The notes under the pieces: model-generated | Databases searched by the model: none | Told to the model about the DNA's origin: nothing | The model's input: only the letters and a program-made list of their open reading frames with translations | Assembly (NCBI GenBank): GCA_021018995.1 | Contig: CM037591.1 | Coordinates: 2,424,001 to 2,488,000, forward strand | DNA from: Chloranthus sessilifolius | Lineage: Eukaryota; Streptophyta; Magnoliopsida; Chloranthales; Chloranthaceae | Reading direction: 5' to 3' | DNA: 64,000 nucleotides | Shown: positions 1 to 64,000 of the stretch, piece after piece | Position numbering within the stretch: the stretch's first letter is position 1 | Layout of the letters: each line of letters opens with the position of its first letter | Program-made: the position numbers and the translations under genes

Positions 1-768
1 TCTGGTTTCTTTTGTATGCTTTCCAGCTTCTCGCTGTTTTTTTTAATACATTCCTGGACTTTTTACCGATCAAAAAAAAAGAAGGCCAAGCAAGGTACTC
101 GGCCCAAAAATAAAAACTGACTTCTTACTGATAAACCCCCCCCCCCCCCCCCCAAAAAAAAAAAGAGAAGGAACTACATGACTGACTGCTAGACTGAGAG
201 TGAGATCCCCTGGCTGTGGCCCGCAAACGACGTCCTTGCCTCATGCGCGATGGCGTAGCCATCGGAGGATCCCACACTGAACCTGCTCAACACCAACAAC
301 TCTATCCTATGGTGGGCGAAGCCACTCCCAATCCCGGAGAATCACCTCCGCAAATGCGGGGTCGGGTTGGATAGGACCAAACCAAATCGGGAGGATCTGT
401 GGAATCAGAACGATCGGATCTAATTGTTGCTTCGCGTTCAGGTATTGCACCAGTGGGGCACGTTGGCAAAGCTAGACACCATCATAGCAGATCATCGCGT
501 GTAAAATTTATCGCAGCCCTTCCTGTGCCATACTTCTAAAAAACATCTTCTATTTCATTCTTCCCAACAGAAAATTCCTATCGGAAGCAACCTCCACCAA
601 TTTCCAATCGACCAAACGTCTCCCACACAGAAAATTATAAAAACATTTCACTGCGAATTTCCCTTTCTTCTCCCAAATCCACTCTTCTGTCTAACCTGTT
701 TCCGCCAATCCTCATTTTACTCGGCTTCTCCAACAATTTTAATAGTTCTCACTCCACTTCCTCTTTTA
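1..768. other. non-genic flank, left edge
   Basis: Homopolymer runs (poly-C about 137-153) and a GC-richer stretch at 190-500 with no frame that I recognise. A remnant of a retroelement or of a gene's 5' end is possible. Confidence 0.4.
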
Positions 769-978
769 GGCTGTGTTTGGGATTGCTATTTGGAGGCAAA
801 GAGCTGCCTCGTTAAAAGATTAGGTTTAAATTGTTCTTTTAAAGAAACCCAAATTCAGCTCTTTCACTCTCCGAAAGAACTAAGACCACTTACAACCATA
901 CCCAGCCCCATACCAAAGTGCTCTGCGCCAGAGCAGAGAGCTGCTCTTTGCCTCCAAAGAGCAATCCCGAACACAGCC
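769..978. mobile_element. Tourist-like (PIF/Harbinger) MITE, 210 bp
   Basis: Terminal inverted repeats GGCTGTGTTTGGGATTGC / GGCTGTGTTCGGGATTGC, with the 3-bp target duplication TTA on both sides (766-768 and 979-981). The size and TWA duplication are typical of Tourist elements. Confidence 0.88.
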
Positions 979-2236
979 TTAGATTCCTTCGAAGTTGAAT
1001 ATCCCACGAAGATTCATTTCGCTCTGTCCCCAATCTTTCTCTACCGTTGCATTTTTATCTGCTGCTACACCAAAAATCCTGGGAACTGGGTGTTCCCGAT
1101 GAAGGTAGAGCATTTTTTGCAACAGTAAGATAGAAGGCGATTTGGCTGGAAAGAAACTCAAGGGTCTTTAGAAAAATTGGTAAGCCGTGCTATAAGGTTG
1201 GTAAGTCAGCCAAAAACTTCATTCTCAGTTGGTTCATGATTGGTGACCGTACTTGGGATGACCAAGATCTTCTGGCTACTACGGTTTAGGAGGGGCTGCA
1301 TCTCTAGCTTCTATCTCGCTGCTGCGGTAGCTTTGTCCTTTGGGTCACAGGCTGACACTGTTTCTCCTTTGGGTCTGTGAGAGCTTTGTGAGTCTATTCC
1401 GGGTTTTGTTTTGCTGCTTCCTTTCGTGTAGTCTCTTGCTACACGCCAAGGTAAGCTTTTCTCTTGTATTTCCTTTCCGTTTTTTATATATTATTTTGCC
1501 ACCTCCCAAAAAAAAAATATAATAATCTTCACACAAAAGCATGTTCCTCACACAAACAATCCTTCCATAAACTAGCCTTGTCTGCCTTTCCTACACAGAA
1601 ACAAATATCCTTTACAAAACTCACTCTAGTCCTATGGACTCCTTTCCACCTACCCAGCCCTACTCTTCCTCTAGGCCCCTTAACACTCCACCCCCAATTC
1701 TCTCTTCCATATTTATCCACAATCCCCCGTGCCCACCATTCATTCACTTCCTCACTCACTCGGTCACTCTCAATAGCCACTTTGCCAGTAAGGCCTTGTT
1801 CAAGTACTCCAACGATTTGATTCGTAGGCCTCTTGCATTCATAGGTAACCTAACTACCTCCCAATAGTTTTTTTAACTTTAACCATAAATTCTTGACATG
1901 ATATAAATTCCTAGATACATCTCAAATCTCTAAATATTTTGATAATTGCTTAAGATGTCTAAAAATTTTAACATATACCTTGCACACCTTTCCAAAATAC
2001 TATTAGACATTTCCATTACACCATAACCTAAAAATTTGTCTCTAATACCAGTACAAACTTTGGGCCACACTCGATACTCAGGTTTTCTTCGAAAAAAAAT
2101 TAATAGAACACTCGAACATATAACGATGTACCAAGTTAATGCCTTGCGGAAGTTAGCACATCACAATACAGTGCTCCTAGCACTTTGTAGCAAGTTTTTT
2201 TAATATGAATTTCATTTCAGCGCGAACCTTGTGCAA

Positions 2237-2279
<43 letters not shown>

Positions 2280-2546
2280 ATGATCTCTTTCATAGAAACT
2301 AAAAGTCATTTACAGAAATTGGGTTCACTCCCAAACAATTTCAAATTCTAATGAAAAGAAGAATAAATATGTCAGAATTTGCAGACAGACGGCATTGCTT
2401 TAATGATTTACTTTAGCTCATAAAGAATATTAGATCACAGAAGATCCAAATTGTGGTGGATTTCATTTAATAAAATATATTGTTACAGATGCAATTCAGA
2501 TTATTATTATCTCTACAACATGAAAATAATTGGAAGCACCTTAAAA
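979..2546. other. 3' flank of the amidase gene, no gene recognised
   Basis: Short open frames on both strands at 979-1870 have no recognisable motif. The nearest part (about 2100-2546) should include the amidase 3' UTR, but no convincing minus-strand polyadenylation hexamer was fixed. Confidence 0.4.
2240..2276. repeat. (TA)n microsatellite
   Basis: About 18 perfect TA units downstream of the amidase stop. Confidence 0.95.
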
Positions 2547-3522
2547 TCAAAGAGGTGTGCTACCATCTAATGTTAAAAGAACCTTGTATAGGTCTGGGCG
2601 CCGATCCCGAAAAACTCCCCAACTGTGCCTCTTGAACTTTATCTCATTCAGGTCAAACTCTGCTATCAAAATGTCTTCATCTTTGTCATTCGCAGCTGCC
2701 ACTATTTCTCCACTTGGCCCTGTTCTTCGCAAGGTTAATATTGCATACTATAGCACATCCATGTATACAATTCATCAACATGAAACTGAATATAACCAAG
2801 GTATCAGTATCGGTATCAGATAACCGATCCATCTTGGACCGATAAGTATCGGTCGATTACGGATACAGTATCGCCGATAACTTATTTTTATTTATTTATT
2901 TTTAAAATGTAAAAAAAGAAGAGAAAAAAAACAAGTTGTTGTTACAAGTCTGCTCTAACATCTCGCTAATTGCAAGTATGTTCTCTTCTTTTTCCTTAAT
3001 AAAATTTGTATTTAATGATTAAAAAAGAAGAAGCTGTTGTTACATAGTGCCATTGTTGGTTGCGTGGACATAGTGGAGCTTATAGTGATATCCAAGTATA
3101 GATCTGACGACACCCATTAAATAGACAAGGAGCGGAGATACTCCTCGACAATGTTAACTAGGCAAGTGGCACTAGTGCCAAAGTGTCAAGGTACCATTAG
3201 CTATTTGGCATGGAAATTTATGAAATTCCAATATGGCGACACGGCTATATACATATATAGACAGAGGGACACTGCACTAGAGTTGTAGAGTTGAATCGAT
3301 ACTCGAGTAATTTGGGTGCAATGTGGCACCTAATCCGAGGATCAAGTGCCACGGCAACAGGTGCAAGATTGATCAACGACCTTCCAAAAAAAACGAAAAA
3401 TATTGTATATTCATTGGACCGTTGATTTTGCAGTCAAAGATTGAAAAGTTTTAATGTGTAAAATTTTTGGGTGAAAAACCCACATCTTTGACCCGTGAAA
3501 TGAAGGGAAAAAAGTTACTTAC

Positions 3523-3553
<31 letters not shown>

Positions 3554-3638
3554 CTCGAGGGACTGATGAACCCTTAGAGGACGTGGTGCAACTCGAGATA
3601 ACGCCACACACACACACACACATGTATTTATATAAACA

Positions 3639-3684
<46 letters not shown>

Positions 3685-6600
3685 TAGGGAAGCGGGGACA
3701 GTAAGTTTCAACCCTCAGACAATGCCATTTGGGTGCCATATGGATGTGCACAAGGTCAATCTAAGACCATTTAACAAAAACTTACTAAAAAGCATTTTAA
3801 ACACCATAGTGAATGGCCGTCAATGCCTTAAAACATGAATGGTGAGTTGAATATCAACCCATCAAGCATTTTTACACCGTAAGATCAAGGCGATTGATTT
3901 ACTTGTCTTTTAATTTTTTTTCCAAAACCCCTTTGGGGGAGTGAATCTTAGGGCGGAAGCGATGCCATGTGGCTATTGCAGTGCTAAGTGGCACTGCAAT
4001 GGGCGTTATCCCAACATTCAAACTTGGGACAACATCTTAGGCATCCCTTTTCCATATATGTATGTATATATAAATCTGACGGGAAATCTTAGAGAGCTAA
4101 TTGAGAAACTACTTAATAAAAAGATGAACTCTATATATAATGTATGTTGTGAAACTCCGTAAAATATTGCTCAATATATAATGGATCCAAGTTCTTTCAT
4201 TTATAATTTAGTAAACTTAAAAATCACCTTTTTCCTAAGACGGCAGTTATTTTACCTTATCAAAACAAGGGGCTCTTTGATGGTATCAGGTGGTATTTTT
4301 CCGTACATGTCTAGAAGTATCACGTCATGTTGAGGATTGTCCAAGTGCCAGCACAACAAAAAATCCCAAAAAAAGTGCCCAGGTAACACAGCTTACAGCT
4401 TTCTAGTATAGTGATCAAGTAGGGCTTCAGGAATAAGACCGCTTGCGAAAAATTAGGGGTGCAGATTCGGTTAACTGAACTGAACCGAAACCGAAATTTC
4501 GGTTTTCGGGTCGGTTTCTACAAAACCGAAACATTTCGGTTTCGGTTAACCGAACTTTTCATCCCCTAAAACTGAAACCAAACCGATCCGATTTCGGTTT
4601 TGGTTGGTTCCGTCGTCGGTTTTTTCTTAATCCTTTTTTTGCTTTTTTAACTTTTCAGTTTTTTGTCGGTTTTCTCACCCTACCCAGCCGGATTTCAGTT
4701 TTTAGTTACCAAAACCGAAAGCGAAACAGGCTGAATCGGTTTGGTGTTGGTTTCCAGTCAGTTTTAGTCTGGTTCAGGCCAGTTGGAAGGCTTGTTTTTC
4801 GGTCAATTTTCAGGTTTCGGTTTCCACCCTAGGAAAAATTTCAGAAAAAAGGTAAAAGAAAAGGAAACTAAAAATTATAGAAAGATATTAAAAAAATAAA
4901 AATTGGAAAAATAAGATTTTTTTTAGAAAAATTCGGGAAAAGTCAGAAAATTTGAGTTTTATTCGCAAAATTTACAAATCTTTTTGAGATAGTTGTGACT
5001 TTTTTTAAATGTCGCGATTTAATCATCAACTCAAAAGGTCACAATTAATACGTGACATTTTAAAAATTCGGTGAATTTGGACACGCTGCTTCCTAGAACA
5101 CTATAAATGAGTACATTAGGAAACCTAAACTTGTCTGACCCATTGGACTGTCAAATACCTGCTATAAATGAGTTGCCGTAAAATGTGATTTCACTGTTTC
5201 CGTGTTCTGTCTTGATTATCTCCTTTCCAATCCGGTTCGAAGCTACTAGAGGCACCTACATCATGAGTCCATGACCTAATAATAGTAAGTTCCTTAAAAG
5301 GGATTTGTCGAAAATGTGACACCTAGGATGCATAAACTGGGTGGCATTATTTGCACCCGTTTTTCCTACGAAGAGCACAGACTTCCACCATAAAAAACCG
5401 TTGCCTGCCTTGAATCAGACGATGGAGATCGTTTTTCGTCCCAATCTTCCACATAATTGATCTTGAGCTCATGGCACAGCTATCAGATGGTCACATGTTG
5501 ATTTCACATGGCGCAAATCCCCAAAAACTGCCGTCTGCTAGGACGCCCATGATCATGGTCACTTTTGAGGATGTGTGCCACGTGAAATCAACATGTGACC
5601 GTCTGATAGATGTGCTATGCTCTCAAGATATATTGTGTAGAAGATTGGGACGAAAAATGATCTCCATAGTCTGATTCAAGGCAATCACCGATAGTTTATG
5701 GTGGAAGAGTGTGTGATATTCACAGGAAAAACGGGTGCAAATACTGCAACCCACATTAACTAGCCTAACAAGCCGGTAGATAAACTCCAAAGTTTAGGCC
5801 ATAATCAATTATAGGAAATAAAAAATTACCAAATTTGCCCCAGCATGCCCTTGCATAACTCGCTTCCAATGATCGCGGGAATCTAGTCCTTCATCTTGTG
5901 GTTCTGATCCAATAGCAGTAGGGTAAAACAATATTTCTGCACCTTGAAGAACCATGGCTCGGGCAGCTTCTGGAAACCACTGATCCCAGCAGATAGCTGC
6001 CACAGAGAACGAACCAAATGCTTCAGGTAGAGTATAATACTTGCAAGAAATCATGGGTCAACTTCTCTTTGTAGAGAAAAGATGATGCGATAGTACAAAT
6101 CTTGGTGCTTCTCACATTCTATATCAAACAACTAAATACATTTCATAAACGCAAGCACCGCTGATCATGGGTCAAAATCTCGGATGATACAAGTACGTAT
6201 TGTCCAATAGGTACTGGTATCGCTCGTCAGCGGTACACGATACATAGCCTATATATGTGATTTTTTTCATTATATCACCGATACATTGTATGTATCGGCA
6301 ATATTGATATATATCTTCTCAGTATTGATAGTGGACGATACGTATTGGAAAATCGAGATTTTGATCCATGCTGATGATAATAATCTGTATGAAACTTTGG
6401 GTCTTATGCGTTCTTACCAACTCCAATCCTGGCAAACTTAGTTTTGAAGACCTGTTTTTGTATAACATCAGGAGTCACCATTAGTTCATCTTAAATAATC
6501 ATTAAATAATGGTTTCTGTAGAAGTATAAAACATGGGTCGAAATAACATAAAAGAACATAAGATGATATAAAACAATAGTCCACCTTGAAGCCGGTGTCA

Positions 6601-7659
6601 CCTGGATTAAAATAGAATTTTTCTTCATAGCCTGCATCAGAGAATGCTTATTTAATCAAAATAGAAATGAAAGATGAGAGATCAGTGTTTTAAAAACCGG
6701 ACTGTTGTGGTTCAATCGGAACTGGATGGTTTCCGACCCGGTTGCGTCGAAAACAGTCTGTGGAGGATTTTTTGGTCAAACGTGGTCAAAACTGCCTGAA
6801 AACAGTGAAACCGGCTCGAAAACCACAAAAATGCCCTGAAAATTGTAGATTTTTTTTTTTTTTTTATCGGTAAAGGTACGAAATATATTAAAGCAAACCA
6901 GCGAGGAGCTGGAAACCTTACAACGCACAGGATGAAACCCCCGAAAATTGTAGAATTCAAACAATAAACTATTATTTATTTCAAAATTTGGCTCCCTCCC
7001 TCCCTGACGCATCATTGACCAGTCCAAACCGCAGTCGAAGCACCCAGACCATGAACCGTAGCCCTCTATGATTCTGAGTGTGGTTTGAATTTAAAAACAC
7101 TGCGAGAGATTCAAGAAGAATTGAGGATCATGCCATGCATACTTGCCTGGTCCATCTGGAATATGGGACTTCCTGTACAGGCCAAGATTTGTCCCATCCG
7201 CATCGATTACGGCTACTGAATTGTAGTGAGCATTATTTGCTTCTTCAAAAAAACTTACAGGAATCACAACACCCAACTCTTTTGCAACCTTCTGCATCCT
7301 ATAAAAAGAACTTTTGAATTATAACTTGTATGTTATCATATGTTCTTCCAAAACTGTTTTCAGGGTTCTCCTTCTACCTTAGAATCGTAGGGTGCCCTTC
7401 ATAAGGCTTTGCTCGGCTAAAGAAATCCTGCTTCTGTGCTTGACAGAAATAATACCCCTCGAATAGTTCCTAAAAGTTTCAGAAGAGTTAAAAAATATGA
7501 ACAGAAGCGATAACAAGAATTGTAACAAGGCATTGGCATTTTGAAAATTTTTACTGATCTTAATAGATTCGGTACTTTAAAAAAAAATTCCTATGTCAAT
7601 TTTCAGAAAACAATTAGGAAACATATAGAAATATCTTGCTCAGCAAGGGTTTAATGGAT

Positions 7660-7757
<98 letters not shown>

Positions 7758-10700
7758 GGTAGATCCTCTAGTGTGCTTCATAAGCAATACGAAAAAACAC
7801 AGATCTATGTTTTTGAGAGACTGTTTCCTGATATCATGGTAACCATCATGCTACCTTGCAAAGGATTAAACTGCTGCTATTTCCCATGTTTAACAAAAGA
7901 TTCCACGTGTCAATATTATAGATGTCTGAAACAATCTTTTCATATGATGCAACTGATGCAACCTTTATTATTGATTATAAAAGCATCAAACAGCCCTTAT
8001 AACCATCCTTATGATTGACCATGACCCTAAACGTCATGGCTACATACATAAAGCGGGTATCATTATGAAGCCCTAAGTTGGTATGATATCCACTGAAAAC
8101 GTGTCACTGTAGTCAAAACCAAGGATCTGAGTAAATCCTCTAGTCACCAATCTTGCCTTACTTCGCTCAACACTACCATCAGTTTGATGCTTCCCTGTAA
8201 AAACCCACACCCAACAGTTTTCTTATCCGATGAAAGAGATACAAGCATGGGTCAAAATATCGTTTGATACTGGTACATGCCGGATGATACATGCTGGTAT
8301 CGGAGGTCACCGGTACGGTACATTCAATGTACCGTACTGGTGCTTCTCATACATTTTTGGAATGTGCCGGATGATACATTCCAATGTATCGTCCAGAACC
8401 GGTACATATCGCCTGATACGTACCAGTATCGGAGCTGGACCCTACGTACCAGAAAACTGGTATTTTAATCCATGGGTACAAGAGTCCAAGTGTCATTCTT
8501 CTAAAAAACATCTATCTCAGCCTCCATGGTAGCTTTCCACTCAGGGTGCAGCACAGTAGGTGGAATGTTAACAACCAAAATCAGTAAGATAGGCTTAACA
8601 GGAAGGGAGAGAGAGCCAAATAAGAAACATATTGGACTAAATGATTACTAATGATACAACTGCATTCACCTTTGCGCTAGGCTATAGGCAAATCGATGGG
8701 GACATAAGGCATCGAGGCCTCTCATAGCACTTTGGGAGGAGGTTGAAGACCCACGTGCACTTGTGCGGCATGTGAGAAGACACACATGGGAGGAGAAAGT
8801 GGAGAGAGAAAAATAACTGCACTGCGCAAACTCAGATATCAAGTGCGCAAAACAGGACAGAACCCGAATTTCAGAGCCGCGAGAATTCGTGCGCGCGAAC
8901 TCGGCCGTGTCCATATGAGCGCCCACGATTTGAGTTGAAAACTTCCATTTTCGTTGCTTGTTTCAAGAGTTAGTTTAGGAGCCTAGTCTTCTATTCTTGG
9001 TAGTTTTGGGACTCCAAGTCTTCTAAATTGCCTTGTAAAGACAATCTAATTACTAGTTGATGAATGAATCAAAGGCTATTTTGCTCTAGTAAAACCTTGA
9101 GAAATTGTGAAGGGTTTCCTTTGAGAGAGCGAATCTTCAATTTCCCGAGATGGATTTGGTGCGAACAAAATAATATCCTTGGTGAAATTCCTTGGATTCT
9201 CTCTCTTATTAAATCTTATTGATTATTTTCAGGTATAGATCTTTCAATCTTTGATTAAAACCTAAAAATAAATCTTCTTCAAATTTCATGTTGTTGGAAT
9301 TAATTCTTTTAGAATTCTCAGTTTTGATTGTAATCTTTTTATTTGAATTCAACTTTTCATTTTCCATTGATTAATTTAATCCCTTCGAGCCTTAAATTCT
9401 TCAAGCACTAGAATTGTCGCTTGGTGCCTAGACTAGAGTGAAAATTGAGTTCTATCATTGGAACCCTATTTTTTAGATCGGGAAAGGACCGAATGCAGAT
9501 TGAACACTAAATCAGATTAATCCAATGGCCAGGTTTAAATTTATTAAATGTTTATGTGTTTTGGGATAATTTCGATATTTTCGTTGCTCAATTAAATCCC
9601 AATTTGATTTCAAATTGCATATTTAGGGTTTATTTGTTCATCCTGCAACACAAATCCAAAGGGTCGAGCAAAGATGGGCTAGTTGGAGAAGTAACATCAT
9701 CATAAGGAGAACCAGTAGGATCTGAAGGGGAGGTAGAAGCTAGTAGAAATGCAGAAGGGACCTCACAATGGAAATTCATTTTACTAGGCAAGGAACCAAA
9801 ATTGGGAAACCTATGATTGAGAGTTCTCAAATGGACATGTCCCAATCGAATATGCCATAAGATAATATTTATTCTTGTAGGAATTAGAGAGGATGAAAAA
9901 ACAAAAGATGATAATGATGAAAAAGGGGTCACCAAACAAAAGTGATATAAACCACCACTCTCATACCCAAGACCAATCATAATCCTCGTAGTCAAATCCT
10001 CAAAAGTACAATATGAAGGATAACACATTACCCAACATTTCATATGTTTAGTCACGCTACTAACAAATAAAAGCTTTGTAGCAAGATTATTAACAGGAAG
10101 AACCTTTGTAAGAGCAAAGGACGATGACAAATTAATGTTACCTGCACGACCAATAGGGGGTGAGACAGCCATATGCTAAGTGAACATTTATAGTAAACGA
10201 AGGATTTAATAACCATGTAGAAAAAAGGGAAGCCCTGCTAGATATATCATCCGAGACACTTGAATCAGTGATCCTAGCGGAGGAAGAATGATGGGAACAT
10301 CAACTGATATAGGGTGTATGAGAAGGGCACGAAAAAGCTCAAAGCATCTAAGCCTGTCATAGCACTTTGAGAGGAGGCTGACGACCCATGTACACCTGTG
10401 CACCATACGAGAAGACCCCACTTTGGAAAGATGCGCACATGGGGACCAAGGAAGCAAGAGTTGGAGGAAATCGCAAAACACCTGAATTTTGGGATATGAG
10501 TATACAATGATTCAGACCATTGGAATACCAGTTCCCGCTATTGGATCTTCATCAACATTTATTTCGATCGTCGGATCTTGACCATTCGTGATTCATACCG
10601 TTGGATCATTGATCGTGTGAAGAATCGTTGCTACATTCATGTTGATTTGATCGTGTGGTGGACTTTCATTTTGGTCTATTAGTTTTCATAGGTTGCGTTT

Positions 10701-13700
10701 GTTTTGTTTTAATATTATATGTTAAGTCTTAGGGGTCAGGCACATTATTGCGACACGTGACCATCAATTTCGTCACTTTTAGTGCAATCCTCGGAAAAGT
10801 GGTCATAACTTCTTCAATATATGCCGGAACTGTGCGATTCTTGTCTTGTTAGAAAGCTACTTCGATAAGCTTTCAAAAAGACTAATTTCGCGTCAAACGG
10901 ACATCGTTTGACCTTGAAAAGTAGTCATGTAATAAATAAAAAAAGGTCTAGTGGTGAAATTAATTGTGACTATTAGATTAAGAAGTTTTAATGGTTAATT
11001 AGGAGTTTTAATTTTAGTAATATTATTAGGGTTTCTTTTCTTTATAAATACATTGTAATCTCTTTTGAGAAAACAGTTTAATGAATGAAATTTATGAGTG
11101 TTTTGAACATTTGTTCGAATTTAAGAGAGTGATTCTTTCATCCTAAAAGAGTGATTCTTCTCCTGCTTGTGGATTGGTGCAAGACAAATAATTTCATTGG
11201 TGAAATTCCAGGGATTTCCATTACCTTCTTTCTTATCTTCTTAATGAGTTATCAGGTAATATTTAGTATTTATTACTTTGATTAAACAAACCCAAAATAT
11301 ATTTCGTCTACTATGTTGTTGGAATTTATTCTTAATTCCCCGTTATTAAAATCTCATGAATTTCCCTTGATTAATTTAAACCCTTTTCGACTATAAAATC
11401 TTCAAAGTGAAATATCACCTTATGTAGCAGATGAATTAAATGAAACCAACGACATCACAACTCACAAAGGATGGCCAATTACTTCACTATTCTTTGGCAC
11501 ACAAACACATAACACAACAAATCTGGAGCACGAGCTTCAATCACACATAGTTACACCTTTCTTCTGTTTTGATATGTAAACAAGGGCACTATATGCACAC
11601 ATGGGGATGAGACACACAAACAACCATAACACAAAAAATTGAGTTTCCAACAAAGGAAAACCCCAATACACAACTACTTTAAAAAAATAAAAAATTTAAA
11701 AACATGTCAAATATAAGAAAAGGAGATGAACTTAACTCTTAAACACTAATACCATGTGAAAATGGAAAAGAATTAAGGGTTTCACACAAATTAAGGAGAG
11801 AATAAATAAGATGAGAGAAAAGAAAAAGAGGGAAAGTGGAGAGAGAATAGAGATGTGAATACTGATTATTGTTCATGCAGTGCTCTTCATGTGAAAAGTA
11901 ATCACCTCTTCATTTGTCAATCTAGAATTAATATATGTGATCATAAACACGCTTTTAATACAAGCATGCCATCAAACTTATTCCTATATTGCCATCAATG
12001 AACTTGTTGTTCCTAGTCTACCCCTATTCACTAATAACAGCTAATATGCAAATGCTCAACAATAAGGGATGTCAACAGGGTCAGGTCGACCTGATACCAA
12101 CCCGGGTTTTTTACCGAGTTCGGCACATAAACTCGACTTGTCAGGTCAGGAATGAGTATCAAACCTGACATTTGGAATCAACCTGATATTTTATATGTAT
12201 ATAAATTGTGGAAATTAGGGGGTTTTAACCAGGTCGGGCGTCGATTTTTCACGTCTGGTCGGGCTGGGCATATACCCTTGACCCATCGGGTCAGGCATAC
12301 ACCAATTTCCTGTTGGGCAGTAACATTTTGGTCTGACACGACCCGTTGACAGCCCTACCAACAATAAGAGTTGTTTATTGGGAAACAAAGACTGAAAACT
12401 GGATATTAACACAGTCCAACTTTTATAATGTAATACCTGAATAAGAACAATGTTCGCACCCTTTTTGTGAGCAGCTCTAACCAACCTGCAAAAACAAGGA
12501 TTGTTATGAACCTATGCCACTATATAACAGTACAAATCAACTGAAACTCGATAAAATAAAAAACCAACTAGTAAAATTTCATGGACTACTAGCATTAGGC
12601 AACATAAACTGGCATTTTAACTAGAAAAAGGCTAGAGCATGAGAGGACTAAGATGAATATCAATGACATATTAAAGATTGGAGCCTCAAAATGAACAAAT
12701 CCTATTATTGTTTCAGCAACTACAAATGATGATTCTATAGATTATGTGTCCCTACGTTTTAAAATTATTTTGATATCTTTATGTCTTGGGAGTGGGAGTG
12801 TAGTGCTTCTTATGTGAATTTTTTTTATTTTCCTGTGATCTTTCAACTTTTCTTTCTAATAAAATCCAACATTTTAGGTAATCCCATTTTAAAATCCAGG
12901 ATATTTTTAGAGTTACTGCCAATCGTTTGTTAAAATACTACAGGCAAGTATATAGGGGACAAAACAGAAGTTTATTTCCAACTTCAATTGTAGAGGAGAC
13001 TGAGACGGAGTAAAAATATAACTATGGATTGTGCTTCAGAATGGATGCTACTATTTAAACATAGAAACGGATTTCACATGCCTAACAGAGAAATCTCAAC
13101 CCCCTGAAACTACATAAATATTTTACTTTACCCACAAAAACTCAGATTTTTTTTTGCCTAATGTCGTCAACATTAAGAAAGCAGGAATGTGTTTGCAATT
13201 TTGCTTTCAACATTACCTATCTTCTATCAACAGAGATAATTCGGTGTTCACTACTTGAGCCCGTCCTGCCAACGCCAGCTTATATTATTAGCCAATTTTG
13301 GGACACAAGAAGCCCATGCATTAAATGTATACATCAAAATGGGTTTCAAACCCAACAAACAAACTTGATATATGATATGAATTACCAAAGTGATAAATAT
13401 GATGTATGTGCGTCACATACATCCCTCTCTGGAGTCTTTTCAATCTATCTCCTTATGGGAATTTTCTTCTTCCTTTATGTTTGTAGTTGTATGTGTACAT
13501 CTCGTGTTGGCATATCATAATAGGGTGGCATTATTCACACTCGTTTTTCTTCCGATTTTCCACCATAAAAGACTTGTTGACTGCCTTGAATCAGACATGA
13601 ATATTATTTTTGTCCCAATCTTCCACACAACAGATCTTGAGATCATGGTGCAACTACCTATCAAATGGTCAAATCTTGATTACACATGGTACACATCCCC

Positions 13701-16700
13701 CAAAAGTGACTTGAGAACCCTTTCTCATGAAACGCCCATGATCACGGTCACTATTGGGGATGTGTGCAACATGGAATCAACATGTGACTGTCTGATAGGT
13801 GCAATGATCTCAAGATCTATTGTGTGAAAGATTGGGATGAAGAAACAATCTCCATTGTCAGATTTAAGGCAGTCAACATTTTTTTATGGTGGAAAATCAT
13901 GTGTTTTTCACAGGAAAAATGGGTGTGAATAACTCCACCCATCATAATAAAGCCTGAGAAATCTTTGGAGGTGGTTGTGAGAGACGAGAGAAAGAATGGA
14001 AACTTCATGCCCATTGATCATAATAACGCCACCCATCATAATAAAGCGTAATAAACAGCACTCATGCCCGTGATCTAAACCGTTCAATTAATGGAAACCT
14101 CTCTAATGGGTTATAAACTCATCATCATCATTTCGTGTCCCTAAAATCCATCATTTTAGAGTCAGCTGACGCAGATTCACCGATATGACTAACCAAGAAA
14201 GTTATTGACATGGACTTTTACAGTAAGTTGTCTACCTGACACAAACTCTGCTCCCTTCTCATTTGAGTATGAAAGCACATTTGGCGGCACAGCGACCAAA
14301 TTCTCCGAATTTTTTAAAAACGTCACAAATAATTTGAGATTTTTTGAAAAACGAATAAAATTATAATTCTTCACTTTAAAAAAAAAATGCAAATTTCAAG
14401 AATTATTTGCAACTTAAAAAAATTATTCACGAATTTCTTGATTTTTTTCAAAAAATTTCCCAATTTTTTTATTCTTTCAAAATTTACAACTTTTAATTAA
14501 TATATTTTTATAAATTTTCTTTTTTTTAATTTTCCAAATTTTATCAATTCTTTCCCGAATTTTACCGGATTTTTTCAAACTTTTTACAAGCCGAATTATT
14601 CCAAACCCCAACTTGGCCACTATGGTTGGCAGAGTGAACTACGGAATATTGGCAAAGATCAAATTGCATGGTATAAACTGCGATCGTTGGGAGCCATATG
14701 TGGACTATTTTAGGGATCATCAATGAGGGTTATCATCAAGGCAGCCACAATACTCTAAAAGCCAAGTAAAACGAAATTAAACCATGGGTTCAAAACTAAT
14801 TGGTTGTGAACATGTTATTGATCACCTCGTTTTGGACAGCCAATGAAGTTACAGGCAATATGAAAAAGAAATGGTTCATCGGAAGTTAGGATCATGAAAA
14901 ACGGAGGTATTAGGCTACGGTTGATCAGTTGTAGCCTTGAAGAGAGTTTCCTGGTGTGTTTTGATGTTTCCTAGGAAACACATTTCGAAAACAGGTGAGA
15001 TGTAGTTCTTCAACAACGCAAACAATGTGAGGAATCCTAAAGGAAAAAAATTGTCAGAAATGTGGAATGCAAATAAACAGTTAAGAAACATGGGAAATAT
15101 ACAATTGGGGATGTGAAATACAATGAGAAATGCCTAGGGAATCAATCGGACACATTTTTAGAACTTCTTAGAAAGTGCTACATTAAGATGTGAAACACTG
15201 TATCAAATGTTTTAGAAAACACTTGGGAAAACATGAATTGACAAATGTTAAACACGAGGAAAAATGCCCCAATTTCCCTAGATTTTGCAAGAGACTTTTC
15301 TTGATACCGCCCCTTATATTGTGTTGTTTCCCTCTTAATTACCTTGCTAAAGATGTATGTATTCTCCTATTTCCTTTCAACACTATCATTGTCGATCATT
15401 TTATAAAAAACAATAATAATAATAATAATAATAATAAACCCTTTCGTCCCATAAGTGCCGTCCAAAAGCAAGCAATTAATTGGCTGGTCATAATTGTCCC
15501 ATCAGTGCAATTTTCAGGCATGGTCCATCCAAAAGGTGCCCCTCAATTATAGCTTGGGTCAAGCAGCGCATGCATCAATTGCTGGTAGATATAGGAAATA
15601 CCATCATCTTCAATGGTGCTAAGCAGCATGATATAATAAGCTCTTAACATTAATAGAAATCTACTCCAATGGATTCACAATTAAGCTAAAAATGTCATTC
15701 AGAATAAAACCCGATTGTAGTGAATTGTAGTAAGAAGTAGGCAAGGGTTGGGGGCGTTCCATGGAAGAAACAAAATGCGACAGCGTCCGGTTGTACTAAG
15801 AAGTAGGCAAGGGTTAGCTAGGGTGTTCCCTGTAAGGGATGACCAATAACGATGTCAAATTGTTGCGAATAGTCGGCTAGGGTTTCCACATCAATCTAGA
15901 TGTGCCGACAAAAAAGGATCACAAGCTACGCAGGAAGATAATATAACATGCTTGCAAGAGTCAAAGTGGAAAAGTAAGGAGGCTAAGGACTTGCGAGATG
16001 GGCTCAATTTGTACTACTCAGGGAAGAATAATTCTCATAATGGGTAGACATTGTATTGGGCAAAGATTTGAAGGATAAAATTGTAGAGGTTGAGAAAAAG
16101 AATGATCAAATTAGAGGTGAAGATCAAGGGTTTTAGCAAAAGAGGATGAGATAAAAAAAACTAGAGACTAATATTTTAAAGATATATGGAACACAAAATA
16201 TGCGAAGGAAGTAGATAAAGAAGGGAAACCAAATCAAGGGATGATCAATGGAATATCAGAAACTGAGGTAAAAACAACATTAGCAAAAATGAAACAAAGA
16301 AAAGCATTAGGACCAGATGGAATACCTATAGAAGTTTAGATTGTCATGGGAAAGAGTGGACTGAATTGATTGCTAAATTGTTCAATAAGATTCTAAAAAT
16401 AAAAAAATGGCTGAGAAATGGAGGAAGAGCATTGTGGTCCCTTTGTATAAGAAAATAAAGGAGACATCCAAAATTGTACCAATTATCAACGTATTAAACT
16501 TATGAGCCAGACAATGAAACTTCAGAAGAGAGTAGAATAACAAGGACTAAGACAAGAATCAAGTGTATCAGAGAACCAGTTTGGATTTATGTCGAGAAAA
16601 TAAACAACTGAAGCTATTTTCCTATTGAGGCAACTTATGGAAAAGTTCGAAGAGAGGGAAGGAAAAACATGTATATAGTTTTTATTGATTTGAAAAGGGT

Positions 16701-19700
16701 TATGATAGATTGTCGAGAGAGATAATCTAGTGGAAGCTGAGTAAGAAATGCATCCCAAACTTATTCATTGCGATTATCCAAGACATGTATGAAAAGGTAG
16801 TAACTAGTGCAAGAAGAATGTGTGGGGAGACGAGCGCCTTCCCCGTCGGAGTTGGGCTACATCAAGGATCTGCCTTGAACCCTTATTTGTTTGCTATGAT
16901 CATGGATGCGTGAACCATAAATATACAAGAAGAGATTCCATGGTGCGTGTAATTTGTGAATGACGTAGTGCTACAAGGAAATAAATAATGATAAGCTGAA
17001 ATTCTGGAGAAAAACCTTGGACCAGACATTTGGAAATTAGCAGAAGAAAGATGGAATACTAGTACAAATTTAGTGAACAAGCAGAGAGGATGATTTAGTT
17101 AAAATAGAAAATCATCCAGTGTCACATTGCTATAGATTTCATTATTTAAGCCCAATTTGATTTTTCTAGGTCCGGTAATTTTTGGAATCCAGGTGAACAG
17201 TGATGAGAGATGAGATGTTGGAGATTAGGAACTTGAGATATGGTGGAATGAGCATCTTGGTTTAGGATTGAAGGGGGGGTCAGCCTATTAGGGCAGGAGT
17301 AGAGAAAAAAAATGCTATTAAATGAATGTCTCTGATACCATGTGATCAGCCATGAACATAAAGACAAGGCAGGAAGGAAATGACGCTCACCCCTTAGAAA
17401 GATGAGGTCGAGCTATGTCTTATTTATAATCTTTCTACAATCAGTTTTGCCACGTAGATAGTTTGTTAGGATATATTTTCTGGTTGTACCATCCCTATAA
17501 AAAGAATATTATAAATGAGACAAAGTTGGACCTCATATTTTTTAGGGGTGGGCGTCATTCCTTCCTGCCTTGTCTTCCTGTTCATGGCTGATCACATGTT
17601 TTACAATCAGATAGTGGATGTAACGAGGACGTCTTAAATAGGATTAATGCAAGTTTGATGATATGGAACAAGAAAGAGAAGTATTGTGCAATCCAAGGGT
17701 TCCACTTACACTGATGGGATGTTTTTATAAGACCGCTGTTAAACCTACCATATTATATGTTGCGGTGCAGAAATTTGGGAAACCAAAAAAAGACAAGAAG
17801 ATGAATAGTACATGTGGCTGAGATGCTATGTTAAGATGGATGTGTAGAGTCACATGAAAAGACAAAATTTGAAATGATTATGTAAGAGGACAATTGGGAG
17901 TGGAACCCATAAAAAATTACTGAATGAAGCTCGAGGTAATTTGAACATGTCCATCGGAGCTGTAAGTAGACCCTGCATGAAGGGTTGAGATGCTACAAGC
18001 ACAAGTACGAGAAGAGGAAGACCAGTGAAGACCTAGAGGAAGTAATGAGAAGGGACATGAAGGATTGTGAAGTTATAGAGAGCTTATCATTGATCAGAAA
18101 CCAGTGGAGAAATAGGACTTACAAAGCAACCCCAAATAGATGGGATAAGGTTGTGATGATGATGACCATCCATAAGAATTATATAGGTCGAATTTACAAT
18201 CTACAATACTAAGATTCTCTTTTCTCAACAAATAAAACCTAGAGAAAAAATATACAGTTGGTATTAGGTAAGCCGCTCAAGCTTTGGATGAGTTGGTACT
18301 CGGATTACTTTTTCCGATGTGTGCCACATGGAATCATCATGTGTGTCAGGTGCAGATGATCAAAAGATCTTTAGTGTAAAATATTGGGAGAAAAAACGAT
18401 CCCCATTATCTTATTAAAAATTGTCAAATGTCATAAAATTAACGGCTACCATGTAAATCCAACATAAAATTAATTTTGGATGGAGTTTGACTGCCTTAAA
18501 TTAAACATTGTAGATCATTTTTCATCCGAATCTTTTACAACTTAGACAACAATGAGCCAAGGGCTCATTTGAGATGGTGAGCCAACGCCTTAGCAGTTGT
18601 GTATTGCTTTGGACTTTGAGAAATGTCTCAAAGTCCAAAGCATGGACAGTTGAGAAGACGGTGGCTCATTATCTCCAATGAGACAGGGGCACATTGTGTC
18701 ATATAAAAAGTTGTATATTTTAAAGTTTTTTTCTTCTCTTTTATGATTTGTCTCACATAGTGGGGAGAAAGTTTGGCACCTTCCATATTTGAGTAGGGTT
18801 GGCACTCAGGCTTGTAGCCTTCACCCAAAGGGCATCCAAATTTGTGCTTCAACCACCCTTTTTGAACTTCGACCAATACACACGTGTGCACGTGTTGAGC
18901 TGAGCAGAATTGAGTCGGGTCAAGTGGATCCAGGCATGGGCACAAGCACGAGTATGCGTATATGTACATGGTGTGGCACAATGTGCTACAATTAAAATAT
19001 TTAAAAAAAATAACTGTGACCATTTGATTTCATGACCGTTAGAATGTGGCTGTTGCGTCTTATTCGAATGGTTGTTTAAGGCAACATTTGCGGATAATTT
19101 AACAGATAATTTTATTTAAACTTGCTTAGGAAACTTTTACACTCAGATTTACTACCATTGCACAAATGGTTATAGAACGATGACTGTAAATTACCAAAGA
19201 GGTGCCTTAACGCCTCTTTCGTATCTATTTAAAGAATTCAATGCTTATACATATTCTCACTTTGAAATTTGTCTTTTCTTATCTTTATGGTTTTCATTTA
19301 AAGGTTGTGTTAGAGCTCTACTAAGTGTTATTTTGGTGCTTGGAGAAGTGTGAACAAGTTCACCAAATCCTTCACAAGAATACAAAACCGGTTTGTTGCA
19401 TCCTGGAACCAATTTTGCTAGAAATCCATTGGTGATCACTTATTCTGAGTGTTGGGGGAAACTATTGGCTTTGATACAGACCTAACTTCGTATTGAAGTT
19501 GCACGGATTTCTGGAATAAAAATAATAAGAAAAACAGAGAAAAAGAGAGAAACAAAAGAGAAAATGCAGAAGTTGGAAAATGTTAAACAACTATACGAGG
19601 GTTGTCGAGCCTCCTAAAGATCTCTATATCATGGTGATCAAACCTCCTAAATGCCTTACAGCTTTTCTCCCCTAATCATCTATTACTAGCCTTTATTTAT

Positions 19701-20517
19701 AATGCTAATCTAACTCTAATTAAGGAACTAGCAACTAAGAGATAAGAATGCCAACTAAGGTTATGTTTGGGATTGCTCTTTGGACGCAAAAAAGCAGCTC
19801 TCTGCTCTAGCGCAAAGCACTTTATTATGGGACTGTGTTTGGTTGTAAGTGCTCTTAGCCCTTTCAGAGAGTGAAATAGTTGAATTTGGGTATCTTTAAA
19901 AGAGCAATTTAACTTTTAAACCTGCTCTTTTAAGTAGACTGCTCTTTGCCCCCAAAGAGCAATCCCAAACACAGCCTAAGAGATAAATATACTTATTAAT
20001 TCAAAATATGATAGGGATTTTCAAATTGGAAGAGGCATGATGGACTAGCATACGTCTAATGCGTGTATTGATGCACCTGAACGAGTGACCACGCATCAGG
20101 CTTAAAAACAGCGACATTTCCCATACCTAGGATCGACCCGCTGTATTTTCGTTCCTATTTCCATATTATCCTCCTATTTTCCTAACAAATGTTTCATTGG
20201 CAGATTAAGCGGCTCCAGTTCTCGGCTATCACTTGTAAAATAGTTGGCCTATAGATTGTAAGGCACCGATATATATATATATTGCTTGTAAGGCACCGAA
20301 TGGGGGATCACTATGGTGGAACGGTTAAACCCTAAACCGTAAACTCGAGATCTACTCCAACGGAATTCATATATTACATAAATGACAAATTGACAATAAA
20401 ACCGACATATTTAAAGTTCAATATTCATTCTCAAAAAAAAAATAAAGTTCAATATCGAAAGAAGAAAAAAATGTACATTATGAATCAAAGAATTAAAAAC
20501 TGAAAAAGAAAAAGGAA

Positions 20518-20558
<41 letters not shown>

Positions 20559-20645
20559 GTTACGTTTCTGCTTTGTCGACGTTAGTAGAGATATCGTCGG
20601 AGCAAGCGAACTGAAGAGCTGAGACGACGACTTGTTTCTCCCCCA

Positions 20646-20646
<1 letters not shown>
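2547..20646 (-). CDS. NLP1: N-carbamoylputrescine amidase (nitrilase-like protein 1), 9 exons
   Basis: Nitrilase-superfamily enzyme that hydrolyses N-carbamoylputrescine to putrescine, CO2 and ammonia, the last step of the plant arginine-agmatine route to polyamines; probably cytosolic (no signal peptide). Exons, 5' to 3' on the minus strand: 20646-20564, 12485-12437, 7469-7378, 7298-7147, 6631-6585, 6451-6418, 5996-5830, 5255-5159, 2719-2547. They total 894 nt, keep one frame and give 297 residues, the usual family length. The triad is visible: Glu45 ([12 protein letters not shown]), Lys118 ([11 protein letters not shown]) and Cys155 ([10 protein letters not shown]). The C-terminus has [18 protein letters not shown]. 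The start [18 protein letters not shown] was chosen because it matches the family N-terminus and follows a GA-rich leader. All introns are GT-AG except the fourth, which uses GC-AG (see finding). Introns 1 (8.1 kb) and 2 (5.0 kb) are swollen by transposons. The exon structure is my own assembly; identity is by family recall. Confidence 0.93.
3523..3680. repeat. poly-A, (CA)n and (GA)n cluster
   Basis: A run of 28 A (3523-3550), CA repeats (3606-3622) and GA repeats (3642-3680) within 160 bp of amidase intron 8. Confidence 0.93.
4455..4832. mobile_element. hAT-type MITE rich in CCGAAACCGAAA, in amidase intron 8
   Basis: Starts AGGGGTGCAGATTCGGTT and ends ...CGGTTTCCACCCTAG. It is flanked by the 8-bp duplication GAAAAATT (4447-4454 and 4833-4840). 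The interior is a near-palindromic series of CGGTTT/AAACCG strings. Confidence 0.75.
5338..5754. mobile_element. Mutator-like foldback MITE in amidase intron 7
   Basis: The ends GGGTGGCATTATTTGCACCC and, inverted, GGGTTGCAGTATTTGCACCC continue into arms of about 190 bp around a short centre. Flanking 9-mers gcataaact / acattaact match at 7 of 9 positions. The element fills about 70% of the 574-bp intron. Confidence 0.8.
6166..6370. mobile_element. MITE, CATGGGTCAAAATCTCG family, in amidase intron 6
   Basis: The left end CATGGGTCAAAATCTCG is matched inverted at the right end (CATGGATCAAAATCTCG). The interior repeats TATCG/GATAC strings. A short duplication CTGAT (6161-6165, 6371-6375) flanks it. 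It makes up about half of intron 6. Confidence 0.65.
7664..7756. repeat. compound (TA)n(CA)n microsatellite
   Basis: TA repeats 7664-7709 followed directly by CA repeats 7714-7756, in amidase intron 2 about 200 bp from exon 3. Confidence 0.95.
8246..8474. mobile_element. MITE, CATGGGTCAAAATATCG family
   Basis: Same ends as the 6166-6370 element (CATGGGTCAAAATATCG and inverted CATGGATTAAAATACCAG). It is flanked by GATACAAG / GGTACAAG, an 8-bp duplication with one mismatch, which suggests hAT-type insertion. The interior is rich in GGTAC and GATAC. Confidence 0.7.
8686..9410. repeat. dispersed repeat, copy 1 (LTR/leader-like)
   Basis: Shares with 10343-11400 the strings CATAGCACTTTG, gaggaggctga-like, TTGGTGAAATTCC and TGTTGGAATTAATTCTT, then TTGATTAATTTAA. 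The two copies lie in the same order and orientation about 1.7 kb apart and flank the copia fragment, so they could be decayed LTR/leader pairs. The copia reading frame is antisense to their apparent polarity, so a nested origin is also possible. Confidence 0.4.
9630..10250 (-). pseudogene. copia pol fragment (GAG-pre-integrase region)
   Basis: A minus-strand frame of about 180 codons includes [20 protein letters not shown], the stretch GGLYHF, and [19 protein letters not shown], the conserved GAG-pre-integrase motif between protease and integrase of Ty1/copia elements. No catalytic protease or integrase core remains. It lies in amidase intron 2. Confidence 0.75.
10343..11400. repeat. dispersed repeat, copy 2 (LTR/leader-like)
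   Basis: Partner of 8686-9410 (shared strings listed there). This copy is longer and includes a TATA-like TTTATAAATACATTG near 11040. Confidence 0.4.
12065..12358. mobile_element. hAT-type MITE with GGGTCGG-like interior, 294 bp
   Basis: The left end AGGGATGTCAACAGGGTC is inverted at the right end (AGGGCTGTCAACGGGTCG). A perfect 8-bp target duplication CAACAATA flanks it (12057-12064 and 12359-12366). It lies in amidase intron 2, about 80 bp from exon 2. Confidence 0.87.
13523..13940. mobile_element. Mutator-like foldback MITE with perfect 9-bp TSD
   Basis: The ends GGGTGGCATTATTCACAC and, inverted, GGGTGGAGTTATTCACAC carry long arms. The duplication ATCATAATA (13514-13522 and 13941-13949) is perfect and 9 bp, the length typical of Mutator elements. 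A short copy of the right end plus duplication recurs at 14026-14045 (gccacccatcataataaagc). It lies in amidase intron 1. Confidence 0.88.
14288..14630. repeat. AT-rich repeat, CATAGTGACCAAATTCTC family
   Basis: CAGCGACCAAATTCTCCG at the left and CAACTTGGCCACTATG at the right resemble the ends of 25733-26080 (CATAGTGACCAAATTCTC ... CGACTTGGTCACTATG). The interior is TTTTTCAAA-rich. Confidence 0.55.
15412..15437. repeat. (AAT)n microsatellite
   Basis: About eight AAT units in amidase intron 1. Confidence 0.9.
17140..17329 (-). pseudogene. truncated start of copia gag
   Basis: Downstream of the PBS on the minus strand, the reading includes [12 protein letters not shown], similar to the 'VKLDSTNYLLWK' start of plant copia gag proteins. 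It then runs out after about 190 bp, so the copia insertion in the LINE is severely truncated. Confidence 0.45.
17330..17340 (-). other. retroelement primer-binding site (initiator tRNA-Met)
   Basis: On the minus strand, TGGTATCAGAG directly follows the LTR end CA. This is the standard copia primer-binding site for initiator methionine tRNA. Confidence 0.65.
17341..17596 (-). mobile_element. copia LTR with near-palindromic halves
   Basis: On the minus strand it begins TGTGATCAGCCATGAACAGG and ends GGCTGATCACA, and is immediately followed by a primer-binding site. The first about 90 bp are the inverted repeat of the last about 90 bp, with few mismatches. A TATA-like TTTATAATATTC lies inside. 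The LTR reading is supported by the adjacent PBS and gag start; a foldback MITE is the alternative. Confidence 0.6.
18290..18500. repeat. fragment of the Mutator-like foldback family
   Basis: Carries the family core strings (gtgccacatggaatcatcatgtg, gatcaaaagatctttagtg, aaatattgggagaaaaaac). No paired ends could be defined. Confidence 0.45.
18536..18711. repeat. foldback with perfect 17-bp terminal hairpin
   Basis: The centre is a perfect inverted repeat GCTTTGGACTTTGAGA / TCTCAAAGTCCAAAGC around AATG (18605-18642). Outward, the arms stay largely complementary to TACAACTT near 18536 and AAGTTGTA near 18711 (about 85 bp per arm). A MITE or a small-RNA precursor would look like this. Confidence 0.65.
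19759..19976. mobile_element. Tourist-like MITE, 218 bp (same family as 769-978)
   Basis: Ends GGTTATGTTTGGGATTGC and, inverted, GGCTGTGTTTGGGATTGC, flanked by TAA on both sides (19756-19758 and 19977-19979). It lies in intron 1 of the amidase gene. Confidence 0.88.
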
Positions 20647-20700
<54 letters not shown>

Positions 20701-20760
20701 GCATAGAATCACTTCTGGCGGCTATGAGAGAGAGAGAGAGAGAAAACACTCACTTCCAAA
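20647..20760 (-). promoter_or_regulatory. GA-rich 5' leader of the amidase gene
   Basis: Directly upstream of the amidase ATG (minus strand) is an uninterrupted GA/CT dinucleotide run of about 48 bp (20650-20697), followed by a second GA block near 20725-20742 on the opposite polarity. A further GA run (20524-20551) lies just inside intron 1. CT/GA microsatellites are common in plant 5' UTRs and can bind GAGA-type (BBR/BPC) factors; that role here is inference. No TATA box could be assigned. Confidence 0.4.
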
Positions 20761-21479
20761 TTGGAGCTATTATAGCCGGTAAAATCGGAATTTTTCCCTT
20801 TTTGGTTGCTAGAAAAGATGTGAGTTCTAAAGTCAATAAATAGTCATACAGGTGTGATTTATCATTTCTACCCTCATTTAAAAAACAGACTTTGTAGGTT
20901 TTCTTCACATTCTCTTCTCCTTCTTCCCAACGCAGCCAGAAACCCAACCCTACGATCCCCCCAACCGAACCATAGATTTTTTGAAAAAAAAAATTATCTT
21001 CTGCTTCAATCAATTCAATGGAAAATCCAAATCCATGATTTTAGGTTCAGGGTTCTTTCTCCCCCCTCTCCGCTCGTCCTCTCCGATTGCGACGAATCCA
21101 CAATATATCTCGCCGCGTGAACGAGATATCGAATAGAGTCGAAATCGATCTGCTATAAATCGATTGTGAATCCAAATGCTTTTTAAATTTTTTTTGAGTT
21201 CTTAGTGTCTAGTTCGAGTTGAATCGATTCGAAGATGCAACTAGGGTTTCCGAAGCCGATTTGCAGCAACGAGGTGTTATGCGATTTTGGATTTGAAGAA
21301 GAGGTTGAAGGGAAATGAGGGTGGTTTCTTCTTCAACCTCTCCGGTAAGAAGCGCTTCAGCAAGAAATTTGGACAATGTTGACATTTCACTGTTATCAAA
21401 TAGTTGACTTTCTAAAAAAAAAATTAAAATTTCAAATATTAAGACCCTCAAAATTAGTGAGTTCCTAATTCTTTGACTT

Positions 21480-21830
21480 GTGCTAAACAAAATTTAATAT
21501 TAAGACCCTCAAAATCAGTGAAATCCTGATTCTTCATTGCTTTTCCTAGTAAATAGAATGATACCTAAAACAAAATTTTCCCAATCTCGATTGTCCCTTT
21601 AGTACATCTCATGAAATCTCATCATGCATTCTCTGTGATTTGATGCTCATGATCTCAATATAATACAAAAAACCAAGGTAACGACTAGGGCTCTCAATAG
21701 GCGAGGCCAGCTCGGAGTTAAAGCCAACCCGGCCTGGTACCCGGGTTGAGTTTATCATATGATGACCCAGATTGATTCGGATCTAGCTTGGGTTGAATGT
21801 TCTAACACTCGATTAAAATAAAAAATTATA
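21480..21830. repeat. dispersed repeat with hAT-MITE-like GGCTCTCAA end, copy 1
   Basis: Matches 23985-24330: CAAAATTTTCCCAATC, GTGATTTGATGCTCATGATC, ACTAGGGCTCTCAATAGG, GCCAACCCGGCC, GCTTGGGTTGAATGTT. A third, shorter copy is at 63415-63590. Confidence 0.65.
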
Positions 21831-22150
21831 TATATATATATGGAAAAGGCCTCCATCCTCCAACCTTTCACGTGGAGCTTCACGTGGCACCTAAAACACC
21901 TTTTGGATATCACGTGGACCTTGGGTACATTGCTTAGATCATCTTTAAAAAAAAAAATTAAAAACTCATCTCCAACGTATATATTTTGAGTCGTGAAATG
22001 TGGACCAATGAAAATCGTCAAACTTTAACTTGTAGGTTTAAAAAAAAATTATCGATTTTTTTTTTTTTTAATATTGATATAAACTGTCCACCTGTGCTCC
22101 ACGTGGATCTTGGAGGAAGGTTACCGTCCTCCATTGGAGGACCTAATCGG

Positions 22151-22151
<1 letters not shown>

Positions 22152-22204
<53 letters not shown>
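22152..22204. repeat. (TA)n microsatellite
   Basis: About 26 perfect TA units between the two minus-strand host genes. Confidence 0.95.
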
Positions 22205-22207
<3 letters not shown>

Positions 22208-23984
22208 TCTCGTTCAGGTGTGTCTTGGCTTTTCCTAGAATAACTTTGAATCCTGTTAATTCTTAGCTGACTCTTATTCCTGTCTTTTCCTACAATTGTT
22301 TTTAAGTTGTCCTGATTCCTAGCTTTTCTCAGAAAAGCTAATTTGTCATTCGTTCTTAAGTTTTTCTCCGAAAAGCTCAGAATCGGATGAATATATGATT
22401 GTGCTACCATTATACGAATGTTAATCATCGGACTACTTGTCGTACTCGGATTTGACTAAAAATTTTCAGGCAACCAATCCATGCGAAGTTGAAATTATGT
22501 GACGATTTTTTTTTTAAAATATAATTTCTCAAGACTTTTCTTATAACACCAAAAATGTTATATATATATCAAATACAAATTAGAAACTCATGAAAGTGTG
22601 TGGGCCAATATCGTTAATGGCAAATGATGAGGTACATTAGCATAATACATTCAATGTCGGTTTAAAAGAAAAGTCAAAATACATAAATACAAAGTTAAAA
22701 AGGACCTATGAAAAGTAATATATAACATCAAAGATGACTATGAGGATGCGTCGTCACCATCCTCATCCTAGGAAGAGTATGAGGCAGTCATCATCTGTAT
22801 GGGAGAACCATTATGATCTTCTCAACTATTGTCGCGAACATGTTATACTGGAGGTTCCAAATCGGGATCTAACTCATTATCGGAGTCCATCGTATGATCG
22901 AAAGTATTGACCTCTAAGTTAAAACTGTGAATCATTGGGTTAGTTGCGAGCCTTGATGGTCGAATTGTCTACAGTACATGCCGCAGGGTGGTGCACGAAA
23001 GGGTGGGCGAGTTGGTGGGTTTTGAAAAGGGCATCGGTGTAGAGATCTAAAATAACGAGAAGTACGATATTAAAGGAGAGACTAATAGTTGACCCTGAAC
23101 GCTGAAATCTATCTTGTACAACCCGATTCTTTTAATTTTGAGCTACTATGTAAAGGAAAATTATCACGGCCTCCTCAACCATCATCCTCTATTTATCTTG
23201 TAGGAGACCCCTCGACCTCAATCAATTGCATAAGTATATGTTCGACCCGACCGGATTCGAACGGATCAAGGATATATGTCTAATCCGACTTGAAAAGTTG
23301 ACTCGACTCGATTAAAATCCCCCTATTTTCCTTGATTATATATATAAATTATCAGGTTGGGTTAGGTCCAAAAGATCCGATCGGACCTAATTTTTGTTCT
23401 TCTCAATCAGATCTGAACTCGGCCCGACCCAACAAACCTGACTCAAGCTCACCATACAATTTGAGGGTATTATTGGTAATAGTCAATAATTCACTTTAAA
23501 CCAGAGGATACTTATTTTTTGTATTTCCTACCAAAGTTAGTATCTAATGAAGTGGTTCAACAAAAGCCTTTAATAACTCACAACACAATGTCATCTTCTT
23601 CACCTTCACCGGTAGATAACCAACCAGAGATTTAGGGAAAAGTGCAGAAATGGAGCGGGTCCCACACCAACTTGCAAACATGAGAAAAGCACGGAAAAAC
23701 TCAGAAATGGGGTACTATCTGAGTTGAAACTCAGATTCCTACCTGTTCCGAGCTCCCGAATGAGCCCTAAGAGTATTTTACTTAAATGCCTTGAGATTAA
23801 ACCATTGAACAATTTAAAATCAATGACCTTTAAGTAAAAATGCACTTGTAATCTCAATCAGTACTACCTCCATAAATAGAAATTGATTTGAATTTTTTTT
23901 TATCAATTTTTTTTAAAAAAAAATTGCCCTAAAAAAGTCTGAAAAAAATGCCAAACCCGGGTTAGAGACAGGCTAAAAAAATTG

Positions 23985-24330
23985 GAAGCGCTCAAAATCA
24001 ATGAAAATCTAATTCTCCAAAACTTTTCCTAATAGTATGATGCCCAAAACAAAATTTTCCCAATCCCGATTGCCCCTTTAGAAAAATATCTCATATGAAA
24101 TCTCATTATGTGTTCTTTGTGATTTGATGCTCATGATCTCAAGATATATAATACAAAAAACCTAGGTGACAACTAGGGCTCTCTTCGGGCCAGGCCAGCC
24201 CGAATTTTGGCTCGTACCCTACTCGGAAAAAGCTGTATCTTTTGTGAAGCCAACCCGGCCCGATACCCGGGTTGGGCTAATCATATGGTGGCCCGAATTG
24301 ATTCGTGCCTGGCTTGGGTTGAATGTTTTA
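23985..24330. repeat. dispersed repeat, copy 2
   Basis: Partner of 21480-21830. It is flanked on both sides by a direct repeat of about 190 bp (23785-23975 and 24340-24516: CATTGAACAATTTAAAATCA, AAATGCACTTG, GGGTTAGAGA), as if inside an LTR-like or duplicated frame. Confidence 0.6.
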
Positions 24331-24589
24331 AAATTAATCCATTGAACAATTTAAAATCAACTGCCTTTATGTAAAAATGCACTTGCAATCTCAATCGGTA
24401 CTACCTTCATGAATAGAAATTGATTTGAATTATTTTTATTACATTTTATTTTAAAAAAATTGCCCAAAAAAATGCCAAGCCCGGGTTAGAGATGGACTAA
24501 AAAAATTGGAAGCGCTAATAAAGATAATCACTACCATCATATGATTTAAGGTCGTCAAAGGCCATCTAAAATTAAATGTATGTTAGATA

Positions 24590-25190
24590 AACATGATACA
24601 CTTAATTTTAGATTATATTTGACTGCTTTGATCAACATGATATAGACTATTTTTCGTCTCAATATTTTACACTGTAAACTTCATATTACAAATCACCTAT
24701 CCGACTGCTTTAAACTCTGTATATATGAATGCCCGCTCATTGCATAGTGGTCAAGACTATAAGCCCATTGTCTACTATGAGCAGATGACTCGTAGACAAA
24801 ATTCTTTTGGGATCTGGTATAGGGTAACCAATCCGTCCCGAACTGTGATTTGGAATGGGTCACTTTTGGAGTGTGTCATGTGGAGTCCACATTTGTGTTG
24901 TTTGATGAATCACTCATAATTTAAAGATCTATAGTATGGAATACTGAGATTAAAAAAAAATGTCTATGATGTGATTTAAAGTAGTCAATGTCCTTTAAAA
25001 TAAAAAAGTAAACAAATTTTAGAGATTTATAAGACTTTGATTCTTTTAAATTATACAATAGACATGTTTTTTGTTCTAATTTTCAACACCATAGATCTAT
25101 AAAACCGAAGGGTACTATCAAAGGTAACCCATGTTGACTCCACATGACACACATCCTTAAAAAGGGCCCATTTCAATTTGGGTCTTTTTC
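24590..25190. repeat. diverged foldback-family copies
   Basis: Two head-to-head groups of core strings (gactgctttgatcaacatgatatag, gtcatgtggagtccacat, catgttgactccacatgacacac) suggest one or two decayed foldback copies. Boundaries are unclear. Confidence 0.4.
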
Positions 25191-25400
25191 AAATACCCCC
25201 TCCAAAGTTCCTTATTATGAAAACCTGCCGTAACTAACTTCATGTATTTATAAAAAAGTTTATAATTAGTAGTTTTGTGTCTAAAACCCACCCTGGAGTT
25301 GAGTGTAATCAGAAATCACTGACAATGGGGTATTCTTAAACTTTTTAAGATGGTTTTAGGCTTATTACACTTTGCCATTTCTCAAACATCTATCAATAAA

Positions 25401-25535
25401 TTTTACCGTTATTGCAAATGAGCTGTTTTAAGCTATAGCCATCGTTTCAAGATATTTTACCTTTATTGCAAATGAGCTGTATTAAGCTATAGCCATCAGT
25501 TCAAGATGCTTTTACCTTTATTGCAAATGAATTTT
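25401..25535. repeat. 54-bp tandem repeat, about 2.5 copies
   Basis: Units start at 25401, 25455 and 25510 with TTTTACC(G/T)TTATTGCAA, followed by ATGAGCTGT, TTAAGCTATAGCCATC and TTCAAGAT. Confidence 0.85.
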
Positions 25536-25732
25536 CTAAAGCTTCCATTATATTATTTTAAGCCAATTTTACCCTTATTGGGTCTTCTCAAGTGCTCTTA
25601 TTATAAACTAATAAATACTCTAATTTTTTTTTTGATAAGAACTAATAAAAACTTTATTAGTTGAATGTTATTTTGTCTTTTTAAAAAGTAAGGATTAAAA
25701 AGCATATACAAGAAGAGATGTAAATGGGTGCA

Positions 25733-26080
25733 TAGTGACCAAATTCTCCCACTTTTTGAAAACATTGCGGATAAGTCACGATTATTTGAAAAATCAAATA
25801 ATTTTATAAGTATTCACGACTTTTTCAAATAATTGTAAATTGTAAGAATAATTATTTGTAAATTTCACAAATTTTTAAAAAATATTCAAAAATTTGCTCT
25901 AATTTTTTTATTCTTTGAATTTTGTTTTATAATTTTAATTAATATATTTCTACAATTTTTCTTTTTCTTTTTCTTTTTCAAATTTTGACAAATCTTTTTC
26001 CGAATTAGACAAATTTTGCTGGAATTTTTCAAATTTTTTCCAAGTCGATTTATTCTGAAACCCCGACTTGGTCACTATGA
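25733..26080. repeat. AT-rich repeat, CATAGTGACCAAATTCTC family
   Basis: CATAGTGACCAAATTCTC on the left and the inverted end CATAGTGACCAAGTCGG on the right define a roughly 348-bp terminal-inverted-repeat element. Similar pieces occur at 14288, 34189 and 44218. Confidence 0.6.
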
Positions 26081-26446
26081 CTGGGTGGACAAAATTTTAA
26101 TTGTTGATGCAGGTAATTTAGTTATTTTACAATATTAACCAATGAATTTAATATTAATCATGCTTGTAACTAATGTCGTAAAAGGTCTTCTACCTTATAA
26201 TTCGGTGGTTATATCAATACCCAAATTGGAGAGGATTTTTAAAAATATAAAACTTTGGACGGGTATTTGCCAAAAAATATTAAAATTATCCATTTGCAAC
26301 GGATCAGATACCATATCCTACTTCTTTTGGCGGGGATGCAAATAATCAGCTCCTTTATCATCATCATCATTACAACCTTATCCCATTTATTTATTTGAGC
26401 TCGGGTTTGTCAGTTATATTTCTTCACTCATTTCTGGTCAATACTA

Positions 26447-26450
<4 letters not shown>

Positions 26451-26490
<40 letters not shown>
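26451..26490. repeat. (CT)n microsatellite 3' of VAMP727
   Basis: Twenty perfect CT units about 380 bp beyond the VAMP727 stop. Confidence 0.95.
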
Positions 26491-26491
<1 letters not shown>

Positions 26492-26869
26492 ACTTTGCAA
26501 TCCTTCATGTCTCTTCTCACTTATCAATAATCCTCCCATTTTCAAGATCTATATTATTTTTAACCCTCTAGTTAAAAGACTGTTAACCCCGGGAAAAAAA
26601 ATGACACGTGACCACTCCTGTACAGATTATGACTGAACAGAAACCATCCAAAGGAAAGTGGAAGATCTGATGTACAGCAGGGAGCTTCTAAACATTTTTC
26701 ATCTTTAGGCTATGGCCACTTGAAAATGTAGAAATTAGGGACTCTTGACTTCAAGATGCGTATAAAACATTGCAGTAGTTATCCCTGTTAATCTCCAAAG
26801 TTCCATATACAAAGGCAATTGATTACACAAGAAAAAAAAAGTGGTCCTCCTTTTCTTCCTTCAATCATA

Positions 26870-29800
26870 TCAACACTTGAATCCATGACATGCAGCCAAC
26901 CAAAGGACGATTATAAGGGCAAGGACAGTTCCTCCAACTATCAGTTTAATCCTAAGGTTCTGCAGCCACATCTTCCGGCGAAGCTGCCGCCCTTGCCTCT
27001 GGAAGCTATCTGCCTGCAAAAATGATCCAGTCAAAGATTCAATATTGAGTTATTAACTTTTAGAACTCCTTGAGAGAATTTGATGAGCGCTGATGGGAAG
27101 TTGAAACATACCTGGAACTGTAAGTTCTCAGTTTTATCCACCAAAAGTTCGATCCTCTCCCCACGATCCAAGACCTGAAGGAAAGATTGACCCACTGGTC
27201 AGAAGCGTGGATATGGTCCATTTGATGTTGTTCCCATATATACGGACAGGTTCACTAGGAGCACTTTGATGTTTCAACGTGACCAAGTAACATGTGAAGC
27301 TTCCATAATCAGAGTACGTAGTAGTTTGATTATGGTGATCTATTGACTCATGTACCCACAATAAACTGAATCCAAAACCAATCAGTGACAGAAGGAAAAA
27401 GCATTGTGCCTTTTCTTTTGATAATTAACATCCATGATTTTATTAATAAAAAAGACAGTAGGGAAAGCATCCTCGATATGAAAAGGAAGCATAAGATCAT
27501 GATGCTTGGCTTAAGATATCAACCATATTGTTGACTATATGCCTCAGCTACCTAATACTACAATTTACAAGCTATGAAAGAAAGATTGGGAACCTTGCCA
27601 AGGAGGAATGCAAGAGTCAGAATAAGTATGGATTCGAGTAAATTTCCATTCTCAAGGATTTCTGATGTCATTTACTTTTTTACTTAATAAATTTCAAGGT
27701 TTTGCAATGTTTAAAGTCAAGAACATCCCAGGAGTTGGTTGCATAGCTTTAAAGGAGAACTTTCCATGAAAATAGAGTGCACATAAATTTAAATGGTTAC
27801 AATGTCTTCAATTGACTGGTTGAGGGATTCAAATATACAGGATATATACAGGCCTTTTTAAATGGGTAAGCTGGCTTGATGCAAAGATACTAAGTATAAT
27901 TTTTTTTTGTATGAAGAAGTATTAAAAAAAGTACTTTGGCATTAGAGATATGTTACAAGCCGCATTTCTTGGGATTTTTTGAAGCATAACTTCAAATTGT
28001 TTTTGTTTGTTTTTTATATTAAAAAAAATAGTTTAACAGAAGTACTGCCAACAGTTCCCCCAGAAACTACCTCATGAGTATGGACCTGTTGTATTTTCAT
28101 GAGCGGCCAGGGAGGAGGCCCATATGTCTTCCTCATGCTAAATATGAACTTCATTGCAGATGGGCACAAAACCTGAGAATCTGTCTATAAAAATTTCTCC
28201 AAAGTGAAAAAATTTCGCATCACCATTGTATTCTTTCTTCATCAATTGGATTGTCAGCCGTATATTATATGACTCTTAGCTATATTACGTTTCTAATGTA
28301 CACGGCCCTTCCATTAAATTAAATACTATCAGGGTACTTCTCTCACTGGCAGCTTACAAGGATGGGCATTTTTACCAGCTGGGTGTAAAAAAAGCCTTTT
28401 TGCATGGGGACTTGAAAAAAAAAAGTGTATATGGCCCTTCCTCCAAACTTCTCTCTTCAGGGGGGAGGAGGGCAAGGTATGTAGGCTAAAAAAGGCTATC
28501 TATGGGATGAAGCAATCCCCCGGGGGATGGTTCAAAAAATTCAGTGATGTTATGATGAGATTTGGACATTAGAGGATTCACTATGACCACACTATGCGTC
28601 AAAGAGAGAGGTTCATCTCACAGGTTTAGTTGTATATGTAGATTATATCATTGTTAACGACTTAACGGAGATGAGAGAGAAGAGATACTTGAGCTAAAAG
28701 GCTACTTTAAGTAAAGTATTTGACACGAAAGACTTGGGTCCACTCAAGTACTTTCGGAGATAAAAGTGGCCAGGGCTAAGAGAGGGATAACCCTCTCAAA
28801 GAGAAAGTATACCCTTGATGTTCTGAGACCTACCAGTATGATGGGATGTAGTCAAGTACTTTTCGGAGATAGAAGTGGCAAGGTCTAAGAGAGGGATAGC
28901 CCTCTCACAGAGAAAGTATACCCTTGATGTTCTGAGACATACCAGTATGTTGGGATGTAGACCTGCATCAACTCCTATGGAGCAAAATCATAGGATTAAC
29001 GGAGAAGAAGGGGAACCTTCAAAAGATATCAAAACCTACCAACAGCTTGTGGGAAAACTCATTTATCTCACCATGACTAGCCTTGATATTGTCTATGTAG
29101 TGGGTGTGGTGAGCTAATACATGCATGCACTGAGGACTACACATTTGGATGTTATATACAAAATCCTAAGGTATTTAAAGGAGGGTCCAGGAAAAGGTCT
29201 ATTTTACAATAAATGTGGTCATTTGGATGTTGAGGTATTGATAGATTCAGACTGAGCTGGCTCTCTCAGTGACAGAAGGTCCACGTCAGGCTATTTTACT
29301 TTTTTGAGAGTAAATTTGGTTACCCAGAAAAGTAAGAAGCAACATGTAATCTCAAATTCAAGTGTTGAAGGAGAGCATAAGGCCATGTCCCAGAGGGCTC
29401 GTGAGGGAATGTGGTTACATTTTACTCTCGCAGACCTAGGAGTTAGTGTAAAACTCTCCATGACATTCTATGGAGACAATGAAGATGGCCCTACATGTTG
29501 AAAATCCCATATACCATGAGTGGGCCAAGCATATCGAAGTAGATTGTCCTTTCATAAGGGAGAAGGTTGAATCCAAGGAGTTCAACATACCTCAAGTTAG
29601 TACGAAAGATCAACTTGTTGATGTAGTCACCAAGGTTGTTGGAAAGAGCCGAGTGTACAACCTCACCTCCAATTTCGGCATGCTCGACATCTATGCCCCA
29701 ACTTGAGGGGGAGTGTTGGTGAGTCAATAGCTTATGTGCTACAAATGATAGTGTTCATGTATTAGATGGTTTGGTGTGTACTGACGGCTTTGGGTATGTT

Positions 29801-29870
29801 GCAAGTAAAATTATAATTACTATAAATAATAATGAAAATGGGATGGAGAGAACTAACTCCCACAACCCTA

Positions 29871-29904
<34 letters not shown>

Positions 29905-30050
29905 TCTCACACACACACTAATCTTCCCTAGAAGCGGAATCTTTAAAAGAAATCAGAACCTACCAACAGTTTGGTGTGTACTGACAACTTTGGGTGTGTT
30001 GCAAGTAGTTATAAGTAATATAAATAATAATGATAAGGGGGTGGAGTGAA

Positions 30051-30121
<71 letters not shown>

Positions 30122-33100
30122 ACACACACACACAAATCAATCTTCCCTAGAAGGGGAACCTTTAATAGATATCAGAACCTACCAACGGGTTGTGGAGAAA
30201 CTCATTTATCTCACCATGACTCCCCCCCCAATATTGCCTATCCATGAGTGTGGTGAGCAAATACATGCATGCACTGAGGACTACACATTTGGATGTAGTA
30301 TAAAGAATCTTAAGGTATTTAAAGGGGAGTCCAGGAATAGGTTTACTTTACAAAACTGTGGTCATTTGGATGTTAAGGTATTCATTTATTCAGCCGGGAC
30401 TGGTTTTCTCAGTAGCAGAAGGTCCATGTCAGGCTATTGTACTTTTTTGGGAGGAAATTTGGTTCCCTGGAAAAATAAGAAGCAAATTGTTTCAAATTCA
30501 AGTGCTTAAGGAGAGCACAGGGCCATGTCTTCTTTTTTTTTTAATAGGTAAAGAGCAATATATTAAAAGAGGAAAAAGGGGACTTACCTGCGCATTAGCG
30601 AGACACTAATACCCAAGAAAAACCTCATAAAAACAACAAGAAACAAAACAACCCAGACAAGTTAGCCAGCCAGGGACCAGCACCACGAGAGGAGCCCACT
30701 GAGAATTAGCCGCCAGAATCTTCCACATGTCCCAGAGAGAAACACACACACAGCATACATGGAATCAGAGGCAATGCTGCAGGCTGCAATCCAATCAAGC
30801 AAACAATCCCTAGCAAAACTCCTCACCAACTCGGTAATCCTGCTTCTGCCCCTAAAGATCCTCGCATTCCTTTCAAACTAAATAGCCCACACTATAGCCG
30901 CATGAGAAACATCCCAGAAATCCTTGAGCCAACCATTCCAACTAGGACCGTCCCAAGTCGCGAACACCTCTCCACGAAACTGAGTATAGGGCCATGTCCC
31001 AGGGACCCATGAGGGGATGTGGTTATGTTTTATTATTGCGGACCTTGGAGTTGGTGAAAACTCCCCATGACAATGGAGACAATGAATATGCGCTACACAG
31101 TGCTGAAAATCCAGTATACCATGAGCGGACCAAGTGACGCGGGACGACGACCCTGGAATCCGTGAATGCCCATGACGTGAAGATTTGCCGAAATTAAACT
31201 AATTAATTAAGCAATTAATCACAAATTAAAGTGATACCTTGGGGTTTCTCGGGATTCCACTTAAATACCCATGCTTTGGTTCACGTAAGGTCCAATCCGA
31301 CGCGCGGGATCCGTTAGGATGGCGGAAGAGGCGATCCGAGAGATAGAACTCTCGCTTCGTCTAGGTCGGGGCGTTGGATCGTAATTCTTTGTGGAATCGG
31401 TAGCTCCTCGCTAGGGCTTTAAATCGAAGCGGTTAAATGGCGCGAATCGAGTAAGCTCGAGCCCAACAACGGTTATGGATCGAAGGGCTAGGATTGGATT
31501 CGATCCATAAGGATGGACATCAAGGTTACTCTAGATCTAGGGTTTAGGAGTAGAGAAAGATTAATCAAACGGGGGAAATTAGGATGCAAGAGATTAGGGG
31601 AAAATAGAAGATCAAATAAGGATAGGAGATCAAATGAGAAAATTAAGGAATAATGGGCATCTCACCGTGGGCCTCACACCAAACCCCAAATGGAAAGAAG
31701 ACTCACTCTTCAAGCTCCTCACAAGCCAAAGCAAATAGCTCTTTCATTAATTCAAAATCAAGTGCCAAAAATGGCTTACAATTTGGGCTTTAGCAAATAC
31801 AAGTGAATAAACCTGAAAATAGAAAAGTACTAAGTTACCCTAAGTGGTAACTTACAAGAAAGACAAAAACTAAGGATAAAATGGACAATTACGCCACTTT
31901 TGACGCTAATGCGCGGGTTTTCACGGACGTCCGACCTGGGGTCCATGGATGTCCGTCGCCGACCCACAGACGTCCATGGTGCACTATGGGCGTCCGTGCT
32001 CACTAGAACAGTAAGCACCTCGAAATTCGGACGTCCGTCGCCTGTAGATGCTTGGTACTCCCTAGCTGAACCCTATAGCCTTCCCTCGGCCCTTCAGTAG
32101 CTTCCTTCGCCGTTGATACACCTTGTAGGGCCTGAACCCTAGGTCCTTGTTGGTGGCGTCCCCATCACCAAGCATATCGAAGTAGATTGTCATTTTGTAA
32201 GGAAGAAGGTTGAATCCATGAGTTCAGCATACCTCAAGTTAGAACAGAAGATCATCTTACTAATGTACTCACCAAGGCTTTTAAAAAGAACCGTTTGCAC
32301 GACATCACCTCCAAGTTGGCCACGATTGACATCTACACTCCAACCTTAGGAAAGTGTTGGTGTGTCTACAGTTCATATGTTAGAGATGATAGTGTGCATA
32401 TGTGTCCATGTATGAGATAGTTTGGTCTCTAGTGATGATTATTGGGTGTGTTGCAAGTAATACTATAAGTAATATAAACAATAATGAAAAGTGGGTGGAG
32501 GAACTAATTCACAAAACCCCATTTTTTCTTCTCTTTCCTCTCTTCCTAACCCTAATATTCTCAAACCCTAGACACATCTCCCATTATCCGATTCAATCCT
32601 CCCCGCTAGGGATGCAAGTTCGGTGTACTGAACTGAACAGAACCCAATTTTTTCGGTGTTCAGTTCGGTACACCCCAAACCGAAACTGAACCGAAACCCA
32701 TTCGGTTCAGTTCGGTTCGATTTATTTTATTTTTTTTAACACAAAACCGATTCGGTTTGGTTTAGGTAAAAACCCTATTTTTAGGGTATTTTTCGGTTTT
32801 TTCCTGATTTTTTTGATTTACTCAGCCTACTCCCTCGGTTTTCAGTTTCAAGCCATCCAAACCGAAACCAAACCGAATTGGGGATCGGTTCAGTTTGTGT
32901 CGGGTTTCAGTGCGGTTCGGTTCCCTTGGTTTTCGGTGTTCGGTTCAAGACTTGCATCCCTACTCCCCGCCCAAAAAAAAAGTAGTATTAATGTTAACAA
33001 GTCAACTTTCTTTGTTTTCAAGATATATTTTTGTTTCCCAAATTCCATAGTCAACAAAGTATTTTGCCTCAAACAACTACTATGTTTTTTTCCATTACAA

Positions 33101-35928
33101 CAACTAGCATGTTTTCCTTATCTTGTAAACTTTGTTGTTTTTTCAAGATTTGCTTGAATATTCAAATATTTTAGTATCTTACCGATCCATAAAAACATCA
33201 TCACCAGCATTGCCTTGGACCATCAAATTGAGGTCGGCATTGCGAGTCTCAGTTCTCCACTCAATTTGGCTCAAGACCAAATTCTTTGTTACTTGCAATC
33301 CTTCGTGTAATTTCTCAATGCCCCGTTATCAAAATCCTTCGTGTAGTTTCTCAATACTTCTCTGTAAGTCGATATTGGCCATCCTTTTCACCTCGTTCCT
33401 TGTGCTTCTATTGTTTCAATTATTTCTACATGAAGTGCTTCAGGAATCCACTGGACAGATCCATACAAGGAAACTCTAAGACCGATAAATTTGCTAATGA
33501 TGGGATTAATTATGAGTTTAAGACTGGCGGACTTGAGTTGAGCTTTTCTATTCCAGCTTGTTTTATTGGTGAGGAATAATTGCTTGTTTTTGTCTGTTTT
33601 GGCTCTCCTCAGTTATTAAAAAAAATCAACTTTCCAAAAAAAATCCCAATTAAACAAAGAAAGAAAGCCAAATATATTTATAGATTTGGATTTGCATGTA
33701 TTTGTACAAAGAAAGCAAGCCAAATGTAGCCAAATAAAATTACTTGAATTTGCAGGGAAATATAGAATAACAACTAGGATGAATACCCACTATGATTTAC
33801 AACTTCCTTATGTAACTAGATATTTTCAAAATATAATGTTATCCAGGACCTACATACCCAAACTTCACCCTATTCAAGTAGTTATATCGTAGAGAATATC
33901 CAACAATGATCCCCAAGCCCATAGTTCACATCAAATTGCAAAATGCTCAATAAATTGAATTCTTCAGTCGAGACTCATGCTGTTTATCAAAATAAGGATT
34001 GGCTTCCAAATTAAATATATTTAGCCATCGGTGGATTGTTTTGCATAAATGAGCATATATGGCTTAATACAAGTAGCACAGAGAAAAATGAGTGATAACT
34101 GAGAGAGTGTTTTGGGACTAAGCTAGACACAAACTAGACGCAGGTCATAGTTAAAAATTTAGAATTACCCATATGAACATAGTCACCAAATTTGGAAATC
34201 GGGAATTATTCGGCAAGAAAAATTTGTAAGAAATTGGAAAAAATGGTGAAAATTTTATAATTAAAAAAAAAAAGATTGGAGAAGTACAAAAATAATATCA
34301 AAACAAAGTTAAAAGACAGTAAAGGGTTTTAAACCTGTGTTTTAATTCAAAGCTCCTTGCAGCCTTGCTATTATCTTGTTTTTTTAAAACCGAGAAATAA
34401 CGGTGTTCATGTTAACTTGGTTTAAAAAAAAGAAATAAAGGTTTTTCATTTTAACTTCGTTTTAATGAGTGATTTAGAAAACATGATTTAATCTCGATTA
34501 AAATACAGAAATCATGAAAAATAGAAGAGTTGCAATTTTTTCATTAAGGTGCATTTAAATCATGAATAAATCTTCTATTATAAAGGGTTTAAACCTTGGA
34601 GAAGTAGAAAAATAATATCAAAAGAGAGTTAAAAGACAATAAAGGGTTTTAAACCTGAGTTTTAATTCAAAGCTCCTGGCGGCCTTGCTATTATCTTGGT
34701 TTTTTAAAACCGAGAAATAACGGTGTTCATGTTAACTCGGTTTTAAAAAGGGGGGAAATAAAGATTTTTCATTTTAGCTTCTTCTTAATGAGTGATTTAA
34801 AAAACATGATTTAATCTCGATTAAAATACAGAAATCATGAAAAACAAAAGAGTTGCAATTTTTTCATTAAGGTGCATTTAAATCACGAATAAATCTTCTA
34901 TTATATTCTTTTTCTTTAACTGTGCAATCAGGGTCTCATTTTACTTTAAAAAATAAGAGAAAATTAAAAATCACATTTTAATTGAATAAAAAAATCACAG
35001 AAAAAAAATAAAAATGTGTCAACTCATAAGTCGCTAAACAAAATGTCTGAGGATTTATTCACGACTTAAATGCAACTTTTCAAAAAGCAGGAGAATTTGG
35101 AGATGATGCATATGAAATATGGAAAGGGATATAAAGAGCAAATAAAAATAAAAATACATTAAATTAGCCGAATGGATTTTGGCTACTTGTAATAACTCCA
35201 AAGGCCCGGTACACGATTGATATTTTGTACGAGATAAAAAAGTGCACCTTCTCAATATTATCCATCATTATTCCTTTGACCTCTGTTATCTGTGCTTTTA
35301 ATTTGGAAAGCTTTCCCATCTCTTCCGGATGGTTTATGCAATAATGCATATGCTCCTTAAGCCTAGGCCTGTTTCAACCAAGCACAAGTCACAAGGCATC
35401 CAAAAAAAAGGTAAACAACGCAACATAACTTCATGTTGAGGCACTTATACATACCCAAATTCTCTATCAAGATTGTATGCAATACTAAATCTATCTTCAA
35501 ATAAATCATCATCTTCTTCATCAGCAAGTGGGTGAGAGCTCCCAGAATCAATGATGGTTCCATAACGCTGCTTAAAATCATCCTTAACTCGCTCAAGAAA
35601 CACAAATGGTACACTCCTCCCAATTGCTTCATCAGCAACAACAAGGAAAACTGTGCATACAGAGAATACCTATTCAATCAAGAAAATCGCTATAAAACCA
35701 ACTAAAAGCACCTAAGACTCAAGAAAAAGAACATATACCGAATCCATTGTCCACAAGAAAATTGAATGTGTGACCATCACAAGAGTAGGTGAACTTGTTA
35801 CTATTTGAAGGTAGCTTCTGCAAGCATTGGACTGCAATGGTGCTAAAGTTCCCAGAAAATGGGGTATGTTCTGCCAGTACGACAGTGCCCTTTGCAACAA
35901 AACTATATATCAACGATCGTTGGCTCAT
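26870..35928 (-). CDS. VAMP727: VAMP727-type R-SNARE, 5 exons
   Basis: Longin-type R-SNARE of the plant VAMP72 group; in Arabidopsis VAMP727 acts in fusion at endosome/prevacuolar and vacuolar membranes. Exons on the minus strand: 35928-35739, 35650-35455, 35368-35248, 27174-27112, 27013-26870. They total 714 nt (237 residues) and all junctions are GT-AG and in frame. A longin domain fills residues 1-120 (starts [20 protein letters not shown]). The hallmark acidic insert lies at about residues 98-119 ([17 protein letters not shown]) and separates VAMP727 from other VAMP72 proteins. The R-SNARE helix runs from about residue 146 to 206 with the zero-layer Arg173 in [11 protein letters not shown]. 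The C-terminal membrane anchor is at about 212-231 ([18 protein letters not shown]), followed by CHGFKC. It is a few residues shorter than the Arabidopsis protein (about 240). Intron 3 is 8.1 kb and packed with retroelement debris. Confidence 0.94.
28325..29713 (+). pseudogene. copia pol, copy A (reverse transcriptase and RNase H)
   Basis: Reverse-transcriptase blocks appear in broken frames: [11 protein letters not shown] at 28380-28415, [16 protein letters not shown] at about 28490-28540, and YVDYIIVND (YVDD box altered to YVDY) near 28636-28660. RNase H strings include [19 protein letters not shown] and the end [21 protein letters not shown] 108-bp segment is duplicated in tandem (about 28744-28959). 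Stops and frameshifts make it non-functional. It lies in VAMP727 intron 3, antisense to the host gene. Confidence 0.82.
29714..29970 (+). repeat. copia 3' LTR fragment, copy A
   Basis: A purine-rich tract (TTGAGGGGGAG) is directly followed by TGTTGGTGAGTC, the start of the LTR, with a CT-rich and CA-rich stretch. At about 29937 it runs into a piece resembling the pol sequence near 29000 (aatcagaacctaccaacag). Confidence 0.6.
29971..30187 (+). repeat. tandem second copy of LTR/pol junction unit
   Basis: Repeats 29768-29970: TTTGGTGTGTACTGAC, tttgggtgtgttgcaag, the CT and CA microsatellites, AATCTTCCCTAGAAG, then cagaacctaccaac. The unit is about 200-217 bp. Confidence 0.65.
30058..30134. repeat. 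compound (CT)n(CA)n in copia LTR copy
   Basis: CT repeats then CA repeats, present in shorter form in the sister unit at 29873-29920. They expanded within the retroelement. Confidence 0.93.
30530..30987 (-). mobile_element. 5'-truncated LINE 3' end, 458 bp
   Basis: A poly-T at the left end (poly-A on the minus strand) and a perfect 11-bp duplication AGGGCCATGTC (30519-30529 and 30988-30998) mark target-primed insertion. The minus strand reads [20 protein letters not shown], typical of the tail of plant L1-type LINE ORF2 after the zinc-binding motif. Confidence 0.87.
31135..32167. mobile_element. solo LTR, 1033 bp
   Basis: Begins TGACGCGGGACGACG, ends GGCGTCCCCATCA, and is flanked by a perfect 5-bp duplication CCAAG (31130-31134 and 32168-32172). 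Copy A of the surrounding copia has the empty site (ggccaagcatatcg near 29522). There is no coding sequence. GC-richer than its host, it is probably from a gypsy element, but the lineage is not certain. Confidence 0.86.
32355..32606 (+). repeat. copia 3' LTR fragment, copy B
   Basis: TGTTGGTGTGTCTACAG onward parallels copy A LTR (gataGTGTGCATATGTG-like, gggtgtgttgcaagta, ataatgaaaag). It ends at the MITE insertion at 32607. Confidence 0.6.
32607..32962. mobile_element. hAT-type MITE with CGGTTCGGTT interior, 356 bp
   Basis: The left end TAGGGATGCAAGTTCGG and the inverted right end TAGGGATGCAAGTCTTG are flanked by a perfect 8-bp duplication CTCCCCGC (32599-32606 and 32963-32970). It lies in VAMP727 intron 3, just beyond the copia LTR remnant. 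Confidence 0.88.
34277..34912. repeat. 320-bp tandem duplication in VAMP727 intron 3
   Basis: 34277-34596 and 34597-34912 align throughout (GGAGAAGTA, TTAAAAGACA, AAAACCGAGAAATAACGG, CTCGATTAAAATACAGAAAT), with about 5% differences. Confidence 0.85.
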
Positions 35929-36610
35929 GGCTCTGATCAAAACATCAAATGTATGAGGAACAATTCAAGACCCAAGATAATCTAGGATTCCCTGAAACTC
36001 TACAAGTCTATATAACTCAACAAACAAATAATTTTGAACTTCAAATGCCCAAATTGAAATAAAAAAACTAAAAAAAAAATCATTTTTCACCCACATTGCA
36101 TGGACTCTGGAGTTCTCTAATCATAAAAACCATGTCCAGATCATAAAAATTATATACGTACAACCGTAAGTCAGAAATTTGCTTTTCTAATTGGTAGAGG
36201 CATATTGGTAATCAACTGTATACACACTACTTTCTGGCAAGAGAATCTCTACAGCTCTCATCATCAACAAACCGCAATTAAACCTCAAACGAGCCTATGA
36301 GGTGCACCCTCATGCACATGCATGTCCATGTCAACAAGGTTATCACTAGTATATGGATAAGGAAGATACTGTAGTAGTAATTGCAACTTTCAAGTAAGTT
36401 ATTTGTCAAAAATCTATATATAATTGTATTAATGCCTTGTTTGACAAAACTCATGGAAATGTTTTTTTTTTTTTTTACTTTACATGGGCTTGTAAATAAA
36501 AGAACTCATGGGAAGTTTTATTTTTAAAATTTTACAATGGTTTGATTTTATTTTTTTTCAGCTGTTTGGCTACATTGTGTAAAATTATTTTCTTAAGGCA
36601 CCATTCTTCA
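35929..36610. other. 5' flank of the VAMP727 start codon
   Basis: AT-rich, with no clear TATA box near the ATG. A splice acceptor-like string (ttttgatcag) lies 4 bp upstream of it, hinting at a 5' UTR intron. Confidence 0.35.
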
Positions 36611-36969
36611 CACCATGTGAACATGTAACCTCACCCCATCTCGTCGGGCCAAAATGCATTAATCGCTAAATTAGAATATGAATTATTTTTTGTCCCAACT
36701 TTTTACAAGATGGGTCTTGAGATCATGGGCATACACTCAGATAGTTTTTTATTCTGCGTGGTACAAATCCCAAACAGTAACTCTAAATTTTTGAGACATA
36801 CATCAAGCTCAAATACAAATCATGAGTCATTTTTTGGAATGGGTGCCACATGAAATAAAAAAACCGATATACCCATGATCTCAAGATGCATCATCTGGAA
36901 GATTGGGATAAAAAACAATCTCCTTTGTCAGATTCAAAGCAGTCAATGCATGTTGGTCGAAGGAGATGG
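36611..36969. repeat. left part of foldback MITE interrupted by the hAT element
   Basis: The arm at about 36625-36650 (GTAACCTCACCCCATCTC) is matched, inverted, by sequence across the hAT site: GGAGATGGGGCGAGGT at 36962-36977, continuing after the hAT at 42449 (TACGATTTTACAG). The interior has the family core motifs (gatcttgagatcatggg ... ggaagattgggataaaaaac). It predates the hAT insertion. Confidence 0.7.
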
Positions 36970-38091
36970 GGCGAGGTCAGGGGCGGACGCACGTGAAGAG
37001 GGGGGGGTCCCGGGACCCCCCAAACTTTTTTTTTCTTAAAAAAACATTAGATTTGAATTTTAATTGGTTTCTCTAAAGACCCCCCCAATATTGATAACCC
37101 CCCCCCCCATTTTATAACCTTTAGCTTTAAAAGTTTTAAAACCACTCTCTCTCTCTAAAAAATACCCTAACCCGTAGCCCCTTCAGACTTCATCAGTTCA
37201 TCCAACTCTCTACTCTCAGCGGCAGCCGCAGGCCGGAGCAGCATTCGCCGGCGACAGCCCAGCCAGATTCAACCAGGTAATCTTCTTCTTCTTCTTCATC
37301 TTCATCTGTCTCTCTCTTCTTCCTCATCTAGTCATCTGCCTCCATCTCTCTCTCTTCTTCTTCTTCTCCATCTGTCTCTATTAGCAAGCTTAATAGCTTT
37401 GGTGAAAAAAGGTGGTTTTTTTTTAATGGTTTTAAATATCAGCCATATTCAATATTTTTCGGCGGATATGTATTAGATTCGGCCCCATCTGGCCATCTGA
37501 TATCATGTTCACTCTCTAGTCTCTATGTCTTTCTCTTCTTCTTCATCTAATCATCTTTTCCTCTCTCTTTCCCCTCTCCTTGATTCGCCGACGGCAACCA
37601 TCCCCTGATCCAGTGATCCCCACATACCGACACACGGCCACACGGCCCACACCAGGCGGCGTCAATGGTTTAAGATGTGAGTGATCCGAACCATCAAAGT
37701 GATAGATCATAGGTTGAACTGCAAAATGCCCAAAAATGGTGTTTTAGAGAGATTTAGATCATCTAATCTATGGACTATAATATCAACTATTGTTTTTTGT
37801 TTTAAAGAATGATATTAAGTTCGTCAATCGGATGGTTCACATCCACTTATGGGCATGTTTCATTGGGCTTAGACCTATTCCAATGATAGATTGCCACGTG
37901 GAGTCTTGGACTATTTATATTGATAGTAGATGAGTGCTACATGATATAATGATAAATTACGCTTGATTGGTGTGAGATAAAAAATCTAAGTTTAATTGTG
38001 TAAGATCATTTAAACACCAATTGGTGTTTAAAGTCGGTTTGGAGCCATTTTTTTTAAATGGTTAATGTCACGATATATTATAATTTTGGTA

Positions 38092-38503
38092 CGGCCGACG
38101 TGATTTGGGAGGGCGCCTACGGTTGAAACCGACTGAAGTCTGTGGACAGCTTGGATTCATATGATGGAGATCATTTTTCATCCCAATCTACCACAGGGTG
38201 GTTGTTGAGACCATAAGTGTACCATCAAATGGTCAACTTTTGATTCCATGTGGCATTGATCTTTAAAAATTGGCCCTAAAATCACTTACCGCATCACGCG
38301 CAAACGAGATTTTAGGGCTTTTTCTTTTTTCAAATATGTGCCCTGTGGAATAAAAAGCAGACCTTCTTATGGTCTCAAAATCTAATCGGGTGGAAGATTA
38401 GGATGAAAAATGATCTCTATCATATGAATCCAAGCAGTCCACAGGTTTCAGTGGGTTTCAATCATAGGTGTCCTCAAAAATCACGTAAGCGCGAACAGAG
38501 GTA
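38092..38503. repeat. Mutator-like foldback MITE nested in the hAT leader
   Basis: Long inverted arms: ACGTGATTTGGGAGGGCGCC on the left matches the reverse complement of the right end, ACGTGATTTTTGAGGACACC. The arms continue through the family core (gatggagatcatttttcatccc / ggatgaaaaatgatctctatc). It lies in the predicted 5' UTR intron of the transposon. Confidence 0.75.
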
Positions 38504-39764
38504 CCCTTATAATTTAGAAAGGCCGAATTTATAACTAGCTGTTATGCCTCATTATAAATCATTATTTTTCGTTATAATGTATCAGAAAAAATCATGTTAT
38601 AATGGCTTAATAGCAATTTTTGACATGCGTCTTATTTTACATGTTAAATAACTTAAATAAGAGGCCGGGGATATGGGTTAGAATGCATGGTGGATCCATG
38701 CATTCAAATTAGGTGGGGTCCACGTGACAGGCCCACCGCCCACAGCCCACTGTCTCCACGTGACAGGCCCACGCCCATCAGTTCATCAGCCACAACCACA
38801 CCCCCTAAACTCTAAATCTCTCTCTCTTTCTCTCTCTTATTCTCAAATCTCAATACTCAATCCCTAAGGACCAACCCTAACTATTTATTTCAATTTTTTT
38901 CAGGATTTTAGTTGGATTTGTTGATCAAGCACTCTGTGCGTGGTTCGGATTTGTCGAAGCTCGCATTTCGTCCAATCACGCTAGATTGGAGTCTTGGTGC
39001 CTTGGAAGTAAAATTAATTGTTTAATTTAAATTTGATTTAATTTTATGTTAATGAGTTAAAAATATAGTGATTTTGATTTTTGAATGTGATATATGAAAT
39101 GTCAAATTTTTATTGGTATGAAAATGTGGAAATCCCTAAAGGCTAAAGCCCTAATTTTTTAGATTGAATAATTTTTTATTGGTTCAAAGCACATGATGGA
39201 TGGTAGTTTTTTGCTCAATTTTTGGATGGTAGTTTTTTACTCAAATTTTCACATGATAAGTATTTAGATCATAGTCTTTAAATTGCAGTTACAATACTCA
39301 TGACGATACTATGTTTAGATGTGCCCAAAAATTGACCCTTAACAATTTGATGATGATAGATTTCCACTTGCTTGTGCACCTGTTAAGTATCTAATGCAAA
39401 AATTAAGGCACCTGTTGAGTATCTAATGCATGGGGTTGGCGAAGATCGGATTGAAATGGGATATATCATAGCTGGTTGGTTTTTTGCACTTTTAGGCTTT
39501 TAAATATATGGTACAAGTTTGATTTTTTTATTTTTATTTATTTATTTATGCAATCTTGGGATAAATCTGATCTAGGCGACGTATTTTTTTATATGAAACA
39601 TTTATTAGATATTGCTTGAGATTTATTTTAAATATTTACTCGAGATTATTTGTATTTAAACTATTTTCTAATACACTCATGATATTTATTTTCGTTAGGT
39701 TATATTCTTCCTTCTTGACCGTTGGAGCAGTTATGCATAGATACTTTAAAAGAAAGGTGACATC

Positions 39765-42254
39765 ATGCCTCCTATCGTAGAAAATGATGAACATGAACAA
39801 ACCCAACTTGGCTCAAAGCGAAGTCATGTAGAAAATGATGACGTGTCTACTCGTTTAAAAAATGAACTTGAGCAAGGGGGTCCTAGCTCAAAACGGACTT
39901 ATATAGAAAATGATGATACATCTACTGCCTTAGAAAATGATGAGTATGAACAAGTCCAATCTAGCTCAAAGCGAAGTCATGTAGAGTTTGATTTAGCAAA
40001 TCTTTCAGCAGATTCCGGATTACGTATTCCAATTTCAATGTACCATCCTAATGTTCAAGAATTAGTTCGAAGAGCATATTTGCAAAAAGGTCCATGCCAG
40101 CCTCATAATCACACATTTTTTCAGAGAAAAATATCAGGAAAACCACGACGATTTCAACCCAAGTGGTTTAAGATGTATGGAAGTTGGTTAGAATATAGCA
40201 TATCAAAGGAAAAAGCATTTTGCTTATGTTGCTATCTTTTTAGACCAACTATAACAACAGGGGTGCAAGGGGGTACTGAATGTTTTACGGTTGAAGGGTT
40301 TGACAATTGGAAGAAGCCGGATAAATTTGCGACTCATGTTGGAGGGCCCAATAGTGCTCACAACCTAGCTCATCAGAAGTGTCAAAATTTGTTGAATCAA
40401 AATCAACACATTAAGACATTTTTTTCTAAGCAAGATGATAAAGACACAAGGGAATATAGAATCCGTTTGACGGCTTCAGTAGACTGCGTTCGATATCTTC
40501 TTCGTCAAGGATTACCTTTTCGTGGGCACAATGAATCAGATGTTTCAAGCAATCAAGGAAACTTTCGTGTACTCCTACAATTTCTAGCTGATCATAATGA
40601 AGAAATTAGAATTGTCGCATTAAATAATGCTCCTGGTCATCTCAAAATGATTGCACCTCATATCCAGAAAGATATTGTAAGTGCAATTGCGAGTGAAGTC
40701 ACAAAAACTATCATTGAGGATCTTGGAGATGCCGTATTTGCTATTTTGATTGATGAATCTTGTGATATATCTATTAAAGAGCAAACGGCCGTTGTTTTAC
40801 GCTATGTAGATAAGAGGGGATGTGTAATTGAGCGATTCTTTGGAATAGTACATGTTACGGAAACCACCGCTGTAGCATTGAAGGATGCAATTGATGCATT
40901 ATTTGCCAAACATGGATTGAGTATAAAGAAATTGCGCGGACAAGGTTATGACAAGAATATGAAAGGTCAGTATAATGGACTTAAGACGCTCATAATGAAG
41001 GAGAATGAATATGCCTATTATATTCATTGTTTTGCTCATCAACTTCAATTGGCACTTGTTGGAGTTACAAAACGTAACATTGAAATCGGGACACTCTTTA
41101 GTGTGGTTTCTGCTGTGGTTAATATTGTTGGAGCATCTACCAAATGTCGTGATATTCTTCGAAATAATCGAACTGCTACAGTCATTAATGCAATTGAGAG
41201 TGGGGACCTTTCAACTGGGCAGGGTTTGAATCAGGAGACTACGTTAATACGAGCCAGTGATACACGTTGGGGCTCACACTATAAGTCATTGGTAAGCATT
41301 AGAGTCTTGTTCTCTTCTGTGATTGATGTACTTGGAATTGTCCAAGAAGATAGCTCAAATTATGATCAAAGAGCTGCAGCAAGGGGCTTAATAATCTCAA
41401 TGTGCTCTTTTGAGTTTGTATTCACCTTTCATATAATAGAAAAAATATTGGGAATCACAGGTGATCTATCAAAGGCATTACAAAAGCAACAACAAGATAT
41501 TGTGAATGCCATAGATCTGGTTAAAGTTGCTAAGGTGAGATTGCAACTTATGAGAGACGTCGGATGGGATTCTATCATCAAAGAAGTATCTTTATTTTGC
41601 AATAAACATAAAATCAGTGTCCCTAACATGAATGATAAGTATGAAGAACCAGGGCGGCCGCGACGTAGAGCTGAAGAAATAACCTATTTACATCATTATT
41701 GTGTTGAATTATTTTATGTTGTTATTGATCAACAACTACAAGAGCTTAACAACCGTTTCGATGAAGTGAATACCGAATTACTTCTTTGTATGGCATGCCT
41801 AGATCCAAGCAATTCATTCTCAGCTTTTGACAAGGAAAAATTAGTTTGGCTTGCTGAATTTTATCCGGTTGAATTTTCTGCAATGTCTCTCGCTTTTCTT
41901 GATAATCAACTTGCGACTTACATTCTTGATGTACGCTCTAAAAGTGAGTTCTCGAAGGTGGATGGGATTAGTGGGCTTGCTCAGAAAATGGTTGAAAAGA
42001 AAAAAGATGTTTTATATTCACAAGTTTACTTGCTCATAAAATTAGCATTAACCCTACCTGTTGCCACTGCTACTGTTGAGAGGGCATTTTCTGCTATGCA
42101 TATTATAAAGAATAGACTTCGAAACCGAATGACAGATGAGTGGATGAATGATTGTTTGATCACATACATTGAGAGAGATATTTTTGATAGTATCGAAAAT
42201 GAGAAAATTCTCCAACGCTTTCAGAAGATGAAACCTCGTCGAGAAAAATTGTAA
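39765..42254 (+). CDS. hAT transposase, TTF-zinc-finger/DUF4371/hAT-dimerisation type (ZMYM1-like)
   Basis: Transposase of the plant hAT group annotated as 'zinc finger MYM-type protein 1-like'. The frame is open for 829 codons. Residues 1-76 hold three imperfect repeats ending KRSHVE, KRTYIE, KRSHVE. A TTF-type zinc finger region lies at about 130-215 (QPKWFKMYGSWLEYS, FCLCCYLFRP). The DUF4371/RNase-H-like core spans about 216-520 with ILIDESCDIS (first acidic site), RGQGYDKNMKG (second Asp, 396), HCFAHQLQLAL (Cys/His pair) and DTRWGSHYKSL (Trp502). The hAT C-terminal dimerisation region is about 745-810 (LPVATATVERAFSAMHIIKN), containing the third acidic residue. Length is normal for the family. 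The odd point is the second catalytic block, which is shorter than the usual GQGYDGASNM. The start ATG follows a possible leader splice acceptor and keeps the whole repeat array; an in-frame upstream start was not seen. Confidence 0.93.
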   Translation: MPPIVENDEHEQTQLGSKRSHVENDDVSTRLKNELEQGGPSSKRTYIENDDTSTALENDEYEQVQSSSKRSHVEFDLANLSADSGLRIPISMYHPNVQELVRRAYLQKGPCQPHNHTFFQRKISGKPRRFQPKWFKMYGSWLEYSISKEKAFCLCCYLFRPTITTGVQGGTECFTVEGFDNWKKPDKFATHVGGPNSAHNLAHQKCQNLLNQNQHIKTFFSKQDDKDTREYRIRLTASVDCVRYLLRQGLPFRGHNESDVSSNQGNFRVLLQFLADHNEEIRIVALNNAPGHLKMIAPHIQKDIVSAIASEVTKTIIEDLGDAVFAILIDESCDISIKEQTAVVLRYVDKRGCVIERFFGIVHVTETTAVALKDAIDALFAKHGLSIKKLRGQGYDKNMKGQYNGLKTLIMKENEYAYYIHCFAHQLQLALVGVTKRNIEIGTLFSVVSAVVNIVGASTKCRDILRNNRTATVINAIESGDLSTGQGLNQETTLIRASDTRWGSHYKSLVSIRVLFSSVIDVLGIVQEDSSNYDQRAAARGLIISMCSFEFVFTFHIIEKILGITGDLSKALQKQQQDIVNAIDLVKVAKVRLQLMRDVGWDSIIKEVSLFCNKHKISVPNMNDKYEEPGRPRRRAEEITYLHHYCVELFYVVIDQQLQELNNRFDEVNTELLLCMACLDPSNSFSAFDKEKLVWLAEFYPVEFSAMSLAFLDNQLATYILDVRSKSEFSKVDGISGLAQKMVEKKKDVLYSQVYLLIKLALTLPVATATVERAFSAMHIIKNRLRNRMTDEWMNDCLITYIERDIFDSIENEKILQRFQKMKPRREKL

Positions 42255-42745
42255 TTTTTAAAAGATGTCTTTATTATAATAGTAGAATGACTTTTTGGAG
42301 AGATGTTTGCCTTTTTTTATATTTTATGATTTTAAGAGGAAATTTTTTATTTATTCTCTATTTAAATATGAGGTAAAAAATTTTAAATAATATATATCGA
42401 TTACGGCCCCCCCATCAAGTAAATCCTGCGTTCGCCCCTGGGCGAGGTTACGATTTTACAGTGCAAATAAATAGTACGATTATGAGGTGAGGTTGCATCT
42501 AAACCGTCTGATATGAAGGCCATGATCTACAGATCAACGACGCAAAAGAGTGGTGCAAAACTCAATCTCTATCATATGATTCAATGCAATCAACTGTTGA
42601 ATCGGATAATGGCTTTGGAGTGCATTGAGTCATATGATAAAGATTATGCTTGGTACCAATCTTTTCACTTATGATCTTTAGATCATGGCCTTCAAATTAA
42701 CTGGCTTAGATGGTTGGGTTACATTTATTGGCGTCGTTGTTTATG

Positions 42746-43178
42746 GGTACCTCTATTCGCGTCCATGCGTTCTCTGAAAGCGCCCACGTCCCAGACCCCT
42801 TGAAGACTATTGATTGCTTTAGATCAGATGAGGGTGATTGTTTTTCACCCCGATCGTCCATAGAATGGATCTTAAGATCATGTAACACCTATCGGATTGA
42901 CGGCAGGATCAGATGTCCCTGTCCCCAAAATATGGCCCTAAAGTCACATTTGAGCATGATGTGTGCTATATGATTGAAGAGTCATATTTTGGGTATGGGT
43001 GATACATGAAATCAAAAATTGACCGTTAAATTGATGCACCATGAACCCAAGATCTATTTTTTGGAAGATCTTTGTTAAAAAAGATCTCCATCATCTGATC
43101 CAAAGAAATCAACGTTTTTTTCAAGGGTCTGAGATGTAGGCGCTTTAAGAGAACGCGTGGGCGTGAAGAAAGAGGTAT
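42746..43178. mobile_element. foldback MITE, second TIR subfamily
   Basis: The left arm GGTACCTCTATTCGCGTCCA ... GTTCTCTGAAAGCGCC is matched inverted at the right end (AATACCTCTTTCTTCACGCC ... GTTCTCTTAAAGCGCC). The interior shares the core motifs of the 13523 element although the termini differ. Confidence 0.72.
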
Positions 43179-45045
43179 TGACATGTGTGCCACATCAACA
43201 AAAATTGAGCACTTGATGATAAGCTCATGGTCTCAAGATCCATTATATGAACAATTATGGTGGAAAAAAAAACCTCGATCGGTTGATCCAAAGCAATCAA
43301 ACGATTTTAAGCATGAAATATCCGAGTTGAGAAGAACGAATTTCGGGTTGCAATGGTGGCCACTAAAATTCCTCTAAGCTTTTAACCCATGTCGTGGGCA
43401 GAAAAAAGTTTCAGCCAAATTTTGGCTGGAATTTTTATGTGAGTTTTTTTTCAAAAAAATCTAGTTTGTGGATCCCACTACATTGCCAAACACTTGCAAA
43501 TTGCATTTTTGTGGGAAATTTCAAATTTCCAGCTATTTTTCGCCAAAACTCGTGTTAACAAACAAGACCTAAAGGTAGCAAAAAAGAATTTAAATTTAAT
43601 AAACCGGAGATTAGTCATCTCGAATAAGCTGGTAAGAAGGTCCCCGCCCTTAAAATGGTTTCTCTCCCCTTCTTTTTTATTTTTATCTTTAATTTAGCAA
43701 ATTACCATTATGATATACACGGTACCGTAAGGAATGATATTAAAGCCATGCCGATCTTCAAGATGATTGCAGAAAAAATCCATCAATGATTCTCTTACGG
43801 ATCTAAGAGTGTTGATGGTGACAATGCATGAGAATCAAAGGGACTTTAGCAAACGTTTGACAAAGAAAGAGGTGCATGTTCAAGTACCTCATGGATATCG
43901 CATATTGCTCGAAGGGGTGGTGTGAGATGGGTCAATAGTCTGGTGACTCTGATCAATGAAGAAACAAAGGGGTTTTAAAGATCTTTTGGAAAATATAATC
44001 AGAGAAGCTGACATTACACTAAGCATGCAAGAAGGACAATGGAGATTGTGATCGGGTGGTCACTCAGCACCAAATCACACAGGTGTCACGAGTCTGGCGA
44101 CTCTGGCCAAACCCAGAATGTGAAGACTGGGATGGAACATTGCAAAGTCTTCACCCTTAAGGTCAGGGCAATTTCAAGCAGAACAGAGTGATGCACACTC
44201 TCATGACGCCATGTGCATAGTCGCAAAAACCGCTGAATTTTTCAAAAAAACATATCACGAATAATTTGCAATTTGTTGGTGCACTGAATTAATCATGAAT
44301 TATTCATGACATTTTGAAAATTTCGTGAAATTCTCGATTAATTTGCAAATTTTTCAGTAAATCATTACTTCTAAGAAAAACTTCTCCGAATTCTATCCCG
44401 AACTTACCGACTACCGAATTTTTCTAAATTTTAAGCTAGCCGAGTTATCGCCAAACACAGACTTTGTACATGTCAACAGGATTATCAGTAGTATGGGGAA
44501 AAGTTATTTTTGCAGAAAATTTATTCGGATAATTCTGGGTAGTTGTACAACTAGTTAATTGTAACTTTCAAAACCTTATTTGTCAGAAGTACCTACATAG
44601 TTATAGAAACATGCAAGGACATAAGGATTTGAAATTGATGACAATGGAGATTAATCACATCGAAGTGGTTTATAATCACCTTCTTCTTATTAATTTTAGC
44701 TTTAATTTACTGAATCACGGTTACGATACACGTGGCAACATAGCAATCTACAAACAAAAAGCCTCATATCAATTAAGAAGGTTGAACTTTTAATAAAATT
44801 ATAAAAAATGGGGATCAGGGAACAACTATAAGATTTCCTATGAGAAATTTACAACCCAGATTCTCGTTAAAATATAATATTTGGGGCATTTAATCGATAT
44901 AATTTGCATCAAAACCTAGATCATGGAAAGGGGATCATTCCAGCGATCATAAACAAAAAATTTTATGACAATATATGCTCCCTTGATTCAACAAGCAAAT
45001 TCAGATAAAAACCAAAAAAAACAAAATTAGCTATTGAATCGAACC
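43179..45045. other. non-genic, decayed repeats
   Basis: Partial foldback core at 43180-43330, an unassigned 43480-44200 stretch, an AT-rich repeat fragment (44218-44470), then no recognisable feature to 45045. Confidence 0.4.
44218..44470. repeat. AT-rich repeat, fragment of CATAGTGACC family
   Basis: GCATAGTCGCAAAAACCG followed by CGAATTTTTCAAAAAA-type sequence parallels 14288 and 25733. The right end is eroded. Confidence 0.4.
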
Positions 45046-45150
45046 TGAAACCCTTAAAACCCTAATTTGTTTGCTTCGCCTTCACGCGTTCTCGTACGAA
45101 GTGTTGAAGAGTTCCTGAAATCGAACAAGTTTCTTCGACTAAGAAAAATA
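45046..45150 (-). promoter_or_regulatory. candidate remote 5' UTR exon of VAMP727 (telo-box)
   Basis: On the minus strand this stretch is less AT-rich than its surroundings, carries the telo-box-like string TTAGGGTTTTAAGGGTTTCAG and then a good donor (CAG|gttcga) at its end. Telo-boxes are frequent in leaders of housekeeping plant genes. Just 5' of the VAMP727 ATG there is a possible acceptor (gttttgatcag|agccATG). If joined, the hAT transposon would lie inside a roughly 9-kb 5' UTR intron. This is inference only; a plus-strand TATA-like string (CTATATAAATA near 45164) makes a separate plus-strand transcript an alternative. Confidence 0.22.
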
Positions 45151-45249
45151 ACAGTTTTAGCAACTATATAAATAAAGAGAGCATTTATATGATGCATCTT
45201 AATTACACTATAGATTATTGTAGTGCCTCACATCATCAATGAAGTGATA

Positions 45250-45690
45250 TTCAATCCAGATCGCTAGACGCACCCACGCATTCTCTGAAAGCGCCACATC
45301 CCAAGCCCCTTGAAAACTATTGATTACTTCGGATAAGATTATAGAGAATGTGTTTCATCTCGATCTTTCACACAACAAATATGAAGAATATGGAACACCT
45401 ATCAAATGGTCAATTTTTTTAATCCATGTGTCCCAGATTCCCAAACACTGGATCTTCAATCATATGGCACACATCATTCTTAAATGGGATTTTAGAGCCA
45501 TTCTTTGGGGATTTGTGACACATAAAATAAAAACTGACCATCTGATAAGTGCACCATAATCTTAAGATCCATTGTGTGGAAGATCAGGATAAGACACGAT
45601 CTCTATCATCTGATTCGAAGCAATCAATGATTTTCAGGGGGTCTGTGACATAGGCGCTTTCAGAGAACACGTGGGCACGAACAAAGGTAT
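45250..45690. mobile_element. foldback MITE, second TIR subfamily
   Basis: GCATTCTCTGAAAGCGCC on the left and GGCGCTTTCAGAGAACACG on the right form inverted arms like those of 42746-43178, with the same core (gatctttcacac ... ggaagatcaggat). The outer left end is eroded. Confidence 0.65.
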
Positions 45691-45906
45691 TCTAATATTA
45701 TACTGAATGACGATTCCAACCATCTGATTTATTTTTTGATTTTGCATGATCAATGAAATATTAATTAGGAAATTTGTGTTCGCGCCCACCAAATTACTGA
45801 AAGCTCCTATTTAATGAGAGCCCGCTAGTTTCTACCTTAGATATCATTAAGTGGTCGCTTTCAGAAAACACACGGACTCAAGTAGAGGTTCCCTTATTTT
45901 TTTGGG

Positions 45907-46063
45907 AACTTTAGCCACATGGAACACCATCTAAGTCATCTAATTTGAAGGTCATGATGTGAAGATTTTTGGTGCCAAAGATTGGCATGAAACATGCTCT
46001 TTATTGTCTGAGACAATACAACCAACCGTTTGATCAGATGATGGGTTTTGACTATGTTGAATT
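45907..46063. repeat. left half of foldback MITE split by a long TG...CA element
   Basis: The arm around 45927-46020 (ACCATCTAAGTCATCTAATT, GATTGGCATGAAACATGC) is matched inverted by 48348-48440 (ACCATCTAAGCCGTATGATT when reversed). The two halves are separated by the 46064-48347 element, so that element is younger. Confidence 0.6.
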
Positions 46064-48347
46064 TGTAATGTCCTGAAAATTCTGATCTTTGAACAATACA
46101 TCTCAATGTGCGTACCTGACTAGTCACGCACCTGATAAGATAAAGTAGTATTGTGAGTCAAGTGACTTAAGTTTTTTATTTAGAAAGAAAAGATGAATGT
46201 GTGTATGAATCATTCATGAGGTAACGGACACCGAGGTACGGTGTATATGTTTAACACTCTAGTTGAGCTTATAAGTATAAGAGACAAATGTTAAGAGAAT
46301 TAAATTCTATTACCCTAAGTTATTGAGAGAAGTTATTGCGAGGAATTAGGATTTTGGTGTGTGAGCTTGCGGATTTAGAATCACGGAGACTCCGAAGCTC
46401 CAATTATAAAGCCCTAGCTGTGTGCGAGCTCGTGAATCGAATGGTCTATCAATTTAAGGTAAGAAATCTATAAAAAGTGGTATTGTTCAATTATGTTAAT
46501 CTTTGTATATATATGTGAAAGGGAATTAGAAGTTTAGGAGATATGTAATTAAGAAAAACAAGTTAAAAAAGTTAAAAATCCGAGAATGTGCTGAGTTTGA
46601 CAAAACCATTCGATTGAAATAAGTGATCGTTTGGTCGATTTTGTCAAAGGATGAAAGGTATATGAGTTCTGAAGAAACCGTTCGATCGGAATTAATTCGG
46701 AAGAAATCGATCGAGCGATTTGAAATCGATCGATCGGAATGTGGCACTTGAACAAAGGTTTAGTTTCTCAGTGACTAAACCGTTCAATCGGTTTGGAACC
46801 AATCGAACGATTTGGAGAAGCTGACCGATCGGTCTAGAAGTCGATCGATCGGTTTGGCCAAATTCAGAGTTTTGTTTCGATTTGTTTTGTGGATTTTGGA
46901 GAGGCTTTAGAGATTATTATTTTACGTCATTTTGACGTGTGTGCTACGATTTGTATGTGTTTAGGTATGATCATGGTCACAAGTGTGAGAGGCTAGCTAG
47001 ATTGAGACAGATTCGTTTTAACTTCTCATCGAGGTAGGAAAATCTCCATACCATGTGTATTTCATACAACTGACATGTGTGTTATGATATGATACGTTTT
47101 GTTATCGAATAAGCATGAACTTAGTATAAGATTTAAGATGTGAATGTGTAAGTGCGCGTGTGTGATTTGAAGAATGTGTTTGTGATGAGAAAAACCTTTC
47201 AAGCTTTGTTTTGACAATGTGACAATACGTGGAATCCTTCGCGATTTATTCCAATAAATGTGTGCGAAAGAATGTGTTTTAACTCTCAAATCTAACTATA
47301 ATTATCACGTTTCACAGCGATAAGCTATATGTATTACACGATAATTTAAGGTTAAATGTGTGAATACCCAGCCGACGCGGCGGTATATCCGCGACCGATG
47401 TGGCGAGATATCCGTGACCAGTACTACGGGATATTCGTATAACCTTTGCGATCTGGTGTGATCTTATGAATTCTATCGGTCAACGGTAATTGTGTTCGGC
47501 ACAAGTGTCCATTATTTTTGGGACCTTAAGTACCATGTGAAAATGGTTCATTTGAACAACGATGGTGGGAATTCCATCGAGGGCTCGATGTTATACATGC
47601 TCGAGGGACTATTTAAGTGAAACACTTTAAGTTTCCTTTTTGTGCTGTGTTATATGAATCAGTAGAATAGCATGTGATAAGCTTTCCAAATTAAGAGAAA
47701 TGTCTTTTGTTTCATTCAATTATCATTGAAATTGTGCATCATTATGAGAAACATTATATTTAGTTATGTCATAAGATATATATGTGATGTTAAGAATCTG
47801 CATGCTATTGGCATTTCCCTACTGAGCTTATGTTGTTAGCTCATTCCTCGACTATTATACGTTACAAGTACAGGAGCTGAGGCTGACTTAGAGGATCCTG
47901 TACGGAAGGAGGATCCTGATTTCTCTCCTAGGGAGGAGGATCCAGGGCCTCATCCTGAGGATTGTTTTATTTGCGCAAAGCACAGGTAGGTCCGGCTTTA
48001 GATTGATGGGTTAGAGTAAGGTTTTGTGATGTAAAGAATACCGACTTTTGGGTTATAATTTTATTATTATTTTGTGAATCATGTTTCGGTGATGGTTGAC
48101 CATCATCAGTGGTTCTTTTCAGTTCTTCTGCCTATGAGTTTTTATATGTGATTATAATCGTTATTTTGTCTTTTTGAGATATAGAATTGGAGATTTCTTT
48201 TTGTATATGATGACTCTATCTACTTAGCTAGAGTTTTTGTTTTGTTTCCACTTTGCATGTGGGTGTGCCAAATGTTCCGTTCGGGGATCGGCCTTAGCGT
48301 TGATCCGATGGTCCGAGTTTCACGATTAGAAAATCTAGACTATCACA
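46064..48347. mobile_element. long TG...CA element 3 (2284 bp)
   Basis: Begins TGTAATGTCCTGAAAATTC and ends CTAGACTATCACA, the reverse orientation of the 49998 element. It contains TCGACTATTATACGTTAC (near 47849), a short-palindrome block at about 46600-46860 (CGATCGATCGG, TCGATCGATCGG), and a roughly 27-bp repeat of 'gg.atatccg' units (47370-47450). No TSD could be confirmed. It has no ORF of note. Probably a solo LTR of a long-LTR gypsy element; a TIR element is the alternative. Confidence 0.62.
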
Positions 48348-48445
48348 AAATCAAATGATAGAGATGGTGTTTTGTCCCAACATTTGGCATCAAAGATCTT
48401 TACATCATAGCCTTCAAATCATACGGCTTAGATGGTATTTCTTGC
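48348..48445. repeat. right half of the split foldback MITE
   Basis: Inverted partner of the arm at 45907-46063 (see that entry). The loss of symmetry at the centre coincides with the insertion. Confidence 0.58.
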
Positions 48446-49997
48446 AGCACGAATCACAAAAACACAAAGTCTTTTCTTTTTTTAACTATGTGCAACAACA
48501 CAAATCTCATGTTCAAGTAGTCTCTTCCTAGATACTATTGTAGAACTAATATATTTCTCATTATAACAATTTTAATGGGAAGAAATCAAATCTAAAATAA
48601 CTTTTAATGGGAAGAAACTATATCTAAAATGACTAAGATAAAATGTTATAATGCATTTCATGTGGTATTAAAAGTTTACCCACTTCACAAGCCACATCTT
48701 ACTACTGTTATAAAAGCACGAACAACCCTCTTAATTCCAGTCAATTTTATGTTTTCACACTTTAGGTACAAAATACCCTCTATACCATATTTACTCGTAA
48801 AATACCCGATATACCCTTAATTTTCTTAAAATTTCAACCAAGAACATTCTCAAAGTATCTATATTTCTTTAAAAATATCACATCTCCTTAAATATAGGAT
48901 ATCTCACGTTTATATTTAGAATTATCATAGTTGGCAATTTGCACGATCTTTTAGATAAGATTGCATTGAAATTCCGTAAGCAATAGACATCTTAACTTTC
49001 TTTAAATACTTAAATTCACTAATTACTAAACATTAATTACAGACAACTGATAAACATAAAACTTATATGTAAAAGATGCTTTAGCTTGGTGTTAGCATAT
49101 GTAAAATCATCGCATAGAAGAAAAAAAAAGTCACATTCAGTGAATATGTAGAAGAGGTAACAATATTTCCGATGATGGAGATTGTTTTTCATCCATATAT
49201 TAGAGGTTAAGCACATGAAATTGAACTTGAGACTACTTTGAATCAGACTAAACTTGAGACTGCTTTGAATCAAATGATGGGTTCTTTTTCAACCAAATAT
49301 TTGACATAATAGATCTTGAGATTATAGGCACATAATTAGATGGTTGTATTTTGACCTCACATGACACACATTGCAAAAAACTAACATGATCATGGACACA
49401 CATCAAACTTCGTTCTCCGATCACTTATCAATACGCCTGTCACATAGAATCAAGATCTTATTGTCAAATGGTAGGACCATGATCTCAATATCTATTGTCT
49501 CGAAGATTGTGACAAAAACTGGCCACCCTTGATTCAAAGCAGTCAATGGTTTAAGCACGTGAAACCCAAGTTGAGATTGCTTTGAAGGAGACAATGGAGA
49601 TTTTCTTTCATCCAAATCTCCAACATTATAGATCTTAGATCACAATCCTACCATTAGACGGTCATATTTTGATTTCATGTGATGCACACACATAATTATG
49701 AACATGATCATGGGCGTACATCAAATATGGTTCATGGTTCACTTTTTAAGAGGTTTGCAACGTGAAATCGAAATCTTACCTTCTTATGATAGGGCCATGA
49801 TCTCAAGATTTATTTTATTAAAGATTGAGGCTAAAAAATGTTCACCACCGTCTAATCCAAGGCAGGTTTAACTTTGTGAAACATAAGTTGAGACTACTTT
49901 GAATTAGATGTTGTAGATCATTTTTAATCATGTACATCAACTGTGGATCTCGAATTTCTTTTTGGGAGGTCAGCCATGCGAAATCAAAATATTACCA
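48446..49997. repeat. AT-rich sequence, then tandem-like decayed foldback-family copies
   Basis: 48446-49150 is AT-rich with no recognisable gene. From 49160 to 49997 the family core recurs at least three times (about 49260-49540, 49560-49850, 49860-49990), with strings such as gatctcaagat, tttgattcaaagcagtcaatg and gatcatgggcgtacatcaa. The series resumes after the insertion at 52534. Confidence 0.5.
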
Positions 49998-52528
49998 TGT
50001 GACAGCCCGGATTTCGGCACCCCGAAACCCGTGCCATCAGCACGATCCTTCAGACCGTGCCCCAAAACTTAGCACGGAACATTAGTATAACAAGCACAAT
50101 TAAATAAATAAAGTAAATAACTTCATTAAAGCGGAAAACGTTGATATGCCCAACTGGCATATGCAAAAGACAGTTCTACCTTCATGCCACTGCATGAACA
50201 GAGAACCGACCCAAACTATCGGTGATAAATCGATCATCCTAGATGGTTCGCCAAAAGAATATCCAATTTAATTACATTATTTCAAAAATAAAGGCTTGAC
50301 ATACCAAGCCGCACTAATCTGCTTACAAAACTGACTCTCTATCAAAGTACACAGCAGAGTCACCTAGAAGAAGTCCTCAGGTGGAGGCTCCAACTCGTCT
50401 CCAGGTACGTAATTCGAATCACTCGGATCTACATCTCCCGAAGCCTCTACAGCTGCTATCAATGGACCTGCGACGTATAGTCAAAAGGGTGAGCTACATC
50501 CTAGCTCAATAGGGAACAAACACAATGAACATATAAGTTAAAACTCACATATATTCCATGATACTCTAAGCATGATGTGTCTATGCTTTTGAAATAAAAT
50601 AGTTTGAATCTGATGAATTCGCATTCAATTTTAGCGGGTATTAGCATGTCTTACTTTACTGTTGATTTATCATGAATGACACTGAACAGGCCTAAAGCAA
50701 AACTTAAATCTTCAACTTAAGTAATCCCCGAGCAATATAGCATCGAGCCCCGATGAGATACCCTTCATCGTCATCTAATTAGACAGTTGTAAAAAAATGT
50801 ATTCCCTGGGAATACGACCCAAGCCCCTATCTCACTAGGCGGCGGGGTTAAATATCACACAACATCCCTGGGATGTACTTACGGTCACGGATAAACCTCC
50901 GTGCTGGTGTACGGATTCGCCGCCATACCGGTCACGGATATCCTGCCGCGTCAGTCATGGGTATCCCGCCACGTCGGTGGGGTATCCTCCAAACCTCAAA
51001 TAAAAAAAAATAAAATGTGCTTTACATATAGTTGTTCACCGTGTAAGTGTGCTATCTTATATCAGTTAGGCCTCAACAGTAATTATTCAATCACATATAT
51101 ACATCCCTGGGATGTATACATATACGCATCACACCTGATGCCTTTATTACTTTCTCATCCCTTGGGATGTCTCAATCTCTTTAGATTACTGGTTTTTAAT
51201 CACTTGCATCACACAGATGTCCTTATCACATTCTTGGTGTCACACACGCACCCATTTTCACAATTTAAAATAACTTCAATTTGATAATTATATCACTACA
51301 TACATGCTCTTGAAATTAAAGTACATGTTCAAGGTGTTTCCTACCTTAATTCTCTGAAATTCATAGTATCAAGGTCCCACGCGGCTCCTTGTGCTCATGC
51401 TCACACGTATCACCTATGGTACAACACAACACATGTAACTCATCACTAAAAATGTAACAAAGAAGGTCCAAGACCCTCCTTGAATCTCAAAGTCAACTAT
51501 AAGGTTTAAGCAAAACTGTCACAGTCGATTAATCGATTCCCAAAATCGATTAATTAAAATGCAATTCGATTAATCGATTTCCAAAATCGATTAATCGAAA
51601 CCCAAATCGATTAATTGATTCTCAAAATCGATTAATCGAGATCTCCAATATAAGGCAATCGATTCTTAAGTCGAGTAATCGAGATCTCAAAATCGATTAA
51701 TCGATCCCAAATTGATTAATCAAAATCCGAAATTGATTGATCGAAATTCCAATTCGATTAGTCGATTTCCCCAGGTCTCTTTTCTCCAGTGGTTGGAGCT
51801 TCTCAGTCGATTAGTCGATTTCCAAATCGACTAATCGAAAATTCAAATCGATTAATCGAAATTCATTTCAATTAATCGAAATTGGGCTTCCATGACTTTT
51901 CAACTTCTAGGCCAAAATCGATTAATCAAACTCCCATTTCGATTAATTGATTTGGCCAGATTCAGCCCCCTTCCGGGCTGGTCTTCCAAATCTCTATCCT
52001 TTCTTTCTTATGCCTTTAATCTATCATTCTAAGCATTTTTGACCGAATTTAATCATCCTACATCTATGCATTAATTTCAATTTAAAACTTACCTCAAGAA
52101 TCCCTTCAAGGGATAGATTTGTTGGATTTGATGGCTAGGGTTCCATCATATGCTTCACGATCTCAATCGCTTTGAATCAGTCAATGAATGCTCATATCTA
52201 CCCTTTGATTTGCATTCACCCCCTCCTTAATAACTCCTCTTTACTTCTTTCTCTCTCCTCTTAACTCTCTCTTCAATAGTTCAAACGAAAGAGAAATATG
52301 GTTATTAAACCCTTATACCCCTCTTGTCTTCGTGTTAAGCACATACACCTAAATGTGACTCCAGATCTTCACTACACTCCACCCACTTACCTCATATTCA
52401 CATCATATCCGTTCCTCTTTTCTCGAGTCAACTAGTGAACTCCTACTTTGTCAAACTTAGTCAAACTTATGACCAGTCGGGCACGGATCCCGAGGTCACT
52501 GTTTAACGCAAATTTTCGGGGTATTACA
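49998..52528. mobile_element. long TG...CA element 1 (2531 bp)
   Basis: Begins TGTGACAGCCCGGATTTCGG and ends CGGGGTATTACA, flanked by a perfect 5-bp duplication TACCA (49993-49997 and 52529-52533). It contains GACGTATAGTCAAAAGGGTG (near 50472) and a dense array of TCGATTAATCGA-type palindromes (51520-51960). Non-coding. TG...CA ends with a 5-bp duplication favour a solo LTR. Confidence 0.75.
51520..51960. repeat. array of TCGATTAATCGA palindromes
   Basis: About 440 bp with more than a dozen copies of (A)TCGATTAATCGA(A/T) and one-base variants, at irregular 15-35 bp spacing, interleaved with AAT/CCC-type spacers. It lies inside long element 1. Confidence 0.85.
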
Positions 52529-52533
52529 TACCA

Positions 52534-53300
52534 TCTCTTGGTAGGACAATGATCTCTACCGTCTATTCCAAACCCGAGTTGAGACTGCTTTGAATCACAC
52601 GATAGAGATCATTTTTCATCCAAACCTTTAACATAATAGATCTTAAGATCACGGGTGTACCATCAAACGATATTTTGTTTTCACATGCCACATATCCCTA
52701 AAAAGCAATATGATCATGGGCGTAAATCAAATGTTGCACTCAAGCCACTTTTCGGGAGGTTTGCCATGTGGAATTAAATCATACTGTTTGATGTAGAACC
52801 ATGATCTCAAGATCTACCCTGTTTATTTTTCTGCATGGGTGTACGCAATAGATAAGGAGATCAATGGGCCTACTATTAGGCGGTCAGACGTTATGTTTAC
52901 TTTTTTTGATGTGTACCACATAGAATCAACATATGATCTGATGCGCTCATAATCTCACAATCTATTGTCTCGAGATCAAGGCTAAAAAGGTACTCCATCA
53001 TTCACTTCCAAGGGGGTCAATTGATTTTACTTATGTGAGGCGGTTGTTACATTAGTATCATGGTAACACTGACCTTTTCTAAACAAGGTACCTTTATTTA
53101 CAACTAGAGATTCTTTCTTCTTACCTCGGTTGTCACATGCAACATTTTTGCACGGTTTGAGTGAGCTAGCCTGATTTGAATAACCGCATATGGGGATGGT
53201 TTTTCATCAAAATCTTCCACACATAAGATCTTAACATAATGGGCACACCATCAAACAAATAAAATATTGATTCCATGAGACACTTCCCAAAAACTGAACA
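52534..53300. repeat. decayed foldback-family copies (continuation)
   Basis: Continues the series broken by the long element at 49998-52528: cagatctaccatttt-like, gatcatgggcgtaaatcaa, gatctcaagatctacc. Three further partial cores run to 53300. No coding potential was seen. Confidence 0.45.
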
Positions 53301-53302
53301 CG

Positions 53303-56300
53303 ATTATTGGTGTACATCAAACATGTTTCTCGGATCATATTTTGAGGTAAACTTATAGTATCGACCTTTGAATATTTTTAATAATTATAAAAAAAGGTAT
53401 TATAAATTTTAAATATGTAACCATGCGAGGCTCCATATGTCTGCGTGATTTTTTTGAGGTAATCTTATCTGAAACCCTCAAGATGTGGAAGTTGTAAAAG
53501 TCAAAATTTCCTTTTATTTTTAAGGGTTAAATTATGATGAACATCATACTAGATTTAAATTGTTGGATCTGACTTTGTCCAAAAATATTATAATTTTACA
53601 TAAAATAATATATATTATAAATATAGTGACAACTTTCGTTTTCAGCAACATGTTGGTGGGGGTTCATTTCGTTTCATTTTGAGTGCTTTTTCAAAAAAAA
53701 ATTATAAAAGAATTATTCGTTATTTAAAATAGATAGCCAAAAATGTAAAAAAAAAATGCTAATTTCGTCGAAATTAATGAAAATTTGTGACGACCCAACT
53801 TTTTCAATCCTCTCGATATAGGAAAGGTCAGTTCGCCAACTTATTGATTTCTCAATAAGCCGCATATCAAACAAAAGCCGACAGCATAACATAGATCTAA
53901 ACAGAAGCAGAACAAATAAAACAAGGACAAAAGCTCAAAAGCTTATACAAAAAAATATATCTCCAAGAGGAAACTGGAAGAACCACCGGCGATGGCCAAT
54001 CCGATCACCTAAATAATTGTTCATAATAATGGTTCCTCATAAGATATCAGAATATCAAAACAAGGCCTTGGGCCCATAATTCAAAATAATTCTAATCCAA
54101 AAATTACCAAAAAGATAAATCCAGATCATGGAAAGAACTCCTTTGCTGGGGTCTCTAGTTCCTCCTCAGGAATGTAGTCAGAGTCCTCAAGATCAAGATC
54201 GTCCGAACCTAGGTTAGTCTCAACACCTGTGACGTATAGCGTATAGTCGGGGTGAGCTAAGATCGAAGCTCTATAGAGGAAACTTATCTATTTACATTTG
54301 ATCATAAGTAAACATTTTCAAAGACAAAAATCGGATCAATTATAGTTTTCAAAAGATGCTTTGTAGACTAAATTCCAATTCTAAAACAGTATATCAAAAG
54401 AGAAGATATCATGTCCAATGTTCTGATGTTTTCAAATTCTGATATCATGCATGCCTCTTGTCTTAATATTATAACTTAATTGTATCTCTCAAATTACATA
54501 CTAGCATGAGAGCACAAATATTACCGACGGGAAACTTTACTGACCATCGTTGTTCAATAAACCCTTTTTTGAAAAGTGCAACAAGCCCCTACGTAATGAG
54601 GAAAACTTGCGCAAGACTGAAATACCGTCAACATGATTGGCAGAATCTAGGGTTTCGTTTTAATGAACCTCAAATCAAATGCAGATGCTAAACATATCGG
54701 ATTTTTATTTAGATAATACATTTTAGATTTTCTGAGTTCTAATACAAAATTCACATTCAAAGGTGAGGTTCAAAATTTCCAAAATTTCAGAGTCCTTATT
54801 GATGCCACAGTTTCAAAGTTCTAATCATACTGTTTCTAACAAAATTTCAGAATTTATGCTTTAAACAAAAATAACCTATACTTAGAATAAGATGCAAATT
54901 AGTTTTAAGGTTCCCCTACCTCGACTTGAATTTGTCTAAGATTACACCAAGAGGTCCTCATAGTGGATTCCAATTAGGACCTACAAGTATTAACCCCATA
55001 ACAGTGTCAAAAGGGTCTATAGATCCAAACAGAAGCTAACATAGATTTTTTTCCAAGACATTTTCAAAGACCAGAAAACAGGGCAGAATTCGATCTTCAA
55101 ATTCCAAATTCGATGGTCGAATTTGAATTCGAGCATCAAATTCACCAAAAAGTGCATCATTCATATTTTCCAAAATTCGATCATCGAATTTTTATTCGAT
55201 GGTCGAATTTCAACCTTGCGGCCAGGGCAAAAGTTAGCCCAGATCATTCACCAAATTGTCCACTCTCCCCTAGCCTTCCTTCTCGAATTATATAACTAAT
55301 CAAAAGCAAACCACAAGGCTTATCAATGGCTAAGATGGGGAGAGAGATTTTACTCTCAAGGGATCTAAGCAAGGAAGCAAAGGGTTACAAGAGTTCAAGG
55401 TTCTCACATCAGGGAGGAAGGATAGAACTCCTCCTTCACTCCTCTCCCTTTATAACATAATTTCTCTCCTCAAAATATCATGATCTTTATAGTTACAATT
55501 CTATCCACTTAACTTACATTAGTTTTCGGTGTTAAACACACACACCCACCTTAGTGTATATGTTATCAAATATATGACTTCCACAAGTCAAGATCGAAAA
55601 TCCTTTGACCAAAACTCTCATCATACCCTAACCTACCCAAATCGACTAGATGCCTTATAACCTTTCTAGGCACGCTTACCGAGGTAATTAAAATTAGGTC
55701 TAAAATATTCGGGATATTACAAATTTTGTTGAAATTAACAAAATTTTATGGGAAATCACCGAAATTTTGTTGAGAGTTTCATATGACCCCTATTTCAACA
55801 AATTTAAAACTTGCAATCTGATGGTGGGCTCATAATCGATAGATCCGTTTTGCAGAAGAATGGGGCAAAATATGGTCTTTATCATGTGATTTAAAGGTAG
55901 TCAATGCATGCCGGCTGGAGGAGATGGGGGAGAGAATATGGTGGTTAATTCTCACCTTCCAATCAAAACTGGAATAAAAGTTTAAATTAAAGAAAAATAT
56001 GATCAAAGTTCAACTTAAGGTAAGTTGATGGAACGTTTGAGATCTCCCATCAACGTACTTTTTAAAGAAACCTTCATTTGTACCCACTAAATCTTTGATA
56101 GCACCCATTTAAATAATTATATGACTAATTTGAATCACATAATAGAGATCCTTCCTCATCCTAATCTTCCACACATTCGATCTTGAGATGATAGGTGTAT
56201 CATTAACAGCCAAGTTTTACTATCCTATTTAATGAAAAGAAAGGAAATTGAGTGCACCCAAAGCTGCTACAAACACACTTGATAGATTAGTATACCGTTG

Positions 56301-56553
56301 TCTATGATTTACATTTATCTCTAACAATATAGTCAATAGATTCTAAGCGTTAGTGCTCAAAAATCTGTATTTTAAAAAATTTTGAGATCATATTGAAAAA
56401 GCTTCTTAAAAAAGTATAATTTCAATTACTAAATAATTTTTTATTTCCTATTGATTATAATAAACACTATTTTTTTTTTTATCTTCAATAAAGTTATCTT
56501 AATTTTAAATTTGTGTTGCACAATCACATGTAAAACATAGATAAAAACTTTAA
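53303..56553. repeat. segmental duplication, copy A
   Basis: Matches 58506-61043 in order and orientation: ATTATTGGTGTACATCAAAC at the left, AACCATGCGAGG, GCATGCCGGCTGGAGGAGAT, and ATAAAAACTTTAAAT at the right. Copy A holds long element 2 (53786-55721), absent from copy B. Confidence 0.85.
53786..55721. mobile_element. long TG...CA element 2 (1936 bp)
   Basis: Begins TGTGACGACCCAACTTTTTC and ends TTCGGGATATTACA, in the same orientation as element 1. The duplicated locus at 58980 is the empty site (aataaaattttgttg), which proves insertion here. It contains GACGTATAGCGTATAGTCGG (near 54231) and a smaller palindrome block (55086-55215, TTCGATGGTCGAATTT). Confidence 0.75.
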
Positions 56554-58505
56554 ATATATTATTTTATGGTTGTATAATTGTATGTGAGATTTGGGTTAGA
56601 TTTGAGGAAGAAAATTTGGATTTTGAATGAGAAAATCAAGGATTGGGCGAAATCTGCAAATTTTGATCGATCGAAATTGAATTCAATTGATCAAATTTGA
56701 CTTGAGACTTATGAAATACGATTTCTGAAGGTTTTTGATCGATCAAAATTAAATTCGATCGATCGAAAAGTATAGAACATGAAGTGTTCGGGATTTCTGT
56801 TGGAATTCGATCGATCGAAATGGATTTCGATCAATCGAGTTTCGAATTCGATCGATCGAAATAGAATTTGATCGGTCGAATTTGACTGTGTGTGCCAACA
56901 CTACTTCGGTATTTTAGCCATAACATTTTGTGCCGAACTCCGATTGACGTGATTATTATTGAGTTGGAAAGACGACATCAAGCTCTACAACTCTTATGCT
57001 TTGACCAACTTATGAATCTAAAATTTTAAAGGTTAAAAGTTTATGAAAACTTACATCAAATTTCAGACTACCATGAACTTGTCCGTTTTCGCCTCGTGTT
57101 GAGAAACATTTAAAGATATCTAAGTTTCTAATAACTAGAGTTGGTCTTTGATGCATTGTATGTTTGTGATCTAGATTGAGGTGGAAGGCCATAGATAGGG
57201 CTTCGCTTGGCTTCGCGCAGCTTTGAGGTTAAGGTAGAGAAAATTCAACCTAAATTTATATGTTTGACTTGATTCATAGTCTTAAATGTGTTGAATGCAT
57301 GTGATGAGTTAGTCGTTGTTGGAATTGTAGATGAGTTCATCGTAGTTGAATTATTAGATTTGAAATGTTATGATTTAGAATAAACTCGTGAGATCATAAA
57401 GTGTGATTATGTATGTGATAATGTCTGAATTTAGATAACTTCTGATATAGTACAAGTTGATTCGTGTTTTGAAAGTAAGATCTTGAGATAGTTGTGATGC
57501 TTGCGTTTCGTTTTGACACTTTGGAATGTGAACTCATGACTCTTGGAAATGTGATTAACACGGCGACGCTTAGAATTTGCATATGGGTATTGCATCCTTT
57601 GGGCCGGTACGGCGGCCTATCCGTACTCGCATTCATACGTTGCATTACATCTCTTGGACCGGCACGACAGCCTATCCGTGCATGCATTCATACATATGTT
57701 GCATTGCATCTCTTGGGCCAGCACGGTGGCCTATTCGTGCACGCATTCATACATGCGTTGCATTGCATCCCTTGGGTCGGTACGACGGCCTATCCGTACA
57801 TGCATTGCATCTTTTGGACCCTTTGGAAACTGTGAGCATCTTTGCATCCCTTGTGCTATGTGTGTTGGCAAATTCAATATTTTTTGCAAATATGTGTGAA
57901 ATCTTGGATACACTTGATTAAGGTTGATCGTTTATGATGCTTTTCAAAATATGTACTGTTGGAGGAGAATTCGTGATAAAGCTAAATATTTAAGATTAAG
58001 TTCTGAAATAGAGGTTGTGAAGAATGTTTTATAAATTTGCTTTGAATGGAAGGAAATGATTAAGGTTGTGAAACTCTGATTTTGATGGTTTTACTCCTGG
58101 TATAAATTCTATGATTTCAATGTTAAAATATGATTTTATGTTGTCTTTCCTCTGCTGAGCTTAGATGTAGCTCACCCTTCGACTATACGTCACAAGTTTG
58201 GTATTCATCAAGATACGGGCTTCGTGGTTGAGGACTGCAGAAGAAGTAAGATTTTGGGATCGTGGATCTGTATTTGATCTTTGGTATATTTAGTTTGTAA
58301 TTCATTTATTATACTTGCATATATTTATTTTGATTACTGTTCCTTCGTTGTAGAATTGGAGTTTATGTTTTCACTTTATTGTACCAAGATTTTCTGTATG
58401 AGATTGTGATCTACAATCTAGCAGTCTAGTTTTCCTGTTGGTTTCAGTTGTATTTGAAAAAAAAAAATGTTGGTTTTATGGAAACGGGAAAATCGGGCTG
58501 TCACA
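56554..58505. mobile_element. long TG...CA element 4, left end uncertain
   Basis: Ends GAAAATCGGGCTGTCACA, the reverse of element 1's start. It contains TCGACTATACGTCACAAG (near 58178), a palindrome block (56660-56880, TCGATCGATCGAAA) and a four-unit tandem array of about 60 bp (57597-57820). The start cannot be placed; it lies where homology of the flanking duplication stops. Confidence 0.62.
57597..57820. repeat. tandem array, about 60-bp unit, four copies
   Basis: Each unit reads like GGCCGGTACGGCGGCCTATC then CGTACTCGCATTCATACG and TTGCATTGCATCTCTTGG, with scattered substitutions. It creates spurious open frames on both strands. It is internal to long element 4. Confidence 0.85.
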
Positions 58506-61043
58506 TTATTGGTGTACATCAAACATGTTTCTCGGATCCTATTTCGAGGTAAATTTATAGTATCAACTTTTGAATATTTTTAATAATTATAAAAAAAGAT
58601 ATTATAAATTTTAAATATGTAACCATGCGAGGTTTCAGATGGCTGCGTGATTTTTTTGAGGTAATCTTATTTGAAACCCTCAAGATGTGGAAGTTGTAAA
58701 AGTCAAAATTCCCTCTTATTTTTAAGGGTTTAAATTATGATGAACATCATACTAGATTTAAATTGTTGGATCTGACTTTGTCCATAAATATTATAATTTT
58801 ACATAAAATAATATATATTATAAACATAGTGACAACTTTCGTTTTCAACAATATGTTGGTGGGGGTTCGTTTCGTTTCATTTTGGGTAAAATTTAAGAAA
58901 TTTTTTATAAAAGAATTATTTGTTATTTAAAATTGATAGCCAAAAATGTAAAAAAAAATGCTAATTTCGTCGAAATTAATAAAATTTTGTTGAAATTAAC
59001 AAAATTTTATGGGAAATCCCCGAAATTTCATTGAAAGTTTCATTCGACTCCTATTTCAACGAATTTTAAAATGGCAGTCTGATGGTGGGCTCATAATTAA
59101 TAGATCCATTTTGCAGAAGAACGAGGTGAAATATGATCTTTATCATTTGATTCAAAGGTAGTCAATGCATGCCGGCTGAAGGAGATGGGGGAGAAAGCAA
59201 TCTTTTGGAGTGAGAATAACAGTACCCTATTACAAATTACTCATTACATGATCTTAAGCATAATAACAACATTTTATTAGAAAGTTAAATAAAAATTAAT
59301 GAAACACTATAATATATTTGGAATAAGATGGTCTTGACTCTAATCTAAATTAAAGTTCATCAATGGATCTGAGATCATAGCCCTATCATCACATGGTCAG
59401 CTGTTGATACTACGTGGCACACATCTCAAACAGTGAACGTGAACCACATTTAATGGTACACTCTAATCGCTTTCACTTTTTGACATGTGTGCTACATGAA
59501 ATTAACATAAGACTGTCTACGGTAGGCCTATGACCTCAAATCCTACTGTGTGGAAGATGGGAAAAAAATAATCTCCATCTTCAATTTCAAAAAAGTCAAC
59601 CTAATTTAGTTTGCTTAAATGGTGTAGCAATAACAAAAATTAGTGTGACAGTAGCATTCATTGTTTTTCATTTAGGTTGCTTATTGGGCTCACCTAATGA
59701 AATTTAATTCCGTTTTAATATTTATTATCTAGGTTGTAATGGTGCCATTATATTTTAGGGCCACATGACGACGATACTAAGTTCGAGTTAATTTTTTTAT
59801 CCCCATAAAAAATTTGGTCATCTACACTCTAAAGGAGTTGATTATGACTAAAGGTTATTATCTGAATGGCCATGCTTGGGGCTAAATATCAGGCCTTATC
59901 AGTGATCGAACTCAGATTGAGCCAGTTTTTTAACACTTTATAATTTATAATGAAACTTAACCCAAGCTCAATTGAACCACTTTGGGATGGACCAAAGTAG
60001 CATTTTTTAACATCAAACTACAAATGTGCAAGGCGTGAAGCAAATTTTTGTGCATGATTAAAACTTGGGCCTCTCGGGTCGTCCATGAACAAGGCATTGC
60101 TCAAAGATGATGATACACTTCATCTCTAGCTAAAATTTGGCGTTGATTGTTAACGCTCTCACAGACGCATGACATTCACACTATGCAAACTTTAAGCCCA
60201 TGATAATAGTAGGGCTATCACGGGTCAGGTTGACCTACTACGCGACCTGCTCGACCAAGACTTTTTACTGGGTTGACATATAAATTTGATCGTCGGTACC
60301 TGATCTTTTATCTAAGAAAATCATAGAAAATAAAGGGCTTTATTAGATCGGGTCGGGTTTTCAGTTTGGGTGAGGTCACGCTAGAGGTTTGAGTTTAATT
60401 TAATCAAATATCAGATTCAAAAATATGGTGGTTAATTCTCACCTTCCAATCAAAACTGGAATAAAAGTTTAAATTAAAGAAAAATATGATCAAAGTTCAA
60501 CTTAAGGTAAGTTGATGGAACATTTGAGATCTCCCATCAACACACTTTTTAAAGAAACCTTCATTTGTACCCACTGAATCTTTGAGGGCACCCACTTAAA
60601 AAATTATGTGACTGATTTGAATCACATAATAGAGATCCTTCCTTATCCTAACCCTCCACACAATGGATCTTGAGATGATAGGTGTATCATTAATAGCCAA
60701 TTTTTACTATCTTATTTAATTAAAAGAAAGGAAATTGTGCGCACCCAAAGCTGCTACAAACACACTTGATAGATTAGTATATCATTGTCTATGATTTACA
60801 TTAATCTCCAACAATATAGTCAATAGATTCTAAGTGTAGGTGCTCAAAAACCTATATTTTAAAAAATTTTGAGGAGATCATATTGAAAAAGCTCCTTTAA
60901 AAAGTATAATTCCAATTACTAAATAATTTTTTATTTTCTCTCGTTTATAATAAACACTATTTTTTTTTTCTCTTCAATAAAGTTATCTTAATTTTAAATT
61001 TGTGTTGCACAATCACATGATAACATAGATAAAAACTTTAAAT
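58506..61043. repeat. segmental duplication, copy B
   Basis: Partner of 53303-56553. It begins exactly where long element 4 ends. It has about 1.2 kb (59194-60423) absent from copy A, made of foldback-family core and a GGGTCAGGTTGACC-type MITE fragment (60207 onward); this is either an insertion here or a loss from copy A. Confidence 0.83.
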
Positions 61044-61645
61044 TAAAACATAATAAGTTATATTACCGATATTTATTAATTTTTATAAATTAACACGTCC
61101 AAACGCACGTGCATATTTACTAGTGTTTGTAAAATGTTTAAATCACACTTCATTTGTTAAGGAAAGAAGTAAGGTATTACTATTAGGTAACCCCAAGAGT
61201 GCCAAGTGACTTGATACTGAAGTCACTTTTAGGGATATGTGTAGTATGGGATTAGTATGTGTGTCGTTTGATAGATGCATCATCATCTAAAGATCTTTTA
61301 AGCAAAAGTTTGAGACAAAAAATGATCTCTATCAACGGAATCGAAGCAGTCAAATGTCATCTAAAATTAGTGGCTACAATGTAAATGGGTTTTACCATTA
61401 ATATTGGAAGGTTGACAATATTGCCCCTTAATGAAAATTGGATACCGATTCAAATTGACGGTCAGAAATGGTTCGATATCAATAATTGATATTTTGTACT
61501 TAACTCATGAGATTTTTAGGGATACAAAGGGATTATGGATGGGTAAATAAAGGAAGAAAATTATGGGTAAGATTATATACCATGAAACCGAATTAGTGTA
61601 ATTAATTTAAATTAACTACCGATTAAATTGGTGCTTTTTTGGTAG
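61044..61645. other. upstream of the defensin-like gene
   Basis: AT-rich, with a foldback-family fragment at about 61200-61370. The proximal 280 bp hold nothing I can name except the TATA region. Confidence 0.4.
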
Positions 61646-61670
61646 TTTTATATATTATAAATGTATGATC
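61646..61670 (+). promoter_or_regulatory. TATA-box region of the defensin-like gene
   Basis: The string TTATATATTATAAATG lies about 60-75 bp upstream of the ATG at 61722. That is a normal distance for a short plant leader, and it is the only strong TATA-like string just upstream. Confidence 0.5.
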
Positions 61671-61721
61671 TAACAAGGTGTGAAGAGGCACATCCAACAA
61701 CATTTTTGCTAGCATAAAGAA

Positions 61722-62014
61722 ATGGCATCTTACAAGCCTCAAATCATTTGCCTTATTCTAATTCTCTCTCTTGTCAGTGTGTATTGTTCAAATTCCATTG
61801 GTTAGTAGTTAGCCTCTCTCTCTCTCTCTCTCTCTCTCTCATCTTAGTGAATCCATATCTCTCATAGTCCTAGTGAATTCATAACCAAGAGTAGCCTTGA
61901 GGTTCGTGGAGTAGTGTTTTTTGTAGATCTTGCTATAAGATGCTAGTGTTCCCTGGTTTCTAGAAAAGGAGAAAATAAATGAGAGAAACTTTCTAATGAA
62001 ATCCAATTACCAAA

Positions 62015-62050
<36 letters not shown>

Positions 62051-62369
62051 TAGAAACCCAATAATAAATTGCTTTGATTTTTTAGGATTTGCTAACATAA
62101 ACCATGAAGGTCTGCTAACATAAATCATAAACCCACTAGCATTACATATGTTACTGAACTCGCGATTTTGGATTTCAGGGACACAAGAAGACGAAGGGGA
62201 CTGCCATTGGTTGGGAACATGCGTGGATCAGGCCGACTGCAGCAAACAATGCGGTGCAAATGACTACAGCCCTCGCGCAGCTTTTTGTGAGCCGAAACCT
62301 GTAGTTGGTGGCCCACTAAGTTGTTGTTGCGTCATTTCTGGAAACAAGGGTTCCAAGGGATTAGCTTAA
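61722..62369 (+). CDS. secreted defensin-like cysteine-rich peptide, 2 exons
   Basis: Small secreted peptide of the plant defensin-like (DEFL/LCR) superfamily. Exon 1 is 61722-61800 and exon 2 is 62179-62369. The intron is GT-AG and splits a Gly codon, as is usual for this family (signal peptide in exon 1, mature peptide in exon 2). The 89-residue product starts MASYKPQIICLILILSLVSV, a clear signal peptide. The mature part starts near TQEDEGDCHW and has eight Cys spaced C-x5-C-x5-C-x3-C-x10-C-x10-C-C-C. The C-x3-C and terminal C-x-C are the marks of a cysteine-stabilised alpha-beta fold. The acidic start and net charge are unlike highly cationic antifungal defensins, so a signalling or reproductive role is as likely as defence. 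The intron carries (CT)n and (AT)n microsatellites. Function is inferred from the fold class only. Confidence 0.85.
61814..61840. repeat. (CT)n in the defensin-like gene intron
   Basis: About 13 CT units, 13 bp downstream of the splice donor. Confidence 0.93.
62018..62050. repeat. (TA)n in the defensin-like gene intron
   Basis: About 16 perfect TA units. Confidence 0.94.
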
Positions 62370-62629
62370 TAAGAAAGACGATGTCTTAACTCTTAAATAA
62401 GGACATATGTTCAAGCTTGCTCTTTATTTAGTAATACACATAATATTTTTCAGTTAAAGAAATTCTCTCTTTATAGATCTGTCTCAATTAATTTTGGTAT
62501 AGGGTGCATTGCCGTGGATTTGTGTAGACTTCTGCTTTAACCGTGATGTCTACTTTGATAATTGAGTGCAACTCTAAGTTTCCTAAGCTTCTGATTGGAC
62601 TAATCGTTAGAGGCATGCATGCATGCATG

Positions 62630-63030
62630 CATGATTTTGAATATCGGCCAATATGTGTCAGATTAGGCCCCATCTGATACGGTTTACACCCCTGATTTTG
62701 TGAAGGTGGCAAAATTGGGTCAACATGGTCAAATATCGAGTCCATATCGGCCATATCAAGTCCATCTTGGACCATATCGGATATGTATTGGATATGACTC
62801 GGATATGAATTGGATATAACACTGAAAAGACCCTTTAGGAAAATAATAATTATTTTTTTATATATTGTATATTTTAAATCTAACATGTATATCGAATAAA
62901 TATCGGATGTAATACCGAAACACTTTTTTATTTTTATTTTTATATTTAGTATTTTAAAAATAAATAAAGTTACTTTAGGCTGGTTTGGCCGATATCCGAT
63001 ACATATTAGCCTGGGACCCAAGCGATATGC
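62630..63030. repeat. TATCGGATATG-rich repeat
   Basis: Imperfect repetitions of TATCGGATATG / GGATATGAATTGGATAT with partially inverted ends (TATCGGCCAATATGTGTC; CGATATCCGATACATATTAG). It resembles the TATCGGTATCGG stretch at 2800-2880. Probably a MITE; the boundaries are not firm. Confidence 0.4.
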
Positions 63031-63414
63031 CGATGTGTCGGTCTTTAAATGCCTGTCTAGGGGGTGTCATCACGTCCATCATGCCACGAGTATTTCACTA
63101 TTTACATGCTTTACGTAGCACCCCTTTATCGTAGAAGAGGAGTCATTTCAAACTCACAATCTACCCAAGTCGTCAATTGTTGCAACCTTTATCGTAGAAC
63201 AGGTTAGGACACCCTCAAATGTTAGTAACCCAACGACACGTTTTGGAATGAGCCTCGTACTCAATTTAGCATAAGTGTACTGCTAAAAGCGTTAAAACAT
63301 GTTTAGCAAAAAATCATCAAACTCTCATTTTATTGTCAACGGGGATTCAAAACACGTTTTGTGGAACCTTACATGCTATCAGACATGCGACTTAAGTTAT
63401 GCACGCATTGCGTT

Positions 63415-63590
63415 AGGGCTCTCAATGAGTCGAGCAGAACAGGATTTTGGCCCGCACCCTCCCGAAAAAGTGGTACTTTTTATCAAGCAAACCTGGCCCG
63501 GTACTCGAACCGGGCTAAAAATGTTGCAACCCAGATCAATCTGGGCGGGCTTGGGCTGATTGTTCCAACACCCGGCTCGGATTTAATATA
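63415..63590. repeat. dispersed repeat, copy 3 (partial)
   Basis: TTAGGGCTCTCAATGAGTCG, CCTGGCCCGGTACTCG and GGGCTTGGGCTGATTGTT parallel the copies at 21685 and 24173. Its GC-rich text gives spurious plus-strand frames. Confidence 0.5.
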
Positions 63591-63830
63591 TATACTTATC
63601 ATTTTAAAGTTATAGGAAAAAACCTTTTAATTAAATATAATTAAATTAAATGCCTTGAGATTAGCCGTTGTCCGTTGTAGACACCCAAATTTGGCCCAAG
63701 TCCCGATCGAGACATATTTCGAGGGAGGCGCACCCCCGAGCTTCCGATAGCATTCCTCATACCTTTAGAAATCACCCCAAATCCTTTAGAACCATCCCCG
63801 AACCGTTAGGGGTGGCAACATTCTGCAGCT

Positions 63831-64000
63831 AGGGGTGGCAACGGGCCGGCCGAGCTTGAGTATACCCAAGTCGGACCCGACGAATTTGAACTAGGCCCAA
63901 GCCCGTGGCAAGCTTATGATTCTAAGCTCAACTCTGGCCCACAACAATATTCAAAACCCAAGTCTAGCCTCGAGAGATGGGTGAGATGAGACGTCTTTAG
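63831..64000. mobile_element. start of a hAT-type MITE cut by the window end
   Basis: TAGGGGTGGCAACGGGCC followed by GGCCGG/GCCCGT-rich sequence matches the left end of the same element class seen at 12065 and 32607. A partial duplicate of the left end lies 25 bp earlier (63806). The right end is outside the window. Confidence 0.5.

Follow-up and report, generated by a model that had tools for sequence, protein, structure and literature searches.

A Tip100-type hAT transposon with complete ends and a probably dead transposase gene in Chloranthus sessilifolius

Tip100 of Ipomoea purpurea, as described in a passage of PMC12511174, has the terminal inverted repeat (TIR) CAGGGGCGGAG, an 8-bp target-site duplication (TSD) and a protein of 808 aa. 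Within the Tip group, BuT2 combines DUF4371 with a hAT dimerisation domain, according to a section of PMC3942097 that also gives hAT TIRs a length of 10-25 bp. DUF4371 is classed as an RNase H-like hAT transposase in the part of PMC3985635 that treats it, where DUF4371 proteins are stated to be absent in plants; contrary to that statement, many DUF4371 proteins occur in the Chloranthus sessilifolius genome, which 108 WRKY matches mark as that of a plant. We analysed one element of this genome in a 64-kb stretch of DNA, the whole of which is called the window here.

The window element resembles Tip100, as far as that passage describes it, in a TIR starting CAGGGGCGGA, an 8-bp TSD and one large frame (829 vs 808 aa); compared with CAGGGGCGGAG, its left end is identical over the first 10 of 11 bases and its right end over the first 8. 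Its transposase carries the domain pair described for BuT2. It differs from Tip100 in length (5.46 kb vs 3.8 kb), in a long leader with a nested insert, in N-terminal repeats and in its lesions. On TIR, TSD and domains, with Tip100 compared by description, the element classifies as a hAT of the Tip100 kind.

By motif and spacing, the window transposase also appears to share the DDE plus CXXH layout of Hermes and Kat1. Its D330 and D396 lie 66 residues apart and D396 and H425 29 (31 in the relative L004, where two residues are kept), compared with 67 from D310 to D377 and 28 from D377 to H405 in the sections of PMC4763223 on Kat1, which give the second Asp as D377 in one place and D328 in another. 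The window protein matched no solved chain in a sequence search of solved structures at E values up to 1, and a fold model from a 10-sequence alignment reached a pLDDT of 36.8, too low for use. Ac/Ds of maize, as portrayed in part of PMC3260210, is likewise a hAT system with decaying gene-bearing copies amid many non-autonomous ones and with filler DNA, but has another TIR and belongs to another group, and the window family has short filler patches, embedded in copies that are otherwise full-length.

Bounds and insertion site of the element

The coordinates of the element are confirmed by its ends and its insertion site (Table 1). The left and right TIRs are identical at 14 of 16 positions, within the hAT length range, and the flanking TSD has the 8 bp typical of the superfamily. 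When the flanks were joined across one TSD, the resulting 292-bp stretch aligned almost end to end, at 93-96% identity, with at least 40 places of a high-copy repeat (40 scored of 3,443 candidates). All 8 fetched copies of this host repeat have an empty site, with a single GGCGAGGT between homologous neighbours, which rules out a chance pairing of TIRs and TSD. The complete hAT transposon proposed in a preliminary description is thereby borne out, as it is by the domains reported below.

The ends also delimit a family. A 20-bp right end occurs 280 times in the genome at two or fewer mismatches, and the reversed control pattern 0 times. A family right end could be positioned at 33 loci, at some of them by extrapolation. 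Of these, 8 (the window copy counted) combine a perfect 8-bp TSD with a left end like that of the window copy, and the TSD matches at 7 of 8 positions at 5 more. With 31 aligned gene-bearing copies and these 280 right ends, this is a well-bounded Tip100-type family in a large plant genome, whose sister copies illustrate the death of such elements and the possible repair of breaks within them.

Table 1. Features of the window element, in window coordinates
Feature	Position	Strand	Remarks
Left TSD GGCGAGGT	36970-36977	.	
Complete hAT (Tip100-type) element	36978-42440	+	5,463 bp
Left TIR CAGGGGCGGACGCACG	36978-36993	+	
Hypervariable G+C-rich leader stretch	37208-37266	+	differs in each of five closest copies
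Nested leader sequence	37652-38725	+	~1.07 kb; ends approximate, read by eye
Long fold-back within nested sequence	38098-38486	.	97-nt arms 38098-38194 and 38390-38486, 87% complementary
Private patch in window copy	38755-38770	+	copies sequence 36 bp upstream
Native start ATG (MHRYFKRKV...)	39733-39780	+	frame lost after 9 codons; stop 39778-39780
Private 1-bp deletion	39757/39758	+	throws native ATG out of frame
Open frame, transposase	39765-42254	+	829 codons
Three in-frame N-terminal repeats	39769-39992	+	~25-26 codons each
Private 3-bp deletion site	39861-39862	+	N-terminus
DUF4371 (PF14291)	40281-40979	+	residues 173-405; E 1.7e-78
Probable first catalytic Asp motif	40752-40763	+	D330, presumed role
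Probable second catalytic Asp	40950-40955	+	D396; S to K and the private loss of 6 bp follow
CXXH motif	41028-41039	+	C422-H425
hAT C-terminal dimerisation domain (PF05699, Dimer_Tnp_hAT)	42000-42179	+	residues 746-805, includes E772
Right TIR CAGGGGCGAACGCAGG	42425-42440	-	
Right TSD GGCGAGGT	42441-42448	.	perfect 8-bp copy

The transposase gene and its private lesions

The preliminary description read the gene as an intact, full-length frame with zinc finger, core and dimerisation motifs. Core and dimerisation domains are upheld by Pfam, the DUF4371 match scoring 264.2 bits against a cut-off of 32.1 and the hAT dimerisation match 28.3 bits against 21.4 (E 1.6e-06), whereas the zinc finger received no confirmation from Pfam and amounts to a CxxC in a plausible place. 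The presumed catalytic acids D330, D396 and E772 and the CXXH motif are all retained, D396 being probably the second catalytic Asp on the basis of motif and spacing, so that the enzyme may yet be active. At the first Asp motif, the substitution R333C on the window copy's branch turned DESRD into DESCD; it is not unique, the TGT codon being present in 2 of the 30 other copies.

We aligned the window copy with 30 relatives from the same genome, giving 31 gene-bearing copies. Not counting duplicates (L006-L008 of L009-L011, and L044 of L012), which were not used, 34 family copies were fetched; three of them (L035-L037) were excluded for lack of the 5' part of the gene. The frame is uninterrupted in the window copy and L004 only, and L004 has lost 18 bp within it and has an altered left TIR. 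The 829 codons are not the family's native frame, which in the relatives begins upstream, at the ATG equivalent to 39733. Nor is the gene intact, as it bears three private indels, of 1, 3 and 6 bp, none of which is present in any of the 30 other aligned copies. The 6-bp deletion directly follows D396, changing GYDGASNM to GYDKNM, and its pattern, at two or fewer mismatches, has a single occurrence in the genome, the window copy itself. The window copy thus lacks the complete, undamaged transposase gene of an autonomous element. These lesions are read from one assembly, in which the 1-bp loss especially could be an error, and translation of the 829 codons may start at 39765. Thirty relatives from the same genome here reveal small in-frame and start-region lesions that are invisible in a lone sequence; an open frame, a perfect TSD and matching ends do not suffice for calling a transposon intact.

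We consider it likely that the window element is a Tip100-type hAT of a known kind, inserted in a high-copy repeat, complete in cis and recently dead; the copy is probably dead already. The transposase of a then-working lineage would have cut out an ancestor of the window copy by a DDE reaction, and the excised element would have been joined to an 8-bp staggered target, gap filling yielding the TSD. Methylation probably followed the insertion, as an excess of C>T or G>A (15 of 25 changes on the window copy's branch) suggests, and was succeeded by decay without detectable selection; the copy now lacks the upstream frame start, as well as two residues next to the probable second catalytic Asp.

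Age, selection and possible mobility

Relative to its own family the window copy is young, with one of the two uninterrupted frames and a terminal branch of 1.06%, the second shortest of 31 after that of L004 (0.81%). With per-site plant substitution rates of about 2e-9 to 1.3e-8 a year, this branch would very roughly correspond to 1-5 million years. Private changes were counted on the tree and not as singletons, parallel C>T changes hiding private ones. The branch carries 18 nonsynonymous (N) and 6 synonymous (S) changes against a neutral N/S of 2.79, or 16 N and 6 S when S397N and S397R, one event beside the 6-bp deletion, are both omitted; the omega interval is wide (0.41-3.3), and changes on the copy's own branch look neutral. 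Selection need not be invoked to keep the frame open, the probability of no stop after 25 changes being 0.23: youth, and no established function, would account for the open frame. Across the 31 copies, terminal branches are near neutral, with 1515 N and 493 S (omega ~1.1, internal branches 0.68; Fisher P 0.00018). Omitting the truncated L005, which has no sequence where changes of its partner L002 fell on an internal branch, gives 1519 N and 494 S (omega 1.1) on terminal and 200 N and 114 S (0.63) on internal branches (P 0.000017), and leaves the window copy's counts unchanged.

Retention of the gene by the host for some cellular function might be suspected from a stop-free frame that is the longest of four ORFs of at least 150 residues in the window. 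Matching TIRs and a TSD flank this gene, though, within a high-copy repeat, a lesion adjoins its probable active site and purifying selection is not seen on its branch; domestication is scarcely credible, and we reject it on the matching ends and neutral pattern.

An autonomous element whose working transposase moved it recently, the view of the preliminary description, is consistent with the open frame, perfect TSD, whole ends, short branch and retained catalytic acids. We regard it as improbable in the face of the private 6-bp loss beside D396, the frameshift in the native start and the neutral pattern of substitution. Recent movement had been said to be contradicted if no other copy exceeded 95% identity; L004, the nearest aligned relative, is 97.9% identical (2.1% apart) over 2,436 bp of the 3' half, and full-length genome matches reach 95%. 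Recent activity in the strong sense is nevertheless not borne out, since nothing aligned is nearer than L004, no other scored 3' end exceeds 97% identity, and the changes look neutral. Nor is its frame the most complete once the view extends beyond the window. A sister family of this genome, comprising L038-L042 and 63% identical in protein to the window transposase, has the same two Pfam domains and an 8-bp TSD in 4 of 5 copies, but is ~4.5 kb long with the TIR CAGTG[G/A]CGTAGCCACG. L039-L042 are 95-96% identical to L038, which holds a more complete frame of 787 aa, starting MDKFLKRK, with DESRD and GYDGVSNM and with TIRs and TSD intact.

The recently dead copy that we favour could, its DNA ends being whole, in principle still move in trans via an intact relative. 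That it is an enzyme-dead copy still being mobilised in this way, and may be polymorphic today, is a separate reading, which we judge unlikely. Complete ends and TSD agree with it, the excess of 280 right ends over 31 aligned gene-bearing copies would fit putative trans-mobilised derivatives, and the sister family offers a full frame, albeit with different TIRs. Against it, there is no near-identical sister among the scored copies, and none of the 31 aligned copies has an intact transposase of the same subfamily, L004 included.

Patches in the leader

The nested leader sequence is present in L001-L005 and missing from L009, L011 and L017. Judging by eye from L010 and L016, CpG-rich DNA that has simply decayed may make up part of the variable stretch of the leader.

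Sisters 2-3% apart carry short replaced patches, and we raise only tentatively the idea that family leaders have been rewritten repeatedly by template switching, in break repair or excision-gap repair. If so, the leader would be a hotspot of interrupted repair, with scars usable for tracing copy genealogies. Fourteen patches were compared with shuffled controls for a local template; 12 were indistinguishable from the controls, which counts against the template-switching idea, and we dropped the proposal that every patch in the leader has a local template. Within the L012 patch, a 31-nt segment has no occurrence outside L012 at two or fewer mismatches.

The two patches that stand out are those of L004, whose template covers 26 nt inside the patch (reached in 0 of 60 shuffles), and L001, with 8 nt (2 of 60). 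L004 and, more weakly, the window copy bear what read as locally templated repair scars. The private patch of the window copy, the simpler of the two, stands in place of ~50 bp retained by L002-L005. The L004 scar is the clearest in the family and joins a 28-nt direct copy, with its source 94 bp downstream, to a 30-nt inverted copy, with its source 117 bp upstream, and the two halves meet at a shared AAAAT.

Boundaries, target and classification of the element

The preliminary description had recognized a complete hAT transposon in the window, and its placing of the element is borne out: the window copy is 5,463 bp long, lies between TSD copies GGCGAGGT, and has TIRs that are identical at 14 of 16 positions. 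The window occupies G000:C8:2424001-2488000 of an assembly (2.17 Gb, 32 contigs) whose 108 WRKY-domain matches, as opposed to none in any of 14 control genomes, mark the host as a plant. When this assembly was searched with the 292-bp stretch formed by the two flanks and one TSD, 40 places in a high-copy repeat, the 40 scored of 3,443 candidates, matched at 93-96% identity over nearly the full length. All eight of the repeat places fetched carry a single GGCGAGGT between homologous neighbours, and are thus empty sites that make the insertion point base-exact and, together with the match of the joined flanks, identify the target as a dispersed repeat. Part of this repeat (36830-36977 and 42448-42600) is similar to the arm of the fold-back that the element itself contains (inverted repeat I2). 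The family's 20-bp right end occurs 280 times in the genome at ≤2 mismatches, and a reversed control pattern 0 times; at the 33 loci where the family right end was placed, a perfect TSD is found at eight, the window copy included, and a 7-of-8-bp match at five more. The element ends and TSD are not due to chance.

The transposase frame, of 829 codons, is the only ORF of at least 100 residues within 36500-43000. Its larger Pfam domain, DUF4371, is described in a passage of PMC3985635 as comprising hAT transposases that are RNase H-like and bear a ZnF_TTF at the N-terminus. Tip100 has, according to a passage of PMC12511174, the TIR CAGGGGCGGAG, the first ten bases of which are identical to the TIR of the window element, and BuT2, a member of the Tip group described in part of PMC3942097, likewise carries DUF4371. 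On the strength of these domains, the Tip100-like TIR and the DUF4371 of BuT2, we name the element a hAT of the Tip100 kind, an assignment made by TIR and domains.

Features of the element, a sister-family copy and the surrounding window
Feature	Position	Remark
Window copy (L001)	36978-42440	between TSD copies
Transposase frame	39765-42254	829 codons
DUF4371	residues 173-405 of the frame	Pfam, E 1.7e-78
hAT dimerisation domain	residues 746-805 of the frame	Pfam, E 1.6e-06
G+C-rich variable stretch	37208-37266	leader
Nested sequence, ~1.07 kb	37652-38725	leader; in L001-L005, missing in L009, L011 and L017
In-frame repeats	39769-39992	transposase N-terminus
L038	G000:C6:4823500-4832500	sister hAT family
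GAG-pre-integrase match	9630-10172, minus strand	weak

The transposase frame and its private lesions

In an alignment of the gene from 31 copies (three of 34 were omitted as too short), the frame is uninterrupted over the compared stretch only in the window copy and in L004, another copy of the family, the remaining 29 having premature stops, frameshifts or truncation. The transposase gene, previously called intact, is uninterrupted yet damaged, carrying three indels private to the window copy relative to the 30 other aligned copies. At the first, one T is missing at 39757/39758: the start region of L004 reads MHRYFKRKVDIMPP in one frame, the sister family starts similarly (MDKFLKRKSDQLPP), and in the window copy the frame from the corresponding ATG (39733) stops after 15 codons. 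The second is a loss of 3 bp at ~39861. The third removes 6 bp directly after D396, with the adjoining Ser changed to Lys, such that GYDGASNM becomes GYDKNM; the sequence of this lesion occurs once in the genome at ≤2 mismatches, inside the window.

D396 is probably the second catalytic Asp, because its spacing from D330 (66 residues) and from the His of CXXH (C422-H425; 29 residues) resembles that of Kat1, for which PMC4763223 gives, in part, 67 residues from D310 to D377 and 28 from D377 to H405, although its passages are inconsistent on the residue (D377 in one, D328 in another). All three presumed catalytic acids are kept in the window copy. R333C, which adjoins the first motif, is assigned to the branch of this copy, but TGT is also present there in two of the 30 other copies. 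The gene of the window copy is thus open but probably makes no working transposase any more.

The N-terminus contains three in-frame repeats of ~25-26 codons with SKR-like basic motifs; several other copies have an extra 60 bp in this region, and L038 seemingly has one repeat unit only.

Substitution pattern and age of the family

Changes were counted by parsimony on the tree over 746 codons, with a neutral expectation using the same spectrum. Terminal branches carry 1515 N and 493 S changes and 124 new stops (omega ~1.1), and internal branches 225 N and 118 S (omega ~0.68; Fisher P 0.00018). Leaving out the truncated L005, whose gaps cause L002 changes to be counted on an internal branch, gives 1.1 and 0.63 (P 0.000017), where parallel C>T changes may still inflate the internal value. 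G>A and C>T account for two thirds of terminal changes (1,431 of 2,149), a pattern expected for methylated DNA, and for 15 of 25 in the window copy. With 18 N and 6 S changes (16 and 6 without two changes at the deletion), the window copy's own omega is 1.08 (0.41-3.3), so that selection on it is not demonstrated and weak constraint is still compatible. The chance of zero stops is 0.23 for the window copy (25 changes) and 0.37 for L004 (17 changes); youth can suffice to explain both open frames.

The terminal branch of the window copy (0.0106) is second shortest, after that of L004 (0.0081) and ahead of the other 29 (0.0137-0.0793). L004 is also its closest aligned copy, differing at 2.1% of 2,436 sites, followed by L003 (3.1%), and is itself damaged, with 18 bp missing in the frame and a left TIR of CAAGGGC. 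Counts from the DNA and protein genome searches are lower bounds, because the best candidates only were scored. Full-length matches reach 95% identity and the best other 3' ends 97% (best 40 of 542 candidates), with no near-identical partner among the matches scored; these values indicate activity of the family in the not too distant past. Among the best 55 of 2,049 protein-search candidates, the stop-free near-full-length matches were the window copy, L004 and L038 (63% identity). L038, from a sister hAT family with a different TIR (CAGTG[G/A]CGTAGCCACG), is flanked by a perfect 8-bp TSD; its frame of 787 aa is free of stops and contains DESRD and GYDGVSNM. Copies L039-L042 are 95-96% identical to L038. 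The window element is therefore a real, complete and relatively young hAT of the Tip100 kind, whose proposed rank as youngest autonomous candidate may hold within the window but, given the frame, motifs and TSD of L038, not genome-wide.

Replaced patches and inserts in the leader

Leaders, the parts upstream of the transposase gene, differ among the five closest copies by short replaced patches. In L004 (element position about 1172-1232), ~45 bp are taken up by locally copied DNA: 28 nt duplicate, in direct orientation, sequence lying 94 bp downstream, and 30 nt duplicate, in inverted orientation, sequence lying 117 bp upstream, the two meeting at a shared AAAAT; 0 of 60 shuffles rose above 12 nt. 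Near 38755 (38755-38770), ~50 bp of the window copy have given way to a duplicate of sequence lying 36 bp upstream, a weaker case than that of L004 because two of 60 shuffles equal it. Both look like template-switch repair scars, and a local template beyond shuffles was absent in the other 12 of 14 patches tested. We regard such scars as unexpected but the kind of event as not new, since passages of PMC8277862 report template switching in repair for DNA transposons of animals and passages of PMC3260210 filler DNA for maize Ds.

The G+C-rich stretch is different in each of the five closest copies, far above the 2-3% divergence around it, and varies at the same place in L002-L005, L010, L012 and L016; a 31-nt part of the L012 version was found at no other place in the genome at ≤2 mismatches. 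The nested sequence contains a long fold-back with 97-nt arms, and the leaders of L010, L012, L013 and L016 hold other inserts of roughly 0.6-0.7 kb.

Elsewhere in the window, the GAG-pre-integrase match (22.8 bits, under the cut-off of 28.4) probably marks a decayed Copia-type remnant.
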